Shown: positions 1 through 64,000 of the stretch, piece after piece | Position numbering within the stretch: position 1 is the stretch's first letter | Layout of the letters: each line of letters starts with the position of its first letter | Source of the DNA: a virus | Reading direction: 5' to 3' (one strand) | Virus record (IMG/VR): IMGVR_UViG_3300031772_000024 | Coordinates: 1-64,000 of that record | DNA: 64,000 nucleotides | Program-made: the position numbers and the translations under genes | The notes under the pieces: generated by a model | The model's database searches: none | What the model was told of the DNA's origin: nothing | What the model saw: the letters and a program-made list of their open reading frames with translations, nothing else

Positions 1-102
1 GATGAGGCGCATGTGAACGTGCAAACCGACGCACAAGAGGGGTCTGGGGTGGCGGGCGCTTCGTCCGCTCTTCGCAAGATGAAGCAGTCGGGCAACCAAT
101 AA
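1..102 (+). CDS. 3' end of an upstream gene (partial)
   Basis: Frame 1 is open from the window edge to a TAA at 100-102, giving the last 33 residues of a protein that begins upstream. The tail is Gln/Ser/Gly-rich and ends in KMKQSGNQ. It lies 34 nt upstream of the next start codon in the same direction, so it is probably part of the same virion-gene operon. Too little is present to assign a function. Confidence 0.6.
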   Translation, partial: DEAHVNVQTDAQEGSGVAGASSALRKMKQSGNQ

Positions 103-136
103 AGTTCTTTGTGTGTGAACGTTGCTAGGAGGAACT

Positions 137-964
137 ATGCACCCCCTTCAGACCGAATTGGCACAGCAGGCAGCAGAACTGACAATGAAGCTCGGTGGCA
201 AGAAGAAGGGGGCCCCCGTTCTCTTCAAGTACCAGGACCCCGAAGGCAACACCTTCTGGCTGGACTCGAAGAAGACGACCATCAAGTCCCCTTACTCCGG
301 CAAGAGCTTCTCGTTCAAACCCGAGAGGGACTCGATGTTCGAGGTCACCAAGGACCTCAAGGAGAAGGCGCAGGCGAAGATCAAGAGCGCAGGCCTCGAA
401 GGGCCGCAGGCAGCGGCCCTTGAAGCCGCCGCGACGCTCATGGCGAAGACTGCGACGCCCGTTCTCTGGAAGTACCAGGACCCAGAAGGCAACGCCTTCT
501 GGCTCGACTCGAAGAAGACCACGGTGAAGTCGCCCTTCTCGGGCAAGAGCTTCACGACGAAGCCGGAGAAGGACACGATCAACGAGGTGGGCCAGGACCT
601 CCGTGATGAAGCCAAGGCCAAGACGGCATCCGACAAACCCGAGTGGAAGCGCGTCATCGCCAACGTTGGGGAGATGACCGAAGAGAAGACGAAGGCATTC
701 GCGAAGGGGATCGACAAGATCCTGAAGGACCACAAGGACACGTTCGCGGCGCTCAACGATCTCTCGATGGACCTCGCGTTCCTCGCGGATGATCAGTCCG
801 TTGCCATGGACCCCGTCCTCGGCCCGCTCTTCAAGAAGACCGAGCTGAAGCTAGATCAGGTCTTCGACGCCATGGTCACGCCCGAGCTTCAGAAGCTGAA
901 GCTCATCATCGACAAGCGTATCGCAGAGGCCAAGAGGGCTGACGCGACCGCCGAGGAGTTCTGA
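137..964 (+). CDS. Duplicated-module phage protein, function unknown
   Basis: 275 aa starting at ATG 137, chosen because AGGAGGA sits just upstream (about 128-133). The protein contains two copies of one module of roughly 55 residues, at about residues 28-85 and 109-165. Both copies carry KYQDPEGN, FWLDSKKTT and the pattern SP(Y/F)SGKSF, so this is an internal tandem duplication. The C-terminal 100 residues are charged and predicted helical by eye. It sits directly before a Dps-like gene (2-nt gap) in a virion-structural region, so a structural or virion-associated role is plausible but not shown. I do not recognise the family. Confidence 0.8.
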   Translation: MHPLQTELAQQAAELTMKLGGKKKGAPVLFKYQDPEGNTFWLDSKKTTIKSPYSGKSFSFKPERDSMFEVTKDLKEKAQAKIKSAGLEGPQAAALEAAATLMAKTATPVLWKYQDPEGNAFWLDSKKTTVKSPFSGKSFTTKPEKDTINEVGQDLRDEAKAKTASDKPEWKRVIANVGEMTEEKTKAFAKGIDKILKDHKDTFAALNDLSMDLAFLADDQSVAMDPVLGPLFKKTELKLDQVFDAMVTPELQKLKLIIDKRIAEAKRADATAEEF

Positions 965-966
965 TC

Positions 967-1635
967 GTGAAGAACGAGGGCGCCTCGCACGCCATCTGGC
1001 AGGATCCGAGCACGTACGATCCGATGCTGCATGGCCCCCCGTTCCTTCGAACGATGGGCGGCATGGTACGGCAGGCCGCCACGAAGAAGACGGCGACGAT
1101 CTTGGATGGCCTCCTCGGTGAAGTCGAGGATCCCTCCAACTGGCTTTCGGTCACGATCGCGTTTCTGCGCTCGTGCTCGATCGTCCACCAGACGCACCAC
1201 TGGCAGACACGGGGCGCTTCCTACTACGGCGACCACCTCCTCTTCGAGCGGCTCTACAACGACTCGCAGGGCATGATCGATACGCTGGCCGAGAAGTCGA
1301 TCGCGTTTCGCCAGCACCCGGTTGTAGATCCCATCCGCCAGGTCGCGTTGATCGGCAAGATGGTCAACCACATCTACGAGTCACAGACGACGAGCGGCGC
1401 GGAATCCTACCCCAGCGTCAGCCTGCGGGCGGAACTACTCCTGCTCGTTCTACTGAAGATGGTTTACAAGCGTCTGGAGGGCAAAGAGTGCCTGACCATG
1501 GGCTTGGACAACCTCCTTCAGGACATGGCGGACAAGCACGAGCAGTTCGTCTACTTGCTACAGCAACGCGTCGTCTCGTCTTCCGGACCTGCAAAGCAAG
1601 GCTCTGTGGACCCCTGGAAGGTCTGGGCGAAGTAA
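967..1635 (+). CDS. Dps/ferritin-like protein with intact ferroxidase residues
   Basis: 222 aa from GTG 967, two bases after the preceding stop. The central segment has the spacing H78-(12)-H90-(15)-D105-(4)-E109. This is the spacing of the Dps ferroxidase ligands (H51, H63, D78 and E82 in E. coli Dps), within local sequence THHWQTRGASYYGDH and IDTLAEK. Dps family proteins oxidise Fe(II), store iron and protect DNA. The length is somewhat above a typical Dps, with an extra N-terminal stretch of about 55 residues. The next gene, an actin-like ATPase, starts 20 nt downstream. Known: the metal-site pattern. Inferred: that iron oxidation is retained. Whether it is a virion or cytoplasmic protein is unknown. 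Confidence 0.75.
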   Translation: MKNEGASHAIWQDPSTYDPMLHGPPFLRTMGGMVRQAATKKTATILDGLLGEVEDPSNWLSVTIAFLRSCSIVHQTHHWQTRGASYYGDHLLFERLYNDSQGMIDTLAEKSIAFRQHPVVDPIRQVALIGKMVNHIYESQTTSGAESYPSVSLRAELLLLVLLKMVYKRLEGKECLTMGLDNLLQDMADKHEQFVYLLQQRVVSSSGPAKQGSVDPWKVWAK

Positions 1636-1655
1636 CCAAAAAAGATGAGGATCAA

Positions 1656-2681
1656 ATGGTAGATGAAAAGCGTCAGTATCACCCGGGAGTAGGGATCGAC
1701 ATCGGCACGATGAACCTCGTGTCGGCGCGGCAGACCGTCGACGGTAAGACCGTCATGAACCGCGTCCGGGACGCCTTCATCGACCTCGATCCTGAGGTGA
1801 AGAAGTCGCTGCGGATGTCGAAGGTGAGCTATGTGGAGAAGGGCGGGCAGCTCGTCGTCATCGGGGACTCCGCCCTGACGCTGGCAAACCTCTTCAAGCG
1901 TGAGGTACGCCGTCCGCTCGCACGCGGCGTCATCTCCGCCTCCGAAATCGACGCTCAGGAAATCCTCAGTCTTTTGGTCCACAACGTCCTCGGAGATCCG
2001 GTCTCGCCAGGGGAACACTGCTTCTTCAGCGTGCCGGCCAGCCCCGTGGACGATCTCGATCAGGATGTCCTCTACCACCGCGCGGTCTTCGAGAAGATCC
2101 TGGCCGAGCACGGGTACACGCCGCACGCGATGAACGAAGCGATGGCCATCGTCTACTCGCAGTGCTCGGGGGATGGCTTCTCGGGCCTCTCGATCAGCTT
2201 CGGATCGGGCATGTGCAACGTGGCCTTGGCCTACCAGACCGTCGAGGGCATGAGCTTCAGCTTGGCCCGCGGCGGTGACTGGATCGACAACCATGCCGCG
2301 AAGGCCGTGGGCAGCACGGCGTCTCGCATGTGCACGATCAAGGAGAAGGGCATCGAACTCACGAAGCCCGAGGGTCGCGATCAGGAAGCCATCGCGATGT
2401 TCATCCGGCACCTCGTCACGTACTGCCTCGACAACATCGCGGTCCAGTTCAAGAAGGTGCAATCAAGCATCGACCTTCCGGACCCCGTCCCCTTCATCGT
2501 GTCGGGTGGCACAACGAAGGCTGGCGGGTTCATGGACCTCTTCAAGGAGGAGTTCGAGACCGCCGTGAAGAAGCGTGGGTTCCCGATCAAGGTCAGCGAG
2601 ATCCGCCAGGCGCGTGATCCGATGACCGCGGTGGCGGAAGGCCTTCTCGTTCTATCGAACGAAGAACACGCGGACGACTGA
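1656..2681 (+). CDS. Actin-like ATPase (ParM/MreB/Hsp70 fold)
   Basis: 341 aa from ATG 1656, with a GATGAGG Shine-Dalgarno-like sequence ending 5 nt upstream. The nucleotide-binding signatures of the actin/Hsp70 fold are in order: phosphate-1 loop GIDIGTMN (residues 13-20), phosphate-2 segment SISFGSGMCNV (about 178-188) and adenosine-binding segment VSGGTTKAGGF (about 281-292). Filament-forming phage actins and tubulins position DNA or phage factories. Monomeric family members act as chaperones or in plasmid segregation. The gene sits between virion genes rather than next to replication genes. The fold assignment is solid; polymerisation and role are inference. Confidence 0.8.
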   Translation: MVDEKRQYHPGVGIDIGTMNLVSARQTVDGKTVMNRVRDAFIDLDPEVKKSLRMSKVSYVEKGGQLVVIGDSALTLANLFKREVRRPLARGVISASEIDAQEILSLLVHNVLGDPVSPGEHCFFSVPASPVDDLDQDVLYHRAVFEKILAEHGYTPHAMNEAMAIVYSQCSGDGFSGLSISFGSGMCNVALAYQTVEGMSFSLARGGDWIDNHAAKAVGSTASRMCTIKEKGIELTKPEGRDQEAIAMFIRHLVTYCLDNIAVQFKKVQSSIDLPDPVPFIVSGGTTKAGGFMDLFKEEFETAVKKRGFPIKVSEIRQARDPMTAVAEGLLVLSNEEHADD

Positions 2682-2683
2682 AC

Positions 2684-2836
2684 ATGAAGCCTTGCAGCAA
2701 GTGCGGCGGCACGGAGCGGGATATCAGCTTTGGAGAAATAGGTAAGCGCCTCGGGCTCTCCAGATCGTGGGTCTACCTGACGTTGAAAGACGCCGGGTCT
2801 ATGGGAGGAGGCTCGTCATCTATTTCTACCTACTAA
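2684..2836 (+). CDS. Small CxxC plus helix-turn-helix ORF (50 aa)
   Basis: ATG 2684 lies 3 nt after the actin-like gene. The 50-residue product begins MKPCSKCGG (a CxxC knuckle) and continues with a helix-turn-helix-like stretch, FGEIGKRLGLSRSWVY. It overlaps the N-terminal coding region of the next gene in another frame and ends at TAA 2834-2836. This architecture resembles DNA-binding tails of homing endonucleases, so it may be a remnant of an inserted endonuclease gene. It could also be a genuine tiny regulator. No function can be assigned. Confidence 0.45.
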   Translation: MKPCSKCGGTERDISFGEIGKRLGLSRSWVYLTLKDAGSMGGGSSSISTY

Positions 2837-3978
2837 ATGCGCTGAAGCGCCGTCTCGTTCAGGAACTCAAGGACAGCTTCTCGAAGCACCCCGTCTACGC
2901 GAAGCTGGCTCCCAACATCCAGAACAAGTTTGCCTTCAAGGAGCGCCCGCAGTTCGGGATCATCGTCAAGGGTTCCTCCTCGAACAAGGTCCAGTTGTCG
3001 GCAGACAACTTCATGGGGACCATCGAGAGCCACGTCATGCTGGCCTACGTGGGCCAGCCGACGTACCCCATCGAGTGGGTCCGGGAGGACATGAACTGTG
3101 TGCGAAAGCACGGGCGCATGCCCACTGTCCCAGGGGTCTACTACATCGAGATCCTCTCTACTCCGACGAACGCAACCGAGCAGGGGGCGTTCATCATCGA
3201 CCCTCTCCTCACGGTCGCGGACGAAGCACTCCTTCACTTCGTTTCAGGGGCGGAGACATCGGCGGATCTCGCGGAGACGCCGGTCAAGAACACCCTCCGT
3301 ATCTGGGAGAATCGCAAGTACCCCCTCACGGAAGGCAAGGAATACACGGTCGACTACACCACGGGGGAAGTTCAACTCCTAGGGCAGTACAACCCCGGCG
3401 CCATCCTCACGGCGGACTATAGGTACGCGGCGCCTTCGATCGGCCCGGTCAACTGGGCATGGAACACGTCCGACTTCGAGACCCTCCCTGGGGTCGTGAT
3501 GGCGTTCGGCAAGCGGGCTCGTCCCGGGGATAAGGTCGCCCTCGTCGTCTACCCCGACCGGGTGGCTGCGGCGCAGGCATTTGGCGGCAGGATGGATGTC
3601 TCGTTCGACCTGGACGTGGTCGCCCAAGATCCCATCCAGATGGAGGAGATCGCGGACCTGGTCTTCATGTACATGTGGGCCGAACGTCGGTCAGCACTCT
3701 CTTTCGAGGGTATCGAGCTGGTCGATCTGTCGATGGGCGGCGAAGCCGAAGAGACGTACGACGAGAACGCCGACACGTACTTCTACACGGCGTCGATCTC
3801 GATGCAGTTTCAAGGGGACTGGGAAGTCCACACCCCGCTCAGCCTCACGCTCAGCAACGTCAGCCCGACGAATGCCGCGGGGGAGCCAGCCATCTCGGGC
3901 ACTGTACCTGGAGCCCTCTTCTTCGCGACAGACCCCATCGTCCCCGGAAGAAATAACGACTTCGAGCGGATAAAATAG
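2818..3978 (+). CDS. Probable virion structural protein; non-standard start
   Basis: About 386 aa if initiation is at ATC 2818. The open frame extends back to a GTG at 2767, but that start has no ribosome site and would translate across the overlapping small ORF. GGGAGGAG at 2803-2810 sits an ideal 7 nt before ATC 2818, and the protein reads naturally from IYFYLLNALKRRLVQELK. The body is mostly beta-like, with segments such as YTVDYTTGEVQLLGQYNPG and YAAPSIGPVNW typical of tail or neck proteins. It lies just upstream of the sheath region. The function is inferred only from its neighbourhood. The gene's 3' end overlaps a GIY-YIG gene by one base. Confidence 0.65.
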   Translation: MYFYLLNALKRRLVQELKDSFSKHPVYAKLAPNIQNKFAFKERPQFGIIVKGSSSNKVQLSADNFMGTIESHVMLAYVGQPTYPIEWVREDMNCVRKHGRMPTVPGVYYIEILSTPTNATEQGAFIIDPLLTVADEALLHFVSGAETSADLAETPVKNTLRIWENRKYPLTEGKEYTVDYTTGEVQLLGQYNPGAILTADYRYAAPSIGPVNWAWNTSDFETLPGVVMAFGKRARPGDKVALVVYPDRVAAAQAFGGRMDVSFDLDVVAQDPIQMEEIADLVFMYMWAERRSALSFEGIELVDLSMGGEAEETYDENADTYFYTASISMQFQGDWEVHTPLSLTLSNVSPTNAAGEPAISGTVPGALFFATDPIVPGRNNDFERIK

Positions 3979-4694
3979 TGGTCATCGTTTACGTCGCGAG
4001 GTGCGTGACCAACAACAAGCTGTACTTTGGGGTAACGGGACGCGGCCTCGCAACTCGAATCAGGCAGCACGTCTACATGGCGAAGAACCCCCGTACGAGG
4101 TTCCATACGGCCCTTCGTAAGTATGGGGTCGATGGTTTTGAGTGGCTCGCGCTGGCGTCCATCACAGACCGCGAAGAAGCGTTTCGCCTAGAATCTCTGT
4201 GCATCAGCCATTTTCAAACGATGGATCGCTTGCAGGGTTACAACGACACGAGCGGTGGTGAGGGGTCCATACCCTCGGACACCACTAGGGCGAAGATGAG
4301 CGCCGTTCGTCGGGGTAAGCCCACCTGGTCCAAAGGCAAGAAGCTAACGCCCGCGCAGACCGCCGGTAGGTTCGGGAATCGTAACCGCCTTGGAAAACAG
4401 CATTCCGAGGAAGCCAAGGAACGCATGCGGTTGGTGCACCTTGGGAAAAAGCATTCCGAAGAGACACTCACCAAGATGAGAGGCAACACGAACGCTAAGG
4501 GTCGTGGGGCTTCGCGAGCGCTGATGGATCAGGCTGTTGCTCAGCTTTTAGATGTCTGTCGGTGCCGTGGCACGTCAGTTCGGGGTGGCGCGAGCCACAA
4601 TCCGGCGCTGGCGCACCCAAGTTTCACCATGAAGATGAAGATCGGAGCCCTGACATGCCGCGATACACCTTCGAGTGCGATCCCTGCACGCTGA
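3978..4694 (+). CDS. GIY-YIG homing endonuclease with NUMOD3 repeats, C-terminus frameshifted
   Basis: 238 aa from GTG 3978, overlapping the preceding stop by one base. The N-terminus matches the GIY-YIG nuclease domain: VYVARC takes the GIY position, YFGVTG the YIG position, and E in FRLESLC is the likely metal ligand. Two NUMOD3-type DNA-binding repeats follow (GKQHSEEAKERM, GKKHSEETLTKM). After about residue 190 the frame runs into low-complexity residues and overlaps the next gene. The expected helix-turn-helix tail is encoded in the +1 frame (4552-4632), so the gene has suffered an indel or needs a frameshift. These endonucleases spread by cutting alleles that lack them. Confidence 0.85.
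   Translation: MVIVYVARCVTNNKLYFGVTGRGLATRIRQHVYMAKNPRTRFHTALRKYGVDGFEWLALASITDREEAFRLESLCISHFQTMDRLQGYNDTSGGEGSIPSDTTRAKMSAVRRGKPTWSKGKKLTPAQTAGRFGNRNRLGKQHSEEAKERMRLVHLGKKHSEETLTKMRGNTNAKGRGASRALMDQAVAQLLDVCRCRGTSVRGGASHNPALAHPSFTMKMKIGALTCRDTPSSAIPAR
4552..4632 (+). pseudogene. Out-of-frame HTH tail of the GIY-YIG endonuclease
   Basis: In the frame +1 relative to the endonuclease gene, ATG 4552 to TGA 4630 encodes 26 residues. They include the classic helix-turn-helix pattern VGAVARQFGVARATIRRWR. This is the kind of C-terminal DNA-binding element expected on GIY-YIG/NUMOD endonucleases. It directly continues the region where the main frame loses sense, so a single indel near 4545-4555 best explains the pair. 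Confidence 0.6.
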
Positions 4695-5083
4695 AGTTCG
4701 AACGGACGCTCCCCATCGGAGACCACCCGCTGCACAAGTGCCCAGCATGCGGTGATGACGCCCCGAGGGTCATCGAGGGCTTCGCCTTCGCGTTTTCTGC
4801 GGGCGGGGGCGCACCAGGAAACTCCGGCGTTCACGACCACGACTACCCCACGGCGGACAAGGCCGTGGGGCGTAGCACCGATGAGCGCCGAGCCGTCCTC
4901 GAAGAACGGAACAAGGCGAAGGCAGAAGCGCGGAAGAATGGCGGGACGAACGCGCTGATTCGATCCGATGGCCCAGGCTATACGGAGTACACTCCCATGA
5001 CCACACAGGGCATCGCGGCGCGTCGAAAGCTCGCGGACCAGATGATCACGACGGCAAGAGCTTCGAAGGGCGGTGGTCGCTAA
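4655..5083 (+). CDS. FmdB-type zinc-ribbon phage protein
   Basis: 142 aa from ATG 4655, with GGAGCC upstream. The N-terminus is a small zinc ribbon: C9-x2-C12 in FECDPCTLKFE, then CPACGDDAP about 20 residues on. This resembles the FmdB regulator ribbon found in many phage proteins. The remainder is polar, with a C-terminal Ala/Lys-rich helix (AARRKLADQMITTARASK). It lies between the virion genes and the sheath gene. The role is unknown. Confidence 0.7.
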   Translation: MPRYTFECDPCTLKFERTLPIGDHPLHKCPACGDDAPRVIEGFAFAFSAGGGAPGNSGVHDHDYPTADKAVGRSTDERRAVLEERNKAKAEARKNGGTNALIRSDGPGYTEYTPMTTQGIAARRKLADQMITTARASKGGGR

Positions 5084-5234
5084 TCCATTGTTTTCGCCGA
5101 AAGGGTGGGATGCCCGCCCATTTGGGGCCTCCTGGGATCGTACCCAAACTCGAATTTAGATCGAAGGCATCGGTTGTCCTTCTTTGGACGGCCTAGATCG
5201 AATCGAACTACCGCCCTTCGATAGGAGACCTGGG

Positions 5235-8200
5235 ATGGCTCTCGGACCGTTCATCAGCTACGTCCCCCCTGGCGTATACACGCGGACTCTCGCGGAGACA
5301 AACGTCTCGAACGTTGTGGCCGGGCTTCGCCTCCCTGCCCTCATTGGCGTTGGCCAGGAGGAGTTGGAGCAAACGGACCTTGAATTGGTCCGTGGCTCCA
5401 GCACAACGGTCGACCAGCCGATCACGGCCGAAGACATCTCCGAGTCTTGGGTCGTGGACGCTACGAACCCGCAGCACCTCATCCTAGGAGCCCAGAACGG
5501 GGTCCTGGCGGCGTTCCGGGTTCGCAACTTCCCGATCGTCACTGGCGATGGCACCGGACGAACGTCGAACGACACGCGCAGCGTGACCGTGACGGTCAAC
5601 GGGGCGCCTGTAGCCGTGGGTGGCGTTCAAGGGGCTAAGGGCCTCGTGACGCTCCAAATCCCGACGCAGATCACGGACGTGGTCCGGTGCACGTACTACT
5701 TCCACCGAGGCGACACCGGCTTCGTGGATGACGTGTCCGATCAGGTCACGAGCGACACGGCGCTGCTCATCACGCCGGCAGCCGAGACCTATGCGGTCGT
5801 CCTCGGGAACAGCGACACCTTCAAGATCACGGTCAACGGTGCCACGGCCACGGTCACGTTCGCGCCGAACGCGGCCTCTACGGCGGCGGCCTTGAAGAGC
5901 CAGATCGATGCGGCCCTCATCTCGGGCCTCACGACGACGGTCTTCGTGGACAACAACGGCCTGAACCGCATCCAGTTCACGTCCACAGTCTCGCTCAAGG
6001 TCGAGGACGGCAACGCAAACGGGATCCTCGGCTTCTCCACGGGGACGCAGACGAACCGTAATGCGGTCTTCCGTGTCTACCAGCGCCCCATCGTGGACGG
6101 CACGAGCGGTGGTGTGACGACCACGGACGCCTCGAAGGTCGTCGTCAAGGTGAACAGCCTCCAGGTCATCCCGTCCGCCGTGGACGGCCTCAACGGCCTG
6201 GTGACTCTTCCCACGCCCCCGTCCCCGGGGTCGACAGTCACCGTCGAATACTTCGCCAACACCTGGCAAGACACGTTCGACTACCTGCCCAACACGAGCG
6301 TCACGTCGGTCATCCGTGCGGGCATCTCGCCGCAGCGGAACGACTACATCCAGGGGCAGGACTTCGTCATCTCGAACCCGAGCGCTGACGTTTCGATCAT
6401 CAACTGGGGTACGGGGTACTCGGTCAGCGCCACACGGGCAACGTCGGGCGCAACGCCCTTCGACACCCGTCAGGTGATCCCGACGCTCATCGACCAGCAG
6501 TTCTTCCTCGCGCCGTGCGTCGCGGTGGTGGACACCTCGATCATCCCCGCCTTCACCTCGACGAAGGACTTCCTCCTTCCCGAGATCCCGACGACGGGCA
6601 ACGGCAGGAACTCGGTCCTCGGAGCGACGCTCTACAACAGCGTCACCAACGGCCGCACGGACCTCCAGAGCAACCGCCCTGACCTCGTGAAGGTCTACGC
6701 CGGACGCACCCTCCGCGATGCCCTCAACCGCGCGCCCCAAAAGGTCGTCGAGGTCGATGGTCCCGCGCGTAGGATCAAGCTGAAGGACGCTCTTCCGCCC
6801 GACTGGGTGGTCTACGCGACCTTCTACTACAACAAGATCGCCGATGACAGCTACCTCCTCACCTGCGTCACCCCCGGCGCGGTGGGCCAGGGGCAGTACA
6901 CGGTGATCTCGTCCCTCAAGGGCACGAACCTCTACCAGACGCGCTTCGGGGTGACAGCGGGCCTCACGACTTCGGTCCAGTGGCCTCGTGGCGTCGAGAC
7001 GATTCCGGACGCGTTCCACACGGGCGGCGGGATCGCCGTTTCGGAGACGGCTACCGTCACCTTCGGGCAGCTTCCGGCGACGAATGCCGTCTACACGAAC
7101 AAGGGCGCAGGCCCCTGGTCGTTCTACACGGGATCGTCCGACTGGACCACGAAGCTCAACGGGACGGACATCTCCGCGAACCTGAACGCGGCGGCCAAGG
7201 GCTACCTCGTCAGCACGGCGGTCACGGTCAACGGGTCGAACCAAGTCACGATCCCGGCCTCGCCGAACAACCAGCTCAACCTCACGATCGACGGTACGGA
7301 CGTGGTCGTGAACCTCACGTCCGGTCTTCGTACCGCGACGCAGATCGTGGCGGACATCAACGCCGCCATCGACGGCACCGTGCCGTTCGCCCCCGGCCCC
7401 AACACCCTGGCGAGCTTCGTCCAGGTTGGTGGCTCGGGCGGCCAGGTCTACTTCATCATCCACAGCTTCTCGACGCCCGCCTCGCTCCCCGGTGGCTTCG
7501 ACCACAAGTCGTACGTCCGGGTTCGTCAGGGCACGGTCGAAGTGACGCTCGGCTTCACGACCTTCCAGCGTGCTGACGGTACGCCCAAGGCTTTGAACAA
7601 GCCCGCGACGGCTCTCGGGACGCTCGCCGGCCCGTTCAACATCACGGCGGGCATCAACGACATCATCCAGCTTCGCCTGAACGGCGTGGACTTCACCGTC
7701 ACCCTCCCCGCGGGATCCGCGGTGACGGCCGCCTCCGTGGTCTCGACGATCAACGGCGTCACGGGTCTCTCTGGAGTCGCGTCGGCAGGCACGCTGTCGA
7801 ACCTCAACAAGATCCGCCTCACGAGCCAGACCAACGACACTCAGAGCCAGGTGCTCATCGGCAACGGGACATCCAACGCCATCCTCGGGTTTACCCAGGG
7901 CCAGCTTGGAACCCAGACGCTGGTCACGGTTCAAGAGGTCGTGGACATCCTCAACTCGACTGGTGGCTTCCTCTCCGCGGGCGTCGCTTACAAGAGCGCC
8001 GTCAACGGCCAGGAGTACATCACGATCGCCTCGCTCACGACGGGCGCGGCCACGTCGAGCGTCGCCTTCACCAGCTCCTCCACCACGGCGTTCAACATCC
8101 TCACGGGGACGAACATCAAGCCGGGGACGGACGGGGACTCCGGTGAGGACACCCGCGACAACTTCACGGTCACCTCCTCGAACGGCCTCGGATCGAGCGG

Positions 8201-9497
8201 GACGGGCATCCCCGGCCAGACGTACACGGACTCGCGCACGGGGCTCCGCTTCACGGTGCTTGCGGCCACGGTCGGGAGCTACGACAACGGCGGGAGCTTC
8301 ACCCTCATCGTCTCGCCGACGTTCAACGTCACGTCCTCGGTGCCTACGTACGCACTGCCCGGCCTCGAACTCATCGTGGCCAACACGGTCGGCGTCGGGA
8401 CGAACGATGTCTCGACGGTCCAGACCTTCAACCCCGGTGGAGTGGAGCCTGCCAACGGCGACTTCTACTTCATCTCGTACCGCTTCCTGAAGCAGGATTT
8501 CACGACCCGGATCTACCAACAGCTCAAGACGATCGAAGCCAGCTTCGGTCGTACGTCGGCTGAGAACCGGGTCACGTTGGGCGCGTACCTCTCGATCCTG
8601 AACGGCGCCATCCTCGTGGCGATCAAGCAGGTTCTGAAAATCCCCAACACGAACCAGGCTTCGGCCGCGAACTTCACGACGGCGATTGCCGAACTCGCGA
8701 CGCCGCTCCCCGGCAACGTGCGCCCGGACATCATCGTCCCCCTCGCGACCGACACAGCGGTCTACTCGTTCCTCACGAACCACTGCGAAGTCCAGTCGAA
8801 CATCCGTAACCAGTCGGAGCGTATGGGCATGGTTGGGTTCGCCTCGGGAACGACCCCAACCTCCGCGCAGACCATCGCGCGGGGTCTCGCCTCGAACCGC
8901 ATCGTGGCCTTCTACCCGGACTCGGCGGTCATCACACTCACCGACGAACTCGGCCAGAACTTCGAGGCCCTCGTGGACGGGTCGTTCTTCGCCGCCGCCG
9001 CTTCCGGTGCCGTGGTCTCCCCCTCCGTGGACGTGGCCACCCCGTACACCCGGCGCCGCATCCAGGGCTTCACCCGGATCCCGCGCTCGCTCGACCCCGT
9101 CGAGGCAAACCAGACGGCCGTCGCGGGCGTCACGCTCCTCGAAGACCTCCAGCCGATCATCCGCATCCGTCAGGGTTTCACGACCAAGATGGATTCGATC
9201 CTCACGAGGCTCCCGACGGTCACCCAGATCGCCGACTTCGTGCAGCAGCAGTCCCGCCTGATCCTCGACTCCTTCGTGGGTACCAAGTTCCTCGCGAACC
9301 GGACCAACGAAGTCGAGGTCTCGATGACCGCGTTGCTGAAGCAGCTCATCCAGGCCGAGGTCATCGGCGCCTTCAACGGCGTCGCAGCAGAAGTCGATCC
9401 AGACGACCCCACGGTCCTCCGGTTCGAGGCATTCTATCAACCCATATTCCCTCTACTCTACCTTGTGCTCACATTCAATCTTCGAGCGCGGATTTGA
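5235..9497 (+). CDS. Tail sheath protein, very long, with repeated beta insertions
   Basis: 1420 aa from ATG 5235 (AGGAGA 8 nt upstream). The N-terminus FISYVPPGVYTRTL and the C-terminal third (MGMVGFASG, RRRIQGFTRIPRS, a YLVLTFNL ending) are characteristic of contractile-tail sheath subunits, which form the outer contractile tube of myoviruses. Most sheath proteins are about half this length. The excess is a central region with at least three related modules at about residues 183-270, 661-785 and 797-894. They share a pattern of ITVNG-like strands, TVTL, a short helix and a GNGTSNAILGF-like strand end. These probably form surface domains projecting from the sheath. A 151-nt non-coding leader precedes it and a strong terminator follows. 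Confidence 0.92.
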   Translation: MALGPFISYVPPGVYTRTLAETNVSNVVAGLRLPALIGVGQEELEQTDLELVRGSSTTVDQPITAEDISESWVVDATNPQHLILGAQNGVLAAFRVRNFPIVTGDGTGRTSNDTRSVTVTVNGAPVAVGGVQGAKGLVTLQIPTQITDVVRCTYYFHRGDTGFVDDVSDQVTSDTALLITPAAETYAVVLGNSDTFKITVNGATATVTFAPNAASTAAALKSQIDAALISGLTTTVFVDNNGLNRIQFTSTVSLKVEDGNANGILGFSTGTQTNRNAVFRVYQRPIVDGTSGGVTTTDASKVVVKVNSLQVIPSAVDGLNGLVTLPTPPSPGSTVTVEYFANTWQDTFDYLPNTSVTSVIRAGISPQRNDYIQGQDFVISNPSADVSIINWGTGYSVSATRATSGATPFDTRQVIPTLIDQQFFLAPCVAVVDTSIIPAFTSTKDFLLPEIPTTGNGRNSVLGATLYNSVTNGRTDLQSNRPDLVKVYAGRTLRDALNRAPQKVVEVDGPARRIKLKDALPPDWVVYATFYYNKIADDSYLLTCVTPGAVGQGQYTVISSLKGTNLYQTRFGVTAGLTTSVQWPRGVETIPDAFHTGGGIAVSETATVTFGQLPATNAVYTNKGAGPWSFYTGSSDWTTKLNGTDISANLNAAAKGYLVSTAVTVNGSNQVTIPASPNNQLNLTIDGTDVVVNLTSGLRTATQIVADINAAIDGTVPFAPGPNTLASFVQVGGSGGQVYFIIHSFSTPASLPGGFDHKSYVRVRQGTVEVTLGFTTFQRADGTPKALNKPATALGTLAGPFNITAGINDIIQLRLNGVDFTVTLPAGSAVTAASVVSTINGVTGLSGVASAGTLSNLNKIRLTSQTNDTQSQVLIGNGTSNAILGFTQGQLGTQTLVTVQEVVDILNSTGGFLSAGVAYKSAVNGQEYITIASLTTGAATSSVAFTSSSTTAFNILTGTNIKPGTDGDSGEDTRDNFTVTSSNGLGSSGTGIPGQTYTDSRTGLRFTVLAATVGSYDNGGSFTLIVSPTFNVTSSVPTYALPGLELIVANTVGVGTNDVSTVQTFNPGGVEPANGDFYFISYRFLKQDFTTRIYQQLKTIEASFGRTSAENRVTLGAYLSILNGAILVAIKQVLKIPNTNQASAANFTTAIAELATPLPGNVRPDIIVPLATDTAVYSFLTNHCEVQSNIRNQSERMGMVGFASGTTPTSAQTIARGLASNRIVAFYPDSAVITLTDELGQNFEALVDGSFFAAAASGAVVSPSVDVATPYTRRRIQGFTRIPRSLDPVEANQTAVAGVTLLEDLQPIIRIRQGFTTKMDSILTRLPTVTQIADFVQQQSRLILDSFVGTKFLANRTNEVEVSMTALLKQLIQAEVIGAFNGVAAEVDPDDPTVLRFEAFYQPIFPLLYLVLTFNLRARI

Positions 9498-9535
9498 CCG
9501 GCCCAAGATAACGTAGAGCAAAGGGAACATTGGCG

Positions 9536-9578
9536 CGCCTCCAGTTCCGAGCGTAAGCTCAGGGACTGGAGGCGTTTT
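9536..9578 (+). terminator. Rho-independent terminator after the sheath gene
   Basis: A 10-bp stem CGCCTCCAGT/ACTGGAGGCG (9536-9545 and 9565-9574) encloses an inner GAGC-GTAA-GCTC hairpin and is followed by TTTT. It ends the virion-gene transcription unit. The 3' arm also supplies a GGAGG that could serve the ATG at 9580. Confidence 0.85.
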
Positions 9579-9642
9579 CATGTCCGACGACTTGGCCGAA
9601 TGCCGCATAGGCGATGTTCGAGTCGTCGGGGAGGAAGTAGTC

Positions 9643-9987
9643 ATGCCCTTCTACGCGCACATCACGCAGGCAGGGACGGGCTGCGACTACTCGATCGCTT
9701 GCGGGGAGAAGTTCATCGCCATCTACGGCGCCAAGACCCTGGAAGAGGCGAAGGCGAAGATCCTCGATACGGAGGATGGGTATGGGAGCCGGTACCGCTT
9801 GGAGCCGGGCTCTGAGGGGACCATCGGGTCGATCACGATCTACGAGTGCAGTGCGCCCGTCGAGGTCGACCTTGAGGCAGCACGTGCGGAGCTGAAACGG
9901 CAGGACGACGAAGAGGCTGCACGCAAGGTCGAGGAGAAAGAGCGGGTGGACTTCGCGCGCCTCCAGGCGAAGTACGGGAGGGCCTAG
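9643..9987 (+). CDS. Small acidic protein, unknown
   Basis: 114 aa from ATG 9643 (GAGGAAG 5 nt upstream). An in-frame ATG at 9580, inside the terminator tail, would add 21 residues. The N-terminal half is globular (MPFYAHITQAGTGCDYSIACG) and the C-terminal 45 residues form a charged helix rich in Asp/Glu/Arg/Lys, probably a coiled coil. It opens the accessory region. No family recognised. Confidence 0.7.
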   Translation: MPFYAHITQAGTGCDYSIACGEKFIAIYGAKTLEEAKAKILDTEDGYGSRYRLEPGSEGTIGSITIYECSAPVEVDLEAARAELKRQDDEEAARKVEEKERVDFARLQAKYGRA

Positions 9988-9996
9988 CCGACCTGC

Positions 9997-10002
9997 GGTG
10001 TA
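9997..10002 (+). promoter_or_regulatory. GGTGTA motif, 10 nt before ATG 10013
   Basis: GGTGTA followed by 10 nt and ATG, with no Shine-Dalgarno sequence between. One of a recurring set in this window, interpreted as a phage promoter element that yields a near-leaderless transcript. Confidence 0.6.
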
Positions 10003-10012
10003 ACGACGCGGG

Positions 10013-10507
10013 ATGGGCCTCGATATCTCAAGCCATGTGGTTCTGGGCGTTCGCGTCGCGAGGCGCGAACTGATTCAACAGACCGTTCTCCCCTTGCAGT
10101 GCGCAAAAGGCCACCCCCGCCCGTCCGCGGAGATGGCCTTTTGCCCGCAGGACGGGACATCCTTCGCAGAACGGACCGTTGAAGGCCCGACGCCCCCGGT
10201 GGCGGCCTACTTGGCTGCCCGGGGCTTTGAGGAGCATGGGGTCGAGGCACTCTACGATGTCTGGCAAGGGAGCGAGTTTGGAGTGCGCCCGATCAACACG
10301 ATCCAGCCGGTTCGTGGGCCGGATGTGGAGTACGCGTTCGGGGTCTGCCTTGCCAAGACGCAAAGCCACCGTTCAAACGCGAACCCGTACACGACGACCC
10401 TGACGGGCATTGAAGAGGCAACGGCAAGGGTGCTTGCGGAGGCGGCCTTGCTGGGCCTCGAAGGGCGCCCCGCGGAGCTATTTCTCTGCGTTTACTTCTC
10501 TGCGTGA
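10013..10507 (+). CDS. Small zinc-knuckle protein, unknown
   Basis: 164 aa from ATG 10013. The start is supported by the GGTGTA motif 10 nt upstream, and there is no ribosome site. Residues about 30-50 hold CAKGHPRPSAEMAFCPQDG, a pattern that could bind zinc. The C-terminus (TARVLAEAALLGLEGRPAE) looks helical. It is the first gene of a short run of tightly packed small genes reaching 11691. No function assigned. Confidence 0.7.
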   Translation: MGLDISSHVVLGVRVARRELIQQTVLPLQCAKGHPRPSAEMAFCPQDGTSFAERTVEGPTPPVAAYLAARGFEEHGVEALYDVWQGSEFGVRPINTIQPVRGPDVEYAFGVCLAKTQSHRSNANPYTTTLTGIEEATARVLAEAALLGLEGRPAELFLCVYFSA

Positions 10508-10514
10508 GGATCTC

Positions 10515-10850
10515 GTGTCTGGACCCACGACCCTGAAAGAGCTTGCAACGCAGCATCAAGTGCCTGAGTGCCCGCTGTGCAAGCGCCCGAACCTACGACC
10601 CTCGGATCATCATGTGATCCCTCGATGTCGCGGTGGAGAGGAGACTCTCAGCATCTGTTCGAGCTGTCATGGCGCGATCCATAAGACATTCACGAACAAG
10701 GAGCTTGAGAGACAGTACAACACGGTCGAGGCTCTCATGGCGCATGAAGGCTTCGTGAAGATCATCCGTTTCATTGCCAAGCAAGACCCCGGGGGGCGGG
10801 TGAGGACCGAGCTGGCTCGAAGCCAGCGGCGCCGAGGTAGGAATGGGTGA
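10515..10850 (+). CDS. Small HNH endonuclease
   Basis: 111 aa from GTG 10515 (GTGAGGA upstream). HNH/zinc signature: CPLCKRPN, then the catalytic-type SDHHVIPRCRGG, then CSSCHGAIHKTFTNKEL. The CxxC pairs would hold zinc and the HH plus the downstream H form the beta-beta-alpha-metal site. It matches compact free-standing HNH nucleases of phages and bacteria, which may act in homing, packaging or host DNA degradation. It overlaps the next gene's start by one base, suggesting translational coupling. Confidence 0.85.
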   Translation: MSGPTTLKELATQHQVPECPLCKRPNLRPSDHHVIPRCRGGEETLSICSSCHGAIHKTFTNKELERQYNTVEALMAHEGFVKIIRFIAKQDPGGRVRTELARSQRRRGRNG

Positions 10851-11077
10851 TGGAACGATACGGGCTTTACGATGTGGAATCTGGTTGCCGTTTGCGTGAT
10901 GCAACGGCGGACGAGTACCGCCAGTACAAGCAGGCGACGGGTGGGTATTACACGATGAAGTACGGTCTATGCGACGTGCGGCGCGAGGTGGTACCCCCGC
11001 CGATCCCTGATCCTTCCGATGCGATTCCCAGGTTTGTGTGGTTCGATTCGATACCACCGCCAGGGAAGAAGCCATGA
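10850..11077 (+). CDS. Small protein, unknown
   Basis: 75 aa from ATG 10850 (a GTG three bases earlier is also possible). It starts on the last base of the HNH stop codon and ends in a Pro-rich tail (VVPPPIPDPSDAIP). Its stop overlaps the next start as ATGA at 11074. Aromatic residues are frequent (ERYGLYDVESG, GGYYTMKYG). No domain recognised. Confidence 0.65.
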   Translation: MERYGLYDVESGCRLRDATADEYRQYKQATGGYYTMKYGLCDVRREVVPPPIPDPSDAIPRFVWFDSIPPPGKKP

Positions 11078-11307
11078 TCGACGTTCGGTTCGTCATCGAC
11101 CTGGAAGTGCTCTTGACGAAGGCCATGTCCGCGCTGCCGCAGCGCGGCGACTTCATCGTCTTGCACAAAGAGACGACAGAGACGCAGTACAGAGTGCAGG
11201 CCGTCTCTTGGTACTTTGGGCCGGATAGCAAGCTCCGCGGCGGAGGTGACTTCGTTGAGGTAGGGCTGAAGCCCGCGAAGTTAGTACGGAAAAAGCGGGT
11301 CGCCTAG
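11074..11307 (+). CDS. Small protein, unknown
   Basis: 77 aa from ATG 11074, overlapping the previous stop (ATGA). Predicted alpha/beta by eye (VRFVIDLEVLLTKAMSALP, DFIVLHKETTETQYRVQAV). It ends in a basic tail (KLVRKKRVA). It is part of the coupled 10515-11307 group. No family recognised. Confidence 0.65.
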   Translation: MIDVRFVIDLEVLLTKAMSALPQRGDFIVLHKETTETQYRVQAVSWYFGPDSKLRGGGDFVEVGLKPAKLVRKKRVA

Positions 11308-11319
11308 CCGTTATCCACC

Positions 11320-11350
11320 TTTGCTGGCACTCTGAAAGGAGGCCAGCAAA
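11320..11350 (+). promoter_or_regulatory. Hairpin presenting a ribosome site, abutting ATG 11350
   Basis: TTTGCTGGC (11320-11328) pairs perfectly with GCCAGCAAA (11342-11350). The 13-nt loop contains GAAAGGAG, and the last A of the 3' arm is the first base of the start codon. The ribosome site is therefore displayed in a loop while the start codon sits at the helix base. This suggests structural control of translation, or a short terminator/antiterminator. Confidence 0.55.
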
Positions 11351-11691
11351 TGAACCAGTCGAGCGCGCTAGCGTTGGTCTCGAAGTACCGCAGCGCGATC
11401 TGGGATGAGTGGCGGCGCATCCGAGAGAAGACGGCGTCCACGGACCTCGTCGCCGTGCTCAGGGTCGAAGAGGATGACGCGGATGAGGCGTCGGTCCTCA
11501 TCATGACGCGCGCGCAGCTCTTGAAACATCTCCACAATGAGATCCCCGACACCATCAAGACGCCGGCGGGGAGCGCCTCCCCCGCGGTTCCGAATGTATC
11601 CGCGCTCTGGGTCTTCGTCCTACGAAAGGGAGAGACGGGGCTTTGCCTTCGGATGACGGAGTCGAAGCTCGTCAAGGGTGGGGAGGCTTAG
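11350..11691 (+). CDS. Small protein, unknown
   Basis: 113 aa from ATG 11350. Begins MNQSSALALVSKYRSAIWDEWRRIREK, followed by alternating strands (DLVAVLRVEEDD, ASVLIMTRAQLLKHL). The 3' end overlaps the 3' end of the convergent nuclease lipoprotein gene by 20 nt. No function assigned. Confidence 0.7.
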   Translation: MNQSSALALVSKYRSAIWDEWRRIREKTASTDLVAVLRVEEDDADEASVLIMTRAQLLKHLHNEIPDTIKTPAGSASPAVPNVSALWVFVLRKGETGLCLRMTESKLVKGGEA

Positions 11692-12355
11692 TCGGCTTCG
11701 CGGCGACTACAGGCGCCGTGGAGTGTGCCCGGTGCTCGTTCCAGTTGTCCGTGTAGGACTTGGCCATATCGCGCTGGTCTCGGATGAAGAGGCAGTTCTC
11801 GGCGTTGGACTTCTCGGCGGCGTTGGTGAAGTTGAACGACCCTGTCTCGACGCTGGCCCCGTCCACGATGATGACCTTGTCGTGGGCGATGGCGTGCTTG
11901 CTATCGATGAAGGTCGAGACGTCCCCGTCTTGCAACGTCTTCAACTGAGAGGACCTCGCGGTGACGTTGCTCTTGTCGAGAAGGACCACCACGTCCACGC
12001 CTCGCTCGCGGGCCTTCACCAAGGCACCGGCGATGGGCACGGACGTGAAGCTGTAGGCCTGGACCCGGACGCTCTTCTTCGCTGACCCGATGAAATCCTC
12101 GACACCCTCGGTGCAGTCGCCTTTGGGGGAGAACCGCACGTCCATCACGGGGGCGGGGGCGCAGAGGGTCTCGGGGCCTTTGGCCGCAACCTTGTTGCGT
12201 AGCTCGGGATCCGGCTTCATCTGCGGGCGGGGTGGGGACGGGTCTTCGGGGGGCGCCTCCATCTTAGGCTTCGCAGCCATGGGGGCTGGGTGCGAAGGGG
12301 GGCTTCCACATGCCGTGACGAGCAGGAGAGCGACCGCGAGGATTCGATGGTTCAT
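11672..12355 (-). CDS. Secreted PLD-family nuclease, lipoprotein
   Basis: 227 aa on the minus strand from ATG 12355 (GAAGGTGG upstream). The N-terminus is a lipoprotein signal peptide: MNHRILAVALLLVTAC with the lipidation Cys at residue 16. A Pro-rich linker follows (about 17-60). The body carries one HKD motif, H-D-K-(4)-D in IAHDKVIIVDG, followed by ETGSFNFTNAAEKSNAEN. This is typical of single-HKD Nuc-type endonucleases, which dimerise to form the active site. The mature protein should be tethered to a membrane facing the periplasm or cell surface. It is a single-gene unit divergent from 12474. A role in degrading incoming DNA or changing the cell surface is inference. Confidence 0.88.
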   Translation of the reverse strand: MNHRILAVALLLVTACGSPPSHPAPMAAKPKMEAPPEDPSPPRPQMKPDPELRNKVAAKGPETLCAPAPVMDVRFSPKGDCTEGVEDFIGSAKKSVRVQAYSFTSVPIAGALVKARERGVDVVVLLDKSNVTARSSQLKTLQDGDVSTFIDSKHAIAHDKVIIVDGASVETGSFNFTNAAEKSNAENCLFIRDQRDMAKSYTDNWNEHRAHSTAPVVAAKPTKPPHP

Positions 12356-12383
12356 TTTCCACCTTCAGTCGTTCACAAGTAGC

Positions 12384-12414
12384 TTGACGAAAGTCAGATT
12401 CCACATTCTATACT
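12384..12414 (+). promoter_or_regulatory. Possible sigma70-like promoter
   Basis: TTGACG (12384-12389) and TATACT (12409-12414) lie 19 nt apart, in the AT-richer gap between the divergent lipoprotein gene and the gene at 12474. The spacing is longer than ideal, so this is tentative. It would be a host-type promoter distinct from the GGTGTA class. Confidence 0.3.
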
Positions 12415-12473
12415 GCTAATTGACCGCGCGCGAGGTGGATGGCCTCGACCAACAGGTCTCGGAGGAGCCATCC

Positions 12474-12809
12474 ATGAAGAACATCTCGATCAAGCGTTGC
12501 GAGGGTGAAGAGGTCAAGGCCTACCAGGGGTACATCGAGCCCGAGGATGGCCGATGGCGTCTGTTCCTCGACCACGAGGGGTTCCCGCACCTGCTCGTCC
12601 AGGTCACCATCGAGGGCGAGAAGCCTGAAGACCCCCTGATCAAAGGCATGTTCAACATCGAAGGCGTGATGCAGAAGGGCACGACTATCAAAGACGTGAT
12701 GCTCTCGACGTTCGGTGGGCACGTCGATCCCGAAACGCTCGACGAGGACGATTTCAAGGATCCCGCCTTCGACTTCGGGCCTGGGCCGCACGACTTCGGC
12801 GGCGTTTAG
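12474..12809 (+). CDS. Small acidic protein, unknown
   Basis: 111 aa from ATG 12474 (GGAGGAG 6 nt upstream). It begins MKNISIKRCEGEEVKAYQG with strands, then has an acidic C-terminus (DPETLDEDDFKDPAFDFGPG). It is divergently oriented from the nuclease lipoprotein gene. A role as immunity or partner for that nuclease is possible because of adjacency and acidity, but nothing in the sequence proves it. Confidence 0.7.
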   Translation: MKNISIKRCEGEEVKAYQGYIEPEDGRWRLFLDHEGFPHLLVQVTIEGEKPEDPLIKGMFNIEGVMQKGTTIKDVMLSTFGGHVDPETLDEDDFKDPAFDFGPGPHDFGGV

Positions 12810-12845
12810 TCACCTATCAGGGAGCGCTGGGAGGAGGCGTTCCCT

Positions 12846-13340
12846 ATGTCGTGCGCATGCTGTCTCGATCCGTGTGCGTGCAACGCGGTATCCTCGGAGT
12901 TCCCGAAGAAGGTCATTGCGGACTACTTCATGTACGTCGGCACGACGGGCATTGTGTTCGTCACGGGGCTTCCGGCGACGCAGTTCGCCAACCTCGTCAA
13001 TGTCTTCGACCCCACCCACGAGCGAATAGCCCAGTGGCATGCTGCGTCCGATCTCGCGGACATGGGGATCATCGACGGGCAGACCTTCCGCTTCATGCGG
13101 GAGGCCATTCCGTGGTCTGTCGCAGAGACTGCGGCCTTCATTGGCGTACCGGACAGCACGGTGAACCTGTGGGAGTCGAACGTCCAGACCATCTCTAGGG
13201 ATATCTGGATTGCGATGGCGCAGCAGGTTCGGGAGCGCGCGCAGGATTACGGACCCTCGGGTCCCCTTGCGTTCAACCCACCTGATCTGCGCCCGCGCAC
13301 CATACGGATCTTCACGCCGGTCTCAGGCTACCCGTACTGA
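12846..13340 (+). CDS. Cys-rich N-terminus plus HTH protein
   Basis: 164 aa from ATG 12846 (GGGAGGAGG upstream). The first 12 residues are MSCACCLDPCAC, a dense Cys cluster that could bind metal. The central part has a helix-turn-helix-like stretch (WSVAETAAFIGVPDSTVNLWESN spans about residues 87-109) similar to Xre-type or transposase-type DNA-binding domains. It may be a small regulator. Its 3' end overlaps the convergent J-domain gene by 18 nt. Confidence 0.7.
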   Translation: MSCACCLDPCACNAVSSEFPKKVIADYFMYVGTTGIVFVTGLPATQFANLVNVFDPTHERIAQWHAASDLADMGIIDGQTFRFMREAIPWSVAETAAFIGVPDSTVNLWESNVQTISRDIWIAMAQQVRERAQDYGPSGPLAFNPPDLRPRTIRIFTPVSGYPY

Positions 13341-13922
13341 AGAGCCGAGCAGGGACAGCGCCTCTTCGTAGCTCTCTTTGATACGGATGAAGTCGTGATG
13401 GTTGCCGCCGCGATCGGGATGCGCTTCAAGGGCGACCCGACGCCAGGCGGCCTTCAGATCCTTCTCGGTGAAGGGCCACTGGAGCCCCAAGTCGTCGATG
13501 TGCAAGCAGCGGCGAAGCACCTTCCCGAAGAGGATGCGTTCTCTTCGGGTAGGTTGACAGATCATCTCCGCCATGCGGTCGAACCAAAACCCTTGGTCTT
13601 CCAGGATCTCGGCGTAGACCTCCTTGGAGGCATCGTCGAGATCGCTAGGCCCGTCCCCATGAATCTCTTCTTGGAGCGCGTCCCACTTCTGCTCGGTGGC
13701 GGTCCACCAGGCCACTCGTCCGAGAGCGCCCCCAAGGCAGCAAAGACGCATGGCGCCACCCGGCCGCCAGATGGTTTGCTGACGCGGGGTCCCACTTGCA
13801 CCGGTCCTCGCCGAGACCACGAAGACGGGGGTGATGCTGACGATCTGCTGCCCTAGGTGTGTGCAGACGAGCGTGGCTTCAGACACGACACCGTGCGTCT
13901 TTTTCTTCCAGCGCAGATACAT
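13323..13922 (-). CDS. J-domain protein
   Basis: 199 aa on the minus strand from ATG 13922 (GAGGTTCG upstream). The C-terminal about 45 residues form a J domain: helix II KAAWRRVALEAHPDRGG with the essential HPD tripeptide, followed by helix III FIRIKESYEEALSLL. J domains recruit Hsp70/DnaK. The N-terminal 130 residues have no recognised domain but include a segment (ATEQKWDALQEEIHGDG) that may bind a client. A C-terminal J domain is also typical of DjlA-like adaptors. It probably redirects host DnaK to phage replication or assembly. Confidence 0.8.
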   Translation of the reverse strand: MYLRWKKKTHGVVSEATLVCTHLGQQIVSITPVFVVSARTGASGTPRQQTIWRPGGAMRLCCLGGALGRVAWWTATEQKWDALQEEIHGDGPSDLDDASKEVYAEILEDQGFWFDRMAEMICQPTRRERILFGKVLRRCLHIDDLGLQWPFTEKDLKAAWRRVALEAHPDRGGNHHDFIRIKESYEEALSLLGSSVRVA

Positions 13923-13947
13923 CGAACCTCACAACGCTCAAAAACGG

Positions 13948-13953
13948 GGTGTA
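13948..13953 (+). promoter_or_regulatory. GGTGTA motif, 11 nt before GTG 13965
   Basis: GGTGTA then 11 nt then GTG 13965. This placement favours GTG 13965 over upstream in-frame starts for the orotate phosphoribosyltransferase gene. Confidence 0.55.
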
Positions 13954-13964
13954 TCTTGAAAAGG

Positions 13965-14525
13965 GTGGGGCGCCGTATCCCGAATCTACTTCATGAGAAG
14001 GCACTGGTCCTAGCGCCCGAGGGGCAGCCCTTTATTCTACCCTCGGGGAAGACATCGAATCTCTACGTGGATATGAAGCGGGTGCTCCTCAACGGGGGTG
14101 GACTCTACACGGTGGTTCAACGTCTTCATCACCATCTCCGATCCGTGGAGACGAAGTTCGTAGCGGGCGTAGCGCTCGGGGGCTACCCGTTGGCGACTGG
14201 GGTGTCTCTCTTCTCCTACGCTTTGGCAAAAGAGGCGCACCGCCAAGTCCCCGTCTACGACGTTCTCTACGTTCGGAAGGAGGCGCACGGTATGGGGCAG
14301 CTTGTAGAGGGCACGTTCGAGCCAGGGGACACGGTCGCGCTCCTCGAAGACGTGGTGACGACGGGGGCGTCAAGCTTGCGGGCGATCGACGCGCTTCGGG
14401 CCGCCGGGCTGGTGGTGGTGCACGTCTTCGCTGTCCTGGACCGGGAAGACGGTGGGGCAGAAGCGTTGGAGGCCGCGGGTGTGCCTTTCGAGGCCCTGGC
14501 GTATATCTCCGATCTTCACCCCTAA
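13965..14525 (+). CDS. pyrE: Orotate phosphoribosyltransferase
   Basis: 186 aa from GTG 13965. The frame is open upstream, but the promoter-like motif and family N-termini favour this start. It catalyses orotate + PRPP to orotidine 5'-phosphate in pyrimidine synthesis. Evidence: LPSGKTSNLYVDMKRVLL, the substrate-binding segment YVRKEAHGMG, and the PRPP-binding signature VALLEDVVTTGASSLRAID. The length is close to the short bacterial OPRTases. It is adjacent to the head-gene cluster rather than the other nucleotide genes at 51.9-54.9 kb, but together they point to boosted pyrimidine supply. Confidence 0.9.
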   Translation: MGRRIPNLLHEKALVLAPEGQPFILPSGKTSNLYVDMKRVLLNGGGLYTVVQRLHHHLRSVETKFVAGVALGGYPLATGVSLFSYALAKEAHRQVPVYDVLYVRKEAHGMGQLVEGTFEPGDTVALLEDVVTTGASSLRAIDALRAAGLVVVHVFAVLDREDGGAEALEAAGVPFEALAYISDLHP

Positions 14526-14534
14526 GCCCAGCGC

Positions 14535-17500
14535 TTGTTTCTATCGCCCACACTTGGTGTGGACCGCCTTGGGACCAAAGACACGTACGAGAGCCAGGAG
14601 AGCGAGGCCGAGCGCCTTGTGCGCCCTGCTCCTAAACTGAAGCCCTCGCGTCGTGATAAGCGGCGTGAACTGGTGAAGGAGAAGGACGAGGATCTCGACG
14701 GCGATGACGGGGACGACAAGGATCTCACCCTCAACAAGAAGTACATTGGGGGGAGCGACACTTCGCGCGTCGTCGCGTACCGCTTCTTTATCCGCACGGC
14801 CAAGGATCGGATCAAGGTCATTCGGAAGGAGGACGGCAAGACCGTCCTCGTGTCCGAGAAGACGCTCAAGGAGAAGCCCTCGGAGTACGAGGTCCCCGAA
14901 GAGGGGCTCGAAGATGCTCCGCCCGGCGTCGGCCCCCTCGTCGCCGAGAGAGCGCGCAAGCTCCTCCAGAAGGCGGAGAAGGACGACCGCATCAAGTCCT
15001 ACCTCAAGGACATCGCGAACCCTGAGCGCCTAGGGCAGGTCCCAGGGAAGAAGGAACTCCCGAAGCCCGTTGCCGATGTGCTCGGACTGAAGTCCTTCGG
15101 TGAGGCTCGCGACATCGCCAAGGCGATGGGCGCCGTCCAGGACTGGGACAAGGCGCAAGACAAGGAAAAGGGTAAGGGCAAGGGTAAGGGCAAGAAGATA
15201 CCGCGGGACGAAGAGCCCGAGGAGCCTGCGAAGCCGGCAGCAAAGGCTCCCAAGGTCGAGCAGCCTGAGGGAGCGGAAGAGCAGCCCAAGGCCAAAGCAC
15301 CCCCTGCAAAGGAGCCCGAGGAGGAGAGCCCGAAGGAGGCCCCCGAGGGCGAGGCGCCGAAGAAGGAGAAGTCCAAGGGTAAAAAGCCCTCGAAGCCCAA
15401 GGTCGACACCGACGAGGTCGATAAGGGCTGGGACTCCGCGGAGGAAGCTGCTCCTCGGACGCAGTTCCTCAACGAGCACGAGGAGGATTTCCACGACTTC
15501 CTTCGGGCGTTGCCCACGGGGTCAGAGGGCGACGGCGGACAGCCGCTCGTCCTCGACGACCACACGAAGAAGCTCGTCACCTTCGACCAGGTGTCGCCCG
15601 CGCAGGCGAAGAGGGTTTTCGAGCGCTTCAAGGCGAACATCGACGCACAGACGAACGCCAAGGCGCTGCGGGATGCGCTCCCGAACGATCGTCTGCGGCA
15701 TGATCTCTACAAGGCATTCGTCGAAGGGGACAAGAAGAACCCTTTCTCCAAGGCCATTGCAGAAGCCACCACGAAGACCAGAGACCTCGGTGAGCAGTTC
15801 AACGAAGAGGACGCGCGCATCGACCGCGTCCTCCCCCAACTGAAGGGCAAGCTCCCCAAAGGTATCGAGACGCTGGCACAGCTTCGCGCGGCGGTGAACG
15901 GGGACAAGTCCCTCTTCGAGATGGACAAGGACCGAACGGCTTTACGTGAGGACATTGCCAAGCAGCAGAGCGATGAGGGCGTCAAAGCTCTCCTTCAGGA
16001 CTTGTCGAACCCCTCCTCGAACGCAGCGGCGGCGCTCAAGGACAGGAAGCTCGATGATCCGGTCGTATCGAAGGACCCCGAGGGCAAGGAGATCAATGCC
16101 TTCCCGGGCTTAAAGCTCCCCGAGGGCACGACGATCGGCGACGTGGTCGAGGCCGCCAAGAAGCTGCACCCCGAGATCAAGCCGCTAAAGCGACGCCCCT
16201 TCACCAAGAAGGATGTCGCTGCCGAGTACCATCGCATCTTCAGTGTCACACCGTCCTACAAGATGGACCCCGAGACCCTCGCGGCGCTCGCCTCGTTCGA
16301 GGAGCTGCACCCTGATGATATCGGCCCAGCCTACGAAGCCTTCCTGAATGCCAAGAGTGCCAAGGGGACGCTATCGGACGATCTCTCGGTCGGGTCGAAG
16401 TTCTACGAGACGGACCCCGCCAAGGTCCGCCCGCCTGCGAAGTGGGTAGTGAAGGGGAAGGAAGTCCCGTTCGAGAAGCTCTCCCCGGAGCAACAGTCCC
16501 ACGCGATGGCGGAGCATCGCGTCCAGACCGTGGCTTTGAGCCATGCAATGCGCGCGCGTGCAAGCACGACCCTGAAGAAGATGGGCGCGCCGGAGGGGCT
16601 CGTGTCCGCCGTCACGCCCAGGTTGTTCGCCAACCCCAAGACGACGGATTGGGACGCGGTGAAGTTGGAGGCGGATACCAGGTTCCGCACGGCCTTGGAA
16701 GAACCCCAAGAGCGGATGCCGGACGTCAAGATGCGGAAGCTCTTGGACACCCTCAAGGATGCACCCGCCGCGAGGCGTCTTGCGGTATCGCAGCTTCAAG
16801 CGGCCGACTACCAGAAGGCCCTTGCCGATATCGACAAGGAGAGCTTGGACGAGCACACCAGCTCCCCGGACGATATTGCCAAAACAATAGCTCGGGTGTG
16901 TGAGGACGTACGTGGCAGGTCCAAGGATTACGGACCGGATGCCCTCCAGGATACCCCCATGCTCGTCCGAGGGCGGGTCTTAGAGAAGCTTGACGCGGTG
17001 AACCCGGAGAAGGCAGCGCAGGTCCGGGAAGCCCTCAAAAGCCACCTGGAAGACGACCATTCGCAGGCGATGAAGCAGTACGAGGCGATGAAGGCCCAGC
17101 ACGAGAAGTCGAGCAACCCGTACCGCTCGGCCCCCCTGCCGGACGAGCCGCGCCCGCCTATTGGGTCAGGCAGCACGGCTTCGGGGACCACGATGATGAA
17201 CGAGTTCCGCAAGCGACTTGCAGGCAAATCCTTTTATCCGAAGGGTCGTTCGATGGAGTCCATCAACAAAGCTGCGATCTACCATGGCGTCGAGCCCTAC
17301 CCGGCTGGGCATGAGGGCTTCGCCCCCTCTCAGGGGTGGACACAGGCGCAACAGCGCGACCTCGGCGAGAAGGACTTCGAAGGTATCGTGGCCTCGGCCA
17401 AGAAATGGCTGAAGACCCCATTCCTATCGGCCTCCGTCGAAGGGCTGCCTACAAGGGACATTGCTCGGGCAGCCCTCGACCTGGCCCTCAAGACGTTCGG

Positions 17501-18038
17501 GGGAGGGCGCTACGACGCATCACTATCGCCCCCAGCCTACGAGGTTGTCCTGAGCCGTATTGCTGGACGCGCAGGAACCGCAAGTTCCTCAACTTCTCCT
17601 TATGGGAGTACGACGTTCGAGGAGATCGCACACATGAAGGCCGCCACGCAGATCCGTTCCTACGCCGCGAAGATCGCTTCCACGCATCCGGAAATCGCCT
17701 ACGACCTGATCGATCTCTCCACCAAGCTCGCAGCGGAGGAGAAGGACGAGAAGGAGCAGGCGGACAAGAAGGACGACAAGAAGGACGACAAGAAGGATGA
17801 CAAGGGAGGCAAGCCGGCCTTCCCGGGCGCTGCTCCGCCCTTCGGTAAGAAGGATGCTCAGGATCAGGGTCAGCAGGATCAGGGTCAGCAGGATCAGGGT
17901 CAGAAGGGTCAGGAGCAGCAAAAGCAGGCTTCCGCGTACAACACCCTTCGCGCAGCCGTCATCCGCACGGCGGCCACGAACCCGGCTCTTCGTCAGTATT
18001 TCTACCCCGTGCTTCAGGTCATCAAGCAACTCGGGTGA
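14535..18038 (+). CDS. Large charged virion/head-assembly protein
   Basis: About 1167 aa if TTG 14535 is used; GTG 14559 is an alternative and neither has a clear ribosome site. The protein is dominated by charged, low-complexity stretches: a Lys/Glu/Pro region at about residues 205-300 and Asp/Lys repeats (KKDDKKDDKKDD) near 1080. Then come Gln/Asp repeats (three 15-nt units at 17862-17906) and a structured-looking end, IRTAATNPALRQYFYPVLQ. It lies immediately upstream of the head genes. It could be an internal head protein or a fused portal-type protein, but no portal motif was seen. Confidence 0.75.
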   Translation: MFLSPTLGVDRLGTKDTYESQESEAERLVRPAPKLKPSRRDKRRELVKEKDEDLDGDDGDDKDLTLNKKYIGGSDTSRVVAYRFFIRTAKDRIKVIRKEDGKTVLVSEKTLKEKPSEYEVPEEGLEDAPPGVGPLVAERARKLLQKAEKDDRIKSYLKDIANPERLGQVPGKKELPKPVADVLGLKSFGEARDIAKAMGAVQDWDKAQDKEKGKGKGKGKKIPRDEEPEEPAKPAAKAPKVEQPEGAEEQPKAKAPPAKEPEEESPKEAPEGEAPKKEKSKGKKPSKPKVDTDEVDKGWDSAEEAAPRTQFLNEHEEDFHDFLRALPTGSEGDGGQPLVLDDHTKKLVTFDQVSPAQAKRVFERFKANIDAQTNAKALRDALPNDRLRHDLYKAFVEGDKKNPFSKAIAEATTKTRDLGEQFNEEDARIDRVLPQLKGKLPKGIETLAQLRAAVNGDKSLFEMDKDRTALREDIAKQQSDEGVKALLQDLSNPSSNAAAALKDRKLDDPVVSKDPEGKEINAFPGLKLPEGTTIGDVVEAAKKLHPEIKPLKRRPFTKKDVAAEYHRIFSVTPSYKMDPETLAALASFEELHPDDIGPAYEAFLNAKSAKGTLSDDLSVGSKFYETDPAKVRPPAKWVVKGKEVPFEKLSPEQQSHAMAEHRVQTVALSHAMRARASTTLKKMGAPEGLVSAVTPRLFANPKTTDWDAVKLEADTRFRTALEEPQERMPDVKMRKLLDTLKDAPAARRLAVSQLQAADYQKALADIDKESLDEHTSSPDDIAKTIARVCEDVRGRSKDYGPDALQDTPMLVRGRVLEKLDAVNPEKAAQVREALKSHLEDDHSQAMKQYEAMKAQHEKSSNPYRSAPLPDEPRPPIGSGSTASGTTMMNEFRKRLAGKSFYPKGRSMESINKAAIYHGVEPYPAGHEGFAPSQGWTQAQQRDLGEKDFEGIVASAKKWLKTPFLSASVEGLPTRDIARAALDLALKTFGGGRYDASLSPPAYEVVLSRIAGRAGTASSSTSPYGSTTFEEIAHMKAATQIRSYAAKIASTHPEIAYDLIDLSTKLAAEEKDEKEQADKKDDKKDDKKDDKGGKPAFPGAAPPFGKKDAQDQGQQDQGQQDQGQKGQEQQKQASAYNTLRAAVIRTAATNPALRQYFYPVLQVIKQLG

Positions 18039-18090
18039 GACATACCTGTCTCTGATCCCACAGGCACAACACTAAGCCCAGGAGACGACG

Positions 18091-18480
18091 ATGAAGTTCA
18101 AGTTTGCGGCCGAAGAGGCCAACCGGACGCTTTCCCGTCTGGACAAGTTGGCGGCGGACATCCAGGCGAACTACAAGGCGTGGGGTATGCCTTTCGAGGA
18201 CGCCCGCAACTTCGTGAACGCCCTCGACAAGACAGCAGACGAGGTCGAAGTCGCGTCCTTCGGCGAGAAGTCGTTCGAAGAGCGCCAGGCCGAGACCATC
18301 ACGAAGATGGCGAAGGTCATCGGACGTGACGCCGACGAGTCGTACATGGATACGTTCAACTCGCCCACCAGGCCGTTGCAGACGGACGGAGACGAGCCGT
18401 ACATGAAGGCTTACGCCGACGATCAGTCCATGGCCGTTCAGTCGGGCAAGTCCACGACGGGCCGTCCTCTCGCTCCCTGA
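18091..18480 (+). CDS. Small head-region protein
   Basis: 129 aa from ATG 18091 (GGAGACGACG upstream). N-terminus MKFKFAAEEANRTLSRLDKL is amphipathic and helical. The C-terminus is disordered and polar (FNSPTRPLQTDGDEPYMKAY). It lies between the large charged protein and a hairpin, in the head module. Probably virion-associated; the specific role is unknown. Confidence 0.7.
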   Translation: MKFKFAAEEANRTLSRLDKLAADIQANYKAWGMPFEDARNFVNALDKTADEVEVASFGEKSFEERQAETITKMAKVIGRDADESYMDTFNSPTRPLQTDGDEPYMKAYADDQSMAVQSGKSTTGRPLAP

Positions 18481-18485
18481 ACTGT

Positions 18486-18510
18486 CCTCTCAACTGTTCT
18501 TGTTGAGAGG
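18486..18510 (+). terminator. Hairpin between head genes
   Basis: CCTCTCAAC (18486-18494) pairs perfectly with GTTGAGAGG (18502-18510) around a 7-nt loop. There is no T-run after it, so it may be a Rho-dependent or attenuating structure, or a processing site, rather than a strong terminator. Confidence 0.5.
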
Positions 18511-18536
18511 TACCCCCGCTCGACAGTGGAGGTAAC

Positions 18537-19253
18537 GTGGGGACCGACTATCAGGCGTTGGCGAGGGACTTCAAGATCGGAGACGTTGTCCACAGGGCGT
18601 TCCCCACGTGGGTCGCAATGTCTCCGTTCGTAGGCCGTATCACGTCAGTGTTCCCAGGCATTGGGTGCTGTGACGTGCAGTGGCCCTACGGAAACGAGCG
18701 CGTCCCGGTGGATGAGATCGTTCGATCAAATCCGGGCTTCCTGCCCTACCTCCCTCCGACACTCGATCAGTCGTTTCAGACGCTCGAAGTGTTGAAGGCT
18801 AGGCAGGCAGCGACTTCGGTTTGGCGCACGACGAGCCTCCCGCAAGGCTTTCATCTCGACATGGCGAGGCTCTGGGCACGGCAGGCGTCGGAGGTTGCGG
18901 CCTACGACGAGCTTTGGCGCCGCTATGCCAACGTCGCAGCGGACGACGCGATTCGTGACGAGGTCGACAAGTTCTACACGGTCGGGCGCAACCTCCCGAT
19001 CGTGCTCATCCAGGCTGCCGCCCGGACGAAGTCCGCGGCTTACTGGGTTGCACAGAACCGTCAGTACCGCGCGACGAAGGAAGAGTTCTCGGCGCGTAAG
19101 CCTGGCTGCCCTCGGTGTTCGACCACCATGCGGCGGACGACCTACAAGATGAAGGAAGGCGCGAAGCATCGGCTATTCGGCTGCCCTCGATGCCTCTTCC
19201 TCATCAAAACCAACGACCTGTTGGCCCCTGACGGCGCTGCCGTCGAGTGGTGA
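18537..19253 (+). CDS. Phage protein with C-terminal zinc ribbon
   Basis: 238 aa from GTG 18537 (GGAGGTAAC upstream). The N-terminal about 70 residues look like a small beta barrel (FKIGDVVHRAF, VGRITSVFPGIGCCDVQW). The middle is helical. The C-terminus is a zinc ribbon, CPRCSTTMRRTTYK then FGCPRCLFLI. The order is conserved with the following short gene and the protease gene in one operon. Function unknown; structural or assembly role likely from context. Confidence 0.75.
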   Translation: MGTDYQALARDFKIGDVVHRAFPTWVAMSPFVGRITSVFPGIGCCDVQWPYGNERVPVDEIVRSNPGFLPYLPPTLDQSFQTLEVLKARQAATSVWRTTSLPQGFHLDMARLWARQASEVAAYDELWRRYANVAADDAIRDEVDKFYTVGRNLPIVLIQAAARTKSAAYWVAQNRQYRATKEEFSARKPGCPRCSTTMRRTTYKMKEGAKHRLFGCPRCLFLIKTNDLLAPDGAAVEW

Positions 19254-19263
19254 GGAGAACGGG

Positions 19264-19470
19264 ATGGCATTCGTAAAGCACGGGGCTGCTGTGCCCGCGA
19301 AGATGGTCGATATGGCATCCCTGATCAACTCGATCGGTCCTGGGTCCCGGGTGAAGCTCGGGGCCAGGGCGGGGACGGTCAGTAGCGTGTCGGGCACGAA
19401 GGCGTCGCTTGTCTTCGATGAGGACCAGGCCGAAGTCGAGGCGTCTCTGTCCTCGCTGACAAGGATCTGA
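19264..19470 (+). CDS. Small SH3-like beta protein
   Basis: 68 aa from ATG 19264 (GAGGAGAACGG upstream). Residues 25-68 (GSRVKLGARAGTVSSVSGTK, then a strand with acidic residues) have the rhythm of a KOW/SH3-like barrel. The stop is one base from the next start, so it is translationally linked to the protease gene. No specific function. Confidence 0.65.
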   Translation: MAFVKHGAAVPAKMVDMASLINSIGPGSRVKLGARAGTVSSVSGTKASLVFDEDQAEVEASLSSLTRI

Positions 19471-19471
19471 G

Positions 19472-22400
19472 ATGGCGTTCCTCAAGTTCGCAAACGCAAA
19501 GGTATCACACTCGGACGTGACGTTCTCCGGGTGGGAGGACTTGCACGCGAAGAGTGGACACAAGTCGAAGCAGGCGTCCTCGAAGGTTGTATTCAAGGAC
19601 TACGATCCGAAGGACTACCTCCTCACGCACTGCTCGATCGTCGCCTCTGTCGATACGGAGGACGGCCCCGGCCCTCTAGGCAAGCACCTGGTGGATGGCT
19701 TCCAGGTCGATCGCCAGTTCTCGGACTACTACGTCACGAGCAACACGATCCCCTGGGTCAACAACAACAACGATGCGTTCGAGCGAAGGATTCTCCTCGC
19801 GACGTACCGCACGTTCGTGGGTTCGTACAACTACGTCGAGCACCTTCAGATCCCGGCCCTCTCGAAGGGCAAGATCATCGACGCAGCGGCCAGGGACATC
19901 GGCGACTCGATCTACGTAGACATCCTGGTCGCTACAGAGCGCAAGCACCGTCCCCTCATCGCGGCCATAACGAGCGGTCAGCTTCAGACGCTCAGCATGG
20001 GCTGCTCAGTGTCCTATACGACCTGCACCAAGTGCGGCAACGTCGCGCTCGACGAGTCCCAGCTATGCGCGCACATTCGGTACTTCAAGGGCAGCGAGTT
20101 CTACGACGACTTCGGCAAGAAGCGGAAGATCGCCGAGCTTTGCTTCCCGGCGGGTACACGGATAACAAGTGGGGATGGGCGCCCTGTCGCAATTGACGAC
20201 CTCCAGATTGGTGACTCTGTATTCACGCACTTAGGTCGCCGCCGGGAGGTTACTGAAAAGTTTGAACGTCACTACGAAGGAGACGTTGTTACACTCTCGG
20301 TCGTTGGCCACCCGTATACGACCTTCAAGTCTACCCCTGGGCATCCTTATTATGTATTGAGCCCTCGTGATACCTGTGCTTGCGGGTGTGGTGCCTCTCT
20401 CACTACAAGGAAGACTTTCTCACACCAAGAGTATCTCCGATCCTATGCCCCTGGGCATAACCCCACGGTTCAGGGCATTCATACGCTAAAGCCACAGGCT
20501 TTCAATTTTAGGGATGCCAAGGATATTAGGGTCGGTGATCAACTTCTCCTGCCCATCCCTACCGAGGTTCGACAACCAGTCGATGTGGATACGGATCGAG
20601 CCTACCTTCTAGGTTGGTTCCTCGCAGAGGGTAGTTTTGAGAAAGTGCAGGGGAAACATACGAAAGTGTGTTTTACCCTCAATGCGGAAGATGAGAAAGA
20701 GGTCGCAACAACAATATCGAACCTTCTTGCCAAGTGCTTCCCCCCTGAGACTCCGCATCGTCGTCTGTCTAGTACCCCTGGTAAGTCGCTGATCCGTCAA
20801 GGCATCGAGTCCCTGACAAATATCACGGATAAGATCCTAAAGGCTTTAGCGGCTGGAGAGGTTCTGTCTTCTGATGTGAGGGGTGCCACCAAGGAAACTA
20901 TCAGCGTTATTCTCAATAGGTACAAGGCTAAGGGTCTGGTCAGTTCTAGGCCCTTGCGTGCAGGAGAGCGTGCTGAGATCCGCGGACGTGCCCGTTCGAG
21001 GGCTTGTGTCTGGACGTGGGTAGGAAACGAAGCACCTGTATCACTTCTCAGTGATCGACAAGGTAAAGACCATTGGCGGACACACCCCCTTGCAAACGAA
21101 ACAGAGATGATGCCTCGCATTTATCTCTACCCTCGTTTGGAAGGTGGTGAGAAACTGACGGTCGTTTACCGGAACGACCGCGCCGCAGCATGGTTCCTAA
21201 ACCACGCGGGGGAATACGCTGGGAGCAAGCATCTATCCAGTGACGCAGTCCTATGGCCTAAACCGTTGCAAACCGAGTTACTAAGAGGCTACTTCCACGG
21301 GGACGGTAGTGCTGATAAGTTCGGTCGGCATAGTGTGTCGTCCGTGTCTGACGCGCTCATCACCCAGATGCAGTTGGTTGCGACACGCTGTGGTTTCTGG
21401 ACTAGACGCCAGATCATCTTCGAGGGGAAGGCCACCTCCATCGAAGCCATGGTTGCGAATGGTGAACCTCTCGTCGTTGGGTATGATGGATGTCGGCCCC
21501 GGCATGAACTGCATTTGCAACCTTCGAATGAAGCCACCGAGACATTTGCATTCGAGAAGGCCACTTCTCATGTAAGGGGGCTCGAACCTAAGTGGCGTCA
21601 ACATGACGGTTACCTTCTATACAGGGTAAGTCGTGTTGGCCTCGAACACTTCTCAGGCCCTGTCTACAATATATCTGTCGATGAGGACGAGTCCTATCTA
21701 GTCAACGGGCTCGCAGTTCATAACTGCGGGCACCACTCGGATCCCGAGAGCGTCAAGTTCATCGAGGCATCGTGGGTTGCCAACCCTGCCTTCCGTGGCG
21801 CCGTCCTGCGAAGCATCCTCTCGCAGGAGGAGACCGAGAAGGTTGCGGGGCTGATCCATTCCGGACTCAATGCCTCCGGCCCTCAGATCGATCACACGCT
21901 CGTGCAGAAGGCGGCCAGTGCAGCGGCCTTCAGCGTCGCTTCCGCGGAGTGGTCCCGTAAGGGCGAAGGCCAGTTCGACTTCGGCGACCTCGGCGGGCAG
22001 GGCGGCGGCGGGCAGGGCGGCGGTGACTCCAAGAAGGACGACACCAAGAAGGACGACCCGCTCGAAAAGCTCGTCGGTGATCTCGCGGACAACATCCGTG
22101 AGCGTGCCCTGAAGAAGATCCGCGAGGAGATGGGCAAGGACGAGGCGAAGAAGGTCGACAACCTCGACCTCAACTCTCAGAACGAGAGCCTCATCAAGTC
22201 TGCCATGGCCTACCCGGCTTGGCGTGGGATTGCCCGGTCTGTCCTCAAGATCGCAGGTTCCCCGAAGGCAGCACGTCAGATTCTTCTTGGCCTCATGCTT
22301 CACCGCACCGGTGGTTGGCAGGCCGTGGAGAAGGCAAAACTCTCTGGCCATGAGATCCTGGCCGTATCGAGGATCTTGGATCTTGCCATGCGCAAGACCG

Positions 22401-22576
22401 CAATGGCCGGTGAGGGTCGTCTCTACAGGACTGTAGTTGCGAGCAGAGGGGTTCGGTCTCATCCCTCGGAAACCAAGTACCTGGATACCTGTCGTCAGGC
22501 CATGGGAAGGGACATCACGGACCATGAGAAAAGGTTCCTGATCGCAAAGGGACGACTATTCTCGATGGGTTTGTGA
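19472..22576 (+). CDS. Prohead-protease-like protein, interrupted by an intein
   Basis: 1034 aa precursor from ATG 19472; after splicing, 506 aa. The N-terminal extein resembles caudoviral maturation proteases of the assemblin-like fold. A His in LLTHCSIVASVD (H53) and a Ser in QTLSMGCSVSY (S175) are the candidate catalytic pair, in the same relative order as in that family. A zinc-knuckle region follows (CTKCGN, CAH), and the intein sits between AEL and CGHH. The C-terminal extein has acidic and Gly-rich linkers and helices, consistent with a fused scaffold. The gene is placed upstream of scaffold and major capsid genes, the usual order. The protease identity is inferred and moderately confident; the intein is clear. 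Confidence 0.72.
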   Translation: MAFLKFANAKVSHSDVTFSGWEDLHAKSGHKSKQASSKVVFKDYDPKDYLLTHCSIVASVDTEDGPGPLGKHLVDGFQVDRQFSDYYVTSNTIPWVNNNNDAFERRILLATYRTFVGSYNYVEHLQIPALSKGKIIDAAARDIGDSIYVDILVATERKHRPLIAAITSGQLQTLSMGCSVSYTTCTKCGNVALDESQLCAHIRYFKGSEFYDDFGKKRKIAELCFPAGTRITSGDGRPVAIDDLQIGDSVFTHLGRRREVTEKFERHYEGDVVTLSVVGHPYTTFKSTPGHPYYVLSPRDTCACGCGASLTTRKTFSHQEYLRSYAPGHNPTVQGIHTLKPQAFNFRDAKDIRVGDQLLLPIPTEVRQPVDVDTDRAYLLGWFLAEGSFEKVQGKHTKVCFTLNAEDEKEVATTISNLLAKCFPPETPHRRLSSTPGKSLIRQGIESLTNITDKILKALAAGEVLSSDVRGATKETISVILNRYKAKGLVSSRPLRAGERAEIRGRARSRACVWTWVGNEAPVSLLSDRQGKDHWRTHPLANETEMMPRIYLYPRLEGGEKLTVVYRNDRAAAWFLNHAGEYAGSKHLSSDAVLWPKPLQTELLRGYFHGDGSADKFGRHSVSSVSDALITQMQLVATRCGFWTRRQIIFEGKATSIEAMVANGEPLVVGYDGCRPRHELHLQPSNEATETFAFEKATSHVRGLEPKWRQHDGYLLYRVSRVGLEHFSGPVYNISVDEDESYLVNGLAVHNCGHHSDPESVKFIEASWVANPAFRGAVLRSILSQEETEKVAGLIHSGLNASGPQIDHTLVQKAASAAAFSVASAEWSRKGEGQFDFGDLGGQGGGGQGGGDSKKDDTKKDDPLEKLVGDLADNIRERALKKIREEMGKDEAKKVDNLDLNSQNESLIKSAMAYPAWRGIARSVLKIAGSPKAARQILLGLMLHRTGGWQAVEKAKLSGHEILAVSRILDLAMRKTAMAGEGRLYRTVVASRGVRSHPSETKYLDTCRQAMGRDITDHEKRFLIAKGRLFSMGL
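20141..21724 (+). mobile_element. Intein with LAGLIDADG endonuclease (528 aa)
   Basis: It starts with Cys in CFPAGTRI and ends VHN followed by Cys+1, giving the standard C1...HN/C splice residues. The N-terminal splicing block includes STPGHPYYV (block-B-like TxxH). The endonuclease motifs are LLGWFLAEGSF and LLRGYFHGDGSA. The C-terminal block is GPVYNISVDEDESYLVNGLAVHN (read in pieces around 21655-21724). The DNA here has visibly more A/T at third codon positions than the flanking extein, pointing to recent acquisition. Confidence 0.93.
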
Positions 22577-22622
22577 CGATTGTTTCTATAACGATTCAGA
22601 TGCGAGGAAAGGACCCCGGAAA

Positions 22623-23921
22623 ATGCGCGTGCGCACCACTTGGAACGAGGAGGCCATCGCAAAGCGAGCCTCAATGGGCAAGCAAGCCGATCCGTACCTC
22701 ATGAACCAGGACCATGTGAAGGTTCAACCGAAGGTTGATGCCTACGCGAATGGGGACCCCTCTTCCTGGGCTGAGGACGTGAACGAAGAGAACCGCTGGG
22801 AGGCTGAGTATTCTGGCGGGCAAACATCCCGGAACGAAATCGGGATGCCGGAGCTTCGCAAGGAGACCTTCAACCACCCCGAGAAGACTGCGGCCATGGA
22901 TGAGGCATTCCTGATGAAGAAGGCCGATCTCGCGACGCGCGTCGCTCGGATCATGCTCGGCAAGACGGCGGCGGATGGCGCGGTCGAGGATCAAGCCCTC
23001 GCGCTCATGTACGTCCCGGACACCTCGCTCATCGAGACGTTCACGCGTCTCGCGTCCGAGCAGGGCGAGCAGCAGGAGCAGCAGCAGTCCCAGAGCCAGG
23101 AAGAGGAGCAGCAGCAGAAGCAGGCTGCCGCCAAGAAGGCTCAGGACGAGCAGCAGGCTCAGGGGCAGGAGCAGGCTCAGGGGCAGGCTCAGGAGCAGCA
23201 GAAGAAGCAAGCGGCCCAGGAATGCATCGCTCGGCTTCAGCGTGCCGTGCAGGCGGGTGACCTCACGCAGGTCAACGCGGCTGTTCAGCAGTTGATCGCT
23301 CAGCAGCAGATGCCGCAGCAGGCCGGACAGCAGATGACCCAGCAGAGCCAGGACCAGATCCAGGCGGCGGTCATGGGCATGGTCCAGCAGGCGCTTCAGC
23401 AGGGTCAGCAGGGTCAGCAGCAGATGCCCCAGCAGGGTCAGCAGCAGATGCCTCAGCAGGGTCAGCAGCAGATGCCCCAGCAGGGTCAGCAGCAGATGCC
23501 CCAGCAGGGCCAGCAGATGATGCAACAGGGTCAGATGACGGACGATCTCCTTCTCGACGAGATGCTCGGTGGCCAAGGCCAGATGGGCGTCAACGAGATG
23601 GACATCGAGCTGGAATCCCCCTCGATGGATGTTGGTGAAGTCGACCTCGGCCCCGAGGACGAAGTTCTCCGCAGCCTCTTCGCCAACGGCGAAGCGCAGG
23701 ATGCCCAGCAGGCGCAGCAGGCCGAGCAGGGGAAGCAGGCGGCCTTCGTCAGCCGTACCGCCGCAACGCGTACGGTCGGCACCCGTCCCACGGTCGGCAT
23801 CTCTCGTATCGGCGGGTCCGTCGGTATGCAGGGTTCCGCACCCCCCGTTCAAGAGGTCGAGAAGCTCGCGGCCCTCTGGACTTCAGCCCCGGATGTCAAA
23901 GACGTCTTCGGGATGAGGTGA
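22623..23921 (+). CDS. Gln-rich scaffold-like head protein
   Basis: 432 aa from ATG 22623 (GAGGAAAGGA upstream). Residues about 145-310 are extremely Gln-rich, with near-identical QQGQQQMP units encoded by a 24-nt tandem repeat. The N-terminus and C-terminus are ordinary; the C-terminus ends APDVKDVFGMR. Its position between a protease and capsid genes, with low-complexity coiled character, suits a scaffold or internal core protein that is cleaved during maturation. There is no sequence proof of that role. Confidence 0.75.
   Translation: MRVRTTWNEEAIAKRASMGKQADPYLMNQDHVKVQPKVDAYANGDPSSWAEDVNEENRWEAEYSGGQTSRNEIGMPELRKETFNHPEKTAAMDEAFLMKKADLATRVARIMLGKTAADGAVEDQALALMYVPDTSLIETFTRLASEQGEQQEQQQSQSQEEEQQQKQAAAKKAQDEQQAQGQEQAQGQAQEQQKKQAAQECIARLQRAVQAGDLTQVNAAVQQLIAQQQMPQQAGQQMTQQSQDQIQAAVMGMVQQALQQGQQGQQQMPQQGQQQMPQQGQQQMPQQGQQQMPQQGQQMMQQGQMTDDLLLDEMLGGQGQMGVNEMDIELESPSMDVGEVDLGPEDEVLRSLFANGEAQDAQQAQQAEQGKQAAFVSRTAATRTVGTRPTVGISRIGGSVGMQGSAPPVQEVEKLAALWTSAPDVKDVFGMR
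23398..23520 (+). repeat. 24-nt tandem repeat in the Gln-rich gene
   Basis: Four to five near-identical 24-nt units encoding QQGQQQMP run in frame within the scaffold-like gene. Single-base differences between units (CCC/CCT) show recent duplication. Copy number is likely to vary between relatives. Confidence 0.85.
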
Positions 23922-23927
23922 AGTTCC

Positions 23928-23956
23928 GGAGAGGGCGTCCTAGTGGCCCCCTCTCC
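23928..23956 (+). terminator. Hairpin after the Gln-rich gene
   Basis: GGAGAGGG (23928-23935) pairs with CCCTCTCC (23949-23956) around a 13-nt loop. AAAAA follows on this strand, so the T-run lies on the opposite strand. It is a probable transcription attenuator before the highly expressed capsid genes. Confidence 0.5.
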
Positions 23957-24030
23957 AAAAACCAACGCCTGGATTGGCGCCGAGATCGAATGTGTATTGG
24001 TAAGCACCCCAGCATTTAAGGAGACTGAAC

Positions 24031-24663
24031 ATGGCTCTTTCGCCCCTCGGCGGCCAAAGCTCGGGTGACTTCAGGGAGACATCCGCTCGCGTACAAATCT
24101 TCCACGTCGTCACCCGCAACAGCGTGGGTGTCCTGACGCCGGACGCGTTCACGCAGGCGAACCCCCCGATTGTCACCGCAGGCGCCAACAAATCCACGAC
24201 GCTCGCAGGCATCACCAAGGCCGGCGTCCTCGGAGGCAGCGTTGCCTTCACACGCTACGATTACGGCAACGGCTGGATCGGTGGCCCGATCCAGATCGCA
24301 TCAGCGTATGACGCGAAGATCCGACCGCTCGGCATCTTCATCAACGACGCCCTCGGCAACGCGTTTGAGAACACGCCTGGCGTGGCTTCCGGACGCGGAC
24401 CCTACGTGTGTGGCTCGGGCTCCGTCCTCGGGGTCGCGGTCTACGAGACGAAGATCCAGATCGGCGCCTCCACGGCGCTGACGTACTCGTCGGGCGATCT
24501 CGTGTACGCGTCGGTCAACGGTCTCCTCACGAACCGTGTCCAGGACGCATACGAGTACAACGTCTCGGGTCAGAACCAGGTCTACTTCCCGGCTGTCATG
24601 GGAGTGGTCAAGGTCGCCCCGGATGCAAACAACGCTCTTCTGGTCATCGACCTGAGGGTGTGA
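24031..24663 (+). CDS. Capsid-associated (decoration-like) protein
   Basis: 210 aa from ATG 24031 (AAGGAGACTGAAC upstream). Mostly beta, Gly/Ala/Val-rich (TLAGITKAGVLGGSVAFTRY, SGRGPYVCGSGSVLGVAVYE), as in head decoration or minor capsid proteins. It sits directly before the major capsid gene (45-nt gap). The assignment rests on position and composition; no named family was recognised. Confidence 0.65.
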   Translation: MALSPLGGQSSGDFRETSARVQIFHVVTRNSVGVLTPDAFTQANPPIVTAGANKSTTLAGITKAGVLGGSVAFTRYDYGNGWIGGPIQIASAYDAKIRPLGIFINDALGNAFENTPGVASGRGPYVCGSGSVLGVAVYETKIQIGASTALTYSSGDLVYASVNGLLTNRVQDAYEYNVSGQNQVYFPAVMGVVKVAPDANNALLVIDLRV

Positions 24664-24708
24664 CCTAGCCCGTAACCAGGTAACCCAAGAAAGCAAAGGG
24701 CAAAAGTC

Positions 24709-25611
24709 ATGTTCCCTACGATGGCAATGCAGACCCAGCAGGTCTCCAACGAGGTGAAGCAAAAGATCATCTCGGAGTACATCAAGACGGCCGCCGGCCG
24801 CGCGAAGCTCGCTGCTTCGATGATCCAGCCGCTCCGCCTCCGCCGTGACTACACGGCAGTCGGCCGCAAGACGTTCCTCGTCGAGCAGCTTCCGGACGGC
24901 GCTCTTCCCATCTACGACAAGGATCCGGATGTTACGGCCTTTGTCGTCGGCGAAGAAGGCGAGAACATCCTCGCGATCCAGAAGCCGCGCCGCGTGATCT
25001 TCCCGCTGTTCGAGGTCGCCTCGAACCCGGAGATCCCGCTCACGCAGATCAAGGAGCGTCGCTTCGACCTCATCGAGCGCAGCCAGGACCTCGCGAAGGC
25101 GCAGATCCAGGCGGCGGAAGATGAGCGCGTGTTCGCGGTCCTCGACAGCATCGCTGTCTCGGGCTTCGACACCCTCCCTGGCCAGACGAACCCGGACGTG
25201 GCCGTCGTCGCCCCGATCTCGCCCAGCGTCCTCGCGGATGCCTTCGCCGAGATCGAGCGTCACGACCTCAGGGTTGCTCGCATCTACATGAACGCTGTCG
25301 ACTACGCGGACATCCGCAAGTTCGGCCGCGACATCCTCGACATCGAGTCGCAGGCGACCCTCCTCAAGACGGGCCTCCAGGCCGTCCTCTGGGGCGCGCA
25401 GATCATCACGAGCCGCCTCGTGCCGGTCGGCTTCGTGTACGTGTGTTGCGAGCCCGAGAACTTCGGTCGCTTCCCCGTGCGCACTGAGCTGACGGTGCTC
25501 TCGGCGGACGACGCGAAGGCGCGCACGATCGGCTTCTCGTGCTTTGAAAATGTCGGCGTCGGGGCCTTCAACCCCCGTGGCCTCACCCGCATGGTCGTCC
25601 AGCGCTTCTGA
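24709..25611 (+). CDS. Major capsid protein (HK97-type)
   Basis: 300 aa from ATG 24709 (AAAGGGCAAAAGTC upstream). Features typical of the family: a helical N-terminal arm (EVKQKIISEYIKTAAGRAKL), the E-loop/strand region VGRKTFLVEQLPDGALPIYD (about 51-70), a long spine helix (RSQDLAKAQIQAAEDERVFAVLD) and a C-terminal P-domain with IYMNAVDYADIRKFGRDILD. It is the terminal gene of the head operon and is followed by a GNRA-capped hairpin. A near copy of residues about 48-83 occurs at the end of the gene at 33151-33579. Confidence 0.85.
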   Translation: MFPTMAMQTQQVSNEVKQKIISEYIKTAAGRAKLAASMIQPLRLRRDYTAVGRKTFLVEQLPDGALPIYDKDPDVTAFVVGEEGENILAIQKPRRVIFPLFEVASNPEIPLTQIKERRFDLIERSQDLAKAQIQAAEDERVFAVLDSIAVSGFDTLPGQTNPDVAVVAPISPSVLADAFAEIERHDLRVARIYMNAVDYADIRKFGRDILDIESQATLLKTGLQAVLWGAQIITSRLVPVGFVYVCCEPENFGRFPVRTELTVLSADDAKARTIGFSCFENVGVGAFNPRGLTRMVVQRF

Positions 25612-25650
25612 TAGAAGCCTGGAATTTGCGCTGAATTAGCGCGAATCACG

Positions 25651-25680
25651 AAGGGCTGGCTCCGAAAGGAGTCGGCCCTT
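25651..25680 (+). terminator. GNRA-capped terminator after the capsid gene
   Basis: AAGGGC-TGG-CTCC, loop GAAA, GGAG-TCG-GCCCTT, then T. Allowing G-U pairs, the helix is continuous and is capped by a GAAA tetraloop. A second copy with compensatory changes lies at 27133-27164. Confidence 0.75.
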
Positions 25681-25784
25681 TGGCGTTCCATAGTGGAGCA
25701 TTAACGCATTTACTGAGCACGAGAGCCCGATGTTGAGCGAGGCCGTGGGGTGCCCTCGGGAAGGATCTGCGCTACGACGGATGA

Positions 25785-26735
25785 GTGCGCGCCATCCCTT
25801 GCCCCATCTCTCCGAAGGAACTTCGTCGCCTCTACGTGACTCGGAAGCTGACGGACGAAGAGATCGTTGCCCGCCTCGGGGAGGGCGCGACGTTGAAGAG
25901 GGTCCGGTCCTGGCGAAAGCGGTTAGGCATCGAGACCATCTCCCCGCTCGACCGTCACAAGGTGACGCCAGTTGAAGGGAAGCTGCGGTCGCTTCTCGTT
26001 GGCTCGATGCTCGGTGATGGCCGACTTCATCGGACGCCGAACGGGGCACGCTTCATGGAGAACCACGCCGACGACCAGCGCGAGTACATCGCGTGGAAGG
26101 TCAAGCAGTGGGGTCCGTGGGTGAAGGGCGGCTTGAACCCCGTGACGTGGACGAACGACGGAGGCACGTTCCAGGGCTGGCGGTTCCACACGGTCTGCCA
26201 TCCGTCACTCATCGAGTGGCACGCACGCTTCTACGACGAGACGGGACCCAAGCGCCTTTCACGCGAGGTCATCGACTACGTGGACGACTTCGCCCTTGCC
26301 GTTTGGTTCATGGACGATGGCTCCGTTGGTTGGTGGCCGCGCATCACGTTCGGCATGGACGACGTGAGCCAAGCCATGGCTCTCGCGATTTTTGAGCGCT
26401 TCGGTTTCGCGCCTCGGTGGCAGATCCACAAGGAGCGGACGGGCGACTTCATCTTCGAGGGCGAAGATCAGGCGGAGCGCTTCCTCGCGCTCGTGAAGCC
26501 GCACATGCCGAAGACGATGGAGCGGAAGCTCACACACGGCTTTCAAGGCCCGCACTACCAAATGCGCAAGGCATTGACGCCCGAGGCGCTCCGAGAGTTA
26601 GCCTCGAAGGGGGTGCCCATTCGGCGCATGGCTGTCATGCTCGGGCAGACCCCGAGTAGCGTCAACCGCTTCCTTAAGCACTTCGGCATCGAGCACCCGC
26701 GTAAGGTTGGGCGTCCGCTGCGCAATGCGGTGTAG
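25785..26735 (+). CDS. Free-standing LAGLIDADG homing endonuclease
   Basis: 316 aa, start taken as GTG 25785 (uncertain). Two LAGLIDADG helices are clear: LLVGSMLGDGRLHR (about residues 69-82) and LAVWFMDDGSVGW (about 168-180). They are flanked by an N-terminal helix-turn-helix (LTDEEIVARLGEGATLKRV) and a C-terminal one (RRMAVMLGQTPSSVNRFLKHF). It sits just downstream of the capsid gene and its terminator, not inside an intron I can see. It would cut an allele lacking the insertion and promote its own spread. Its last codons contain the GGTGTA motif for the next gene. Confidence 0.9.
   Translation: MRAIPCPISPKELRRLYVTRKLTDEEIVARLGEGATLKRVRSWRKRLGIETISPLDRHKVTPVEGKLRSLLVGSMLGDGRLHRTPNGARFMENHADDQREYIAWKVKQWGPWVKGGLNPVTWTNDGGTFQGWRFHTVCHPSLIEWHARFYDETGPKRLSREVIDYVDDFALAVWFMDDGSVGWWPRITFGMDDVSQAMALAIFERFGFAPRWQIHKERTGDFIFEGEDQAERFLALVKPHMPKTMERKLTHGFQGPHYQMRKALTPEALRELASKGVPIRRMAVMLGQTPSSVNRFLKHFGIEHPRKVGRPLRNAV
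26729..26734 (+). promoter_or_regulatory. GGTGTA motif, 11 nt before ATG 26746
   Basis: The motif overlaps the last codons and TAG stop of the LAGLIDADG gene and lies 11 nt before ATG 26746 with no Shine-Dalgarno sequence between. Confidence 0.55.
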
Positions 26736-26745
26736 TTGCCGGATC

Positions 26746-27120
26746 ATGACCATGAACGAACAGAGCACTGGGGGCACATCGAGGAGCAAAACGCGGGCGA
26801 TGCACTGGTTTCCGCTCGCCTACGCAACGGATGGTGGCCTCTCAGAGATTCGTTGCCAGGTGTGTGGAGGCCAATGCGGGCATTTGGCGCAGGCATGGGC
26901 CGACAACATGAACGAGCGCGTCGTCTACACGGGCAAGAAAAAGGCGGTGTCGGCTACGGAGGCGTCCTACGGATCCGAAGTTGGGTGGATCGCGACATAC
27001 GAAACCTGCCCTCACGTCATCCGCTTCAGGGTCAAGTTCCACAAGGGTTCGACGTACATCGAGTGGCTGGACGCCACTTCGGAAGCGTTGGACTACGAAG
27101 AGGAAATGCCGCGCGGGTGA
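26746..27120 (+). CDS. Zinc-knuckle protein, unknown
   Basis: 124 aa from ATG 26746, chosen from the GGTGTA motif; longer in-frame starts run into the preceding gene. Contains CQVCGGQCGHLAQAW, possibly metal-binding, and a C-terminal beta stretch (RFRVKFHKGSTYIEWLDATS). It is followed by a strong hairpin. No function assigned. Confidence 0.7.
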   Translation: MTMNEQSTGGTSRSKTRAMHWFPLAYATDGGLSEIRCQVCGGQCGHLAQAWADNMNERVVYTGKKKAVSATEASYGSEVGWIATYETCPHVIRFRVKFHKGSTYIEWLDATSEALDYEEEMPRG

Positions 27121-27132
27121 CTTCCCGGTCAG

Positions 27133-27164
27133 CGAGGGCTGGCTCCGTGAGGAGTCGGCCCTCG
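27133..27164 (+). terminator. GNRA-capped terminator, second copy
   Basis: CGAGGGC-TGG-CTCC, loop GTGA, GGAG-TCG-GCCCTCG, with TTTT a few bases later. Same architecture as 25651-25680, but the loop is GUGA and the outer pairs covary (AA/TT versus GA/TC), so structure rather than sequence is conserved. Confidence 0.75.
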
Positions 27165-27306
27165 TAGCTTTTGTGGTTGCGAACCGCGGTGGCCTCCTCT
27201 TTCAAACCCACGCTTCCGTGTGTGAGCATGGAGTCACTAGGGGCATATACAAACCGCGTGCCCACGGAGGGTTGAGACGCTGCATCTACTTCTGACTTTT
27301 TGAAGT
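27165..27306. other. Intergenic region
   Basis: About 140 nt with no convincing gene or RNA. It holds stops in all forward frames and no GGTGTA motif. It separates the second GNRA terminator from a membrane-protein gene. Confidence 0.5.
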
Positions 27307-27369
27307 ATGGGTCAGCAGTTACTTGGTATGGGTCAGCAGTTACTTGGTATGGGCCAGCATTTATTGGGC
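27307..27369 (+). repeat. 21-nt tandem repeat containing three start codons
   Basis: Three units of ATGGGTCAGCAGTTACTTGG(T) (the third diverged) begin at 27307, 27328 and 27349. Each starts with an in-frame ATG, so three N-termini differing by seven residues are possible. Confidence 0.9.
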
Positions 27370-27858
27370 TGGGTGAAGGCTCACCACCATCTGTTTCCCT
27401 GGGTGGTCAGCGCGATCTCCGGGCTGATGCAGTTGGTTACGTTCATCTACTATCGGAAGCTCGTCCGAGAGGCTCGGAAGCTCCGAAGCGAGATGGCCAC
27501 ACGAACTGCGACGCAAGCCATGTTGCGACGCTTCGCGAACGAGCTGAATCGTCTGTCAAAGATGCTGATCTTGCAGGACCAGCGCATCGTGGACGTTGAG
27601 ATTCAGCATGAGGAAATCTCACGCTGGACCGAGACCACAATGCAGACCCCGGCGATCCGAGGGACGATCCCGTTTCCAGCGTTTCGACAGCCGTCGATCC
27701 ACACGGAAAGCCGAAAGGCGATCTACCCTAGGGAGTTCACGACGCTCATCCCGGATGGCAGCCCTACGCCCTCCGAGGTCGATCTATCGTGGCCCGACGA
27801 TACGGACCCAGACATCGACGCGACCCGCATCGAGGGCCGGAAGAAACTGCGGCGGTAG
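27307..27858 (+). CDS. Single-pass membrane protein with repeated N-terminus
   Basis: 183 aa from ATG 27307; ATGs at 27328 and 27349 are in frame. The N-terminus is MGQQLLG repeated about three times, an amphipathic heptad. A hydrophobic segment, FPWVVSAISGLMQLVTFIYY (about 30-49), is a likely transmembrane helix. A basic, coiled-coil-like region follows (RKLVREARKLRSEM, then NELNRLSKMLILQD). The C-terminus is acidic and disordered. A lysis-related (holin or spanin-like) or membrane-anchoring role is possible, but no family is recognised. Confidence 0.7.
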   Translation: MGQQLLGMGQQLLGMGQHLLGWVKAHHHLFPWVVSAISGLMQLVTFIYYRKLVREARKLRSEMATRTATQAMLRRFANELNRLSKMLILQDQRIVDVEIQHEEISRWTETTMQTPAIRGTIPFPAFRQPSIHTESRKAIYPREFTTLIPDGSPTPSEVDLSWPDDTDPDIDATRIEGRKKLRR

Positions 27859-27885
27859 TCCACCTTTCGGAAGCGCACTCTCAGG

Positions 27886-28263
27886 ATGACCATCCCCGCG
27901 AACGACAGGCGTTGGAAAGCTGCGAGCGTGCCCCACGCTCCCTTCGAGAGCTTCGACATCACCTACGCAGAGCTATCGAACCTCGGGGGCTTCTACCCAA
28001 CCGAAGGGGATCGGGGCGGCGGCCTCGTTGCGGAGCTGGTTCGGCGCCTTGGGCAGGAGTGGATGGTGGGTGACCCGGAGCGCGCGCGGGACGTGCGCAT
28101 CGGCACGGTCTACGTGAAGGTCGACCCCGATGGGACGCTCCACCTCGACTTCATCCCGCGGAACCCGGGCGTCCTATGGGACCGCGACCATGGACGGTGG
28201 AAGGTGCAGCTCGTGGGCGGGCAGCTTCGTTTCGACGCGGACGGCTACGGGCCTACGCCATAG
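27886..28263 (+). CDS. Small protein, paralogous N-terminus with next gene
   Basis: 125 aa from ATG 27886. The first residues, MTIPANDRRWKAAS, match MIIPPSDRRWKYGG of the next gene, and the leaders are also similar (CCACCTTTCGG after a TAG stop). The rest is unrelated: an alpha/beta-looking domain with VRIGTVYVKVDPDGTLHLDF. Unknown function. Confidence 0.7.
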   Translation: MTIPANDRRWKAASVPHAPFESFDITYAELSNLGGFYPTEGDRGGGLVAELVRRLGQEWMVGDPERARDVRIGTVYVKVDPDGTLHLDFIPRNPGVLWDRDHGRWKVQLVGGQLRFDADGYGPTP

Positions 28264-28289
28264 TTCACCTTTCGGGAGCCGGACTCAAG

Positions 28290-28985
28290 ATGATCATCCC
28301 GCCGAGCGACCGCCGTTGGAAGTATGGTGGCTACGACTACAGCGACGCGTGCGCGAACCTCACCGTCCAGATCCGGGAGAAGATGGAGCCCCTCTGGAAG
28401 AGGCTTCAGAAGGCGTCCTCTGGTCTGACGGGGTTCAGTCTCCAGTACGGGTACCACTTCAGTAAGGTTTCCGACGCCTTGTCGAAGGCCGCGCCAGCCA
28501 CCAGCAAGAGTACGTACTACAAGCGCAAGGCGCTTCGTGAAGCCCTTGAGTCGACGGGCGCGTGGCGCACCACTTACGATGCCGTGGCGAGCGCCGACAA
28601 AGCCATCTGGAGCTTGAAGGACGGTGTGAAGGAGAGGCAGGCCTCTCTCAGCTACTCTGACCTCGAAGAAATCTACGTCACTCGTGCCATTGAGCGTCTT
28701 GGGGCTGCCCATATCGGGCTGGCGGAGGCGAAGGCGCTCCTTGATACAGGCGCCGTGTCTAAGGTGCTGCTCGATGGCTTCGAGAAACTCCAGGCCATGG
28801 TGGATGGATCGGAGATGCCCGCCTCCGACAAGAAGGTGCTGAAGAAGCTCGCCACGGTCGCTACGCTGAACGCTACGAAGGAACTTCAGAAGGCCGATCC
28901 GGAGATCCATGTCGTACGGGACGAGCTGTCCGCGCTCGTGAGCGGCGCGCAGAAGAAGCTCCAAGGCCCTTTCAGGGACCGATGA
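28290..28985 (+). CDS. Helical protein, unknown
   Basis: 231 aa from ATG 28290. It shares a leader and first ten residues with the preceding gene, supporting this start. The body is almost entirely helical and Lys/Ala/Leu-rich (AIERLGAAHIGLAEAKALLD, KKVLKKLATVATLNATKELQ). It overlaps the next gene by 4 nt. No family recognised; possibly a virion or assembly coiled coil. Confidence 0.7.
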   Translation: MIIPPSDRRWKYGGYDYSDACANLTVQIREKMEPLWKRLQKASSGLTGFSLQYGYHFSKVSDALSKAAPATSKSTYYKRKALREALESTGAWRTTYDAVASADKAIWSLKDGVKERQASLSYSDLEEIYVTRAIERLGAAHIGLAEAKALLDTGAVSKVLLDGFEKLQAMVDGSEMPASDKKVLKKLATVATLNATKELQKADPEIHVVRDELSALVSGAQKKLQGPFRDR

Positions 28986-29389
28986 TGTTGGCTGCGAAGC
29001 GTGTCCTTGCCAGGTACCTCGTGGCGAGCTTCGCGGAGGAGCGGGCGCGCATCCTTGCCTGGCTGGACGGCTTCGGTGACCCGCTGACGCTCTTTCGAGC
29101 CGTGAGGGTCGAGGACATCCAGAACATCGACTACGACAAGCTTGGGCAGTTTTGGACGCCGGAGAAGGCAGCGGCCCACTCGCCCTACGGTGTCTCGGGC
29201 AAAGGGACCGAGGTCATCATCGAGGCGGTGGCCCGGCGTAAGAACGTGGACGAGGTGGCGACGGTAGCCACGTTCCGGCGCTACCCCGACGAGAAAGAGG
29301 TACGCATGGAGGCGAGCGCCCCGGTCGTCGTGAAGGGCGTGTACACGCGCGCGGGCTTCGTGCCCGTCCACAGGCAGGGGCGCGTCTAG
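28982..29389 (+). CDS. Possible ADP-ribosyltransferase-like protein
   Basis: 135 aa from ATG 28982 (a second ATG follows directly), overlapping the previous stop. After a helical N-terminus (MMLAAKRVLARYLVASFAEE) comes LFRAVRVEDI, then LGQFWTPEKAAAHS, then EKEVRMEA. The order Arg, FWT-type strand with a following Ala-rich helix, and a late Glu resembles phage R-S-E-type ADP-ribosyltransferases. The conserved serine-type residue is a Thr here and the protein is short, so this is tentative. Such enzymes can modify host RNA polymerase or ribosomal proteins. Confidence 0.5.
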   Translation: MMLAAKRVLARYLVASFAEERARILAWLDGFGDPLTLFRAVRVEDIQNIDYDKLGQFWTPEKAAAHSPYGVSGKGTEVIIEAVARRKNVDEVATVATFRRYPDEKEVRMEASAPVVVKGVYTRAGFVPVHRQGRV

Positions 29390-29394
29390 GCCCT

Positions 29395-29400
29395 GGTGTA
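29395..29400 (+). promoter_or_regulatory. GGTGTA motif, 10 nt before ATG 29411
   Basis: GGTGTA, 10 nt, ATG. The intervening bases AGACGGGGCG contain no good Shine-Dalgarno sequence. Confidence 0.6.
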
Positions 29401-29410
29401 AGACGGGGCG

Positions 29411-30238
29411 ATGCCCATCGCCGCGACCGTGGTCTCTGCCGTCCTCCAGGAACTGACGCGTACCGGCTGCCTCGTGTCCCCTGGCCCTGCGCGTTATGCC
29501 GTTCGTCTGGCCCTCACGAACCCGAAGGGGTCGACCACGCTTGTCCTCGACAACGAAGACGTGTTGCACGTGGCGCGGGGTAGGCTCGACCTGGAGACCC
29601 CGGTCATGGACATCGTGAGCCCTATGGCCGGACCGGAAGCCGAAGCATGGCGAGCGGCCTCGCTCGAAACCGCTCCGAAGAAGGAAGGCCCTGCCCCCAA
29701 GAAGCAAAAGGACATGACCCAACTGGACCTCGTGCTCCTTGCTCGCGAGCACTGCGGAAAGCCAGAGGTCTTCAACCCTACGAAGAGGCCTTCCCCCTGG
29801 GACCGACTCTTTGAGGAACAAGCACATCGAATGGCGGACGTCCCTGCTCCCTTGGGCGTCGTCATTGAGGCGGTCGCGCTCAGTGCCCTTGAGCAGTGGG
29901 ACTCGATCTTCGATAGGGCGCACAAGGATCTCTTCGGGATCGACAAGGGCCTTGCGAACTTCGATGACGCCCTGGACAGCCTCGAAGATGCACGCATGGG
30001 ATCCGGGACACTTACGAATGCCGCGCTTCGTATTGGTACCCTGCGCGCTAAGATCAAAGGGGGGTCGGGCAGTCGATCCCGATACGCTGTTGGCCGCTTG
30101 GAGGTACTGGTACTCGCATTGGAGGCCATCTGGACCGGCGATGACGTCGGAGCGCTCCAACTACTTTCAAGGGTCACCCTAGCGCTACTTCCGACAGACC
30201 CCCTATCGCTACTTCCGCAGTGGGTGAAGGCCCCCTGA
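29411..30238 (+). CDS. Phage protein, unknown
   Basis: 275 aa from ATG 29411 (motif-supported start). An N-terminal alpha/beta part (VVSAVLQELTRTGCLVSPGP, then STTLVLDNEDVLHVARG) is joined by a Lys/Pro linker (APKKEGPAPKKQK) to a helical C-terminus. No catalytic signature recognised. It precedes the uracil-DNA glycosylase gene. Confidence 0.7.
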   Translation: MPIAATVVSAVLQELTRTGCLVSPGPARYAVRLALTNPKGSTTLVLDNEDVLHVARGRLDLETPVMDIVSPMAGPEAEAWRAASLETAPKKEGPAPKKQKDMTQLDLVLLAREHCGKPEVFNPTKRPSPWDRLFEEQAHRMADVPAPLGVVIEAVALSALEQWDSIFDRAHKDLFGIDKGLANFDDALDSLEDARMGSGTLTNAALRIGTLRAKIKGGSGSRSRYAVGRLEVLVLALEAIWTGDDVGALQLLSRVTLALLPTDPLSLLPQWVKAP

Positions 30239-30242
30239 TTAC

Positions 30243-30248
30243 GGTGTA
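30243..30248 (+). promoter_or_regulatory. GGTGTA motif, 11 nt before ATG 30260
   Basis: GGTGTA, 11 nt (GAAGCGGCCCC), ATG; no ribosome site. Upstream of the uracil-DNA glycosylase gene. Confidence 0.6.
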
Positions 30249-30259
30249 GAAGCGGCCCC

Positions 30260-30925
30260 ATGCATGAAAGCTGGAAGGCCGCCCTCTCCGATGAACTGGC
30301 AAAGCCCTACGTCAATGACCTGCTTGACTTCGTTCAGCGCGAACGGGAGAGCCAGACGGTCTTCCCGCCCAAGGGGGAGGTTTTTACGGCCTTGGAGACC
30401 CCCTTCGATAGCGTTCGAGTCGTCATCCTAGGCCAGGACCCCTACCATGGCCCCGGGCAGGCGCACGGGCTTAGTTTCTCGGTTAAACCCGGCGTGGTGC
30501 TGCCTCCATCCCTGCTCAACATCTACAAGGAACTGAAGTCAGACGTAGGGTTCACTCCTCCCGGACACGGCTGTCTACTAGACTGGGCTCGACAGGGCGT
30601 GCTACTGCTGAATGCAACGCTCACGGTTCGAGCGCGTGAGGCCGGATCCCACCAAGGCAAGGGCTGGGAGACCCTCACCGATGAGATCATCCGCAAGCTG
30701 AGTTCACAGAATAGACCCCTCGTGTTCGTTCTCTGGGGTCGGTATGCGCGCGATAAGAAGGCGCTCATCGACACCAGCAAGCATGTGATTGTCGAGTCGG
30801 CACACCCCTCCCCGATGTCTGCAAGCAGCGGGTTCTTTGGGAGCAAGCCTTTCTCAAAGGTCAATACGGCCCTCGTTTCCTTCAACGAGAGGCCCATCGA
30901 CTGGCAGATCGCCCCACTGGAGTAG
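30260..30925 (+). CDS. ung: Uracil-DNA glycosylase (family 1)
   Basis: 221 aa from ATG 30260. It removes uracil from DNA as the first step of base excision repair. The water-activating loop GQDPYHGP (58-65, catalytic Asp60), the LLLNATLTVR segment, and the leucine-loop motif AHPSPMSA (His at about 182) are all present, at family-typical length. With dNTP-related genes at 51.9-54.9 kb, it suggests the phage keeps uracil out of its DNA rather than using it as a modified base. Confidence 0.95.
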   Translation: MHESWKAALSDELAKPYVNDLLDFVQRERESQTVFPPKGEVFTALETPFDSVRVVILGQDPYHGPGQAHGLSFSVKPGVVLPPSLLNIYKELKSDVGFTPPGHGCLLDWARQGVLLLNATLTVRAREAGSHQGKGWETLTDEIIRKLSSQNRPLVFVLWGRYARDKKALIDTSKHVIVESAHPSPMSASSGFFGSKPFSKVNTALVSFNERPIDWQIAPLE

Positions 30926-30926
30926 A

Positions 30927-31238
30927 ATGGCAAGACAGCATCAGGCCGCCCGGGTCATGCAACTTGAGACCGGCCGATCGTATGCGTGGTGCAACCAGAT
31001 ATGCGAGGAGTTCAAGTCCTTCGCATTCATCATCGCCAAGCACTTCGACACCGCCCCCCTCGGGGTGGTGCTCGGCTTGGCCAAACAAGTCATCGTTCAA
31101 GAAGTGAGGGATGCTGGCCCGGACATCGATGAAGAGGTTCCGCGCTTTCGGAGTCGGAAGGGCGCTCGTATCGTGACCCTCCCCCTCCCCCCGCAGGACT
31201 ACGCCGCGGAGGACGTAGAGCACCTCGCCGCGGTGTGA
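30927..31238 (+). CDS. Small protein, unknown
   Basis: 103 aa from ATG 30927, one base after the ung stop. It begins with a basic stretch (MARQHQAARVMQLETGRSYAW) that could be a short helix-turn-helix, and ends in a beta-like segment (GARIVTLPLPPQDYAAEDVE). Probably co-transcribed with ung. No domain recognised. Confidence 0.65.
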   Translation: MARQHQAARVMQLETGRSYAWCNQICEEFKSFAFIIAKHFDTAPLGVVLGLAKQVIVQEVRDAGPDIDEEVPRFRSRKGARIVTLPLPPQDYAAEDVEHLAAV

Positions 31239-31295
31239 ACCCGTCAGGGATGCGACTTTCTCCCGTACGAACCCCGCGCCTGCCGGCATCGTTGC

Positions 31296-31301
31296 GGTGT
31301 A
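31296..31301 (+). promoter_or_regulatory. GGTGTA motif, 10 nt before ATG 31312
   Basis: GGTGTA, GAGAGACCCC, ATG. No Shine-Dalgarno sequence. Upstream of the SpoU methyltransferase gene. Confidence 0.6.
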
Positions 31302-31311
31302 GAGAGACCCC

Positions 31312-31890
31312 ATGAGCATCCACGGGAAGAACGCACGCAAAGAAGGCCGGGCGCCCGCGGTCGCTCTTTGGAACCCACGCTTCCCGTTCAACGTGGGGAG
31401 CGCGGTCCGGGCCGCAAGTTGCTTCGGGATCGAGCAGGTGTGGTTCACGGGAGAACGTGTCCAGCTCGCTCTCGACGAGAAAAAGCGCCTTCCCCGTGAG
31501 GAGCGGATGAAGGGCTACAAAGAGGTCGAGCTTCGGAACTACGACCACGTATTCGACCAGTACGACCTGACGCAGGTCACGCCCGTCGCGGTCGAGCTGC
31601 GGCCCAACGCGGAGTCCCTCCCCGCTTTCGAGCACCCGGAGAACCCCGTCTACTTCTTCGGCCCCGAGGACGGGACGATCCCGCAGTCTGTCCTTCGGCA
31701 GTGCCACCGCTTCGTCGTGATTCCGACGCGTCACTGTGTGAATCTGGCGGCGGCGATCTACCTCGTCCTTTACGATCGGATGGTGAAGACGGCTACGGGG
31801 CCGCTCACGATTCGGGACACCCTTGCCGAGTCTCGGTTCGACTTCGCCCACGGCGACCTCTCCGACAAGCTCGGCCTCACCATGGCTTAG
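31312..31890 (+). CDS. SpoU/TrmH-family RNA 2'-O-methyltransferase
   Basis: 192 aa from ATG 31312. SPOUT-class signatures: motif 1 FNVGSAVRAASCFG with the conserved Asn/Arg, motif 2 YFFGPEDGTIP, and motif 3 HCVNLAAAIYLVLYDR, which forms the AdoMet-binding trefoil knot. The family methylates 2'-OH groups of tRNA or 23S rRNA. It ends 2 nt before the PcfJ-like gene. The RNA target cannot be told from sequence. Confidence 0.88.
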   Translation: MSIHGKNARKEGRAPAVALWNPRFPFNVGSAVRAASCFGIEQVWFTGERVQLALDEKKRLPREERMKGYKEVELRNYDHVFDQYDLTQVTPVAVELRPNAESLPAFEHPENPVYFFGPEDGTIPQSVLRQCHRFVVIPTRHCVNLAAAIYLVLYDRMVKTATGPLTIRDTLAESRFDFAHGDLSDKLGLTMA

Positions 31891-31892
31891 GA

Positions 31893-33176
31893 ATGCGCAG
31901 AAGCCTTCGAGAAGCAGCGAGACAGACCGCCGAAGCCCGTCGACAGTCCAAGGCCAGCCGTGTGGCGTCCGACGCCGAAGCGGCGCGGAAGCGGCTGGAA
32001 GGCGTTCAGAAGGCGCTCGCGGGCTCCAAGACGCAGAGCATCGTCGATGCGATGTTCGACGGGTCGGGGAAGTGTCTTGGCTTTCGCTTCCCCGCCGAGG
32101 ACCCCTCGCCGGAAAACCTTCGGGGCGTTCTCCGGGTCGTCGAGCAACGGGCCGCCCGCCTTCTGACGACGGACTACGTCAAGGCGATCAGCAACGCCTA
32201 CCCGCTGACGCCTCTCCGGTCCATCGAGGCGTGGGAGCCCCGCGGGAAGGGCCGGGACACGCTGTTCATCTCGCTCATGGAGCACCTCTACGCGAAGTTC
32301 CCCATGCCGCCGTTCATTTGGTCGGCGTTCTTCGATGCCGAGATCACCAAGCTGCGCCCGGTCGTCGGTCACGTTGCGGCGGGCGGAAGCCTCCACGAGG
32401 CCGTGAAGACGAAGCTCTTGCCGCTGCCTTTCACCCGTCGCATGTGCCACGAGTTCATGCAGACGGAGAGCGACGTGCGGTTTCTCACCGCCCTCCGTCG
32501 AGTCCAGGTGCGGACCTCGGGAGGCCACGAAAGGCTCTTGTCCGCGTGGCTCGCGGCGCCCCCCGGGCGTTCGATCCTCCAGCCCGAGGACGAGGACTTC
32601 TGGAGCACCGTTCTCGACTGGATGGCGCGGAACCCGATGCTGGACCCCACCCAGGTGGGGCCGCTCGTAGACTACATCATGACGCGCCGCCGCGAGGACC
32701 GGGCCTTCTCGATGAAGGGGCGCACGGTCCTCGCCCTTATGCGGGACATGGCCGCGTGGCATGGCGATCTGGCCAAGACGAAGAACATCAAGGGCGCCCA
32801 CTTCAAGCCCTCGGGGTACCGGGCGGGGCACTTCGATCGCTCCAAGAAGGAGGAGTGGGGCACGCCCCAACTCAACATCTGGCACGTCCGGGAGATCCTC
32901 TCCGGGAACGATCTGGCCGAAGAGGGACGCAAGATGAAGCACTGCGTCTACTCGTACGCGAGCCGGGTGCAGAGCGGCGACACCTCGATCTGGTCGATGA
33001 CCCGTGAGACCTACGGCGGGACGGAACGCGCCCTCACGATCGAAGTCCAGAACGCTACTCGTCGAATCGTACAGGCCCGCGGCCCTTACAACAAGCAACC
33101 GAGCGCGCTTGAACACACGGTTCTCGTCCAGTGGGCGGGCCTGAACAACTTCACTCTTTCATTATCACGCTGGTGA
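31893..33176 (+). CDS. PcfJ-like protein
   Basis: 427 aa from ATG 31893, 2 nt after the previous stop. The C-terminal 120 residues match the PcfJ domain: LAEEGRKMKHCVYSYASRV, ERALTIEVQNATRRIVQARG, YNKQPSALEH. PcfJ proteins occur on conjugative plasmids and many phages, and their biochemical role is not settled. The N-terminal two-thirds is basic and helical. The 3' end overlaps the convergent zinc-ribbon gene by 26 nt. Confidence 0.82.
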   Translation: MRRSLREAARQTAEARRQSKASRVASDAEAARKRLEGVQKALAGSKTQSIVDAMFDGSGKCLGFRFPAEDPSPENLRGVLRVVEQRAARLLTTDYVKAISNAYPLTPLRSIEAWEPRGKGRDTLFISLMEHLYAKFPMPPFIWSAFFDAEITKLRPVVGHVAAGGSLHEAVKTKLLPLPFTRRMCHEFMQTESDVRFLTALRRVQVRTSGGHERLLSAWLAAPPGRSILQPEDEDFWSTVLDWMARNPMLDPTQVGPLVDYIMTRRREDRAFSMKGRTVLALMRDMAAWHGDLAKTKNIKGAHFKPSGYRAGHFDRSKKEEWGTPQLNIWHVREILSGNDLAEEGRKMKHCVYSYASRVQSGDTSIWSMTRETYGGTERALTIEVQNATRRIVQARGPYNKQPSALEHTVLVQWAGLNNFTLSLSRW

Positions 33177-33579
33177 CATCGGGATCCCGGTCATAGGTCG
33201 GCAGTGCCCCAGGCGGCAGGGGCTCTATCAGGAACATGTTGCGGCCGATCGCCTGGTAGAACCCCATGTAACGTTTGCACGTTCCGCAGACGTACCCGCT
33301 TCGTGGCCCTGAGCGAAGGAACGCGTTCAGCATGAGGATGGGGGCGGCTTTCACCCGCCACTTCTTCAACTGCTTCTTTCGGATGCGGCGGTTGCGACTA
33401 CGCGGCGGCTGCCCAAGGAGTTCTTTCGGCGGGGGCTCCATGGGCCGTTCGTGCAGCAACCCTCCGCATGTGCAGTGAAGCTTGGTAGGTCGACCAAGCA
33501 CGACTTCCTTCTTGCGGCTCTCCTCCTGACGGATAGCGGCGGCGATGAGCGCTGACTTGATATCGTTGGATATGTCCAT
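33151..33579 (-). CDS. Zinc-ribbon protein ending in a capsid-derived peptide
   Basis: 142 aa on the minus strand from ATG 33579 (AGAGGCGG upstream). Residues about 33-45 hold CTCGG and about 98-103 CGTCK, together a zinc ribbon around a very basic segment (RSRNRRIRKKQLKKW). The last about 36 residues, from FYQAIGRNMFLIEP through GALPTYDRDPDVT to the stop, align without gaps to major capsid residues about 47-83, at about 21 of 36 identical. It may bind capsid partners or the prohead by mimicry; this is inference. It is divergent from 33677 and convergent with the PcfJ-like gene. Confidence 0.75.
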   Translation of the reverse strand: MDISNDIKSALIAAAIRQEESRKKEVVLGRPTKLHCTCGGLLHERPMEPPPKELLGQPPRSRNRRIRKKQLKKWRVKAAPILMLNAFLRSGPRSGYVCGTCKRYMGFYQAIGRNMFLIEPLPPGALPTYDRDPDVTSVIMKE

Positions 33580-33595
33580 GGTCCGCCTCTCGGAC

Positions 33596-33601
33596 TACAC
33601 C
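33596..33601 (-). promoter_or_regulatory. GGTGTA motif on minus strand, 16 nt before ATG 33579
   Basis: TACACC on the plus strand, GGTGTA on the minus. 16 nt including an AGAGGCGG ribosome site separate it from ATG 33579. Shows that the motif also serves minus-strand genes. Confidence 0.55.
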
Positions 33602-33660
33602 ATGCAGGTTTGGTGTGACTCGCGTCCTCGAAGAAGTGCTCCGGCCGAAAGCTGCCTAGT

Positions 33661-33666
33661 GGGGTA
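33661..33666 (+). promoter_or_regulatory. Variant motif GGGGTA, 10 nt before ATG 33677
   Basis: GGGGTA with the same 10-nt spacing to ATG 33677 and no ribosome site. Probably a variant of the GGTGTA element. Confidence 0.4.
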
Positions 33667-33676
33667 GGGGTAGCCC

Positions 33677-34189
33677 ATGACTTCGATTCCGTGCTTCATG
33701 CTGGAGCTGACCGATCGTGAACGTTGGTCACTTCGGCGCTACGTCTCGGCTGGCGACTGCCCTGGACGCTATGGCTACTGCAACGCGATGTTCACGCTGG
33801 CCGAGGTGACGCCCGACCCTCCGCCGAAGGACGACCCTCGCTGGCCCACCACGTGTGTTTGCGGCTACGCCTTCCAAGACGGTGATGAGTGGCAGGTCTT
33901 GCGCGAGCGGATCTTCGCCCGAGACACGGGGGAGGAGTACACGCTTCCCGATGCTCCTCCTGGAGCGATCTGGGATGCAACATGGTTTCCAGAGAAGGGG
34001 CCGGACGGTCTCTCCCTCGTGATGCGTCTTCCCAACGGAGCTGGCGACTGGCACATCGACGGCCTTTGCCGCGACGGGACGGGCTCGTGGTCACGTACGG
34101 GAACGCCACCTGTCATCACGGCCAGGCCCTCGGTTCTCACGCCGCACTACCACGGGTTTTTAACAGACGGGCAGCTCGTTTCTTGTTGA
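33677..34189 (+). CDS. Conserved-type phage protein, unknown
   Basis: 170 aa from ATG 33677. Contains CVCGYAFQDGDEWQVL, then APPGAIWDATWFPEKGPDGL, LVMRLPNGAGDWHIDG and SWSRTGTPP. This block order resembles a widespread uncharacterised phage family with a conserved GPDG-strand-WxID core. Several Cys residues (C6, C35, CVC) may bind zinc. Function unknown. Confidence 0.7.
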   Translation: MTSIPCFMLELTDRERWSLRRYVSAGDCPGRYGYCNAMFTLAEVTPDPPPKDDPRWPTTCVCGYAFQDGDEWQVLRERIFARDTGEEYTLPDAPPGAIWDATWFPEKGPDGLSLVMRLPNGAGDWHIDGLCRDGTGSWSRTGTPPVITARPSVLTPHYHGFLTDGQLVSC

Positions 34190-34190
34190 C

Positions 34191-34196
34191 GGTGTA
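34191..34196 (+). promoter_or_regulatory. GGTGTA motif, 10 nt before GTG 34207
   Basis: GGTGTA directly after the preceding gene's TGA, 10 nt before a GTG start with no ribosome site. Confidence 0.6.
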
Positions 34197-34206
34197 TTGA
34201 ACCCTC

Positions 34207-34818
34207 GTGGAAACCTTCGGGATCACGGGTGGCATTGCGACCGGGAAAAGCACGGTCACGAAACTCGTGCGCGAGGCCGGGGTTCCTGTCGTGGACCTTG
34301 ACATCGTCGCTCGGGAGGTGGTCGAGCCTGGGCTGCCCTGCCTTGCGGCCTTGGTTCAACGCTTCGGCGCTTCGATGCTCACGCCCGAGGGCACACTCGA
34401 TCGAAAGGCGCTGAGAGCGCATGTCTTCGCAGACCGAGCGGAGCTAGCGGCGCTCGACGCGTGCATAGGGCCTTTCATCGCGAAGCGCATGTGGGAGTGC
34501 CTCGTGGAGCACGAGGCAGCGGGTCACGTGCTCGCGGCTGTCGATGGTGCCCTCATGGTCGAGCAAAACATGATCTTTCGACCGCTACTCGTAGTGACGA
34601 CTTCGTCGGAGATCCAACTTCAGCGCCTCATGGCGCGTGATGGGTTCTCGGTGGAGGAAGCCACCTGGCGGATTGCGCATCAGATGCCCGTCGCCGAGAA
34701 GGCGCGCTACGCTGACATCCAGATCGACACATCATGCTCGCTAGAAGAGTTGAAGCTCCGTGTGGGGGACACCCTGAACACGGTTCGTGAGATGATCCGG
34801 TCGAAGAACACAACTTGA
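34207..34818 (+). CDS. coaE: Dephospho-CoA kinase
   Basis: 203 aa from GTG 34207. It performs the last step of coenzyme A synthesis: ATP-dependent 3'-phosphorylation of dephospho-CoA. Walker A is ITGGIATGKST (6-16). Asp in the VDLDIVAREVVEPG segment matches the substrate-site Asp, and RLMARDGFSVEEATWRI is the family's lid region. The length equals bacterial CoaE. A metabolic gene of this pathway is unusual in a phage. Alone in the pathway here. Confidence 0.9.
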   Translation: METFGITGGIATGKSTVTKLVREAGVPVVDLDIVAREVVEPGLPCLAALVQRFGASMLTPEGTLDRKALRAHVFADRAELAALDACIGPFIAKRMWECLVEHEAAGHVLAAVDGALMVEQNMIFRPLLVVTTSSEIQLQRLMARDGFSVEEATWRIAHQMPVAEKARYADIQIDTSCSLEELKLRVGDTLNTVREMIRSKNTT

Positions 34819-34830
34819 CACGGGCCCCTC

Positions 34831-34836
34831 GGTGTA
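34831..34836 (+). promoter_or_regulatory. GGTGTA motif, 10 nt before ATG 34847
   Basis: GGTGTA, ACGACCCCCT, ATG; no ribosome site. A TTGACA at 34814 is 11 nt upstream, which is not a sigma70 spacing. Confidence 0.6.
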
Positions 34837-34846
34837 ACGACCCCCT

Positions 34847-35419
34847 ATGGGGAACTCCGACTACGAACTGCTGCTACCTGTCTACAAAAAGGGCGATGAC
34901 TTCGCAGAGTACGTTGAGGAGGGGAACTCGCCACAGGAAGCCCTCCTTCGTATGGCCGAACAGTACGAAGAGGCGGCCGAGATATGCCGTCAGGCGGCTG
35001 CGGCGATGGCGAACGTGAAGGGGGTCGTGGAGGTGTTCGCGGGGTCGAACACGATCTGCATCTCCGCGCCCACGGGGTCTCTGGACGCGCTGGTGGTGGA
35101 AGACATCGTCCGTCCGTACCAAGGCGAAGAGGATGACTTCTACCGGGACGAAACGCTTCCGGACGGGGTATCCCCGGAGTACCTCAACGCCACGGCGGGC
35201 GCATGGTACATCGACCAGGAAGGCAAGCCACACTTCTCCAAGGAGGGGCTCATCATCCTCCCGGCGCGCCCTTACGCGTCTCCCGCGGAGCTGCGTGACG
35301 CGGAAGACCTCCTCTGGGAGACCATCTCTGGGCCGGGGAAGATCAACTTCGGCGTCCGCCTCACGGACTCAAAGGGACACGTGGGTCTACTCATATTCCT
35401 GGAGGAAGAGGAGGTGTAA
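34847..35419 (+). CDS. Acidic protein, unknown
   Basis: 190 aa from ATG 34847. N-terminal helices (NSPQEALLRMAEQYEEAAEI) are followed by strands (KGVVEVFAGSNTICISAP, GKINFGVRLTDSKGHVGLLI). The overall composition is acidic, with an EEEEV terminus. The stop is 1 nt from the next small ORF. No family recognised. Confidence 0.7.
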   Translation: MGNSDYELLLPVYKKGDDFAEYVEEGNSPQEALLRMAEQYEEAAEICRQAAAAMANVKGVVEVFAGSNTICISAPTGSLDALVVEDIVRPYQGEEDDFYRDETLPDGVSPEYLNATAGAWYIDQEGKPHFSKEGLIILPARPYASPAELRDAEDLLWETISGPGKINFGVRLTDSKGHVGLLIFLEEEEV

Positions 35420-35420
35420 C

Positions 35421-35552
35421 ATGCCCCGTGAAGCCCTTCGGCGTCGCCCTCTGACCACATGTCTGCGCAACGGCATTGAGGCACTGAGGACTTGCTGGTT
35501 CTTGGTCAAGAAGTCCTGGGTGGAGCGTGAAACTGCCCGCTGGCGCTACTAG
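35421..35552 (+). CDS. Small basic peptide (43 aa)
   Basis: ATG 35421 follows the previous TAA by 1 nt, with GAGGAAGAGGAGG upstream. The product is strongly basic with Trp and Cys (PREALRRRPLTTCLRNGIEA, then WFLVKKSW). Its size, the good ribosome site and translational coupling support reality, but there is no family evidence. Confidence 0.5.
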   Translation: MPREALRRRPLTTCLRNGIEALRTCWFLVKKSWVERETARWRY

Positions 35553-35579
35553 CTAGTGTCCTTGTCGGAACCCTCCACT

Positions 35580-36053
35580 ATGGGACCGCACACGCGACAT
35601 GAGATCGAGCGTAAGTTCCTGGTTCGAAAGAGCCGCCTACCCGACCTAGGCACCGGTGCCCGCATCACTCAGGGGTACCTCTCCAGAAAGCCCGCCGTCA
35701 GGATCCGCATCGCTACCAAGGCGGGCGTCGAGGCCGCGTGGATAACGATCAAGGGCAAGGGATCGGTGATGCGTCCCGAGTACGAGTACGAGATACCCGT
35801 CGAGGATGCTCGTGGTCTCATGTCGATGTGCCAGTACACGCCCATCGAGAAGATACGTTACGAGGTCGACCACGGCGGCAAGACCTGGGAGATCGATGAG
35901 TTCCTAGGCCCTCACAAGGGGCTTTGGGTGACGGAGATCGAGCTGTCCGGCATGCTTGAGAAGTTCCCTCTCCCTCCTTGGGCAGGCGAAGAGGTAAGCA
36001 GCGATCCGAGGTACACGAACGCCGCCCTCTGCGAAGCCGGGAAGATCCCGTGA
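35580..36053 (+). CDS. CYTH-domain (triphosphate tunnel) protein
   Basis: 157 aa from ATG 35580; an in-frame TTG at 35556 is possible. The CYTH signature ExExK is present as EIERKFLV near the N-terminus. The characteristic strands follow: ITQGYLS, VRIRIATK, WITIKGKG, EYEYEIP, IEKIRYEV, WEIDEFLG, VTEIEL. These build the eight-stranded tunnel that binds organic triphosphates or polyphosphate with divalent metal. Members are thiamine or inorganic triphosphatases and RNA 5'-triphosphatases. The substrate here is unknown. Confidence 0.85.
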   Translation: MGPHTRHEIERKFLVRKSRLPDLGTGARITQGYLSRKPAVRIRIATKAGVEAAWITIKGKGSVMRPEYEYEIPVEDARGLMSMCQYTPIEKIRYEVDHGGKTWEIDEFLGPHKGLWVTEIELSGMLEKFPLPPWAGEEVSSDPRYTNAALCEAGKIP

Positions 36054-36150
36054 GTGACCGGTCGCAGGGCTGAAAAAGGTCGTTGCGGCAGCGGTCAGCT
36101 TTTTAACCCTGAAAATCCGTCGCTAGACTTCCTATCCGGCGGGGAAGGTG

Positions 36151-36786
36151 ATGAGCGTCATCCCCCGCCGTGTAGTCGACAGGTTCCTGACCGCTGCCAT
36201 GGAAGCGCAGGCGCGCTGGAGCGGCACTCTGCCGAGGGAGAGCTACCTGCCGCCGCAGGCTCGGGGAACGACGCCGTTGACACCCGAGGGGACCGATCTC
36301 GCGATCTACACGTGGGAAGAGAACGGCAAGCTCTACGGCATCGCCTTCGGGGGGAAGGCGAACAAGCCCCTTTGGAACTACCGGTTCACGACCGAGGCTC
36401 AGCGCCAGCACCGCATCGATGAGACCATCGAGACGCAGAAGCGCGTGCTACAGCGTCGCCAGGATAGCCTCGACGCGCGTCGCACTTACCAGCACGGGTT
36501 CGTGGTGGGCGACATCCTCAACACGTCGTGGGGGTACGACCAGACGAACGTCGAGTTCTACGAGGTTGTCGAGGTGAAGGGGAAGGTACTCGTCGTCCGC
36601 CAGGTCGCGCAGGAAGCCAAGGAGTCCGACCGGCATGCGGACCAGGTCGTGGCCGTATCCGGCAAGTTTGTGGGGCCGGCGATGCGCGTTCTGCCCACGC
36701 CCAACGGCGTGAAGATCGAAGGCCATCACGCCAGTAAGTGGAGCGGAAAGCCCGTCTACCAAACATCGTCGTACGCGGGCCACTGA
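36151..36786 (+). CDS. Phage protein with RNA/DNA-region beta domain, unknown
   Basis: 211 aa from ATG 36151 (a GTG precedes it directly). An N-terminal part with LYGIAFGGKANKPLWNYRF is followed by helix ETIETQKRVLQRRQ and then VVGDILNTSWGYDQTNVEFY, a block I have seen in many phage and plasmid proteins of unknown role. It ends with SGKFVGPAMRVLPTPNGVKI. No catalytic motif seen. Confidence 0.7.
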   Translation: MSVIPRRVVDRFLTAAMEAQARWSGTLPRESYLPPQARGTTPLTPEGTDLAIYTWEENGKLYGIAFGGKANKPLWNYRFTTEAQRQHRIDETIETQKRVLQRRQDSLDARRTYQHGFVVGDILNTSWGYDQTNVEFYEVVEVKGKVLVVRQVAQEAKESDRHADQVVAVSGKFVGPAMRVLPTPNGVKIEGHHASKWSGKPVYQTSSYAGH

Positions 36787-37057
36787 TCGGGAAGGGGCGC
36801 GCCCGGGACGTCGAGCAGCAGGTTCAGGGTATCTCCGATCGGGCCCTCCAAGCCAGGATGATGGCCACGCAGCTCAAGGCACGTCCATAAGCCTTCGAGT
36901 TGAAAAACAAGCCCACTGCGCTTACGTGCGCGATCAGCCCGCCGAACACCCAGATGGCGAGGGCGGTCGTGTCTCAGACGCTGTGCGTCGAGAGGGTTGT
37001 CTACATCAGACCCGTGTGACCTTTCCATTCCACTTAGGCTCGTGGTAGACCGGGGCC
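36787..37057. other. Intergenic region with a cryptic membrane-like ORF
   Basis: 271 nt without a convincing gene. On the minus strand, 36949-36824 can be read from GTG as 41 residues with two hydrophobic segments (VFGGLIAHVSAVGLFF, ALSCVAIILAW). It lacks an ATG and a ribosome site. A longer 90-residue minus frame (37028-36756) looks like noise. A variant promoter motif lies at the 3' end. Confidence 0.35.
37042..37047 (+). promoter_or_regulatory. Variant motif GTGGTA, 10 nt before ATG 37058
   Basis: GTGGTA then GACCGGGGCC then ATG. Spacing equals that of the GGTGTA class and there is no ribosome site. Serves the IF-1 gene if functional. Confidence 0.35.
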
Positions 37058-37318
37058 ATGCCGAGACCCGCTCCCCGAGACGAAGGCCGAACAGAGAGAG
37101 AAACCAAAGACGATCGGATGGCCTTCAACGGGACCGTCGTCGAGGCTCTCCGGGGCGCGATGTTTCGAGTGAAGTGTGAGAACGGCCTAGAGGTCATTGC
37201 GACCATTAGCGGCAAGATGCGCAAGTTCTACATCCGCATCCTGCCTGGTGACCGAGTGACAGTGGAGGTCAGCGCCTATGACACTTCTCGCGGACGAATC
37301 ACTTACCGCAGCAAGTAG
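37058..37318 (+). CDS. infA: Translation initiation factor IF-1
   Basis: 86 aa from ATG 37058. From residue 21 the protein matches bacterial IF-1 almost throughout: [59 protein letters not shown]. This is the S1/OB fold that binds the 30S A site. The first 20 residues are an extra charged extension ([20 protein letters not shown]). ATG 37118 could give a standard-length protein. It overlaps the next gene by 41 nt. Phage copies of this factor are rare to my knowledge. Confidence 0.93.
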
Positions 37319-38102
37319 CCAATTCATGAAGATCCCGATGCCCAACACCGCAAAGCCGAAGTCTAAGGCCATTGCAAAGGTGTCGGTAGGCTCGGAGTAC
37401 GAAGTTGTCAGCAAGCCCGCGCCGTACGTGCCTCCGCAAAAGGAGTACCGGATGTGCTGGCTTGTCTGCGGTGGGGACCCAGCTCTTCTCCCCGAGATAC
37501 AGGCTCGTTGGGCCAAAGAGGATGCAGAAGAGGCTGCGGCTCGTGCGCGCGCCCCCAAGGGGCAGAAGTCCAAGGGCATCATCCCGAAGCAGGCCCGCGT
37601 CGAGCTTACGGAAGAGGATGACGCGGACTCCGTGCCCGAGATCCCCACCCCCATCGAAACGACCCCCGAGGTCAGCGAGTCTGAGCCCGAGATCAGCGAG
37701 TCTGAGCCCGAGATCAGCGAGCTTGTCGCGGCAGATCCCATCGAACCCCCGCGTCCGGTGAAGAAGCTCAAGAAGGTGAAGGCCGCCACCGAGGAGGATC
37801 CGAAGCCTGTAAAGAAGGCCAAGCCCCCTGCGGAGCCGAAACCCGTGAAGAAGGAGCGCCCCGTGGCAGAGCCCAAGACGCAGGCACTCGTTCTCGCTTC
37901 GAGCCCGAAGACCCGCTACGCGGCGTACCTTCGCGGCTTCGGGCAGGGGGCTTCCGGGCGGCGCCGTGCAGAAACGGACCGGGACTACCCGGACTACGTG
38001 AAGGGCTACGAAGAGGGCGCTGCGGCGCGCGAGGTGGCCAGTGACGCCTACGCCGATGTGGTGGGGCACCGGCCGCTTATTTTGAAGGTGCAAGACCTCT
38101 GA
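37278..38102 (+). CDS. Low-complexity protein with GF-repeat C-terminus
   Basis: 274 aa from ATG 37278, supported by GGAGG 8 nt upstream; ATG 37326 is an alternative after the infA stop. The middle is Pro/Lys/Glu-rich and disordered, with two 21-nt repeats (37680-37721) encoding SEPEISE. The C-terminus [13 protein letters not shown]...[13 protein letters not shown] has paired G(F/Y)xxGxxxR units reminiscent of ribosome-modulation-factor-like sequences. Ribosome binding is only a suggestion, helped by the IF-1 neighbour. Confidence 0.65.
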
Positions 38103-38120
38103 CGGCCAAGTTGGTGCCTC

Positions 38121-38126
38121 GGTGTA
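38121..38126 (+). promoter_or_regulatory. GGTGTA motif, 13 nt before ATG 38140
   Basis: GGTGTA, 13 nt, ATG of the SNF2-type helicase gene; no clear ribosome site. Confidence 0.55.
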
Positions 38127-38139
38127 GGGGCACCAGCAC

Positions 38140-39891
38140 ATGCCCACGCCCGAAGAAATATACGAAAAGCTCAAGGCGGCGAGAGCGTCCACGACGATCG
38201 CGCTGAAGTCCACGACCATGCTTCGCGAGCAGGTCGTGGCGCCCGATGGGTCTCTCCAGCCGCTTCGACTTCGCTACTACCAAGTCCAGGGCATCTACCA
38301 CCTGCTCTGGATGGATCGCATGGTGCTTGGTGATGCTACGGGCATCGGCAAGTCACTCCAGGCCATCGCGATGCTTTGCTATCTATGGGACGGCAAGTCC
38401 CCAGGTATGAAGGCCGTCATTGTGGCGCCTAAATCGGCGCTCCACCAGTGGGCTGCCGAGTTCGAGCGTTTTACACACAACATCCAGACCTTCGTCGTCT
38501 CGGGCAAGTACGAGGACCGTAAAGCCACCTACGAAGCGTGGGCGTCGGCTCCAACCGAGAAGGGGAAGGGGAACGCCCTCATCCTCAACTACGCAATCCT
38601 CGTCCGGGATTGGGATGCAGAGGGCTTTCAGCCTCTTCTGCCGAACGGGAATCCGGATCCGAAGAAGCCGGTGCTACGGGGAACTCTCGACGCCGCGACG
38701 ACGCGTGTCTCCGAGGGCGGGGGTATCGCGACGTTCTTCGATGAGGCCAGTGCATTCAAGAACCCGTTGACCAAAACATGGCAGACGAGTCGTTTCTTGT
38801 CTGATCGCTCCGCCCGTACGTATGGCCTGACGGCAACCCTCCTGAAGAATAACCTCATGGAGGGCTTCGCCATCTACAATGTCATCAAGCCCGGGGTTTT
38901 CACCACGAAAACACGCTTCATGAACGACTTCTGTGTCACCCAACTCCAGACGATCCCTGGCGGACGCAAGGTCCCGATCGTTGTAGGGTACAAGAACCTC
39001 GACAGCTTCCGCCAGCGCATCGACCCTTACTTCATCGGAAGGGCCAAGCACATGGTATCGGACGAACTACCGAAGCTCGTGACGCGCGTCGTGACGTGCG
39101 AGATGAGCCCCGCCGAAGATGCCAAGTACAAGGAGGCCTTGGAAGGCGTCTTGGAACTGGGCGATGGCGAGATGAAGGAGTACACGGACACGGCGGCCCT
39201 CACGGCGCTCATCTACTGCCAGCAGATCGTCGACTCCCTCACGCTCCTTCGGTTCGAGGAGGGGTCCGAGATCGACATCGGCCCCTTCGGCGACTCGACT
39301 GTGGTCAAGGTGAAGGACCGAGGTTCGAAAGAGCTGGCCCTCGTCGATCTCATCAACGACGAGTTGGACGGCGAGAAGGTGATTCTCTACACACGCTTCG
39401 AGAAGCTCGTAGGTCGGCTACAGACGATCCTCAAGGCCGAGGGCATCAAGAGCGTCCGCATCACCGGCAAGGAGAAGGACAAGCAGCGCAGGGCGGCACA
39501 GGAGGCGTTCCAAGACCCGAAGTCCGACGTGAAGGTCATCGTCATCACGGACGCGGCCAAGGAAGCCCTGAACCTGCAAGCGGCCTCCGCCGAGATATTC
39601 TTCGACTCCCCTTGGTCATGGGGTGACTACGTGCAGCTTCTAGGGCGACCGATCCGTATCGGATCGGCCCACGACACGGTCATAGCCTTCCACCTCGTCG
39701 CGGAGCGCCCCGCGGCGAAGTACGCAGATCGACGAACGATCGACCACCACGTGATCTCGCTCCTCGATCAGAAGAAGCACCTCGTAGACAAGGTGCTCGG
39801 TGAGTCGACCGTGGGCGCTCTCGACTTTGGCGGCAGCGGTAGTGCCACCAAGGATCTGCTCAAGATGATGAAGGAGAGGAAGAAGAAATGA
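38140..39891 (+). CDS. SNF2/SF2-type DNA helicase
   Basis: 583 aa from ATG 38140. SF2 motifs are in order: Walker A GDATGIGKS (about 63-71), motif Ia VIVAPKSALHQW, motif II FFDEAS (DEAx, about 199), motif III GLTATLLKN, a C-terminal RecA lobe with KVILYTRFEKL, and motif VI QLLGRPIRIGS (about 499). Such phage helicases act in recombination-dependent replication, repair or transcription. It heads the replication block and overlaps a tiny ORF as ATGA. Confidence 0.9.
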   Translation: MPTPEEIYEKLKAARASTTIALKSTTMLREQVVAPDGSLQPLRLRYYQVQGIYHLLWMDRMVLGDATGIGKSLQAIAMLCYLWDGKSPGMKAVIVAPKSALHQWAAEFERFTHNIQTFVVSGKYEDRKATYEAWASAPTEKGKGNALILNYAILVRDWDAEGFQPLLPNGNPDPKKPVLRGTLDAATTRVSEGGGIATFFDEASAFKNPLTKTWQTSRFLSDRSARTYGLTATLLKNNLMEGFAIYNVIKPGVFTTKTRFMNDFCVTQLQTIPGGRKVPIVVGYKNLDSFRQRIDPYFIGRAKHMVSDELPKLVTRVVTCEMSPAEDAKYKEALEGVLELGDGEMKEYTDTAALTALIYCQQIVDSLTLLRFEEGSEIDIGPFGDSTVVKVKDRGSKELALVDLINDELDGEKVILYTRFEKLVGRLQTILKAEGIKSVRITGKEKDKQRRAAQEAFQDPKSDVKVIVITDAAKEALNLQAASAEIFFDSPWSWGDYVQLLGRPIRIGSAHDTVIAFHLVAERPAAKYADRRTIDHHVISLLDQKKHLVDKVLGESTVGALDFGGSGSATKDLLKMMKERKKK

Positions 39892-39986
39892 TCTCTTGGA
39901 CGCCAGTCACGTTCCGCCACCGTGGAAGGCATCGAAGGGCGACGCGCATGATGTTTCAGGTGTACGACCCCAGGCAGGGAGCGTGA
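39888..39986 (+). CDS. Tiny basic ORF (32 aa)
   Basis: ATG 39888 overlaps the helicase stop (ATGA) and the frame ends 1 nt before the next start. The peptide is Arg/His-rich (FRHRGRHRRATRMMFQVYD). It is real only if translational coupling operates; there is no homology evidence. Confidence 0.35.
   Translation: MISWTPVTFRHRGRHRRATRMMFQVYDPRQGA
39959..39964 (+). promoter_or_regulatory. GGTGTA motif, 23 nt before ATG 39988
   Basis: GGTGTA followed by 23 nt containing CAGGGAG, then ATG 39988. Fits the pattern that long spacing comes with a ribosome site. Confidence 0.45.
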
Positions 39987-39987
39987 C

Positions 39988-40899
39988 ATGAACGAGAACG
40001 GGGAGGTCTGCAAGTTCTGCGGCGGGAGAGGCACGGTCTCCGTCGATGACATGGGCGGCAACGAATGCGTCTGTGCGTACGCGCGGAGGCTCAAGATGCA
40101 CTTGGGACCTGAGATCCTGAGCGCAGAGAACATTCGAAGCCCGTTCTTCGTGCCGGATGGCGACGACTTCACGATGAACAACGTGTTCTTCAAGTCGTAC
40201 TGGCGCGATTTCCTCCCCCATCTCAAGTGGGTTCTCGGGTGCAAGGGGCCGATGTTTCGCTTCCGGATCCTGACGGACGAGAAGCTACGTACCGTCTACG
40301 TTGGCTCCGAGAGCTACACGTCGCGCCCGCGTTCAAAGCGCGACGACATGGACACGAACAACTCCCTCAACGACATCGTCGGGGGGGACATTTCGCTGCT
40401 CATCATACGGCTCGGGTTTCTTGGCTACAAGAACATCGCGATGCCTGGGATCCTGAAGGAGGCCCTCATGCTCCGCGAGGTGGCCCTCAAGCCCACGTGG
40501 ATCGTCGAGTCGCCCAACGCGCCCCTCGTCCCCGGGCACTTCGCCTACAGCGACGAGGTCTTCGAGTACATCTTGGAGCGCTTCAAGAGCGTGAAGGTGT
40601 CCGACTTCGATGCCGCCCGCGAGGACGGTGTAGCTCCTCAGCGGTACTCAAAGAAGGCCAAGCCCGAAGTCGTCGAGGACGTGGACTTCTCGACGCCGCA
40701 GGTGGAGCCCGAAGAGATCCCCGCAGAGGCTCTACCCGAGCCCGAGCAGCAGGAGACGCCGCTAGAGCGCCACATACGAGAGAAGAAGCGGTCAACACCG
40801 CCGCCTTCTCGGATGCACACGGACGTGGACGTAGAGAGCATGGGTTTGCCTTCGTTCAGCAGCAGCGGCAACGGCAAACGGAAGGGGAGGAAGTTTTGA
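39988..40899 (+). CDS. Probable replicative helicase loader-type protein
   Basis: 303 aa from ATG 39988. N-terminal DnaJ-type zinc knuckle CKFCGGRGTVSVDD...CVCAYAR. The central region has strands and helices of a RecA/AAA-like domain, including DISLLIIRLGFLGYK and MPGILKEALMLREVALKPTW, but no Walker A was seen. The C-terminal 100 residues are acidic and disordered. Its position directly before DnaB, with overlapping ends, suggests it is the loader or an accessory factor for that helicase. Inference mainly from position. Confidence 0.55.
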   Translation: MNENGEVCKFCGGRGTVSVDDMGGNECVCAYARRLKMHLGPEILSAENIRSPFFVPDGDDFTMNNVFFKSYWRDFLPHLKWVLGCKGPMFRFRILTDEKLRTVYVGSESYTSRPRSKRDDMDTNNSLNDIVGGDISLLIIRLGFLGYKNIAMPGILKEALMLREVALKPTWIVESPNAPLVPGHFAYSDEVFEYILERFKSVKVSDFDAAREDGVAPQRYSKKAKPEVVEDVDFSTPQVEPEEIPAEALPEPEQQETPLERHIREKKRSTPPPSRMHTDVDVESMGLPSFSSSGNGKRKGRKF

Positions 40900-42887
40900 A
40901 GCAGGTCCTACGGTCAGTCATCGACTTTGGCGACGGCGACAACAAGATTTCCCAGGACAACCTCATCCTGAACCTTCAGAAGCTCGTAGCGTCCCACTAC
41001 GAGTGGACGAGGCCGGATGACCAGCGCCTCTACACGTTCGTCGTCACCTTCTTCCAGCAGCGCATGGAAGTCCCCTCCGCGCAGACGATGGAGGACTACT
41101 TCGAGCGACTGAAGGACATCGAAGCCGTCGAGCGGCTCAAGGACGTAAAGAGCGTCCCGTCGTACATCCGAACGAACTTCGATGAGCTGCTGAAGACTTC
41201 GCTCGAAGACCAGCACCGCATCAAGGCCGTCGCGCTCCTCAAAGAGGCGCAGGAGATCATCACCAAGGGCCTGGAGATCGAGGGCGAGCGGAAGCAGGGC
41301 GTCCGGGACGGTATCCAGCACTTCGCTTCGAAGGCCAACGACCTCATCATCTCGGACTACAACGCCAGGACACGCGGCGACATTCGCGACGACGGTGAGG
41401 ATATCTGGAACGAATACCAGCAGGCCAAGGTCAACAAGGACAAGGTCTGGGGTAAGTTCACGGGCCTCAACAACATCGACACGAACTGCCACGGCGCCAA
41501 GAAGGGCGAACTCTGGATTCACGCGGCATACCCAGGTGAGCTGAAGTGCCTTGCGGGTGATGTGACGATTTTCGACCACAGAACGAATCGCCGTCGAACA
41601 CTGCACGAGCTTTTCCAAAGCGGGGATCTGCCGATCGTGACCGCCCTCGATCGCGAAGGTGAGACACACAAACTCGTTCTCGCGGAGACTTCACATCTTG
41701 TCGAGAACGGCGTTCGTGCCGTACATGACCTTCGCCTGTCCTCGGGCCGACAGATCGGCGCGACCGGGAACCACAAGTTCTTCACGCCATCTGGCTGGAA
41801 GAGGCTCGACGAGCTGACGCTGGGTGATTGGGTTGCCGTACCTTCAGCCCGGTGGCGTCACGCGAACACAACAAAGTACCGCCCTTCGGCGCAAGCGGAC
41901 ACTCTCGCGCTCTTCGCCTCGGCGCCCGCGGTGCGCAAGGCACTGGAGGGGGATTTGTCCTGGGAGCAAGTCGTGGCCATCGACTTCCGTGGGGAAGAGC
42001 TGACCTACGATCTCTCCGTGCCGGGCCACCACACGTTCGTTGCGAACGACATCGTGACTCACAACACCAGCCTCGCGATGAACTGGTGCTACAACCTGGT
42101 CACTCGCTACAAGGCCAACGTCCTCTACGTCAGCCTTGAAATGCCCTATCACCAGCTACGGCGCATCGGCTACGTGATCCACTCCGCGAGCGCCAAGTGG
42201 CAGATGGAGGGCTTCGAGAAGCCCCTCGATTACCGCATGGTCCGCGACGGCATGCTCTCGCCGAAGGACGAGGCCTTCTACCAAGAAGTGATCCGGGATT
42301 TCCACAAAAACCCGGAATACTCGTCCTTCGAAGTCTGGAGCCCGGACCGCGAGGTCGACATGGACGACATCCGATTGGAAGCCGAGCTGCTTCACAAGCG
42401 GATGGAGGTCGGCATGATCGTTCTCGACCACGGCATGCTCGTGAACCCGCGGCGGAAGAAGCGCTCGAAGGACTACGTCGTCGAGTTGAACTCGGTCATT
42501 CGTGACGCGAAGAAGCTCGCCCTCCACTTCAACCAAGGTGAAGGCATCCCTGTCCTCATGCTGTTCCAGATCAACCGGCAGGGGAAGGTGGAGGCCGACA
42601 AGAACGAGGGTAGGTACAAGATGAGCGCGCTCACGTACGCCAATGAAACGGACAAGAGCGCGGACATCATCACGACGACGTACCTCAACGACGAGCATCG
42701 CCGGCAAGGTACGACCCTGCTCTGCAACCTAAAGAACCGGGATAACCCCCTCTTCGAGCCCTTTCCTGCCGAAGTGAACTTCTCCTCACGCCGCATCCGT
42801 AACCGCAATTCGATGAACACGAACTACGGCCACGGCATGAGCGCAGACATTCACTCGGATGCCATTCAAATGGCGTCGATCATATGA
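40896..42887 (+). CDS. DnaB-type replicative helicase, interrupted by an intein
   Basis: 663 aa precursor from TTG 40896 (GGGGAGG upstream, overlapping the previous stop); 490 aa after splicing. After the N-terminal helical domain comes the RecA core. The P-loop reads AAYPGELK, intein, TSLAMNW. Walker B follows at GMIVLDHGML, and the DnaB Q/R region at VLMLFQINRQG. A hexameric 5'-3' helicase at the replication fork. The P-loop lacks the canonical GKT (LKT instead), as in some phage DnaB-like proteins. Primase follows with ATGA overlap. Confidence 0.88.
   Translation: MKQVLRSVIDFGDGDNKISQDNLILNLQKLVASHYEWTRPDDQRLYTFVVTFFQQRMEVPSAQTMEDYFERLKDIEAVERLKDVKSVPSYIRTNFDELLKTSLEDQHRIKAVALLKEAQEIITKGLEIEGERKQGVRDGIQHFASKANDLIISDYNARTRGDIRDDGEDIWNEYQQAKVNKDKVWGKFTGLNNIDTNCHGAKKGELWIHAAYPGELKCLAGDVTIFDHRTNRRRTLHELFQSGDLPIVTALDREGETHKLVLAETSHLVENGVRAVHDLRLSSGRQIGATGNHKFFTPSGWKRLDELTLGDWVAVPSARWRHANTTKYRPSAQADTLALFASAPAVRKALEGDLSWEQVVAIDFRGEELTYDLSVPGHHTFVANDIVTHNTSLAMNWCYNLVTRYKANVLYVSLEMPYHQLRRIGYVIHSASAKWQMEGFEKPLDYRMVRDGMLSPKDEAFYQEVIRDFHKNPEYSSFEVWSPDREVDMDDIRLEAELLHKRMEVGMIVLDHGMLVNPRRKKRSKDYVVELNSVIRDAKKLALHFNQGEGIPVLMLFQINRQGKVEADKNEGRYKMSALTYANETDKSADIITTTYLNDEHRRQGTTLLCNLKNRDNPLFEPFPAEVNFSSRRIRNRNSMNTNYGHGMSADIHSDAIQMASII
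41547..42065 (+). mobile_element. Mini-intein in the helicase P-loop (173 aa)
   Basis: Begins CLAGDVTIFD, contains block B ATGNHKFFTPSGW, and ends TFVANDIVTHN followed by Thr+1. No endonuclease domain is present. It splits the ATP-binding loop between Lys and Thr-Ser, a highly conserved site. Confidence 0.93.
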
Positions 42888-43522
42888 GCGCCATGGCCCG
42901 CGATTTCCAAGACGAAGCCCGCAAAGAGTCCGTCCACAGCGAGGCGATCAAGCAGTGGGTCCAGATGCGCATCAAGACCCTCCACGAGAGGGTCACGGCG
43001 CACGACGTTCTGCGCCGCTACGATGTGAAGCTCCAGTACAACTCGGACCGCTCGGAGCAGATTGCCTGCCCGTTCCATGGCGAGGACAAGAACCCCTCTG
43101 CCCGCGTCTACCCGGAGACGAACGAAGGCCCTTCGCACGTCTGGTGTTACGTCTGCCGAGAGAGCTGGGACTGCATCAAGCTCTGGAAGAAGTTCACGGC
43201 CTTCGAGGGTCGCTTCACGGCGCTCCTTCGGGACCTTGAGCGTAACTTCGGAATCACCCCTCCAGAGACCCCCGAGGGGACGTTCTTCGAGCGCGATGAG
43301 AACGCCGAAGAGATCAAGAACCTGTTCGAGGTGTGTGAGCGGAGGCTCGCGGGCGCAAGGCGAGCCTTCGACATGAAGGGGTACCTCACGATCGGATCGA
43401 TCCTCGACCGCGCCTGGTTCAACTACAACAAGAGGATCTTGGTGCCAGACGAGGCCAAGATCCTCTTGCGTAGGGTTCTCGACAAGGTGGGGGAGAAAGA
43501 GCGCTCGTGCCCCGACGGGTGA
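42884..43522 (+). CDS. DnaG-type primase zinc-binding domain protein
   Basis: 212 aa from ATG 42884. A CHC2 zinc domain is clear: ACPFHGEDKNPSARVYP with CPFH, then HVWCYVC about 25 residues later. The remainder is helical. No TOPRIM active site is visible in this gene. It is either the N-terminal part of a split primase or a zinc-only priming factor. It lies between helicase and polymerase genes with overlapping ends, in a replication operon. Confidence 0.8.
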   Translation: MSAMARDFQDEARKESVHSEAIKQWVQMRIKTLHERVTAHDVLRRYDVKLQYNSDRSEQIACPFHGEDKNPSARVYPETNEGPSHVWCYVCRESWDCIKLWKKFTAFEGRFTALLRDLERNFGITPPETPEGTFFERDENAEEIKNLFEVCERRLAGARRAFDMKGYLTIGSILDRAWFNYNKRILVPDEAKILLRRVLDKVGEKERSCPDG

Positions 43523-43938
43523 CCGCCCATACGAAGGAGATGGGCCAGCTTCCGCTGTACCTCATCTACGAAGCCCAGGGGTTGTGGGAAGAGAAGTGGC
43601 GGCCTCTCCAAGGGCACCCCATCGCTGAAGCATTCACACGTGTCCCAAAGGCCCTTGTCGAGCACGCGCTCCATGGGTGGTCGTCCCCGTTGGTGAAGGC
43701 CCTCGGGCTTTTACCCGCAGGCTGCCTTCGTAAGCTGCCTGTCCCTGCACGGGAATGTGAGGTACGCCGCAAGTGCCCCTTCTACGACAAGGCCCAGTGC
43801 TTCCCCACGGCTAAAGCAATGCCGTGGTGTTACGAGCCCGGAGGTGTAGAGGAGTCGATCAGAGCGCTCGTCTCGGAAGCGATAAGCCTCTGGCGCGAGG
43901 GTGTGTACATCACGGTTGTCTGCGAGGAGGAGCGATGA
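43507..43938 (+). CDS. Small Cys-containing replication-operon protein
   Basis: 143 aa from GTG 43507, overlapping the primase gene by 16 nt and the polymerase gene by 4 nt. It contains four Cys in VRRKCPFYDKAQCFP and PWCYEPGG, possibly a metal site. The overlaps imply coordinated translation with primase and polymerase. Function unknown. Confidence 0.7.
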   Translation: MPRRVTAHTKEMGQLPLYLIYEAQGLWEEKWRPLQGHPIAEAFTRVPKALVEHALHGWSSPLVKALGLLPAGCLRKLPVPARECEVRRKCPFYDKAQCFPTAKAMPWCYEPGGVEESIRALVSEAISLWREGVYITVVCEEER

Positions 43939-46874
43939 ACGACGGGGACGAGCTGCTTGATTTCTTGGAAGACCTGGGGAAGAAGTCAAAGCCCTCCGCG
44001 AACGTTGATGTTCCGGACACGGGAGACGCGCCGGAAGCACCGGTCGCCGCACGACCAACACGAGACAACGCGCTCCCCTTCGAAGATGGGGATTCGCCCG
44101 AGGACTTCTTCGCCAACTCGGGCATCAAGCAAGAGCGCGATGTCAATGTGACGTTGAAGCCGTGGATGAAGTACCACGAGTTCATCGTCATCGAGACGGT
44201 GGCGCAGCTCGAAGCGCTCGTCGATGAGGCCATTGCCTCGGGTCGATGCGCTATCGACTTGGAAACGCAGGGGCTCGACGGTCGCATCGACTACGACGAG
44301 AACAACGTCCCGCGGACGAAGCACCAGATCGTCGGGTACTGTCTCGCGCCCGGTGACGCCAAGAAGGGCTACTACGTCCCGATTCGCCACCGCCCGCGTG
44401 ACGGCGGACCGGTGAATAACGTCCCTCTCGAAGAAGCCAACGCGGCCATCAAGCGACTCTGCTTGGCGTCGCAGCCCGTGCCTGACCCGAGCGATCCCGA
44501 CCCGCTCGGGTTCCGCAAGATGAAGACCCCGCCGCGGGTCGTTCTCTACTTCTGGTACGCGAAGTTCGACCAGGAGTTCCTGTACCCGGTGACGGGCATC
44601 GACTTCTGGCACCCCGACTCGTTCGAGGATGGCCTGCTCGCGTCGTTCGTCCTCTACACGGACGACGGTGACCTGAGCCTCAAGTACAAGGCACCCGCGG
44701 TCCTCCGAGACCAGGACGGCAACCCCTACGAGATGATCAAGTTCAAGGACTTGTTCGTGAAGGGGCGTGCTCTGGAGTTCGACCAGCTTTCAGCCGAGGA
44801 GGCACGCCACTACGCGTGCTCCGACGCCATCTGCACAAGCCTCCTTTGCCAGCACCCGACGATCGTGCCGCAGGTGAAGGCCAAGACGAACCTGGCAACG
44901 ACCTACCGTATCGAGAAGCAGTGCATTCAGGCCACGCGCGTGATGGAGCGCCACCGGGTCAAGGTCGACCGGGAGAAACTCCGCGAGATCCTCACGGACC
45001 ACATCGGGAAGCGCGAGACCGTCCGCGCTCAGATCGTGGACCTCGCCACCAGCCGAGGCTTCCACGGCTTCGAACCCGGATCGTCCAAGCAATTGTCGGA
45101 CTTTCTCTTCGGCGAGAAGGGGCTCGACATCAAGCTCACGATCGAGCACCCGGACTTCCCTGGCGGCAAGCCCGCCAAGCACGCAGCTTCGGGCCAGTAC
45201 AAAACCGACGCCGCGACGATCGAGCAGCTCGTCAACGAGATGGGCAAAGACCACGCACCGGTCGTGCTCAACCAGATGATCGAGTGGCGGGAGCACGACA
45301 AGGTCATCGGGACGTACCTCGAAAAGCTAGTCAACAACCCCGACAAGAACGACGAGCTTAGGTTCAACTTCAAAGAGACCGGGACGGCGACGGGCCGTTT
45401 CAGCGCACCCCAAGGGGACGCGACGCAGGGCTTTTCCGGTGTCCCCGTCCACGGGATCCCTGGCGACTCGCAGATGCGGCAAGCCTTCATCGCTCGCCCT
45501 GGCTACACGATGGCCAAGTGCGACTACGCAGGCCAGGAGCTTCGCATTGCGGCGAACGTGTCGGGCGAGCCCATCTGGATCGAGGAGTTCCTTCGGATCG
45601 GGGGTGGAGACCTCCACACCATCACGGCGAGGGCGTTCTTCAACGTGGACAAGCCCACGCCCGAGCAACGCAAGATGGCGAAGATCGCCAACTTCGCCTT
45701 GGTCTACGGCGGCGGCCCCGCGGCCATCATGCGCGCCACCGGCTGTGACCGCATGGAGGCCACGCGCCGCAAGCAGGCGTTCGATAAGACCGTGCCGGTA
45801 TTCGCCGGGTGGGTGAAGCAACAGCACAAGGCCGTCAAGGAGAACCTCGGGATCACCAACCCCTTCGGGCGGTGGATCGCGATTCCGGACGCCGCGGTCA
45901 AGGCGAACGAAACGCTCCACAACAAGGTGCTGACAGAGGAGGACGCGAAGAAGATCCGCGCCGCCTGCGAGCGTCACTCGACGAACTACCCGATCCAGTC
46001 GTCCGGCGCGGACATCATGAAGATCGCGCTCATCACGCTCCACAAGGAGTTCTACAAGCGCGGATGGCTGCGGAATGGCGGCGATGACTCCGTCCGAATG
46101 CTCCTCACGGTGCACGACGAAATCGTCTTCGAGATCAAGCACGAGCGTGTGGAGGAGGCGATCCCGATCATCGTCGAGGGTATGGCCCTCCCGGGCCGTA
46201 TGGCCCGTCCGCCCTTCTCACCCATCTGGCGCATCCCTCTGATCGTCGAGCCCTTGCTCGGGGACTCGTGGGGCGGCAAGTACAACTGGGAGATGATGAC
46301 CGTCGGCCACACGGGCACGATGGCCAGCATGAAGCTCAAGGAGTACGAGATGCCGATGCACATCGAGATGGGGGAGAAGGTTTACCACCGCATCCCGCCG
46401 TGGCTCGAAGGCATCGTGAAGCCGGGCTGGGAGCGCACGGGCGAGGTTCCGAAGGGTGTCCTGCTTCTCCTGAAGCCGACAGGTTCGACCCCGCCTCCAC
46501 CTCAACCCCCGGGTGGTGGAGGTGGCGAAGTACGGACCGACTCGGCGCCCCCGCCCGCGGCATCACGCCCGGCGACCACGATACACCCTCCGCCCCCCGC
46601 GGCTGCCGCGCCTGCAAAGCCACTCGCAGAGAAGGCCGTGCGCTTCATCATCGAGAAGTTGAGCAACGATACGGTGCGGATCGTCAACGTCATTGTCGCC
46701 AAGAGCATGGAGCCCGTAACGGGGGCTTTACTCGTTCTGACGGATCCCCGTGGGAGCACCCTGATTGACCCCAGTCTGAACGTTCGTGTGGATCCCGAGA
46801 AGTTCTCTACGGGGCTCCGTGAGCACACCTTGTCGGATGGCAAATACGAGAGCGGGCCTTATCAAAAGCCTTAG
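43935..46874 (+). CDS. Family A DNA polymerase
   Basis: 979 aa from ATG 43935 (GGAGGAGCG upstream). A DnaQ-like 3'-5' exonuclease segment has CAIDLETQGLDG (about 105). The polymerase motifs are A, KCDYAGQELRIAAN (about 530); B, KMAKIANFALVYGGG (about 582, with conserved Lys/Tyr); and C, VHDEIVFE (about 726). The N-terminal 60 residues are acidic. The C-terminus carries an unusual extra about 125 residues after a Pro-rich linker (PPPPQPPGGGGG), ending in a beta domain of unknown function. It is the replicative polymerase of the phage. Confidence 0.95.
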   Translation: MNDGDELLDFLEDLGKKSKPSANVDVPDTGDAPEAPVAARPTRDNALPFEDGDSPEDFFANSGIKQERDVNVTLKPWMKYHEFIVIETVAQLEALVDEAIASGRCAIDLETQGLDGRIDYDENNVPRTKHQIVGYCLAPGDAKKGYYVPIRHRPRDGGPVNNVPLEEANAAIKRLCLASQPVPDPSDPDPLGFRKMKTPPRVVLYFWYAKFDQEFLYPVTGIDFWHPDSFEDGLLASFVLYTDDGDLSLKYKAPAVLRDQDGNPYEMIKFKDLFVKGRALEFDQLSAEEARHYACSDAICTSLLCQHPTIVPQVKAKTNLATTYRIEKQCIQATRVMERHRVKVDREKLREILTDHIGKRETVRAQIVDLATSRGFHGFEPGSSKQLSDFLFGEKGLDIKLTIEHPDFPGGKPAKHAASGQYKTDAATIEQLVNEMGKDHAPVVLNQMIEWREHDKVIGTYLEKLVNNPDKNDELRFNFKETGTATGRFSAPQGDATQGFSGVPVHGIPGDSQMRQAFIARPGYTMAKCDYAGQELRIAANVSGEPIWIEEFLRIGGGDLHTITARAFFNVDKPTPEQRKMAKIANFALVYGGGPAAIMRATGCDRMEATRRKQAFDKTVPVFAGWVKQQHKAVKENLGITNPFGRWIAIPDAAVKANETLHNKVLTEEDAKKIRAACERHSTNYPIQSSGADIMKIALITLHKEFYKRGWLRNGGDDSVRMLLTVHDEIVFEIKHERVEEAIPIIVEGMALPGRMARPPFSPIWRIPLIVEPLLGDSWGGKYNWEMMTVGHTGTMASMKLKEYEMPMHIEMGEKVYHRIPPWLEGIVKPGWERTGEVPKGVLLLLKPTGSTPPPPQPPGGGGGEVRTDSAPPPAASRPATTIHPPPPAAAAPAKPLAEKAVRFIIEKLSNDTVRIVNVIVAKSMEPVTGALLVLTDPRGSTLIDPSLNVRVDPEKFSTGLREHTLSDGKYESGPYQKP

Positions 46875-46883
46875 GGGGTAAGT

Positions 46884-47606
46884 ATGGCTACTCGTCGCGA
46901 CCTGTACGGAGAGTGCAACCTTGAAGGGGCACCTGAACCCGACTTCAAGGAGCAGTGCTGCGACAAATGCCTGAACCCCGATTGCGCTAGGAGCACTTGG
47001 GGGACGACCCGGTTCGAGAACCGGGTCGCGGCCTGGGAGGACAAGCTCTTTCTGAACGTCGCGCGAATGCCGCGCGAAGACCCACGCTACCCGCTACTGA
47101 CCGCTCAAGGGTTCGTGACGATCGACGTAGGGCCAGCCCCTTCGGTCAGGGGCTGGGATGACCCGAGAGACATTCAAGGTGGCGCCTCGGTCTCACACGT
47201 CCGAATGCCGCAGGAAGAGGAGCCGGCTAAGCAAGCACCCGCGTTGGCTCCACCCGCGCCCGTGCTGCTTCTGCCACCAGGCTTTCCTACGCTGCGGGAA
47301 CAGCCGTTGGTCTCTCCGCCCCCTCCCGTGGTAGAAGCGGCCCCTGCGCCCCCACCGGAGCCGCCAAAAGCGGCCCCCGCACCTCAGGCGCAGCCGCGAA
47401 CGCCAGACTGGTCGTCCGCCGCTGCGGCGTCCACGATGAACACCCCCTTCCAGACTGGGCGCATGTTGCAGGGCGCACCATCGGGCGCTTCCGCGCAGCA
47501 AGGGGTCGACAAATGGGGCGCCCCGGTGCCGCCCCCTGCGAACGAGGCTGCCCCCGCTATCAAGGTCGTTCCTCGCGGAGCCAAGATCAGGTTGGGCGGT
47601 GGGTAG
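46884..47606 (+). CDS. Cys-cluster plus Pro-rich protein
   Basis: 240 aa from ATG 46884 (GGGGGTAAG upstream). The N-terminus has C11, C25, C26, C29, C34 (ECNLEG, KEQCCDKCLNPDCARS), a likely metal-binding cluster. The C-terminal 130 residues are Pro/Ala-rich and disordered. The gene contains a near-perfect 24-nt palindrome at 47005-47028. Function unknown. Confidence 0.7.
   Translation: MATRRDLYGECNLEGAPEPDFKEQCCDKCLNPDCARSTWGTTRFENRVAAWEDKLFLNVARMPREDPRYPLLTAQGFVTIDVGPAPSVRGWDDPRDIQGGASVSHVRMPQEEEPAKQAPALAPPAPVLLLPPGFPTLREQPLVSPPPPVVEAAPAPPPEPPKAAPAPQAQPRTPDWSSAAAASTMNTPFQTGRMLQGAPSGASAQQGVDKWGAPVPPPANEAAPAIKVVPRGAKIRLGGG
47005..47028. repeat. 24-nt palindrome inside a coding region
   Basis: CGACCCGGTTC, GA, GAACCGGGTCG: 11-bp perfect arms with a 2-nt centre. 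It lies inside the coding sequence at residues about 41-49. Could be an operator or hairpin; it could also be a chance result of high GC content. Confidence 0.6.
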
Positions 47607-47612
47607 GACGTC

Positions 47613-47618
47613 GGTGTA
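47613..47618 (+). promoter_or_regulatory. GGTGTA motif, 24 nt before ATG 47643
   Basis: GGTGTA followed by a leader holding AAGGAG, then ATG 47643. Long spacing with a ribosome site. Confidence 0.5.
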
Positions 47619-47642
47619 AGTATCCGGCCAAGGAGCGACGAG

Positions 47643-47816
47643 ATGCTAGTCAAAGCCACCATCAAGACGAATGGCGAGGTCATCAACGAGGTGATCGACC
47701 GTCAACAGGACCTTTGCAGCAAGGTCTACCAGATCACGAACGCCCTCGGCCGTCAGTTGTCCGATGAGGACACGGGCCCCGAGTGCGACACCGTGCAAGA
47801 AATCTCGAACGAGTAA
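47643..47816 (+). CDS. DUF2997-like small protein
   Basis: 57 aa from ATG 47643 (AAGGAG upstream). MLVKATIKTNGEVINEVIDR, a central Cys, and LGRQLSDEDTGPECDTV resemble the DUF2997 pattern. It is the first gene of a three-gene set with a DUF1257-like gene and a Ycf46-like ATPase, the order known from cyanobacteria, plastids and some phages. Confidence 0.6.
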   Translation: MLVKATIKTNGEVINEVIDRQQDLCSKVYQITNALGRQLSDEDTGPECDTVQEISNE

Positions 47817-47827
47817 GGAGTCGCACA

Positions 47828-48151
47828 ATGAGCAAGAGGGTTACAACACTCACAGAGGTCAAGGACAGGGCCATCGCGGAGAAGGCACTCCGGGATTCGG
47901 CCATGGGGTTCCGCTCCGACGGTGCCACCATCTACATCACATCGGGAGCGCTCGCGGGCGCGACGATCGACCTCACGACCGGTGTCGTGAGCGGCGACGA
48001 CATGACCCACTCGGCTGCGTCGATGGGCAAGCTCCGCCAGCTTTACTCCGAGGCAAAGATGCGCCTCATGATCGCCAACCAGGGCGGCAGCATCCAGTCG
48101 ACGAAGACGCTCTCGAACGGCGACATCGAGCTGCTGTACCAAGTCGGCTGA
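47828..48151 (+). CDS. DUF1257 (Ycf35-like) protein
   Basis: 107 aa from ATG 47828. VTTLTEVKDRAIAEKALRD at the N-terminus and LRQLYSEAKMRLMIANQGG plus SNGDIELLYQVG at the C-terminus match the DUF1257 pattern. The function is not established in the family. It sits between the DUF2997-like gene and the Ycf46-like ATPase, with a hairpin before the latter. Confidence 0.65.
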   Translation: MSKRVTTLTEVKDRAIAEKALRDSAMGFRSDGATIYITSGALAGATIDLTTGVVSGDDMTHSAASMGKLRQLYSEAKMRLMIANQGGSIQSTKTLSNGDIELLYQVG

Positions 48152-48164
48152 GTCTCTCCAGAGA

Positions 48165-48194
48165 GGGCCGCGGGGTAGATGGTCCCCACGGCCC
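48165..48194 (+). terminator. GC-rich hairpin before the AAA gene
   Basis: GGGCCG-C-GGGG pairs with CCCC-A-CGGCCC (one C-A mismatch) around an 8-nt loop, then CTTCT. A probable partial terminator between the DUF1257-like and AAA genes. Confidence 0.55.
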
Positions 48195-48216
48195 CTTCTG
48201 CATAAATGAGGATCGA

Positions 48217-50283
48217 ATGATTACTGACCTGATTTTCCACATCAAGAGCCTGTCACGCGCCATCTACTACGTGACCGATGAGGAGGATCGCTTCATCCTC
48301 GATCTCTCGCGGGAGTTGAACGAGGGCCGCGAACGCGCCTGGGTCTTCAACGCCGCCATGGGTCTCCGCAAGATGACGGAGTACCTCGAAGACTGGTCCA
48401 CTCGGGCGCACGTGATCAACGACAAGCAGCGCGACATCCACGAAGCGCTCATCCAGGTCTATCGCGACGACCCGAAGAAACACGTCAACTTCTACGTCTT
48501 CACGGACGCGGAGCACTACCTCAAGGACCCCATGGTCCAGCGGCGCGTGCTCAACATCATCCACCAGTCGAACGAGCTGAAGTACGTCAAGATCCTGATC
48601 TTCATCGGGACGCGCAAGTTCCTTCCCACGAACCTCGCGCGCTACTTCCAGGTCGTCGTGGACAAGGGCCTCGCGGCCGAAGAGATCAACTCGCTCGTTG
48701 AGGACATCTCGACCCACCTCCAGTTGCCCGCGCCTCCGGAGCCCGACAAGGTTTTCCGCGGCTTCACGTCCTTCGAGATCAAGTCCGCCATCTCGCAGTC
48801 CGTCGTGAAGACGAAGGTGAAGGGGCGCGAGGGCGCCCGCATCGACGCCAACCTCATCACCGACTTCAAGCGTCAGCAGCTACAGAAGACGGAGCTGGTC
48901 CAGTACATCGACACGTCCCGCTTCTCCTTCAAGGACGTGGGCGGCGTGCAGCGCTTCAAGGAGTGGGCCGTGCGCACGAAGGCGTGCTGGACCCCTGAAG
49001 GCCGCGCGTTCGGGCTCAAGCCACCGAAGGGCGTGCTCTGCGTCGGTATCTGGGGCTGCGGTAAGAGCCTCACGACGAAAGCCATGGGGCATGCCTGGCA
49101 GCTACCCGTCGTCCAGCTTGAGATGGGGCGCCTCCGCTCCAACCAGGTCGGCGAGTCCGAAGGCAACGCGTACCGGGCCATCAAGATCATCGAGTCCGTC
49201 GCTCCGTGCGTTACGGGTGAAACTCAGGTGACCCTTGCGGACGGGTCTTCAAGGTCAATCGAGGAGCTGTGGCAGGACGGATCTGAAGACTTGAACGTGA
49301 TGTGCTGGAATGAGCGCACTCTTCGCGTTCAAACCACCAAGGTCCGTGGGATCACTCGACGGATCGCAGAAGCGTTCAAGGTCACCGCGGCGAACGGCTT
49401 CCATCTCAATGCAACCGCGAATCACCAGCACTATGTCCTTCGGGGCGGACGGCCGGAGTGGGTCCGAACCGATGAGTTGCAGAAGGGGGGCATGCTCGCT
49501 GTCCCGCTCATGCCACAGTTCATCGAGAAGCTTGGGGATTCAGCATTGGACTTGAAAGAAGTCTTCGAAGCCGAATGCCGGTGGGTTGCGATCAAGGACA
49601 TCATCAGCATTGGCACACAGACGGTCTTTGATCTTGTCTGCGAAGGCGAGGACACGCATTCGTTCATCGCAAACGGCTTGATCACCCATAACTGCGTTGT
49701 CTGGATGGACGAGGCCGAGAAGAGCCTCGCCGGATCGCATTCAAGCTCGCAGAGCGACGCCGGGACCACGTCCCGCGTCATCGGCATCCTCTCGACCTGG
49801 CTCCAGGAAACGGACGCCCCGGTTTGCTTCGCCATGACCGCCAACTCGCTCGCGACCCTCCCCGTCGAGTTCGTGAACCGCCTCGACGAGCGCTTCTTCT
49901 TCGACCTCCCCTCGGAGGAGGACAGGATCGACATCTTCAAGATCCACCTAAAGAAGGCCAACCAGGACCCTGCGAACTACGACCTTGTCGATCTCTCAGA
50001 GAAGGCCAAACACATGGTGGGCCGCGAAATCGAGCAAGCGATCGGCGCGGCCATGATCGAGTCCTTCCACATGAAGAAGCCCGGCCTCGACCAAGATATC
50101 CTCTGCGATGTCCTGGTCCGCAAGCCTCGGATCGTGAAGACGATGTCCGAGGACATCAAGCTGGTTCGTGATTGGGTCGGCTACGATCCCGAGACCAACG
50201 ATGGCATCCGCGCTCGCTTCGCTGCGCCTCCGGACAAGGGGGAGAGCGGGTTTAACTTCGTGAAGGACGACGGTGCGAAATGA
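48217..50283 (+). CDS. Ycf46-like AAA ATPase, interrupted by an intein
   Basis: 688 aa precursor from ATG 48217; 526 aa after splicing. An N-terminal alpha/beta domain (IKSLSRAIYYVTDEEDRFIL) precedes the AAA core. Walker A is GIWGCGKSLTTK, Walker B is VVWMDEAEKSL, and sensor 1 is CFAMTANSL with an arginine-finger-type FVNRLDERFF. The intein lies between APC and VVWMDE, immediately before Walker B. Ycf46-type ATPases are of unknown role. The organisation with the two preceding small genes is conserved in other phages. Confidence 0.85.
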   Translation: MITDLIFHIKSLSRAIYYVTDEEDRFILDLSRELNEGRERAWVFNAAMGLRKMTEYLEDWSTRAHVINDKQRDIHEALIQVYRDDPKKHVNFYVFTDAEHYLKDPMVQRRVLNIIHQSNELKYVKILIFIGTRKFLPTNLARYFQVVVDKGLAAEEINSLVEDISTHLQLPAPPEPDKVFRGFTSFEIKSAISQSVVKTKVKGREGARIDANLITDFKRQQLQKTELVQYIDTSRFSFKDVGGVQRFKEWAVRTKACWTPEGRAFGLKPPKGVLCVGIWGCGKSLTTKAMGHAWQLPVVQLEMGRLRSNQVGESEGNAYRAIKIIESVAPCVTGETQVTLADGSSRSIEELWQDGSEDLNVMCWNERTLRVQTTKVRGITRRIAEAFKVTAANGFHLNATANHQHYVLRGGRPEWVRTDELQKGGMLAVPLMPQFIEKLGDSALDLKEVFEAECRWVAIKDIISIGTQTVFDLVCEGEDTHSFIANGLITHNCVVWMDEAEKSLAGSHSSSQSDAGTTSRVIGILSTWLQETDAPVCFAMTANSLATLPVEFVNRLDERFFFDLPSEEDRIDIFKIHLKKANQDPANYDLVDLSEKAKHMVGREIEQAIGAAMIESFHMKKPGLDQDILCDVLVRKPRIVKTMSEDIKLVRDWVGYDPETNDGIRARFAAPPDKGESGFNFVKDDGAK
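49207..49692 (+). mobile_element. Mini-intein before Walker B of the AAA gene (162 aa)
   Basis: Starts CVTGETQVTLADGSS, contains block-B-like NATANHQHYVL, and ends HSFIANGLITHN followed by Cys+1. No endonuclease domain. Codon use is only slightly different from its host gene. Confidence 0.92.
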
Positions 50284-51410
50284 CGACCACGGATCTTACT
50301 CGCGTCGATGTCGATGTCAGCTCCCTAGCCCGGCCCTCCTCGGAAGGACTGCTGCAAGCGCGAGAAGCCATCAAGGGTAATGAAGGCCTCGGCGAGGTCT
50401 TCATTACAGCGCGCGATGAGGGCTGGACGGCAGCTTCTCTCGCGGAGGCTCTCGTCCCTGGCATCTCCCAGGCTCTTGGGCACGACGCAACGGAGGAAGC
50501 CCGGTACTTGGCGGACGAGTACCTCCAGGTGGGCAACGCCATGCTCATCATCTCGACGGAAACGGGTAAGGCCATCGCCAGGGTCACTGACGAGGACATC
50601 TGGGTGCCTAAGCGCGCCCCTCGGCACGAGATGCCCGGAGTGATGACGCAGGCGCGGGGGGAGCCTCTTGCACCTCGACTGCGACCGGAGCTTGAAGGCT
50701 ACCTCATCTGGAAGTTGTCCGAGGAGGAACGGGACCAGAACCTATTCCACGAGATGATGGCGCGGGTCCAGTCCACCGACCTCATTGGGCCGGAAAACGA
50801 TCGCCGCCTCAACCCCGTGACGAGGAAGGGGCGGAAAGCCATCGTCGAAGAGATCCGCGACGCTCTTCCGTACCTTCTCCCCGGACGGGCATCAGGTGCA
50901 GCACGGACCTTCCTGGACTGCCTCACCTTTGTCGAAGTGGACCCCCTTCCCGAAGGCCTCGTACGGATGGAAGGCACCTTGGAGGCACGGGTCACCGTCC
51001 CGGTTCAAGACCCGAAGGCCTTCAACCTACGCCACGACGTGCCGACGCGTATCATCGCAGTCCTCGCAGCGCGCTGGTCAAGGTCTCTTGCCTCGGCCCT
51101 CGCAGGGGAGGCGACCCCGCAAGGGACCGAGGCTCCTGTCGCCTGGCTGGCACCCGCAACGTACGCCGCAGGCCTCTCGGGGCAGGCGCCCGTGCTCGTG
51201 ATCGAGGGCGAGGATGCGGTCGGCCTGTCGCAGGGGGCGGGCTTCGTCCGCGTCGATCGCTCCGCCATCAAGTGCGCTGCTCGTGAGGTCCACGACCGCC
51301 TAGAGGTCGCAGCCAGCATCCCCTACACGATCTGGGTGGACACCTCGCGTATGGTCGCCGCCCCCGCGGTGAAGGGTCAAGAGAGCTTCGTAGCCGAGCT
51401 GGTGAGGTGA
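50280..51410 (+). CDS. Phage protein, unknown
   Basis: 376 aa from ATG 50280, overlapping the AAA stop by 4 nt, so part of that operon. Mixed alpha/beta; ends RMVAAPAVKGQESFVAELVR. Contains YLIWKLSEEERDQNLFHEMM and a Pro/Leu-rich middle. No catalytic motif recognised. It may partner the AAA ATPase because of coupling. Confidence 0.7.
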   Translation: MTTTDLTRVDVDVSSLARPSSEGLLQAREAIKGNEGLGEVFITARDEGWTAASLAEALVPGISQALGHDATEEARYLADEYLQVGNAMLIISTETGKAIARVTDEDIWVPKRAPRHEMPGVMTQARGEPLAPRLRPELEGYLIWKLSEEERDQNLFHEMMARVQSTDLIGPENDRRLNPVTRKGRKAIVEEIRDALPYLLPGRASGAARTFLDCLTFVEVDPLPEGLVRMEGTLEARVTVPVQDPKAFNLRHDVPTRIIAVLAARWSRSLASALAGEATPQGTEAPVAWLAPATYAAGLSGQAPVLVIEGEDAVGLSQGAGFVRVDRSAIKCAAREVHDRLEVAASIPYTIWVDTSRMVAAPAVKGQESFVAELVR

Positions 51411-51413
51411 CTC

Positions 51414-51686
51414 GTGGGTGGTTTCTACTCGTTTGTTGTTTGGTCCGATCGTGAAGTCCCTGTCCGTGAAGCGCTCGTGATCCTGGAGCCAGGGTCGAAC
51501 GCTTTCAACGCAGTCGTGAAGGACATCGACGCCTTCAAGGCAGCCCTCGAAGGCGAGGGCGTACGCATCGACAAGTGCCTCGCTCTGGACGAGCACGACT
51601 CGCTTTCCATCCCTCTCACCGCAGAACTTCTCCCGGGCGAAGACCTGAACGCCCTACCTTCCAATGGACCCAAAGCCCTCTCCTGA
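51414..51686 (+). CDS. Small protein, unknown
   Basis: 90 aa from GTG 51414, 3 nt after the previous stop. N-terminal aromatic strand (GGFYSFVVWSDREVPVREAL), then helix (NAFNAVVKDIDAFKAALE). Overlaps the next gene by 23 nt. No domain recognised. Confidence 0.6.
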   Translation: MGGFYSFVVWSDREVPVREALVILEPGSNAFNAVVKDIDAFKAALEGEGVRIDKCLALDEHDSLSIPLTAELLPGEDLNALPSNGPKALS

Positions 51687-51921
51687 AGTCATCCGCAAGC
51701 GGGTCGTCGAGATCGTGGGCAGGCTTGGCAAGCCTGCCCTGATCGGCCTAGTCGCAACGGAGCTGGGGTGGTGGGCAGCGTTGCCCACCACTGAAGCCAT
51801 CCTCGACGAGCTAGTGGAAAGCAAAGCCCTTCGGCGTTTGACCCCAGTCGAAGAGAGACACTGGCGTATGAAGCACGCCTACGTCCAGGCCGGTGTAGAG
51901 GATGCCACAAAGATGGGCTGA
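51664..51921 (+). CDS. Small winged-helix-like protein
   Basis: 85 aa from ATG 51664. The order SPEVIRKRVVEIVGRLGKPA, LIGLVATELGWWA, TEAILDELVESKALRRL looks like a winged-helix DNA-binding or dimerisation fold. A GGTGTA occurs inside at 51892, 41 nt before the next gene. No specific function. Confidence 0.6.
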   Translation: MDPKPSPEVIRKRVVEIVGRLGKPALIGLVATELGWWAALPTTEAILDELVESKALRRLTPVEERHWRMKHAYVQAGVEDATKMG

Positions 51922-51938
51922 CCATCGGAGGTGGCTAT

Positions 51939-52676
51939 ATGGGCAAGCGACTCAGGTTCCTCACGGACGTAGATGAGGTACTAGGGGACTTTCAGATACC
52001 TGCGTTACGGATCATGGAGCGCATCACGGGGCGTAGATACACCCCCGAGTCGTTCACGGAATGGGACATGTTCTCGCTCGTGTCGGACGAGGAGAAGCGC
52101 GCTGTCTTCGCCGAGATCGAGAAGCCTGGCTGGTGCCAGAACGTCCAGCCGTTGCCCGGTGCAATTGACTTCATCAAGGAGGTTCGGAAGCACTGCGATG
52201 TCTTCGTGGTGACCTCGCCCTTCCACAGCAACACGTGGGTGGCCGAACGCTATGCCTGGCTGGCGAAGCACTTCGACTTCAAGTCGTCGGAGGTCGTGCA
52301 CACGAGCGCGAAGCACCTCGTCGTGGGCGACGTGTTCCTCGACGACAACCCGAGCAACATCGATAAGTGGTGCGCCGCACACCCTGGCAAACTCGGGATG
52401 CTTTGGCACATCCCAAACACCCGGCTCATGCCGTACGACCACGTCCGTGTCCGGTCGTGGGAGGAAGCCTTGAAGCGGACACTGGACTTCCAGGAGAGGC
52501 CCTCGGTTTACGACCTGCTTCGGAAGGCCGAGTGGCACGTTCAAGAAGACAGGGATGGTGTCAGCTACAACTGCTTCGAGTGCGGGGGGTCTGCATTTGC
52601 AGCCATGCACAAGCCTGGGTGCCAGGTCGATGCGATCTTGAACGCGGTGTATGGGCCCGCGCGGAGGCTCCCATGA
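51939..52676 (+). CDS. HAD-family 5'(3')-deoxyribonucleotidase-like protein
   Basis: 245 aa from ATG 51939 (GGAGGTGGC upstream). HAD motif I LTDVDEVLGDF has the nucleophile Asp and the DxD pair, motif II is FVVTSPF, and motif IV VGDVFLDDNPSNI. These fit the deoxyribonucleotidase branch that removes phosphate from dNMPs. The C-terminus adds a zinc-like CFECGGSAFAAMHKPGC. It ends overlapping the thymidylate synthase start, in a nucleotide-metabolism cluster. Confidence 0.82.
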   Translation: MGKRLRFLTDVDEVLGDFQIPALRIMERITGRRYTPESFTEWDMFSLVSDEEKRAVFAEIEKPGWCQNVQPLPGAIDFIKEVRKHCDVFVVTSPFHSNTWVAERYAWLAKHFDFKSSEVVHTSAKHLVVGDVFLDDNPSNIDKWCAAHPGKLGMLWHIPNTRLMPYDHVRVRSWEEALKRTLDFQERPSVYDLLRKAEWHVQEDRDGVSYNCFECGGSAFAAMHKPGCQVDAILNAVYGPARRLP

Positions 52677-53839
52677 ACCCGTATCTAGCACTCGTCCGTC
52701 ATGTGCTGGCGGAAGGGACTCGGAAAGAGAACCGGACCGGCGTCGATACAAAAAGCACGTTCAACTACAACTATGAGATCGACCTCCGTCGAGGCTTCCC
52801 ACTCCTGACCACGAAGGCGGTGAGTTGGAAGAACATTGTGGTGGAACTTTTGTGGTTCCTTTCCGGTCAGACAGACATCGCAATTCTGAAGCGCCACGGG
52901 TGCAAGTTCTGGGATGCGTGGGCGGACCCCGAGACCGGGCGCGTGCCCAGTGCATACGGGTCGTTCTGGCGGCAGTTTCCGGTTCATGCCCGAGCCGAGA
53001 CCCCCAAGTTCTGTCCCGATTGCGGCGGGCGCATGGACATGGCTGGTCGCCCTCCAGCCCATATTCCCAAGTGTGACTATCTCAAACGCTCGACGCATGA
53101 TGTGGGTGGCTTCAACGACCAGATCCGGTGGGTCCTCGACGAGATGAAGAGGAACCCGATGTCCCGCCGCATGGTCGTGAGCGCGTGGGCGCCGGGCAAC
53201 GCGCAGTTGAGCAAGCTCCCGCCTTGCCACTGCCTCTTTGCGTTCAACGTACAGAACGACCCGCCGCCCGAGTATGTGCACTACGGGCACAACTACGGGC
53301 ATGACCCTGCGTGCAACACCGCTCCTGGCACGGAAGGATATGGGCTTCTTCCACACGGGGAGGGGATGCGGCAGGGGCTTCGGTGGTGCCCTGAGTGCGC
53401 GAAGCTGATCTCGTACCTCAAGGACCCGCCCCCGAAGGACGACCCCAAGAGCCTTTGCCTCCATCTCACGCAGCGATCGGCGGATGTATTTTTGGGCGTA
53501 CCTTACAACATCGCTAGCTATGCCCTGCTCCTGCACCTGTTCTCGCGCTTCACGGGCATCGCCCCGGGTATCTTCGCGCACACGCTGATCGACGCGCACA
53601 TCTACACGAGCAAGCCCGATGGGAGCCAGGCCGAGTACGACCACGTGCCTGCTTTGCGCGAGCAACTCTCTAGGTCGCCACGTTCGTTGCCACGCCTGAT
53701 CATCGATGACCGCATCAAAGGGCTTGACGACATTGAGCGCTTGCTAGAACCAGCCGTGACCACCGAGGAGGTCATGAGCTACTTCATACTGGACGGCTAC
53801 GATCCGCACCCCGCGCTGCACGGTAGAGTGGCTGTATGA
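52673..53839 (+). CDS. thyA: Thymidylate synthase (ThyA) with zinc-like insertions
   Basis: 388 aa from ATG 52673. Makes dTMP from dUMP and methylene-tetrahydrofolate. Core motifs: NRTGVDTKSTF, the catalytic Cys in KLPPCHCLF (C185), QRSADVFLGVPYNIASYALL and HTLIDAHIY. Two family-atypical insertions are present: residues about 110-140 with C114, C117, H130 and C134, and about 199-260 with H, C and WCPECAKL. These look like zinc knuckles. The length is about 120 aa above standard ThyA. Works with the DHFR downstream. Confidence 0.93.
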   Translation: MNPYLALVRHVLAEGTRKENRTGVDTKSTFNYNYEIDLRRGFPLLTTKAVSWKNIVVELLWFLSGQTDIAILKRHGCKFWDAWADPETGRVPSAYGSFWRQFPVHARAETPKFCPDCGGRMDMAGRPPAHIPKCDYLKRSTHDVGGFNDQIRWVLDEMKRNPMSRRMVVSAWAPGNAQLSKLPPCHCLFAFNVQNDPPPEYVHYGHNYGHDPACNTAPGTEGYGLLPHGEGMRQGLRWCPECAKLISYLKDPPPKDDPKSLCLHLTQRSADVFLGVPYNIASYALLLHLFSRFTGIAPGIFAHTLIDAHIYTSKPDGSQAEYDHVPALREQLSRSPRSLPRLIIDDRIKGLDDIERLLEPAVTTEEVMSYFILDGYDPHPALHGRVAV

Positions 53840-53849
53840 AGGTCGCGGC

Positions 53850-54389
53850 ATGAGCGAGTGGCTCAGAGACGTAGAGGGCGAGATATGGCCCAAGGATAAG
53901 GTCGAGGCACCTCCCGTGGCGGGGACACTCCTGGATGCTGATCGTGAGTGGCTCCAGGAGCTGGAGAAGGATCTCTGGCCGAAGGATCACAAGAACGGTG
54001 TGGTGTCTCTTGAGGCCAGCCGGCCGCTCACCGTTCCTGAGTTCAAGCGGCTGAATCAGATCCTGAAATCCGGATCGGTCGTGGTGGAGATGATCTCCAC
54101 CAATATGTTTGGCGGCTACGGGATCCAAATCTACGAGCACGAACCCTACCCCCATACGGGCCCGCTCTACCTGGCGTGCGTCACCGAGGATCACATGCCT
54201 CTTCGGAAGGGTGAAGTGATCCGGCCAGGCCACCACCGGAAGCTCGATGAGAAGGGCCACCCCTCTGGTTCTGGCTCAACGCGGGCGTGGAACTACTTCT
54301 CGAAGTACACGCACACGAAGGTCATGGAGGGCTGGTGCGCGAAGTACAAACTCCACAAGCCTGAGAAACGCTACCACTACGACTACTAA
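53850..54389 (+). CDS. Protein with duplicated WPKD motif, unknown
   Basis: 179 aa from ATG 53850, 10 nt after thyA. Two similar N-terminal units (WLRDVEGEIWPKDK, WLQELEKDLWPKDH) are followed by an alpha/beta part (GYGIQIYEHEPYPHTGPLYL). The C-terminus is basic. It lies between thyA and the DHFR gene; no nucleotide-binding motif seen. Confidence 0.65.
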   Translation: MSEWLRDVEGEIWPKDKVEAPPVAGTLLDADREWLQELEKDLWPKDHKNGVVSLEASRPLTVPEFKRLNQILKSGSVVVEMISTNMFGGYGIQIYEHEPYPHTGPLYLACVTEDHMPLRKGEVIRPGHHRKLDEKGHPSGSGSTRAWNYFSKYTHTKVMEGWCAKYKLHKPEKRYHYDY

Positions 54390-54395
54390 TCCTCC

Positions 54396-54401
54396 GGTGT
54401 A
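54396..54401 (+). promoter_or_regulatory. GGTGTA motif, 20 nt before ATG 54422
   Basis: GGTGTA then GAGGGAGGGTGGAGGTAAAA, with a good ribosome site, then ATG of the DHFR gene. Confidence 0.5.
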
Positions 54402-54421
54402 GAGGGAGGGTGGAGGTAAAA

Positions 54422-54931
54422 ATGCCGCAAATCGGACTGATCGTAGGTATGGACCCGAATGGGATCATCGGGGCTGACGGTGGATTGCCCTGGAAGATTT
54501 CCGCCGACCTCAAGCGGTTCAAGGCCACGACGATGGACGGCACGATCATCGTCGGGTCGAAAACCTATCTCAGCATGCCGGCCAAGCTGCCGGGGCGGAA
54601 CATCATCGTGGTCACGCGAGAGCCTAGTACGCGAAAGGATCTCCAGGATCGCGAGCCCGCAGCGATCTGTAAGACCGTGCGAGAGGCCATCGAGAAGGCA
54701 AAGACGCTCCCCGGTGACATCTGGGTCGGAGGCGGATCCTTCATCTACGCCGAGGCGCTCAAGGAGCGTCTCGTGGATGTCCTGGACGTAACGATGGTCC
54801 CCGTGGTCGATGAGTCGAATTTCACGGTGATCACTCGGTTCCCGATTTGGTTCATCTCGGATTTCCGCATGGTCAAGGAAGAAGCGAACCCGGACGACCC
54901 CCAACTCACGCAACGCCGCTACGAGCGGTAA
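54422..54931 (+). CDS. folA: Dihydrofolate reductase
   Basis: 169 aa from ATG 54422. Reduces dihydrofolate formed by thymidylate synthase. Signature pieces: MDPNGIIGADGGLPWKISAD (Trp/Asp site), GTIIVGSKTYLSM, GRNIIVVTREP and IWVGGGSFIYAEAL. Standard DHFR length, and the gene order thyA/folA is common in phages. Ribosome site GGAGGTAA 5 nt upstream. Confidence 0.93.
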   Translation: MPQIGLIVGMDPNGIIGADGGLPWKISADLKRFKATTMDGTIIVGSKTYLSMPAKLPGRNIIVVTREPSTRKDLQDREPAAICKTVREAIEKAKTLPGDIWVGGGSFIYAEALKERLVDVLDVTMVPVVDESNFTVITRFPIWFISDFRMVKEEANPDDPQLTQRRYER

Positions 54932-54940
54932 AGGTACTCG

Positions 54941-55309
54941 ATGAGCAAGTTCCACTTCGCGATTCAGGCGAAGGCGGGCGACGACCGTTCAAGCGTAGCA
55001 AAGGTCTTTTTTGAGAAGGCCCAGGCATCGAAGGTCGCCTTCATGTCTCTGGAGTCGCTCGATGACTTCACGGTGGGGACCCACCGTTTCATGCGCTTCC
55101 GGGTAGACGCCAACCCCCTCCCCATCCTCGAAGAGCTTTTTGTGGAGGGGCGCGGCGTCATTTCTCTGACCGACGCCTACCGGGTCCGTCTCCCAGGTGG
55201 CCGTACGGCGGTCGTCCCACACGCGACGATGCAGGCCGTGGCACGCGCCCCCTACGCCTTCCGGGGGACCAAACAGAAGCACTGGGAGAGGCAATTCGGG
55301 TCCGCTTAG
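54941..55309 (+). CDS. Small protein, unknown
   Basis: 122 aa from ATG 54941. Alpha/beta, with FHFAIQAKAGDDRSSVAKVF, MRFRVDANPLPILEELFVEG and a basic C-terminus (FRGTKQKHWERQF). Followed by a strong terminator. No family recognised. Confidence 0.65.
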   Translation: MSKFHFAIQAKAGDDRSSVAKVFFEKAQASKVAFMSLESLDDFTVGTHRFMRFRVDANPLPILEELFVEGRGVISLTDAYRVRLPGGRTAVVPHATMQAVARAPYAFRGTKQKHWERQFGSA

Positions 55310-55320
55310 GGCTCTTATCG

Positions 55321-55358
55321 GCAGGCAGGGGAGGGAGACTCCCTGCCTGCATGTTTTT
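55321..55358 (+). terminator. Strong rho-independent terminator
   Basis: GCAGGCAGGG (55321-55330) pairs perfectly with CCCTGCCTGC (55341-55350), then ATGTTTTT. The first possible start of the next gene lies in the T-run tail. Confidence 0.85.
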
Positions 55359-57072
55359 CCTAACTGCCAGCGACAGGCCCTTGGCGGGCACCACTGACCA
55401 GCTCCCGAAGTACGAGGAGTGGCTGACGGAACTTGATCTTCGGCCCCCGGACACGCGCGACGTGTACTGGGAGAAGATCCGTGACCGCCTCCTCGACAAC
55501 TCGGTCAGCAAAGACCTGCCCAAAGCGATCCGCGAGTGGGCTCGAAAGGGAAAGCCCTACGCGAGCCCCGACTCGCAGTGCGAACTTTGCGACAAAGAGC
55601 CCATCACGTGGAACTTCCCGATCTACAACAAGGCTCGGAAGAAGGCGCTCCACATCGGGTCCGAGTGCATCGTCAACTTCCTACACGTCAGCTTCAAGTC
55701 CGACATCGAGACGATCCGCGCGCAGACCATCCGCGAGATCAAGTCCCTGCGGCGGAAGCAGGAGGGGCGTAACACCCGCCCGCAAGCGCAAGCCGAGTCC
55801 GACGAGCTGCTCGAACTCGAACGGGCCATCCGGGACTACGCTCACGTCGCGGGCACGGGCGAGGATTTCCCGATCCTGCGGCACCTCTACGCGTTGAATG
55901 ACATCCTTCGGCCGCTATCCCTCCTCGGGGTCAAGTCGTCCGCGATGGATGGCGGGCAGAAGGCATTGCTCGCGTGCCTCGAAGTAAAGCGCCTCGCGGG
56001 GCAGCTCGCGATCGACACGGATCCGAACCTAGGGATCGTTGAGATCGCCCGCGTCATTCTCACGCGACGCAACCTTCGGGACCGCAAGCCGCTTCTCCTC
56101 TCGCTCCGCAAGTCCCTCGACAAGGTCTTCCAAGGGCGCCCACCGAACGATGTCGTGGTTCGCCTGTACGACGACTTCGACGAGAAGCGCCAGTCGTTCG
56201 TGCGCGAGGCACGAACGACTCAGACGCTATTCGAGAGCAAGCTGGATGGGCGCAGCAAGGACTTCCTTCGCTTCGTCGAGAAGTACCCCCACCTTCACTT
56301 CGTCCTGGAGGCTGGCATCACGTCGGCCAAAGGCGAGTGCGGGCGTCGTCGTGCGCTCTATGAAGCGGCTGTACTCGACAAGGATCTGCTGGATCGGTTC
56401 GGGCGCATGGATGGCCCCGCGCTCGCCAAGCTCTTCGACATGTCGAAGCTCTTCCCGGATCCCGACCTGCACGCCTTCACGTCGAACATGGCTCGGGCCG
56501 CGAGCCACCTCCTCGACTTCCTGTACGACATTCGCCATGGCGAGGACAAGAAGGTCGTCGCCGCGGTGGCCGACCAGTTCAAGCGGGTCATCCATGACGA
56601 GATCGGCGTTCAGGCGGCGCTGCTACAGGCCGCCGATGACAGCCTCGTTCTGCCGGAGTCGCGCGGGCGCCACACCATCGAGGACTTCATCGACCTCATT
56701 GGGCTTCAATCCCCGGGCATCGTCCGGCTGCTCATCAAAGAGGTCGACGACCTGGAGAACGTCCGCTTCGGCGAGGCGCAGCTCTTCGACCGCATGTCGA
56801 AGGACTTGGGCTTCGACGTAGAAGACACGCTGCGCTTCTTCGACGCCTACAACGACGTGGATGCGAAGGCCTGCCGCAAGCTCGTCTCGGGCTGGCAAGC
56901 GGGCAGGAAGCCCGCCCCGGACGACCTCCGCCTCTTTCTCACGCGGCGCTCCTCGAAGCCGGAGAAGCCGAAGCGAAGCATGCTCGATCAGCTCCGGTCG
57001 GAGCTTGGCTCGGACGTGGGCTGGATCATCAAACAAGCGCGCATGATGGCGCAGGCCCGGAGGCAGGGATGA
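55351..57072 (+). CDS. Large phage protein with zinc-type site, unknown
   Basis: 573 aa if ATG 55351 is used, but that ATG is in the terminator tail. TTG 55381 is the next in-frame start, with no clear ribosome site. The region CELCDKEPITWNF...HIGSECIVNF (residues about 77-108) has a zinc-ribbon-like pattern shared by several phage proteins. The rest is helical and Leu/Arg-rich. No enzymatic motif recognised. Confidence 0.75.
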   Translation: MFFLTASDRPLAGTTDQLPKYEEWLTELDLRPPDTRDVYWEKIRDRLLDNSVSKDLPKAIREWARKGKPYASPDSQCELCDKEPITWNFPIYNKARKKALHIGSECIVNFLHVSFKSDIETIRAQTIREIKSLRRKQEGRNTRPQAQAESDELLELERAIRDYAHVAGTGEDFPILRHLYALNDILRPLSLLGVKSSAMDGGQKALLACLEVKRLAGQLAIDTDPNLGIVEIARVILTRRNLRDRKPLLLSLRKSLDKVFQGRPPNDVVVRLYDDFDEKRQSFVREARTTQTLFESKLDGRSKDFLRFVEKYPHLHFVLEAGITSAKGECGRRRALYEAAVLDKDLLDRFGRMDGPALAKLFDMSKLFPDPDLHAFTSNMARAASHLLDFLYDIRHGEDKKVVAAVADQFKRVIHDEIGVQAALLQAADDSLVLPESRGRHTIEDFIDLIGLQSPGIVRLLIKEVDDLENVRFGEAQLFDRMSKDLGFDVEDTLRFFDAYNDVDAKACRKLVSGWQAGRKPAPDDLRLFLTRRSSKPEKPKRSMLDQLRSELGSDVGWIIKQARMMAQARRQG

Positions 57073-57106
57073 GTCGAACCCGCGTATGGTTCAAAGGGGG
57101 CGTGTG

Positions 57107-57886
57107 ATGCCCCGCGTAGCAGCAGTCCAGTTCGCACCCGCCTTCAAAGACAAGAAGGCGAACCTGCGTCGCCTCGCGACCCTGGTGATGGAGGCCGCAA
57201 AGAACGGCGCAGAGCTTGTCGTTCTGCCCGAGCTTGCAACGACCGGCTATTCTTTCATGTCCAAGGCAGAGGCAGAGCCCTTTGCCGAGAATGTAGCTCA
57301 TTTCAAGTCCGGCATGCCTACGAGTCCAGAGTCAAGTCTTGATGTGATGTATGCTCTGTCGAAGAAGTATAACGTCCATATCGCGTGGGGCCTTATAGAG
57401 AGAGATGTCGGCACAGGCGACCTCTACAACACTCAGGCACTCATAGCCCCTGATGGGTCATTTGCCTCGTATCGCAAGATTTGTAGGTGGGGTAACGACT
57501 TTTTGACCTTTGAGGAGGGGCGTGGAAACCCCCCCATCATGCGATGTCATTTCAAGCATGGCATGAAGCGCGTGGGGCTGCTCATCTGCCGTGACGTGCG
57601 GGACCGGAAGGACGACAACTGGAAGTCGTTCTACGAGCGCGGTGACGCGGACATCGTGTGCTTCTCAGCCAACTGGGGCGAGGGGGGCTTCCCGGCCGTC
57701 GCCTGGATGGAATTTGCGAAGGACAACAACGTCCGGCTCATCGTCTCGAACCGCTACGGTGAAGAGGGGGGCAAGCCCAACCGCTTCGGCGGGGGCGGCG
57801 TATGCGTCATCGAGCCTTCAGGCAAGGTCCACTGCGAAGGCCTTCGTTGGAGCCAGGACTGCATCGTTATGGCCGATATCCCGTAG
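57107..57886 (+). CDS. Nitrilase-superfamily carbon-nitrogen hydrolase
   Basis: 259 aa from ATG 57107 (AAAGGGGG upstream). The three catalytic residues are present in order: Glu in VVLPELATTGY, Lys in SYRKICRWGND and Cys in GLLICRDVRD. The fold typically hydrolyses amides or nitriles (N-carbamoyl, glutamine amide). The substrate is unknown. DNA between about 57200 and 57560 is visibly richer in A/T and rarer codons than the rest of the gene, suggesting a recombinant origin. Phage members are unusual. Confidence 0.9.
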   Translation: MPRVAAVQFAPAFKDKKANLRRLATLVMEAAKNGAELVVLPELATTGYSFMSKAEAEPFAENVAHFKSGMPTSPESSLDVMYALSKKYNVHIAWGLIERDVGTGDLYNTQALIAPDGSFASYRKICRWGNDFLTFEEGRGNPPIMRCHFKHGMKRVGLLICRDVRDRKDDNWKSFYERGDADIVCFSANWGEGGFPAVAWMEFAKDNNVRLIVSNRYGEEGGKPNRFGGGGVCVIEPSGKVHCEGLRWSQDCIVMADIP

Positions 57887-58142
57887 ACGTAACGGTGAGC
57901 ACGAAGCGCTCACCTATGTCCTTCCGTAGAGACCGCACCACCGAGGCTGGGGCAAGGATCTCTACGCTTGCGGGTCGGCTTCGGTCCGAGAACGGCCGTA
58001 GTACGATCTCCTTGAAGTGGATCATGAGCTTTCGAGGCCAATCGCAAGGCATCTTGTCGAGGTGCTCCTTTCGGACCTCGACCATGACGACCTGAATGGG
58101 ATCCTTCACCTTGGTTGGGACTTTCCGTGCTGCTGCGGTCAT
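57867..58142 (-). CDS. Small basic protein, unknown
   Basis: 91 aa on the minus strand from ATG 58142, with CGGAGGA upstream on that strand. An upstream ATG at 58175 lacks a site. Sequence ARKVPTKVKDPIQVVMVEVR and FKEIVLRPFSDRSRPASV look beta/alpha. The 3' end overlaps the nitrilase gene by 20 nt. Second gene of a minus-strand pair driven from the divergent promoter at 58488. Confidence 0.7.
   Translation of the reverse strand: MTAAARKVPTKVKDPIQVVMVEVRKEHLDKMPCDWPRKLMIHFKEIVLRPFSDRSRPASVEILAPASVVRSLRKDIGERFVLTVTSTGYRP
57894..57914. terminator. Hairpin at a convergent gene junction
   Basis: GGTGAGC and GCTCACC form a 7-bp stem around a 7-nt loop, just after the nitrilase stop and inside the end of the minus-strand gene. 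A possible bidirectional terminator without T-run. Confidence 0.45.
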
Positions 58143-58194
58143 AGAGTCCTCCGAGGCCTTCTGCCTGTCCGCCAAAGACAGCGGATAGGAGGAA

Positions 58195-58476
58195 TTAACC
58201 GCGTCCGGGCGGCTTCAAAGGTAGTTTGCTCGCCCACGGCAGGGGTCCAGCAGGCGCGCTTGTGCGCTTCGGCGCGGGCGGAGGGGGCACGACTTTGCCG
58301 TGCATATCGAGGTCTGTGTACTTTTTCTCGACCCAGATGCGCTGGTTTTTCGAGAGGCTGATCATCCGCCCATCGCGGAGATCATCGTACATATTTTGAA
58401 ATGCCTTCTGCTCCCCAGGCGTGAGCTTCTTCGAGGAGATCACGGCCCATAGCAACGTCAGATCCGTTGGTTTCAT
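58195..58476 (-). CDS. Small phage protein, unknown
   Basis: 93 aa on the minus strand from ATG 58476, supported by a GGTGTA motif 11 nt upstream. LTPGEQKAFQNMYDDLRDGR, then SLSKNQRIWVEKKYTDLDM resembles a short helical module seen at protein ends in many phages. The C-terminus is Pro-rich. Followed by the 57867-58142 gene. Confidence 0.7.
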   Translation of the reverse strand: MKPTDLTLLWAVISSKKLTPGEQKAFQNMYDDLRDGRMISLSKNQRIWVEKKYTDLDMHGKVVPPPPAPKRTSAPAGPLPWASKLPLKPPGRG

Positions 58477-58487
58477 ATTGGAGACGC

Positions 58488-58493
58488 TACACC
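58488..58493 (-). promoter_or_regulatory. GGTGTA motif, minus strand, 11 nt before ATG 58476
   Basis: TACACC on the plus strand. With 58499-58504 it forms the inverted repeat TACACC-GCCAT-GGTGTA, a compact divergent promoter. Confidence 0.65.
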
Positions 58494-58498
58494 GCCAT

Positions 58499-58504
58499 GG
58501 TGTA
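58499..58504 (+). promoter_or_regulatory. GGTGTA motif, plus strand, 7 nt before ATG 58512
   Basis: Plus-strand half of the divergent palindrome. ATG 58512 is 7 nt downstream and ATG 58521 is 16 nt downstream. Confidence 0.6.
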
Positions 58505-58511
58505 TCCTTAC

Positions 58512-59033
58512 ATGGCGCCAATGCTCATCGACTTCACGCGTCGATCCGTTCGAATCGATCCCACGGAACGCCCGGGTCTGCTGGTGCTCCGCGCGGCGTC
58601 CACGCACAACTTCCACGCGCAGCTTGCGCCTGGTGAGCACGACGGCGACCCCTGCACGGACGGCGGTCTCTTCCCCGACGCGGAGTGGGAAGACGATCGG
58701 ATGACGACCTTCAAGCGCTTCCGTGAGTGGGCCATCTGGCAAGGCCTCTTCGAGGATGTCACGGCCGACGGGAAGTACGCGTTCACCATCGAGAGCGCGT
58801 TCTTGGCGGACGGGGAGCATGACGACATCCGGATCGTCCAGGTGGCGCTCAACCCGGTCTGCTTGAATGCCGGATGGGAGATCGAGCTGAAGACCATCCA
58901 GGATGAACCGGTCTCGTTCTCCCTCATCGCCGAGGACTACGACCAGTCCCTGCGCCCCGAGAGCCACGAAGACGACGAGGATGACGAGCCCGCCGAGGGT
59001 GCGAACTGCTTCAGCCGTCTCCTCGACGACTGA
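58512..59033 (+). CDS. Acidic protein, unknown
   Basis: 173 aa from ATG 58512; ATG 58521 is in frame and ATG 58467 lies upstream of the promoter motif. Acidic throughout, with a DDEDDEPAEGANC tail. Beta-like segments (TIESAFLADGEHDDIRIVQV, GWEIELKTIQDEPVSFSL). No domain recognised. Confidence 0.65.
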   Translation: MAPMLIDFTRRSVRIDPTERPGLLVLRAASTHNFHAQLAPGEHDGDPCTDGGLFPDAEWEDDRMTTFKRFREWAIWQGLFEDVTADGKYAFTIESAFLADGEHDDIRIVQVALNPVCLNAGWEIELKTIQDEPVSFSLIAEDYDQSLRPESHEDDEDDEPAEGANCFSRLLDD

Positions 59034-59044
59034 CAAAGTAGAAG

Positions 59045-59072
59045 AGGCCCGGAGACCTATGCCTCCGAGCCT
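59045..59072. terminator. Possible bidirectional terminator
   Basis: AGGC-CC-GGAG pairs with CTCC-GA-GCCT around ACCTATGC. It lies between the convergent genes ending at 59033 and 59096. Confidence 0.4.
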
Positions 59073-59095
59073 CCATCTGAGCCAGCGGGATTCGC

Positions 59096-59254
59096 TCAGC
59101 TCTTCTTGGCGGCTGTCTTCGTAGCCGTCTTCTTCGGCGCGGGGGTAGCCTTCGCGACCTTGCCCGCCTTCTTCGTGGTCTTCGTCTTCACCGGGGCGCT
59201 CTTCGCCGCCGGCTTCTTCGCTGCCGGCTTCTTCGCCGACTTCGTTGCAGCCAT
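59096..59254 (-). CDS. Lys/Ala/Pro-rich histone H1-like protein (52 aa)
   Basis: 52 aa on the minus strand from ATG 59254 (GAGG 9 nt upstream). The sequence is nearly all Lys, Ala, Pro and Thr: MAATKSAKKPAAKKPAAKSA, with KKAGKVAKATPAPKK later. This is the composition of histone H1 tails and bacterial histone-like AlgP/Hc1 proteins, which condense DNA by charge. It has no globular domain. Likely binds phage or host DNA in the cell or capsid. Confidence 0.75.
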   Translation of the reverse strand: MAATKSAKKPAAKKPAAKSAPVKTKTTKKAGKVAKATPAPKKTATKTAAKKS

Positions 59255-59340
59255 GACAACCTCACATTTGGGATTCGATCCGATCCATTTCGGACTGGGT
59301 GAAGTTCATAACTGAACAGATAACCCGTCAAGGGAAATCG

Positions 59341-60129
59341 TCAGGTTACCGAGCACAATTCGAAGTGCATCCCATCGGGTCTGCCTGCGAAGTGACCTCC
59401 CCAGAACCAACCCAGATCGTTGGCTATCGGTACGAGCTTCCGAACGGAGCCCTTGCCCCCGACGAGTGTGGGCTGGGCGCCGAGGGCATTCCACGCCACG
59501 TTGACGTCGAAGGCCGTTGCGAAGGCGTGGTTCGAAAGGACCGTGCGGGATCCGCGAATGAACCGCGGCGCGTAGGATCCGGCCCACGAGAGGACGAGAC
59601 TCTCAAGTCCGGCTTGTTGCCAAGCATCAAAGAGGGCACGAACCCTCTCCACGCCCTTCCGGTGAAAGAGGATGGACCCGTCCGAAGGTGCGCCCGTCAC
59701 GCCCGCAAGCTGCGGGATGATGACCCGCTGGACGTTCTGCGCGTACCAGTTGTCGGTCACCCGGATGGCTTCGGGGTTTCCCGGCGTGGGGCTCGCGACG
59801 AACTGGAAGGAGCCGAAGAGGCGCGCCCGCTCGGCTGTTGACACGAGCGGTTGGAGGCCTTCGGGGGCCGGAGGCCAATGGGGGCTCTCCTCCGAAACGT
59901 CGCTGTCCTCAGTAGCGGGCAGGCCTAGCGCCATCGCCATGCCTAGGGTCTTGTTTCCAGCAACGCCGTCTGGTACCAACCCCTGCCCGCCCTGAAAAGC
60001 CTGCGTGGCGGTCTTGGTGCTCGGGCCAAAGGCCCCGTCAGCAACGCCTGTGTAGAGGCCTCGACCCATCAAAAAGGTCTGCCAAGCCACAACGTCGTCG
60101 CCGGTCGACCCTTCTCTGAGGACGCGCAT
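59341..60129 (-). CDS. Endolysin: peptidoglycan-binding plus M15-type peptidase
   Basis: 262 aa on the minus strand from ATG 60129 (GGAGGTTCAC upstream). Residues 1-70 form a peptidoglycan-binding module (VLREGSTGDDVVAWQTFLMG, DGAFGPSTKTATQAFQ). The C-terminal domain carries M15 metallopeptidase residues: SNHAFATAFDVN (H, D) and GGHFAGRPDGMHFEL (second H). It would cleave D-Ala peptide bonds in the cell wall at lysis. No signal peptide. Neighbour to a short minus-strand histone-like gene. Confidence 0.9.
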   Translation of the reverse strand: MRVLREGSTGDDVVAWQTFLMGRGLYTGVADGAFGPSTKTATQAFQGGQGLVPDGVAGNKTLGMAMALGLPATEDSDVSEESPHWPPAPEGLQPLVSTAERARLFGSFQFVASPTPGNPEAIRVTDNWYAQNVQRVIIPQLAGVTGAPSDGSILFHRKGVERVRALFDAWQQAGLESLVLSWAGSYAPRFIRGSRTVLSNHAFATAFDVNVAWNALGAQPTLVGGKGSVRKLVPIANDLGWFWGGHFAGRPDGMHFELCSVT

Positions 60130-60216
60130 GTGAACCTCCAACGAGAGGCCCTGCACTCGTGGTTTAGCGATCGTTGAAGAAGGTTTCTATTTTCCGGGGT
60201 TCCGTCAGATCGCCGC

Positions 60217-60222
60217 GGTGTA
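60217..60222 (+). promoter_or_regulatory. GGTGTA motif, 11 nt before ATG 60234
   Basis: GGTGTA, ACGGAGGGGAC, ATG. Here a ribosome site lies inside the short spacer, the main exception to the leaderless pattern. Confidence 0.55.
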
Positions 60223-60233
60223 ACGGAGGGGAC

Positions 60234-60584
60234 ATGAAGAACTGCTCGATGTGTGGCAAGGAACACGGGAGCCCTTTCACAGATAAGGGTCTGCTGGACA
60301 TCTTCAAGGCGCTGGTGTCTTCGTCGGATGAAGACGATCGTGAGGAGCTTCTCCTCAATCTCGCGCAGACGTTTGCCTGCTCCGCCCCGCGGACGGACGA
60401 CACGCACACGGATCAGATCCACGCCCTCCTCGACGAGTTCGAGGTACGTCGGCTGGCGTTCGATCAGGCCGCCCTTCGTCTTGGTCGCGCCCTTCTTCCG
60501 TTGCTTGCCAAGGAGGCGGAGGAAGATGGGCCGACCAAAAGGAGCGTCGCGTTATCGACGCCCCGGCCGACGAACGTAAATTAG
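60234..60584 (+). CDS. Small protein with Cys knuckle, unknown
   Basis: 116 aa from ATG 60234. N-terminal CSMCGKEHGS, then an acidic helix (SSSDEDDREELLLNLAQTF) and a basic end. Its stop overlaps the stop of the convergent minus-strand gene by 4 nt. No family recognised. Confidence 0.65.
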   Translation: MKNCSMCGKEHGSPFTDKGLLDIFKALVSSSDEDDREELLLNLAQTFACSAPRTDDTHTDQIHALLDEFEVRRLAFDQAALRLGRALLPLLAKEAEEDGPTKRSVALSTPRPTNVN

Positions 60585-61432
60585 TCGTCGAGGGGGCCGC
60601 TGCCTCCGATGAGCCTATCTCGCAAGGTAGGCATTCGGACAGGGGCATCGCGGAATGCGGGCGTTGGATCCGGCGTGGCGTACGATCGAGTCGGGGTCGG
60701 GTCTGGTGCAACAGTGACGGCGGCTTGTCTCGCTGCGGCACGGACTTCCGAGATCGTCATGCCCCGTTGCGACCGGCCCCGGCCCCCCACAGCCTCACCG
60801 TCCTGAACGATGGCGGCCACGCCTCTTGGGACAAAGGGGTATTGCGGTGGGGGCGGGGGTCGATCGACGCGGTAACGCGCGCCGCTCCCACCGCTCCCAC
60901 GCGCAGGCCGCTCAGGACCCAAGTCGATGTCCTCGGAGTCTCCGAACTGGATGTCGAAGCCATCCGAGGGAGCCGCGCCCGAGGCCCCCTCCGTGCCCCA
61001 CAAGGCCTCAAGCCCGCCATCACGGCCGCTGGCCTCTACCGGTATGCCTTCGGTCCCCCAAAGGCTCTCTAGCGAGATGTTGGTGGGTACCCCCTGGCTT
61101 GCAGACACTCGCCGCGGGGCTGTGGCCGGTTCAGGCTCGGGGGCTTCACCCCAAAGGCTCTCCAGTGTCGCCATCTCCTGACTGACACGATGTCCTTGCG
61201 GCGCCCATGCAGCCTGGCGCTTCTGCGCATGCACCTGCTGGAGCGTCTCGCTGGACATGAACCACTCAGCGGGAAGATCCGGGAGCGAAGCGGCAAGCCG
61301 AGCAGGAGTGGGCGCCCGTGTCGCGAGAAGGGCTCGCAAAGAGCCTTCAACGCATGAACATGCGTCGGGTAGCCCATCAACATCGTAGACGGGCAGATTG
61401 CAGCGGGGGCACCAATCTACTTGAGTGGGCAA
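60581..61432 (-). CDS. Disordered protein with repeated LESLWG motifs
   Basis: 283 aa on the minus strand from TTG 61432 (GAGGTTGACCC upstream). N-terminus has a zinc knuckle CPRCNLPVYDVDGLPDACSC. The middle contains LESLWGEAPEPE, LESLWGTEGIP and LEALWGTEGASG, three copies of a short hydrophobic motif in an otherwise disordered Pro/Ala/Gly sequence. The C-terminus is basic/Pro-rich. Repeated short linear motifs suggest multivalent binding to a host or phage partner. Confidence 0.7.
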   Translation of the reverse strand: MPTQVDWCPRCNLPVYDVDGLPDACSCVEGSLRALLATRAPTPARLAASLPDLPAEWFMSSETLQQVHAQKRQAAWAPQGHRVSQEMATLESLWGEAPEPEPATAPRRVSASQGVPTNISLESLWGTEGIPVEASGRDGGLEALWGTEGASGAAPSDGFDIQFGDSEDIDLGPERPARGSGGSGARYRVDRPPPPPQYPFVPRGVAAIVQDGEAVGGRGRSQRGMTISEVRAAARQAAVTVAPDPTPTRSYATPDPTPAFRDAPVRMPTLRDRLIGGSGPLDD

Positions 61433-61475
61433 GGGTCAACCTCATACTCCACTTTTTTCAATACTTTAATCGCTC

Positions 61476-62357
61476 CTAGAGCTTCTTCCACTCCCCGCCC
61501 TCGCGGTTGTACCACTGCGCAGCCCAACCATCGGCGTAGGCACCGGACTTCTTGAAGCGCTTCTTCGCCTCCTCCTGCGCCTGCTTCCAGAGCTGCGTGT
61601 TGAGCGGTTCGTGGCCTGCCTCAACCTGTTGCGTCGCGTAACGGAGGAGCACTTTCTCCACGATCGAGAGCCGCTTCGGTCGCAGCGGGTCGAGGGACGG
61701 GTCCTTCGTGGCGGCGTACCTATTCGGCCGCGGGTCGAGTATCGGGGGTTGGGGTGCGTTCTCGCCCCGGAGCATCGCGAGGCGCACGAAAGCCTCGAAG
61801 GTAGTCTTCTTGACGTTCGCGGCTATCTGCCCGCGCGTACCGAGCGACAAGGGCACCGTGATCACGACGCGGTCATCCGAACGGTCACCGCCCCACAACA
61901 CGACCTCGTGGACGCCCCACTCAACGGGGTCGAAAGGCTTGGGCTTGAACGCGGGGTCCTCTTTGGGGAGGTAGGACAGGGTGACATGCGGGTTGAAGGT
62001 CGGGAACCTCTTTGAGAAGCTCACACCCGCCTTCTCGAAAGCGTCCTTCAGCCGCTTGTGCATGTCGTGGAGATCCGCGGACTCGACGGGGCAGATGATG
62101 GGGACGGTGCCCTTGACGGGATGTGGCGGGAAAGTGGTCACCTCGCGGACCGTCGCCGTGTAGGGCTTGGTCTGCGAAACGACTTCCACGAGGGGCTCGA
62201 CGGCTGCTGCGATCCGGTCCATGGAGACCTCGTCGCCCAGGTTGAGAAGCGTCACGTGGTAGGCGTTTGTCGGCTCGGGCTTTCCTAGCCCACCGTAATC
62301 AAGAGTCGCTATGAGGCGTGCTGCTTCCGCTGGAACACGCAGACCGACAAAAGCCAT
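61476..62357 (-). CDS. 2H phosphoesterase-family protein
   Basis: 293 aa on the minus strand from ATG 62357. The two signature H-x-T motifs are HVTLLNL (about residue 34) and HVTLSYL (about residue 124). This arrangement defines the 2H phosphoesterases: RNA ligase/2',3'-cyclic phosphodiesterases and anti-CBASS cyclic-nucleotide hydrolases. The C-terminal 100 residues are extra, basic and helical (WKQAQEEAKKRFKKSGAYAD). No lysine-ligase motif seen. Which substrate applies is unknown. Confidence 0.82.
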   Translation of the reverse strand: MAFVGLRVPAEAARLIATLDYGGLGKPEPTNAYHVTLLNLGDEVSMDRIAAAVEPLVEVVSQTKPYTATVREVTTFPPHPVKGTVPIICPVESADLHDMHKRLKDAFEKAGVSFSKRFPTFNPHVTLSYLPKEDPAFKPKPFDPVEWGVHEVVLWGGDRSDDRVVITVPLSLGTRGQIAANVKKTTFEAFVRLAMLRGENAPQPPILDPRPNRYAATKDPSLDPLRPKRLSIVEKVLLRYATQQVEAGHEPLNTQLWKQAQEEAKKRFKKSGAYADGWAAQWYNREGGEWKKL

Positions 62358-62420
62358 GAGTTGTGACCTGCCTTGCTGACAGCGGATTCACTAAAGAATC
62401 ATCATGGCGAGGAGCACTCT

Positions 62421-63206
62421 ATGCCGAGAGACATCGTGTTGTCCGCGTTCGCATGTTCTTCCTCGGCCCCATGCTCGAAGTGGGCGAAGGACTTGTTCCG
62501 CGAGGAACCTCTCGTCCTCACGGTCCCGGGCTCGGGGGGCGACTTCATCAAGAAGGGGCGCCAGTGGGCGGCCACGGGTGACGCTTTCCGGGCTGCACTA
62601 CGGGAGCTAGCGCCCCAGCACAAGGACATCGAGATAGGCCGACGCGCTCTCGTGACCTTCAGTGCGGGGTGGCAACTTGGAGATGAAATTCTGAAGTCAC
62701 AGGTAGAGTGCGACCGCCTCGATTCGTACCTCGTGGAGGATGGGATCCATACGAAGTCGCTAGAGCACTGGATCCGATTCGGGGTCCGGGCAGGACGCTC
62801 CGAGGCCATGCTTCTCTTGGCGCATACGCAAATCGTCCCGCCCTTCATCTCCACAAAGGAGACGAACACGGGGATCTTCAGAGAGGTCGGGGCACGTCTC
62901 GGCCCCGACCTGAGCACGTACCGCGTCGAGCCTGAAGCCGTGACGAAACCGGACTTCCCTGCGGAGGGGGTCACCATCAAGAGTGGTGCCCCCGCGACGA
63001 CGAGGCGCTGGGCTTCAGACCCCCTGGTCGCAGTCGAGTCCCGAGGGGAGCTTCACCGTTTCGAGTACGAAGGGAAGGACGGACCCTCGCACATGTACAT
63101 CGCGTGGCACGTTGCCCCGCGACTGTGGCAATTGCTGGCAGGCCGCTGGAACACAATCACGCTGCCCACGGTTGAGATCCGCGCGGGTGACGATTCTGTT
63201 GCCTAG
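62421..63206 (+). CDS. Alpha/beta-hydrolase-like protein
   Basis: 261 aa from ATG 62421 (GCGAGGAGC upstream). A sharp turn, ALVTFSAGWQLGD (Ser at the nucleophile position), is followed by LVEDGIH (possible Asp) and LLLAHTQIVPPF (possible His). These stand in the order of an alpha/beta-hydrolase triad. The N-terminus PLVLTVPGSGGDFIKKGRQW could hold the oxyanion site. A cell-envelope lipid or ester target is speculation, though the endolysin is nearby. Confidence 0.55.
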   Translation: MPRDIVLSAFACSSSAPCSKWAKDLFREEPLVLTVPGSGGDFIKKGRQWAATGDAFRAALRELAPQHKDIEIGRRALVTFSAGWQLGDEILKSQVECDRLDSYLVEDGIHTKSLEHWIRFGVRAGRSEAMLLLAHTQIVPPFISTKETNTGIFREVGARLGPDLSTYRVEPEAVTKPDFPAEGVTIKSGAPATTRRWASDPLVAVESRGELHRFEYEGKDGPSHMYIAWHVAPRLWQLLAGRWNTITLPTVEIRAGDDSVA

Positions 63207-63257
63207 CACCCCTATGACACCGCAGAGGAGCTTATAGGTGGCTATTGTAGGTTGGCC

Positions 63258-63521
63258 ATGGCCGTACAACTCAAAAACTTGCTCCGCGCAGCGAAGGTGT
63301 TGTCGCCAGCGGTGGAGGTGAAGCTCAGGGCCATCCCGGATCGGGATGACGCATGGGTGTGCTTCATCTGCGTGGGATCCGTCACGCTGATTGAGTCCAG
63401 TGTCGGAACCCTCGATGAGGTACTCATCGATGCAGGCAGACGCGTGAAGAACATGGGCACTTCAATGCGATCCCACATCGACGAGGGCGAACTTGGGGGC
63501 AACGGGGACGGGTCTACGTGA
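63258..63521 (+). CDS. Small protein, unknown
   Basis: 87 aa from ATG 63258; a TTG two codons earlier is possible. Alternating strands and helices (VQLKNLLRAAKVLSPAVEVK, WVCFICVGSVTLIESSVG). Overlaps the convergent gene by 8 nt. No domain recognised. Confidence 0.6.
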   Translation: MAVQLKNLLRAAKVLSPAVEVKLRAIPDRDDAWVCFICVGSVTLIESSVGTLDEVLIDAGRRVKNMGTSMRSHIDEGELGGNGDGST

Positions 63522-64000
63522 AGCTCGACTCGACGATCTCGTAGCAGTGCCTGTCGAGTTGAACGCGGTTGGGCTCCTTCGGTAGTAGACACTCTTTCGA
63601 GGCCGCCAACTCGCTAAGCTCCGTGTCCTGCGCGGCGGCCCACGCTACGAGGTCCTCGTACGACCAAGATCCGGCACGGATGGCCCGTAGCTCTTCGGCG
63701 TCGGGCCTTTTCACGATGACTTTCCCGGAAGTGAGGATCTCACGGCACATGGATAACAACCTTACGAGGTGTGATGCGTGCTTGCAATCGTAACCGAACC
63801 GCTCTTCGATCGCAGCCCTAGCTGGATTCCGGTTCGTCTTCCAGTCCTGGTACTGCTGCCACTCGCGCTTCTTGGCGCCATAGCGGCGTTCCATGTCGAG
63901 CAGCTCGATGAAGTTGTCGTCGAACCCGAGGCACCGGGCCGCACCGACCCAAGCCTCGGTGTTCATCGCGGTCGACACCTCGGCGAGATGGTCGGCCATC
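63514..64000 (-). CDS. Nucleotidyltransferase-like protein (5' truncated)
   Basis: The minus-strand frame runs off the window edge, so only the C-terminal 161 residues are seen. FGYDCKHASHLVRLLSMCRE, then KVIVKRPDAEELRAIRAGSW and YEDLVAWAAAQD match the C-terminal helical half of the DNA-polymerase-beta-superfamily nucleotidyltransferases seen in phages (RlaP type). The catalytic GS and DxD motifs should lie upstream, outside the window. Role is unknown. Confidence 0.75.
   Translation of the reverse strand, partial: MADHLAEVSTAMNTEAWVGAARCLGFDDNFIELLDMERRYGAKKREWQQYQDWKTNRNPARAAIEERFGYDCKHASHLVRLLSMCREILTSGKVIVKRPDAEELRAIRAGSWSYEDLVAWAAAQDTELSELAASKECLLPKEPNRVQLDRHCYEIVESSFT

Follow-up and report, generated by a model that had tools for sequence, protein, structure and literature searches.

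Pieces of the major capsid protein in a zinc-ribbon-like protein of a probable megaphage: a candidate capsid mimic

Known capsid mimics, tags and sensors

Capsid-derived sequence has been domesticated as a mimic in Fv1, a retroviral Gag-derived restriction factor that is an animal host gene. Whereas Fv1 is a near full-length Gag-like protein, the product of the phage gene described here consists of short pieces of the major capsid protein (MCP) fused to other domains. In its logic, an MCP-derived tail on unrelated small proteins is comparable to the encapsulin cargo-loading peptides, which are flexible C-terminal tags on unrelated small proteins with an HK97-fold shell as their partner, although to our knowledge these peptides were not copied from the shell protein. 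The capsid-redirecting proteins SaPI CpmA/CpmB and P4 Sid, which likewise are not known to be MCP-derived, are small accessory proteins that, in acting at the MCP/scaffold interface, would engage the same surfaces.

A number of bacterial immune systems recognise phages by their capsid protein, a component that a phage cannot easily alter. The MCP triggers CapRel, an MCP peptide (Gol, of T4 gp23) activates Lit (PMC9712102), and Thoeris senses the MCP, with an escape mutation in the E-loop (PMC11312562). In phages that have lost acb2, mutations in the MCP also allow escape from CBASS (PMC10419184). Common to Lit, CapRel and Thoeris is that the sensors recognise short or local MCP regions (PMC9712102, PMC11312562); there, however, the MCP itself is the trigger, whereas in the phage studied here an MCP piece sits on a separate protein. 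In 80alpha, the N-arm helix is where the scaffold makes contact and the E-loop folds around the adjacent P-domain, and SaPI1 CpmB is an example of competition by phage satellites at the scaffold site (PMC5644958). We found no descriptions of MCP-fragment chimeras in the open-licence literature, which is a weak negative.

A chimera of capsid pieces and a zinc-ribbon-like module

The window analysed here is a 64,000-nucleotide stretch of a 67.9-kb virus record, which is probably a megaphage fragment because records of relatives with near-identical MCPs reach 529 kb. Its MCP gene (24709–25611 (+)) encodes a 300-aa homologue of phage G gp27 that matches phrog_2522 ("major head protein") at E=4e-52 and the solved homologue 6WKK at E=2e-59. 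The window MCP is 83% identical to a protein of a 485-kb megaphage, 47% to that of Tunturi_5 and 37.5% to phage G gp27, and MCPs are ~89–98% identical across the 80 contigs retrieved. A LAGLIDADG homing endonuclease gene (25785–26735 (+); PF03161, E=4e-22) lies directly 3' of the MCP gene.

The chimera gene, which was taken from the ORF listing and its translation, occupies 33151–33579 (-) with the stop included, starts with ATG, encodes a 142-aa zinc-ribbon-like/capsid-fragment protein and has a full-length relative in another megaphage. Residues 108–142 (33154–33258 (-)) align without gaps to MCP residues 48–82 (24850–24954 (+)), with 21 of 35 identical and 27 of 35 positive (tblastn against the window, E=7e-11). 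The initial annotation had placed a copy of about 36 residues, about 21 of them identical, at MCP ~47–83, which agrees with this alignment to within one residue. The tail also matches 6WKK (E=1.2e-5), and none of 5,000 shuffled tails reached its score (120, against a shuffled maximum of 48), so the poor alignment significance that the annotation had named as a ground for rejecting the copy is not what we observe. The segment is called the E-loop here from its position between the N-arm and the spine helix in the HK97 fold.

A second resemblance, missed by the initial annotation, lies at the other end of the protein, where residues 3–24 (33508–33573 (-)) align without gaps to residues 12–33 of the MCP N-arm (24742–24807 (+)). 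Under a position-restricted MCP profile, this N-terminus ranks 6 of 1,835 gene N-termini, with no shuffle out of 2,000 as high; those that outrank it are two MCPs, two known MCP-fragment ORFs and one N-arm-like ORF (G042, 197327–197578). Taken alone as a HMMER domain, the match does not reach significance, and we consider the N-terminus to be probably, not certainly, N-arm-like.

Residues 31–107 (33259–33489 (-)) form a zinc-ribbon-like module with a basic helical insertion. The assignment rests on sequence, namely on C36xC38 and C98xxC101, which are kept in the relative, together with predicted hairpins; the Pfam zinc-ribbon match is weak and below the cut-off, and the module may bind zinc. 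Also conserved between the two proteins is the basic motif NRRIxKKQLK. In a low-confidence AlphaFold model (pLDDT 54), a helix spans residues 5–21 and hairpins span 31–44 and 95–106, while the tail is predicted to be disordered (pLDDT ~30).

The MCP elements of the chimera are limited to ~12–33 and 48–82, the spine helix, P-domain core and A-domain being absent, and in its predicted composition the protein is a fragment chimera and not an MCP. It shares with the HK97-fold MCPs of the phage G gp27 family (phrog_2522, 6WKK) a tail homologous to residues 48–82 and an N-terminus like residues 12–33, but it differs from them in having a zinc-ribbon-like module between the two parts and in being encoded by a separate minus-strand gene. 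The chimera is best described as an MCP N-terminal segment in which such a module takes the place of the short segment that separates the N-arm from the E-loop.

Only one full relative was found in the searched viral collection. It is encoded in a 407-kb megaphage record, 198 kb from the MCP gene of that record, and is 47% identical to the window protein over residues 5–137, tail included. The tail is the best-conserved part of the pair (22/31 identical, versus 39/72 in the zinc ribbon); absence of the tail in relatives, which the annotation had held would speak against the idea, is therefore not seen in this diverged protein. Direct protein searches with the window protein gave no match in viral contigs or in bacterial and archaeal genomes, and among annotated phages they returned only MCPs or an unannotated MCP locus. 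The zinc-ribbon part had no second copy in the first 82 loci, which are mostly MCP flanks, and almost all relatives lack the chimera gene.

Comparing the window tail with its counterpart in the window MCP, we found codon positions 1, 2 and 3 to be identical at 25, 27 and 15 of 35 codons, respectively. Identical codons are used at 9 of the 21 shared residues, where 9.4 are expected from codon usage alone; over 12 MCP fragments, the same-codon count is 136/285 versus 111 expected. A count at chance level for the tail indicates that its synonymous sites are saturated and that the copy is old, kept as a peptide and constrained at the protein level. Recent DNA duplication as the origin of the tail is ruled out by this codon comparison.

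The chimera gene sits in a non-structural region. Its surroundings include genes for CoaE, a SpoU-type RNA methylase, a PcfJ-like protein and uracil-DNA glycosylase (34207–34818, 31312–31890, 31701–33176 and 30260–30925 (+), respectively), of which the dephospho-CoA kinase (CoaE) gene is a metabolic gene unexpected in a phage.

Capsid fragments across the megaphage clade

An N-arm/E-loop profile run over 45 records matched further non-MCP ORFs, and pieces were also found elsewhere with a separate profile for the remaining MCP, by which we rejected the idea that reuse is limited to the E-loop. In a set of 42,339 ORFs (3.07 Mb of DNA from related phages), the MCP profile matches 22 non-MCP ORFs at E<0.01, and the reversed profile matches no ORF; the reversed-sequence control was still 0 at E<0.01 after profile iteration. 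At least one fragment at E<0.01, with E-values taken per genome, is present in 10 of the 15 records longer than 200 kb. Several of the fragment ORFs are short or weak matches, and some may be decaying.

When fragments were counted for the 74 core families of five large records, using simple gene calling in which some antisense ORFs were included, the MCP had the most (11, against a median of 0). This rejects the view that many core genes shed fragments. The four other core families with at least six fragments have domains common to conserved structural genes, and the preference for the MCP as donor is striking and near-exclusive. Most fragment genes lie 50–300 kb from the MCP gene, and each fragment family tested has only two or three members among ~530 MCP contigs, a rarity that, by analogy, may be likened to that of fast-turnover arms-race genes. 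Judged from its sequence, the window protein belongs to this class of MCP-fragment chimeras, as it is an accessory protein other than the MCP, includes an MCP piece in frame and is conserved at the protein level. These data suggest that the megaphage clade assembles accessory proteins out of parts of its MCP and that the window protein is one case of many, which the initial annotation had not seen.

The fragments occur in several architectures. C-terminal tails from MCP ~41–82, with ~41–73 as the common stretch, are found on at least five N-terminal groups without significant mutual similarity: the zinc ribbon of the window protein and G027, a C/H finger (L098/L099), L097, L100/L103 and L105. 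In L087, G009, G042 and G010, the N-arm/E-loop piece is internal and is followed by a C-terminus that looks SH3-like; a search for this domain in further ORFs returned only its own seeds. There are also small ORFs with an A-domain, C-terminal or N-arm piece only, several of them weak.

In a third arrangement, seen in three proteins, a circular permutation joins the C-terminal "NPRG" strand of the MCP to MCP 93–127 (G005, G012, G015). Permuted MCP-derived proteins of this kind, without N-arm and E-loop, are encoded in L194 (12440–13081 (-)), L196 (8453–9166 (-)) and L198 (8984–9784 (+)), all of which end in a conserved "RS(V/I)WEALVDLDLVD" motif; a structure model of a permuted MCP protein had a pLDDT of 44. 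A similar permuted join is present in gp172 of Tunturi_5 (XOB77615.1; L203 7433–7825 (-)), an unannotated hypothetical protein of an isolated jumbo phage that has a hydrophobic N-terminus and whose permuted piece resembles the phage's own MCP.

Finally, an Acb2/Tad1 hairpin (PF24729, E=7e-13) is combined with two MCP A-domain copies in G009 and a G013 orthologue, and a shorter form occurs in G001. The corresponding loci are L152 (13875–14777 (+)), L199 (7241–8143 (+)) and L200 (9835–10347 (-)). These anti-CBASS nucleotide sponges are the only Acb2/Tad1 matches over the cut-off in 22 megaphage records, and all three are fused to MCP A-domain copies, two of them as close orthologues (83%). Other Acb2 proteins have been described as compact homohexamers, with no mention of an MCP-like part (PMC10419184).

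Two minor groups were also observed. A 131-aa frame directly 3' of the MCP gene (L102 1520–1912 (+); L024 3175–3567 (+)) has an N-arm-like segment and no E-loop, with equal scores in the two records. Copies of MCP ~254–284 ("PVRTELTVLSADD...IGF") were found with weak scores in L202 (9466–10425 (-)), G042 (70222–71016 (-)) and G020 (262001–262411 (-)), and at least two of these three proteins share another conserved domain.

Possible roles of the capsid pieces

The reading we favour, at a probability of roughly 0.36, is that the chimera is an MCP-piece/foreign-module protein acting as a molecular mimic, most likely as a decoy for a capsid-sensing host defence. With its N-arm-like helix, its zinc-ribbon-like module and the start of the E-loop as a flexible C-terminal tail, the protein would occupy, through the tail and perhaps the helix, the site on a partner that receives that face of the MCP. 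The likeliest partner would be a protein of the host's defences that detects freshly synthesised MCP, and a decoy of this kind would delay abortive infection. The binding, the partner and the decoy action are all proposed here. We favour a decoy because the fragment families are rare, quickly replaced and mostly far from virion genes, because they draw on different parts of the MCP, and because some are anti-CBASS fusions. Against it, the window protein itself has no anti-defence domain; in particular, and unlike the Acb2/Tad1 sponges of the clade, it gave no match to the PF24729 hairpin. The initial annotation had proposed that a capsid fragment on a separate gene could act as a mimic, and this idea gains from the significant homology, from a tail that is kept and best conserved, and from the saturation of synonymous sites.

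More tentatively, the clade as a whole might keep a fast-changing repertoire of MCP pieces, comprising N-arm/E-loop tails, permuted P-domain and A-domain copies and zinc-finger-like, SH3-like and anti-CBASS fusions, as a capsid-mimic layer against capsid sensors.

A close rival of the decoy, although on its own account somewhat unlikely, is a capsid-docking or cargo tag, in which the MCP-derived tail, with the N-arm helix, would co-assemble with the MCP or bind the scaffold and so place the protein in or on the virion. It ranks close behind because the two contact-making elements of the MCP, N-arm and E-loop, are precisely those retained in the window protein, and because the tail position recurs, with the same stretch at the C-terminus of five unrelated small proteins, as expected of a tag; the predicted disorder of the tail also fits. 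Since these elements are also what a ligand of capsid assembly would keep, decoy and docking tag cannot be told apart by sequence. The wider set of chimeras speaks against docking: others use A-domain, C-terminal or permuted P-domain pieces and so have no single docking motif, each family is restricted to very few members of a clade whose MCP is nearly invariant, and most fragment genes are far from virion genes.

MCP pieces scattered over accessory genes would either blunt capsid sensing directly, a reading that can be tested, or constitute a natural capsid-targeting tag. Either reading yields a sequence handle, namely a C-terminal MCP ~41–73 or an Acb2 hairpin with an A-domain copy next to it, that could find anti-defence or virion-targeted proteins among unannotated megaphage genes. 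With gp172, Tunturi_5 provides an isolated phage with a cultured host in which the idea is testable.

Assembly control by the chimera is a possibility that we consider improbable. A regulator or inhibitor of this type would titrate scaffold or MCP for timing, or poison the capsid assembly of a co-infecting phage, and it would fit with N-arm and E-loop being assembly interfaces and with the precedent of SaPI1 CpmB for competition at the scaffold site. However, the near-identity of the MCP across the clade would make such a protein self-toxic, and its gene is in a non-structural region and missing from nearly all relatives. Interference with a competing phage, the other role suggested in the initial annotation, found no specific support for the same reason, as the phage's own capsid would be hit too.

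Equally doubtful is neutral debris, that is, functionless MCP pieces captured by illegitimate recombination, perhaps aided by the adjacent LAGLIDADG endonuclease gene. That the pieces come from all over the MCP, some of them very short, and that a homing endonuclease gene directly follows the MCP gene in the window would agree with such an origin. The codon data make it unlikely, in that amino acids are kept where synonymous sites are saturated. The in-frame fusion to conserved domains, a tail better conserved than the rest of the chimera, the near-absence of other core genes that behave like the MCP and two-sequence data that point to a tail dN/dS below 1 also argue against debris.

Least probable of all is regulatory coupling, in which a zinc-ribbon nucleic-acid binder switched by capsid-assembly partners would tie late expression to assembly: zinc-finger-like domains do recur among the proteins with tails, and a basic RSRNRRIRKKQLKKW stretch is present in the window protein, but other chimeras lack such domains, no DNA or RNA target is apparent, and no promoter- or terminator-like sites were found near the chimera gene.

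Elsewhere in the window, a 490-aa ORF at 52367–53839 (+) is a thymidylate synthase homologue with a split family match, for which an insertion or an intein is possible.
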